Shown: positions 1 through 5,807 of the stretch, piece by piece
Position numbering within the stretch: the first letter of the stretch is position 1
Layout: each line of letters opens with the position of its first letter
Assembly (NCBI GenBank): GCA_030039935.1
Contig: JASHUQ010000101.1
Location: 1-5,807, forward strand
DNA from: Microcaldota archaeon
GTDB lineage: Archaea > Micrarchaeota > Micrarchaeia > Micrarchaeales > Micrarchaeaceae
Reading direction: 5' to 3'
Length of the DNA stretch: 5,807 bases
The notes under the pieces: model-generated
The model's database searches: none
What the model was told of the DNA's origin: nothing
Seen by the model: the letters and a program-made list of their open reading frames with translations, nothing else
Made by a program: the position numbers and the translations under genes

Positions 1-2
1 AC

Positions 3-398
3 CCAGAGTTGCATGAAGCATTGAAGAGAGAATGGGTTCAGGTCTCGGAAATAGGACTTCCAAGTTCAGGATATCGAAGAATTGAAGAGGATGGTACTCG
101 TGTGCCTATAGAAGAAGATGAACATAGAAGTCTTAGCAATGAAAAAAGAGGTTATGATTGGAAAGGAACAAAGCCGGTGCTCGCTGCTGTCTACTACCTC
201 ATCAGGGACAGGTACGGTCTGGATGCCTATGCGAACGACAGGGACGACGGTCGTGCTTGGGTGGCTTGCAAAACCAAAGCAACAAAGCCTAGCGCTCAGT
301 TGCTTAGAGAATTTGAAACAAAAATAGACGAAGTTTCACAAGACCTTGTAGATCTAAAAAAGATGGCAAGGCAACTGTTAGTCCAGAACCAAGCTTAA
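3..398 (+). CDS. DGR target protein carrying the variable repeat (5' end outside window)
   Basis: This is the 3' part of the gene diversified by the DGR. The frame is open to the left edge and no convincing start is present: a TTG at 9-11 is in frame but the codons before it are open too, so the N terminus is outside. Counting from the codon at position 9, residues 1-53 are charged and hydrophilic. The VR-encoded segment is residues 55-86, with variable residues Y62, L64, Y69, D72, Y74, D77, G81, W84 and V85. Residues 95-126 form a likely coiled coil, with hydrophobics at 99, 102, 106, 109, 113, 116, 120 and 123 (exact 3-4 heptad spacing). The VR region suggests a ligand-binding surface, as in DGR targets of the C-type-lectin fold, but I cannot assign that fold from this fragment. 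No membrane segment is visible in the part present. The 41-residue tail after the VR is unusual, since DGR VRs usually end the protein. Confidence 0.85.
   Translation, partial: PELHEALKREWVQVSEIGLPSSGYRRIEEDGTRVPIEEDEHRSLSNEKRGYDWKGTKPVLAAVYYLIRDRYGLDAYANDRDDGRAWVACKTKATKPSAQLLREFETKIDEVSQDLVDLKKMARQLLVQNQA
173..266 (+). repeat. DGR variable repeat (VR)
   Basis: The VR aligns to TR 603-699 with one 3-base gap. The first 19 bases (173-191) contain no adenine and are identical to TR 603-621. Mismatches, written TR base to VR base: A to T at 192, 199, 213 and 228; A to C at 198; A to G at 222, 237, 249, 250, 259, 260 and 261. Nine codons change: Asn to Tyr three times, Asn to Asp twice, Asn to Leu, Asn to Gly, stop to Trp and Met to Val. 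Similarity ends after GGCT at 263-266. VR lacks one AAC codon relative to TR near position 198, which keeps the frame. Confidence 0.95.
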
Positions 399-408
399 AT
401 ATAAAAAG
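396..408 (+). promoter_or_regulatory. Candidate archaeal TATA box for TR RNA and RT
   Basis: TAAATATAAAAAG overlaps the target gene's stop codon and fits an archaeal TATA element. A start about 26 bases on would be near 428, just before the hairpin at 434-460, giving a transcript made of the structured region, TR and RT. This is a motif match only. Read-through from the target gene is an equally good explanation for RT expression. Confidence 0.3.
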
Positions 409-433
409 TTAAAACACATACTATTCTTACCCA

Positions 434-460
434 GGTTTGCATGGATTATTCCTGCAAACC
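434..460 (+). repeat. Perfect 8-bp inverted repeat (hairpin) upstream of TR
   Basis: GGTTTGCA (434-441) pairs with TGCAAACC (453-460) around an 11-base loop. It is the first of several inverted repeats between the target gene and TR and could form in DNA or at the 5' end of the TR transcript. It lies 36 bases after the target's stop codon, so it could also act on the 3' end of that mRNA. No long T-tract follows, which argues against a simple terminator. Confidence 0.5.
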
Positions 461-602
461 ATGATATAAATCATGGATGTAAGCCTAGGAGCCACACATC
501 CGTCTATAGCGCTGGTTAACCAGCCATGAAATTCAACAGCGACATGACAACATGAAGCTGTGGTGAGCCAGAAATGGCATATTAATAGACGGGTTACATT
601 GC
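459..602 (+). ncRNA. Possible structured leader of the DGR template RNA
   Basis: No plausible gene fits in 399-602: the ATGs here open frames of fewer than ten codons. Several short complementary arms occur in a row: CCATGA 459-464 with TCATGG 471-476; GGATGT 475-480 with ACATCC 496-501; the 14-base palindrome at 511-524; and ACAGC 536-540 with GCTGT 557-561. The first two are mutually exclusive with neighbours at shared bases (459-460 and 475-476), suggesting alternative folds. In known DGRs the sequence around TR takes part in cDNA priming. That this region does so here is inference. A covariation search across related DGRs is needed to tell structure from chance. Confidence 0.3.
511..524 (+). 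repeat. 14-bp perfect palindrome upstream of TR
   Basis: GCTGGTTAACCAGC is fully self-complementary with no loop, a form more typical of a protein-binding site on DNA than of an RNA hairpin. It lies about 80 bases before TR, outside any gene. Its role is unknown. Confidence 0.45.
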
Positions 603-699
603 GCCGGTGCTCGCTGCTGTCAACTACAACAACATCAGGGACAGGAACGGTCTGAATGCCAATGCGAACAACAGGGACGACAATCGTGCTTAAATGGCT
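603..699 (+). repeat. DGR template repeat (TR)
   Basis: This is the non-coding donor copy of the VR. Read in the VR frame it is rich in Asn codons (AAC/AAT), the usual TR pattern because mutating AAY reaches many residues without making stops. It holds 29 adenines in 97 bases; 27 align to VR bases and 12 of those are changed in VR. A 19-base adenine-free block opens it (603-621). In the VR frame it contains a TAA at 691-693, so it cannot encode the full target. Its 3' half overlaps the first codons of the longest RT reading frame. The similarity edges were set by eye: flanks before 603 and after 699 do not match the VR flanks. Confidence 0.95.
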
Positions 700-1783
700 C
701 CTGCTCACATCCTGGGCAAGCTCGACTGGTAATATTTTGGAAACTTGTACTGATTTGTATTCTTCTTTATGTTCTTATCGGAATCTTGAACTTGCATGGA
801 AAAAGGCAAGGAAGAGAAAGACATTGAAGAAGTATGTTATAGATTTTGAAGCGAATTTGGAAAATAATCTTAAACAGATTAAATACGAGTTGGAAACATT
901 CACTTATTCGCCAGAGCCGCTAGCCACTTTCATAGTAAGAGATCCAAAAACTAGGAGAATAAGCGCTTCTCACTTTAGAGACAGAGTCGTATGCCATGCT
1001 TTATGCAATGTTATAGAACCAATCTTATCTAATGATTTTATCTATGATTCTTTTGCAAATCAGAAACATAAGGGTACACACAAGGCAATCTTGAGATTTG
1101 AAAGTTTTGCACGCAGAGCGAGAGATTTGGGCAGCTGTGCTACCTGTTTTGCGCTAAAGGCCGATATAAAACACTATTTCGACACTGTAAATCATAAAAT
1201 TCTATTACAGATAATCGAATGGAAGATAAGCGATAAGAGCATAATTTGGTTGATAAAAAGGATATTAGCTAATCATAAAATTGGCACCGCAGGGCAAGGA
1301 ATGCCATTAGGAAATCTTACTTCGCAGTTCTTCGCCAACGTTTACCTTAATGAACTAGATCATTACGTTAAATACAAGCTCAGAGTAAAGCATTACATTA
1401 GATATGTGGATGATTTTGTTATACTCCACAGAGATAAAAAGACTTTAAATCAATATAAATTCGAAATTGGCAATTTCTTGAAATCAAATCTAAATATAGA
1501 ACTGCATCCAGAAATGTCAAGAATAATTAGACTTAGAGACGGAGTAACTTTTCTGGGATTTAGAGTATTTCGCAAACACAGGCTACTCAAGAAAAGTAAT
1601 GTAAGAAAAATATGGAGTAGGTTAGAGACGCTCAAGATCAAGAAAGACACAGGAGAAATAAATTTTGAAGATGCTATTAGAAGTCTGAACGGATGGCTTG
1701 CATATGCCAAATTCGCAAATACCTACAAACTAAGAAATAATGTTTATACGAGATTTAACGAACTTTTCTATAAATCTCAATGA
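656..1783 (+). CDS. DGR-type reverse transcriptase
   Basis: RNA-directed DNA polymerase that should copy TR RNA into adenine-mutagenised cDNA for transfer to VR. Numbered from the ATG at 656: RT motif A at 164-180 with catalytic D170; the motif GQGMPLGNLTSQ at 213-224, whose LGxxxSQ form is the DGR hallmark (group II intron and retroviral RTs differ here); catalytic YVDD at 250-253; FLGFRV at 299-304; and a thumb segment around 345-361. RFRDRVV-like sequence near 107-112 and NVIEPI at 118-123 also match DGR RTs. There is no maturase or endonuclease domain. The start is uncertain: ATG 656 lies inside TR and its first 25 or so residues look non-homologous, while family similarity begins near residue 28, where TTG 737 would give 348 residues, a normal DGR RT length. 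No other in-frame ATG precedes the core. It converges on the nucleotidyltransferase gene with 26 bases between stop codons. Confidence 0.95.
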   Translation: MPMRTTGTTIVLKWLLLTSWASSTGNILETCTDLYSSLCSYRNLELAWKKARKRKTLKKYVIDFEANLENNLKQIKYELETFTYSPEPLATFIVRDPKTRRISASHFRDRVVCHALCNVIEPILSNDFIYDSFANQKHKGTHKAILRFESFARRARDLGSCATCFALKADIKHYFDTVNHKILLQIIEWKISDKSIIWLIKRILANHKIGTAGQGMPLGNLTSQFFANVYLNELDHYVKYKLRVKHYIRYVDDFVILHRDKKTLNQYKFEIGNFLKSNLNIELHPEMSRIIRLRDGVTFLGFRVFRKHRLLKKSNVRKIWSRLETLKIKKDTGEINFEDAIRSLNGWLAYAKFANTYKLRNNVYTRFNELFYKSQ

Positions 1784-1809
1784 ATATAAGTTCCTGCCGT
1801 GCTTTGTTA

Positions 1810-2337
1810 CTAAAATAATGTTTCTAAAATGATCTTTAGATTTGCCTTGAACGCCCTATCGCTTCCTGCACGCGAATATTGTTTTGAGCGCACTGCCACT
1901 CTATTTTTCTTCAATTTGTAAATCTTTATGCAATCTCTTATATCTTCAATATCTGCGTCGCTTCCTCTGCTAATCTTAGAGCATACAATATCTATAGGAT
2001 CTAAAACCTTTAGCGCTATATTCTTAAAATTGGATTTGTAATCGCTTGCCTTGGCAATGTAATCCTTTGGTAAAGCCTCAGAGAATACCATATTTGAACC
2101 ATAGTAGTCGATTGTCACTCCTGGGGCTATTTTTCTGTACAACTTATTGAACTCGTCAAAATCGGTTTTGCCAGGTATGTTGAAATCTATGTCCTTTGTG
2201 GATGCTTTAATGCCTAATAAAGTCATGGCAGTCCCTCCAACTGCGATGAGCAATATTCTGCTGTGCAGTTGCTTATCAAACGGATCTAGTACGGATAATA
2301 GCCTCTCCTTAGAAACTTTTTGCATTGTGTCATCCAT
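1810..2337 (-). CDS. AbiEii/DUF6036-like nucleotidyltransferase, candidate toxin
   Basis: A 175-residue protein with a nucleotidyltransferase signature: GGTAM at 34-38, then KDIDF at 48-52 giving the D49-x-D51 metal-binding pair, and a C-terminal KVLDPIDIV...D-IEDI segment (110-133) typical of this family, where a Lys and acidic residues follow the core. Family members transfer nucleotides or act as toxins: AbiEii is a nucleotidyltransferase toxin, and relatives modify tRNA ends. The start ATG (2335-2337) overlaps the stop of the upstream winged-helix gene by 8 bases, so translation is probably coupled and the two form one operon. No strong ribosome-binding site precedes it. The order, regulator first and nucleotidyltransferase second, matches AbiE pairs. 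Fold and motif are well supported; a toxin role is inference, and it could instead be a housekeeping nucleotidyltransferase. Confidence 0.75.
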   Translation of the reverse strand: MDDTMQKVSKERLLSVLDPFDKQLHSRILLIAVGGTAMTLLGIKASTKDIDFNIPGKTDFDEFNKLYRKIAPGVTIDYYGSNMVFSEALPKDYIAKASDYKSNFKNIALKVLDPIDIVCSKISRGSDADIEDIRDCIKIYKLKKNRVAVRSKQYSRAGSDRAFKANLKIILETLF

Positions 2338-3355
2338 ATTGGAGTATATACTTTCTGATTAGCTTTTTATCGTATGCCTCTTTTTGTTTATATGGTATAA
2401 GTTCTTTTAGTGCGCTAATCTGCAACCCTTTCTCTTTATCCAGAATCTCTTCTAGTGTTGAAATCATGCCATTAAGGGAGTAAAGCAGCTCATGTCTCTT
2501 AAATAGATAGTATAGATAAGGCTTGTTTATCTTTTCAATATTCTTTTTTATCAAGATAAAGGCGCCGTACTTCACCCTTATCTCATCGCTTTTTGCCATC
2601 AAGAGGATTGTGTCCTCTAACGAGATTCTTTTGCCAGGTTTTATGTCTTCATATAAACTATATCCAAATCTGCTATAGTTGTACGCTAATTCAGATTTTT
2701 CTAATTTATCTGGAAATCTCTTCAGATTCTTGTATGTATAATTTATCTTATACATTCTGATTGTTCCCCAGAAACCTTCGCTATTATAAAGTATGTGTTT
2801 ATCGCTGATCAGGTCTTTAATATTATTCAAATCGCCGCTATCCAGCATACTAAAAAGTTCATCAGGAGTCAAGATTATAGGATCAATCTTAGTATTGTGC
2901 AAAAGCTCGAGCTTTAGCATATTGTTTATAAGCCAGCTGTCCTTATTGTGCGATTTTGTTATTAGCAGTAACTCTATCCTGTTGATCTTAATGTGCGTTT
3001 CATACTTCAATGCGCATATCGAAATTGCGCCAGAGTCCAAAGCTAAGTCAAGAAGCCCGTTGCTCATTTCATCAGGAAGATTTATCTCCATGGCTCTGAG
3101 GTTTTCAGCCTCAGAGATGTAATAGATCGCCTTTGGGTTCATTATATTCAGGCTTATCAGCCTGTTTTTGCCTTCCTTAGTAATGAATATTATGCCAGCT
3201 TTTTCCAACTTTATTATCGCATTATAGATATTTGGGTAATAAGTAGACTTATAGATATTTCCTATCTCCTCCGATGCACTAAGTATGCTGCCTCCGCTGC
3301 CCAAGTTATCAGAAAGATAATGCATTATCCTTGTCTGCTCTCTAGTCATGAGCAT
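2330..3355 (-). CDS. Winged-helix protein with degenerate nucleotidyltransferase core, candidate antitoxin/regulator
   Basis: A 341-residue protein, first gene of the minus-strand pair. Residues 4-72 look like a winged helix-turn-helix: helices near 5-18 and 24-33, a recognition helix near 39-53, then a beta wing at 55-70. Residues 108-171 read like a nucleotidyltransferase core that has lost its active site: the usual GSxxxG is missing and the D-x-D strand is RIELLLIT (R126, E128), yet the later strand IDPIILTPDEL (157-167) is kept. Residues 210-340 are probably helical and I do not recognise them. The layout (winged helix first, overlapping nucleotidyltransferase second) resembles AbiEi-AbiEii, where AbiEi represses the operon and neutralises the toxin. 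The start could be the ATG at 3353-3355 or at 3347-3349; a GTGA sits just upstream and is better spaced for the second. Gene and winged helix are likely; the antitoxin role is inferred. Confidence 0.65.
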   Translation of the reverse strand: MLMTREQTRIMHYLSDNLGSGGSILSASEEIGNIYKSTYYPNIYNAIIKLEKAGIIFITKEGKNRLISLNIMNPKAIYYISEAENLRAMEINLPDEMSNGLLDLALDSGAISICALKYETHIKINRIELLLITKSHNKDSWLINNMLKLELLHNTKIDPIILTPDELFSMLDSGDLNNIKDLISDKHILYNSEGFWGTIRMYKINYTYKNLKRFPDKLEKSELAYNYSRFGYSLYEDIKPGKRISLEDTILLMAKSDEIRVKYGAFILIKKNIEKINKPYLYYLFKRHELLYSLNGMISTLEEILDKEKGLQISALKELIPYKQKEAYDKKLIRKYILQYG

Positions 3356-3368
3356 TCACATATATATT

Positions 3369-3388
3369 TTACTATAATATTATAGTAA
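3369..3388 (-). promoter_or_regulatory. 20-bp perfect palindrome, candidate operator of the minus-strand operon
   Basis: TTACTATAAT at 3369-3378 is followed at once by its reverse complement. The pairing breaks at 3368/3389. It lies 14 bases before the winged-helix gene's start and covers the transcription start predicted from the TATA box at 3403-3412. That position suits repression by the winged-helix protein, as AbiEi-type antitoxins do on inverted repeats. AT-richness makes chance palindromes easier, but 20 bases with C-G pairs inside is beyond what I would expect here. Confidence 0.55.
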
Positions 3389-3390
3389 TT

Positions 3391-3408
3391 TACATATATT
3401 ACATATAT
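3391..3408. repeat. Tandem 9-bp direct repeat
   Basis: TACATATAT occurs twice in a row in the divergent promoter region, directly beside the palindrome, and a related ACATATATA lies at 3358-3366. The second copy overlaps the minus-strand TATA box. It could be a regulator site or just AT-rich promoter sequence. Confidence 0.35.
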
Positions 3409-3412
3409 AAAG
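3403..3412 (-). promoter_or_regulatory. TATA box of the winged-helix/nucleotidyltransferase operon
   Basis: On the minus strand this reads CTTTATATAT, a strong archaeal TATA match. Transcription starting about 26 bases downstream would begin near 3381, inside the palindrome, giving a leader of roughly 25 bases. No mapping data exist here, so the start is predicted from spacing only. Confidence 0.55.
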
Positions 3413-3452
3413 CTTTTGATTGGGTCCGCACATACGAAGCGTGCAATAAAGA

Positions 3453-3461
3453 TTTTTATAT
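3453..3461 (+). promoter_or_regulatory. TATA box of cysS
   Basis: TTTTTATAT lies about 30 bases before the cysS start codon at 3489. A start 25-27 bases on falls around 3483-3486, so the mRNA would be leaderless or nearly so. GTGAT at 3476-3480 could pair weakly with the 16S rRNA 3' end, but it would lie upstream of the predicted transcript. Confidence 0.55.
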
Positions 3462-3488
3462 GCTTAATAAGTAAAGTGATTTGATGGA

Positions 3489-4946
3489 ATGTTCATATAC
3501 AACACTTTGACAAGGTCAAAGGAAACATTCAAGGCAATCAAGTCCGGAAATGTCGGCCTCTACACATGCGGCAGTACCGTCTATTTCTATTCACATATAG
3601 GGAACATGAGAACATATGTTCAGGAAGATGTGCTGAAGAGAGTTCTAAAGCACGAAGGCTATAATGTAAAGCACATCCAGAACATAACAGATGTTGGCCA
3701 TCTTGTCAGCGATGCAGATGAAGGAGAAGATAAACTAAGGCTTGAATCAGAAAAAGAGCACAAAAGCATGGCACAGATAGCCGACTTTTACACAAAGGCG
3801 TTTCTCAAGGATCTCGATTCGCTTAACATAATCCTTCCAAGCGTAATGCCAAAGGCAACAGAGCATATTCCCGATATGATAGCGCTTGTAAAAGAACTTG
3901 AAGAAAAAGGCTTCATATACAGGGCAAAAGATGGGATGTACTTTGATACGTCTAAGTTTGATGGATATGGTGCACTTACCGGGATGAGCTTTGAAAGGCT
4001 CAACAATGAATTGAAAGGCGGTGCACGTGTAAAGATGATAGAAGGAAAGAGGAACATAACAGATTTTGTTGTATGGAGATTCGCCCATGGAAATGAGACA
4101 GAGATGATATGGGATTCTCCGTGGGGAAGAGGATTTCCAGGCTGGCACATCGAGTGCAGCGCCATGTCAATGAAATACCTCGGAGAGCACTTTGACATGC
4201 ACTGTGGGGGAATAGACCATATTGCAATACATCACACGAACGAGATCGCCCAATCAGAAGGAGCGACGGGCAGGAAATTCGTTAATTACTGGGTTCATAC
4301 GAACTTCCTTAACATTAACGGAAGGAAGATAGCAAAGTCAGAGGGGGATTTGTATACTGTGCAATATATAATCGATAAGGGATACTCCCAGCAAGCGATA
4401 AGGCTTTTCCTTATTTCCGGGCATTATAGGCAGAGCCTGAATTTCACTTTCGAGGCCCTCGGCAATACGGAAAACACGCTTATCGGAATCTACTCTTTTC
4501 TTGAAAGAGTGTCTGAGATAAACGAGCAAGAAGAAAAAGATGATCCGGAATTCATGAAAAAGGTAAAGATTCTTCAAGAATCGTTCTTCAAGAGCATGTC
4601 CGATGATATGAACATATCGGAAGCGCTCTCCTCAATGCACTCCATTATAAAAGAGGCGAATACAAGGATGGCGTCGCATAAAATGACAAAAAGCGAGGCA
4701 AAAGCAGTAATAGATGCGATGCTTGAGATAGACACTGTATTGGGCCTTGACTTCAATAAGTACACACATAGAAGGAAGCAGTCCCTTGCCCTTGAAATAC
4801 AGGCACTTGTGGACGAGAGGGAGAACGCAAGGAAAACAAGGAATTTCAAGAGAGCCGATGAGATAAGAGACATGCTGAAGAAAAAATATGGGGTCATGCT
4901 TGAAGATACAGACAAAGGTGTAAGATGGAAGGTTGAAAAGGGGTAA
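3489..4946 (+). CDS. cysS: Cysteinyl-tRNA synthetase
   Basis: Class I aminoacyl-tRNA synthetase that activates cysteine with ATP and charges tRNA-Cys in the cytoplasm. The 485 residues carry all the key features: HIGH-type motif HIGN at 36-39; zinc ligands C27, C223, H248 and E252, whose spacing equals that of the E. coli enzyme (28, 209, 234, 238); the KMSKS loop as KIAKS at 280-284; and the family stretches DVGHLVSDADEGEDK at 68-82 and GWHIECS at 218-224. A C-terminal helical tRNA-binding region follows, and the length is close to the usual 460-490. The ATG at 3489 gives the standard start (FIYNTLTRSKE); the ATG at 3484 is in another frame and soon stops. A single-copy housekeeping gene, it probably marks the stable chromosomal side of the accessory block. 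The next gene starts 46 bases on with its own promoter. Confidence 0.98.
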   Translation: MFIYNTLTRSKETFKAIKSGNVGLYTCGSTVYFYSHIGNMRTYVQEDVLKRVLKHEGYNVKHIQNITDVGHLVSDADEGEDKLRLESEKEHKSMAQIADFYTKAFLKDLDSLNIILPSVMPKATEHIPDMIALVKELEEKGFIYRAKDGMYFDTSKFDGYGALTGMSFERLNNELKGGARVKMIEGKRNITDFVVWRFAHGNETEMIWDSPWGRGFPGWHIECSAMSMKYLGEHFDMHCGGIDHIAIHHTNEIAQSEGATGRKFVNYWVHTNFLNINGRKIAKSEGDLYTVQYIIDKGYSQQAIRLFLISGHYRQSLNFTFEALGNTENTLIGIYSFLERVSEINEQEEKDDPEFMKKVKILQESFFKSMSDDMNISEALSSMHSIIKEANTRMASHKMTKSEAKAVIDAMLEIDTVLGLDFNKYTHRRKQSLALEIQALVDERENARKTRNFKRADEIRDMLKKKYGVMLEDTDKGVRWKVEKG

Positions 4947-4953
4947 GCGAAAG

Positions 4954-4964
4954 GCATATAAATA
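4954..4964 (+). promoter_or_regulatory. TATA box of the small membrane protein gene
   Basis: GCATATAAATA lies between the cysS stop and the next start. Counting 26 bases from its centre puts transcription near 4986, seven bases before ATG 4993. Its place inside a longer possible reading frame from 4933 argues that the 20-residue extension encoded there is not translated. Confidence 0.5.
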
Positions 4965-4992
4965 TGGCGTTTGCAGTATAAGCGATAGTGAT

Positions 4993-5388
4993 ATGATGAA
5001 AGGATTGCAAAGACTGTACTCTGGCGTAAACCTCAAGAAGACGGTATTCCTTTTGACAGTATCAATAATATTGTCAAATCTTGTACTATCTGTGAGCTAC
5101 GCTAATCTAACATCGAGCATAACAACCACAATATGCCAGATATTCAATACAATACACTCTGTCATATTCGTTCTGGGTCTTGCACTCATGGTCGTAGGGG
5201 CTGCCCTATACGCAGCTGGTAATGTGATGCCAAGCGACCAGAAGAGTCAGGTACAAGGCTATGGAATGAGCATGATATTCGGAGGAGTGATTGGAGTGAT
5301 AATAGCATTGGCTGCACCCGCAATACTGTCCATAATAAGCGGGCAGGCGAGCATAGCAGCATCGTGCTCAGGCGCAGGATTGCTCTAA
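4993..5388 (+). CDS. Small secreted/membrane protein, VirB2/TrbC pilin-like layout
   Basis: A protein of 131 residues that I cannot name with certainty. Residues 14-37 form a positively charged then hydrophobic N terminus ending in SYA, a good signal-peptide cleavage site after A37. Two further membrane segments lie at about 55-76 and 92-115, separated by a short polar loop (77-91, NVMPSDQKSQVQGYG). The mature protein would be about 94 residues with two membrane spans, which is the layout of VirB2/TrbC-type pilins. C48 and C125 would both face outside and could form a disulfide. A longer frame from ATG 4933 overlaps cysS and its own TATA box, so 4993 (or the adjacent ATG 4996) is preferred; GTGAT precedes it directly. 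No other secretion gene is visible, so the pilin idea is a layout match only. It could equally be a lineage-specific envelope protein. Confidence 0.75.
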   Translation: MMKGLQRLYSGVNLKKTVFLLTVSIILSNLVLSVSYANLTSSITTTICQIFNTIHSVIFVLGLALMVVGAALYAAGNVMPSDQKSQVQGYGMSMIFGGVIGVIIALAAPAILSIISGQASIAASCSGAGLL

Positions 5389-5406
5389 TCTGAGAATATC
5401 TTTCAA

Positions 5407-5445
5407 GCAAGGCAACAAAACAACCTTATTTATTAGTTGCTTTGC
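5407..5445 (+). terminator. Inverted repeat followed by T-rich stretch, possible terminator
   Basis: GCAAGGCAAC (5407-5416) pairs with GTTGCTTTGC (5436-5445) over ten positions with one G-U pair, loop of 19 bases, followed by ATTATTTTCTTT. It could end the transcript of the small membrane protein. The same stretch contains the candidate TATA box of the next gene, so it may instead be a regulatory inverted repeat. Archaeal termination depends mainly on T-runs, so the hairpin itself is weak evidence. Confidence 0.3.
5425..5435 (+). promoter_or_regulatory. TATA-like box of the last gene
   Basis: CTTATTTATTA lies about 34 bases before ATG 5464, predicting a start near 5456 and a leader of only about eight bases. 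The match is weaker than at cysS. It sits in the loop of the inverted repeat at 5407-5445. Confidence 0.4.
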
Positions 5446-5463
5446 ATTATTTTCTTTGATAGC

Positions 5464-5807
5464 ATGACAAACGTTCTAGTCTATACAAAAGACACATACA
5501 TAAAAAACATAGCTATAGTGCTGCTTTTCTCATTGTCCTTCATAATCGCATTCATAATACCTGTGTTTGCAGCATTTCCCACATACAATGACATCGGCGC
5601 TATATTCGTTAGAACCTCAAGCATATTCCTTAATCTTAATATACTGAATACAGCGGTAATAATAGCTGCAACGCTGTTCTCGCTCCTTTTCCTGAGCTTT
5701 GCGATAGTTGCAATAAACGTGATTGTAAAGCACAGCAGAACCCAAGCAAGGATAAGAAAAGATGTGATAAACGGACTTGAGAAGTACACCTCAAGAGTGT
5801 TCATCAT
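5464..5807 (+). CDS. Membrane protein of unknown function (3' end outside window)
   Basis: The first 114 residues of a protein that runs off the right edge with no stop. It starts MTNVLVYTKDTYIKNIAIV. Membrane segments are clear at about 14-37 and 62-87. They are joined by a 24-residue stretch around FPTYNDIGAIFVRTS and followed by a basic, soluble-looking segment (KHSRTQARIRKD, 89-100). By the positive-inside rule the segment after the second span is probably cytoplasmic. I do not recognise the family; integral membrane proteins of this sort are common and uncharacterised in small archaeal genomes. The ATG at 5464 is chosen because a TATA-like box lies at the right distance and the hydrophobic pattern begins just after it. 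It is 75 bases beyond the previous stop, on the same strand, and may be co-expressed with it. Confidence 0.75.
   Translation, partial: MTNVLVYTKDTYIKNIAIVLLFSLSFIIAFIIPVFAAFPTYNDIGAIFVRTSSIFLNLNILNTAVIIAATLFSLLFLSFAIVAINVIVKHSRTQARIRKDVINGLEKYTSRVFI

What the first reader, a model, noticed from the sequence alone, without database searches (positions are those of the whole stretch)
173..1783. Complete, apparently active DGR in a probable archaeal genome
TR (603-699) and VR (173-266) differ at 12 of 94 aligned positions and every difference is at a TR adenine, although only 27 of 94 aligned TR bases are adenine. By hand, (27/94)^12 is about 3 in 10 million if mismatches ignored base identity. 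An RT with LGNLTSQ and YVDD follows TR directly. Together these define a DGR. Archaeal DGRs are known, mostly from DPANN lineages and archaeal viruses, but few are studied.
Basis: partly seen in the sequence, partly recalled or inferred. Interest (0 to 1): 0.93.

Follow-up and report, generated by a model that had tools for sequence, protein, structure and literature searches.

The report
Archaeal gene diversifier with switchable relatives
In a tiny uncultured archaeon the window carries a template repeat, a reverse-transcriptase gene and a target gene that differs from the template only at adenines, which together likely rewrite a predicted binding protein at chosen letters; in 22 of 30 Micrarchaeota enzyme genes compared (not the window's own) a simple repeat interrupts the gene and usually puts it out of frame, which would let cells switch this targeted mutation on and off at random.

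Summary
VR (173-266) differs from TR (603-699) at 12 positions, all TR adenines; a second VR on contig C23 of the same genome differs at 15, all adenines. This is a Micrarchaeota (DPANN) DGR with a DGR-type RT. The local target is cut by the contig end; present activity is untested.

The novel result lies in the relatives. Of 30 Micrarchaeota RT loci with both halves, 22 carry a simple repeat (G8-11, C9 or AG repeat) in the loop before RT motif A: 18 out of frame, 3 in frame, 1 degenerate. All 8 repeat-free RTs, the window's included, are in frame. Out-of-frame loci still show adenine-directed TR/VR differences (255/403 A, 3/931 other bases) and constrained halves. Other DPANN RTs carry such repeats at other positions; 0 of 80 viral RT loci do. 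Best reading: phase variation of the RT, so targeted mutagenesis is itself randomly switched; the window is a repeat-free, in-frame member. Switching within one population is only hinted at. The searches run found no report of this.

The parts
3..398 (+). 5'-truncated target (variable) protein gene, 131 codons left; predicted C-type-lectin-like through its full-length paralogue P0001 on contig C23
   Evidence: fold of P0001 (weak)
173..266 (+). Variable repeat VR1, inside the target gene; 43-codon tail follows
259..261 (+). VR end mark GGG of GGGTGG (IMH-like) where TR has AAA
459..602 (+). RT-16 RNA (Rfam RF03019), abutting TR; inferred 5' leader of the template RNA (430-602 in two other searches)
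   Evidence: 62.9 bits, gathering 50; 66.8 bits
603..699 (+). Template repeat TR
692..694 (+). TR end mark AAA of TAAATGG (IMH*-like)
737..1783 (+). DGR reverse transcriptase; open frame 656-1783, likely start TTG 737
   Evidence: homologue fold
1118..1150 (+). Loop before RT motif A: site of the simple repeat in 22 of 30 Micrarchaeota RT loci; here short, in frame, without repeat

Best explanation
The window holds the template repeat, an RT-16 RNA, the reverse-transcriptase gene and one truncated target gene of a Micrarchaeota diversity-generating retroelement, which likely copies the template RNA with errors at adenines and would write the copies into the variable repeats of a local and a remote target gene. 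Shown: adenine-only differences in two VRs, the RT-16 match abutting TR, a DGR-type RT, a second target on another contig, and an AAATG (TR) / GGGTG (VR) end. Inferred: RNA from RT-16 through TR is the RT's template; the end difference directs transfer from TR to VR, as IMH*/IMH do in known DGRs; the targets are lectin-like binding proteins whose ligand surface is randomised. Inferred for the family: simple repeats inside the RT gene of most relatives change length during replication and switch the RT between in-frame (on) and out-of-frame (off), so that cells diversify in bursts and then keep a variant. The window's RT has no such repeat and would be always readable.
For: Adenine-only mismatches in VR1 and VR2; same pattern in 24 of 30 Micrarchaeota loci against 5, 8 and 9 when C, G or T is the freed base; DGR RTs are the closest solved structures by sequence and fold; RT-16 abuts TR in the window, and in 12 of 15 RT-16 loci the adjoining sequence is confirmed as TR by a VR match; terminal A(A)ATG to G(G)GTG in 56 of 56 adenines over 22 loci. 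For the switch: repeat in 22 of 30 RT loci, 18 out of frame (11 by +1, 7 by -1), 3 in frame, 1 degenerate, 0 of 8 repeat-free ones out of frame (P 3.8e-5 for 18/21 against 0/8); mono- and dinucleotide repeats at the same loop; repeats at other RT positions in other DPANN; adenine-directed VRs and constrained halves in out-of-frame loci.
Confidence: 0.88

Rival explanations
1. The repeats in the relatives' RTs are sites of programmed ribosomal frameshifting or transcriptional slippage: every cell makes a little full-length RT whatever the repeat length, and nothing is switched in the DNA.
For: Most repeat-bearing alleles are out of frame (18 of 21, fewer in frame than a third, P 0.046), yet their VRs show RT activity. 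G runs are slippery in principle (recalled).
Against: Both offsets occur (11 and 7), and AG, CT and C repeats occur beside G runs, which no single slip explains; at the Avd-RT junction the RT has its own ATG behind the repeat. One scaffold carries two repeat lengths (L152).
Confidence: 0.2
2. The out-of-frame RTs are decaying pseudogenes, or the repeats are sequencing and assembly errors.
For: L194 is degenerate and L167 has one more stop in the C-half; one run of 27 G (L230) may be artificial; MAG consensus of homopolymers can be off by one.
Against: Halves are constrained (dN/dS 0.11 or less in the 8 of 16 comparisons that can be estimated, the other 8 saturated); no stop in either half in 17 of 18 out-of-frame loci; TR and VR agree at 928 of 931 non-adenine sites; all 24 repeats in 303,424 bases are in or at the RT; in-frame forms exist; 0 of 80 viral RT loci have one.
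Confidence: 0.06
3. The window's own element is a fossil: an intact RT beside VRs that are no longer rewritten.
For: Three-base length difference between TR and both VRs; two further target-like paralogues (C36, C37) have no TR found in the assembly; same-genus genomes G002 and G004 have an RT-16 match but no RT match.
Against: RT frame intact; 0 of 49 non-adenine positions differ between TR and VR1 in the 76-nt block scored; VR1 and VR2 differ only at TR adenines.
Confidence: 0.2
4. The RT belongs to another class (group II intron, retron, defence RT) and the repeat pair is incidental.
For: Group II, Drt and retron models also hit (TIGR04416 157.7 bits under its cut-off of 300), as do generic RT and DRT models of PADLOC.
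Against: DGR RT leads by sequence (1.3e-42 against 2.1e-21 for group II) and fold (first five hits); adenine-only TR/VR.
Confidence: 0.02

Closest known systems
Nanoarchaeal DGRs of clade DUSEL4 (Paul et al. 2015, PMC4372165; sections 6 and 9 and passages read)
   Same: DPANN-type cells, adenine-directed VRs, several targets with partial DGR loci elsewhere in the genome, end mark TGGAAT (TR) against TGGGGT (VR), orphan targets
   Different: The passages read report no simple repeats in the RT and no RT-16; they report a hairpin with a GRA loop behind VR, which I did not find above chance here
Bordetella phage BPP-1 DGR (PDB 8ub7 series; titles)
   Same: RT fold and TR/VR logic
   Different: The BPP-1 system uses Avd (recalled; Avd is named in PMC8867640 passages); no Avd found here, RT-16 RNA sits 5' of TR, targets lie on two contigs, and relatives' RTs carry repeats
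AvpA-type archaeal variable proteins (PMC5006420; abstract and outline seen)
   Same: Archaeal DGR target with a C-type-lectin fold; no close sequence relatives
   Different: No sequence match of P0001 to a PDB chain of that kind; lectin fold of P0001 only predicted; VR followed by a 43-47-residue tail
RT-16 RNA, Rfam RF03019
   Same: The match is over the family's curated score
   Different: Known as an RNA near RT genes (recalled); here placed as the leader that abuts a DGR template
Phase-variable contingency genes of bacteria (recalled; review PMC11868660 seen only in the listing)
   Same: In the relatives: coding repeats of G, C or AG, frame broken at the repeat in both directions, intact flanks
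   Different: The known cases that I recall switch surface structures or methylases; here the switched gene would be the enzyme of a targeted mutator, in archaea

Membership tests
Diversity-generating retroelement | TR/VR pair differing at TR adenines | tested here: met
   VR1 12/12, VR2 15/15 mismatches at A
Diversity-generating retroelement | DGR-type reverse transcriptase | tested here: met
   8ub7 best by sequence; DGR RTs first five by fold for a homologue; no broad RT phylogeny built
Diversity-generating retroelement | TR/VR end marks (IMH*/IMH) | tested here: met
   AAATG/GGGTG in the window; 56 of 56 terminal adenines in 22 loci; matches TGGAAT/TGGGGT of PMC4372165
Diversity-generating retroelement | Target with C-type-lectin (or Ig-like) fold holding VR | tested here: inconclusive
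Diversity-generating retroelement | Accessory protein Avd (not universal) | tested here: inconclusive
   No hit in 7 window ORFs or the genome, but the control genomes rang nowhere
Diversity-generating retroelement | Hairpin behind VR | tested here: inconclusive
   z -0.40 for window 250-330, 62 of 200 shuffles as good
Diversity-generating retroelement | Mutagenic retrohoming observed | not testable with these tools
   No reads or experiments
RT-16 RNA (RF03019) | Covariance-model score over the curated cut-off | tested here: met
   62.9 against 50 bits
Phase-variable (contingency) gene: the window's RT | Simple repeat in the coding frame | tested here: not met
   None in the window; the window's RT is therefore not filed as phase-variable
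Phase-variable (contingency) gene: RTs of relatives | Simple repeat in the coding frame, with frame broken at it in some alleles and open in others | tested here: met
   22 of 30 with repeat; 18 out, 3 in frame, 1 degenerate
Phase-variable (contingency) gene: RTs of relatives | Length variation within one population, reversible | tested here: inconclusive
   One scaffold with G9 and G11 copies of the same flank (L152); a contig ending inside the run (L157); identical C-halves in long and short proteins. No reads

The most novel reading that the evidence does not exclude
DPANN archaea gate targeted hypermutation by phase variation: simple repeats, gained and lost many times and at several positions of the DGR reverse transcriptase (the Avd-RT junction among them), flip the enzyme on and off, so that a lineage alternates between bursts of adenine-directed diversification of its lectin-like targets and stable inheritance of the chosen variant. 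The window's element belongs to this clade but has lost, or never had, the switch.
Probability: 0.72. Interest if true: 0.9.

Novelty: new variant of a known kind. Interest (0 to 1): 0.8.

Why it matters
How cells restrain an enzyme that keeps overwriting a good variant is, to my knowledge, largely open for DGRs. A random genetic switch on the mutator itself would answer that for a large group of uncultured archaea and would be a two-layer bet-hedging device: one hypermutable repeat decides whether another gene becomes hypermutable. It can be tested directly from existing metagenomic reads. The work also ties an RNA family known by number only (RT-16) to the template RNA of archaeal DGRs, and gives the window's element a second, remote target.

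Tried and rejected
Intein or intron in the split RTs: rejected, since the space between the halves is a short loop with a simple repeat and no added domain. Designed two-chain RT: not favoured; the called starts of the C-halves vary from protein to protein and the halves meet at the repeat. One fixed programmed frameshift: not favoured, both offsets occur. Retron, group II or defence RT: the DGR RT leads in sequence and fold; PADLOC hits are generic RT models. Virus origin of the window's element: a scan of viral contigs gave 2 relatives, 48% and 27% identical. Homologues of P0001: only itself at E 0.001. Avd and hairpin: nothing usable. A TR for the C36/C37 paralogues: a DNA search of the genome found only those two places.

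Rows dropped or doubtful: L194 (degenerate) is left out of the frame test; L152 is counted as out of frame although an NN join lies in its loop; 19 of the 49 loci had no RT pair (RT-16 without RT nearby, or an RT cut or partial). No VR was found near L152 and L189. In one search, 18 of 20 loci gave a pair; those of L220 and L225 are not taken as TR/VR pairs, and L214 and L222 gave none. L212 has only G6 and L084 only G7, yet both are counted as repeat-bearing on the tree. L077 and L078 have identical RTs. The count used wrong names for part of the archaeal set and was redone. Two notebook figures were recounted for this report: RT-16 in 11 (not 9) of 15 loci, and 30 (not 29) RT loci.

Full report
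1. The observation. The window is the whole of contig C117 (5,807 bases) of a 711,578-base assembly, 88% complete and 1.35% contaminated. TR 603-699 and VR 173-266 align with one 3-nt gap; all 12 mismatches are at TR adenines (hypergeometric 3.6e-8; 1.7e-6 without the three terminal adenines). A TR-derived pattern with free adenines found one more VR in the genome, on contig C23: 15 mismatches, all at TR adenines; the two VRs differ from each other at 10 sites, all TR adenines.

2. Anatomy. From left to right: a target gene cut by the contig end (3-398) with VR inside it; RT-16 RNA (Rfam RF03019, 62.9 bits against a gathering score of 50) at 459-602; TR from the next base; and the RT, whose ORF opens inside TR and probably starts at TTG 737. 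The RT matches RVT_1, phrog_1423 at 1e-114 and, among solved structures, 8ub7 at 1.3e-42, the next being a group II RT at 2.1e-21. An AlphaFold2 model of a homologue (P0029 with 38 others, pLDDT 84) has five DGR RT structures as its first five Foldseek hits, then group II RTs.

4. Organism. RT loci of same-family genomes lie on contigs whose lengths equal those of named Candidatus Micrarchaeota records: 45,646, 37,506 and 16,385 bases. In a tree of 123 RTs the window falls in a set of 30 (SH-aLRT 98), beside L192.

5. RT-16. It was found at 15 of 19 RT loci of the first relatives search. One search printed these 15; in 12 of them, the window included, the sequence behind its 3' end is confirmed as TR by a VR match; L189 and L194 gave no VR, and the L025 locus was not tested. 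It occurs in 38 of 301 genomes of the phylum, in 35 over the cut-off, and in 11 of 15 RT loci from other records, not always next to the RT. Some genomes have RT-16 without an RT nearby. I infer that it is the 5' leader of the template RNA.

6. End mark. In 22 loci the last A(A)ATG of TR is G(G)GTG in VR: 56 of 56 adenines to G, while internal adenines change in 268 of 480 cases (G 153, T 103, C 12). Paul et al. 2015 describe IMH TGGGGT against IMH* TGGAAT in nanoarchaea (PMC4372165, section 9 read). So three of the window's 12 differences are a fixed mark, not random mutation.

7. The relatives' RTs are interrupted at simple repeats. Of 49 Micrarchaeota loci examined, 30 have both RT halves. 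Twenty-two carry a repeat in the loop just before motif A: G8-11 in 16, C9 in one, AG repeats in five. Eighteen are out of frame (11 by +1, 7 by -1), three in frame (L153, L156, L174), one degenerate (L194). All eight without a repeat, the window included, are in frame. Fisher 18/21 against 0/8: P 3.8e-5. Three of 21 in frame is fewer than a third (P 0.046). In the RT model the only stretch of three or more residues under pLDDT 50 is this loop, residues 131-144.

8. The repeats are specific. In 303,424 fetched bases all 24 repeats (G or C of 8 or more, AG of 5 or more) are in or at the RT. In 21 whole genomes, G9 or longer occurs in 16; in nine of these the RT repeat is the only one. The ten other G9 places were fetched; none holds a relative of this RT (best tblastn E 0.92).

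9. Out-of-frame RTs have been working. A VR was found for 16 of the 18 out-of-frame loci. In these 16, TR adenines differ in 255 of 403 cases and other bases in 3 of 931. The alignment rule penalises non-A mismatches, so the second figure is a lower bound; with A as the free base 24 of 30 loci score 25 or more, with C, G or T 5, 8 and 9. The halves are constrained: dN/dS 0.11 or less in 8 of 16 comparisons, the other 8 being saturated; no stop inside either half in 17 of 18, one in L167.

10. Both states exist. Of 6,480 proteins found with C-half sequences the best 120 were listed: 39 have 320 residues or more, 81 fewer. Of the 39, 13 show GGG and two RERER in the loop. P0015 (361 aa) and P0053 (210 aa) have identical C-halves over 208 residues, P0050 and P0047 over 211; a contig edge could explain such short forms, so this is suggestive only. 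One scaffold (L152) holds the same flank with G9 and with G11, joined by NN, and one contig (L157) ends inside its G run.

11. Other DPANN. In 371 genomes drawn from another phylum, 112 have such an RT. I fetched 20 loci with partial matches, chosen for that reason: 16 have a repeat in the loop before GMPLGNLTSQ, two behind YVDD, two none. I accept an adenine-directed TR/VR pair in 16 of the 20. Among 74 loci from a list that favours intact matches, 17 carry a repeat in or within 150 nt of the RT, at several positions; nine further repeats lie elsewhere in the same 691,174 bases. In L088, Avd and RT are one frame through a G11 run; in L053 and L108 the two are in different frames at the same junction, with an ATG for the RT behind the run. 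As a control, 0 of 80 loci from viral contigs, found with phage RTs, carry such a repeat (their TR/VR were not checked); 17/74 against 0/80, P 1.3e-6. On the tree the repeat states need at least 29 changes, 6 being the least possible for 7 states; the loci were not sampled evenly.

12. Reading. The window holds an archaeal DGR with two targets. Its clade carries what looks like a phase switch on the RT; the window's RT, without a repeat, stands beside repeat-bearing ones, so loss of the switch is likely but gain elsewhere is not excluded. Slippage during expression is the main rival. What is missing is read-level proof of mixed repeat lengths.

13. Literature. 'Diversity-generating retroelement' with 'phase variation': 26 papers, 20 listed, one opened for passages (PMC10053308; its one mention concerns phase variation of the host of phage BPP-1). 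With 'slipped-strand': none. 'Micrarchaeota' with 'phase variation': none. With 'frameshift', 'reverse transcriptase' and 'homopolymer': three hold the terms, two listed, none opened. DGRs with 'Micrarchaeota': four listed, none opened. 'RT-16 RNA': none. Passages of PMC8144416 and PMC8867640 were read. Only open-licence papers are held; Paul et al. 2017 and the paper that I recall as the source of RT-16 could not be read. So 'not reported' means only: not found in these searches.

Noticed in passing
G000 contigs C37 (L008, L231) and C36 (L232): Two more target-like genes with VR-like stretches, 72% alike there, without a TR found in the assembly; the C37 tail resembles that of P0001.
   Followed up: partly
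window 173-266 and L005 3511-3604 against 603-699: Both VRs are 3 nt shorter than TR at the same place.
   Followed up: partly
L053, L088, L108 (Avd-RT junction): A G run sits between Avd and RT; in L088 it fuses them in one frame, in the other two they lie in different frames.
   Followed up: partly
L154 (G002), L176 (G004), L177, L178 and other loci: RT-16 matches without an RT nearby; G002 and G004 (same genus as the window) gave no RT match at all. Some (L165, L166, L180) still have TR and VR.
   Followed up: partly
L230 (G354:C5), tract at 1917: A run of 27 G inside an RT gene, far longer than the rest; may be artificial.
   Followed up: no
L083 365, L114 5652, L116 1756, L118 597: Long G runs some 350-550 nt upstream of the RT match; in L116 just before RT-16. 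Could be in target or accessory genes.
   Followed up: no
window 1810-2337 and 2330-3355 (minus): A DUF6036 nucleotidyltransferase gene overlapping a 341-codon gene without Pfam match; the layout recalls a nucleotidyltransferase toxin-antitoxin pair (recalled), but PADLOC gave no hit.
   Followed up: partly
window 4933-5388: Small TrbC/VirB2-like membrane protein (PF04956 1.3e-5, just under its cut-off) behind cysS.
   Followed up: no
target proteins: In 25 of 26 Micrarchaeota VR genes examined a tail of 40 or more codons follows VR (L160: 5), often helical-looking and ending alike (for example LRIKE).
   Followed up: no
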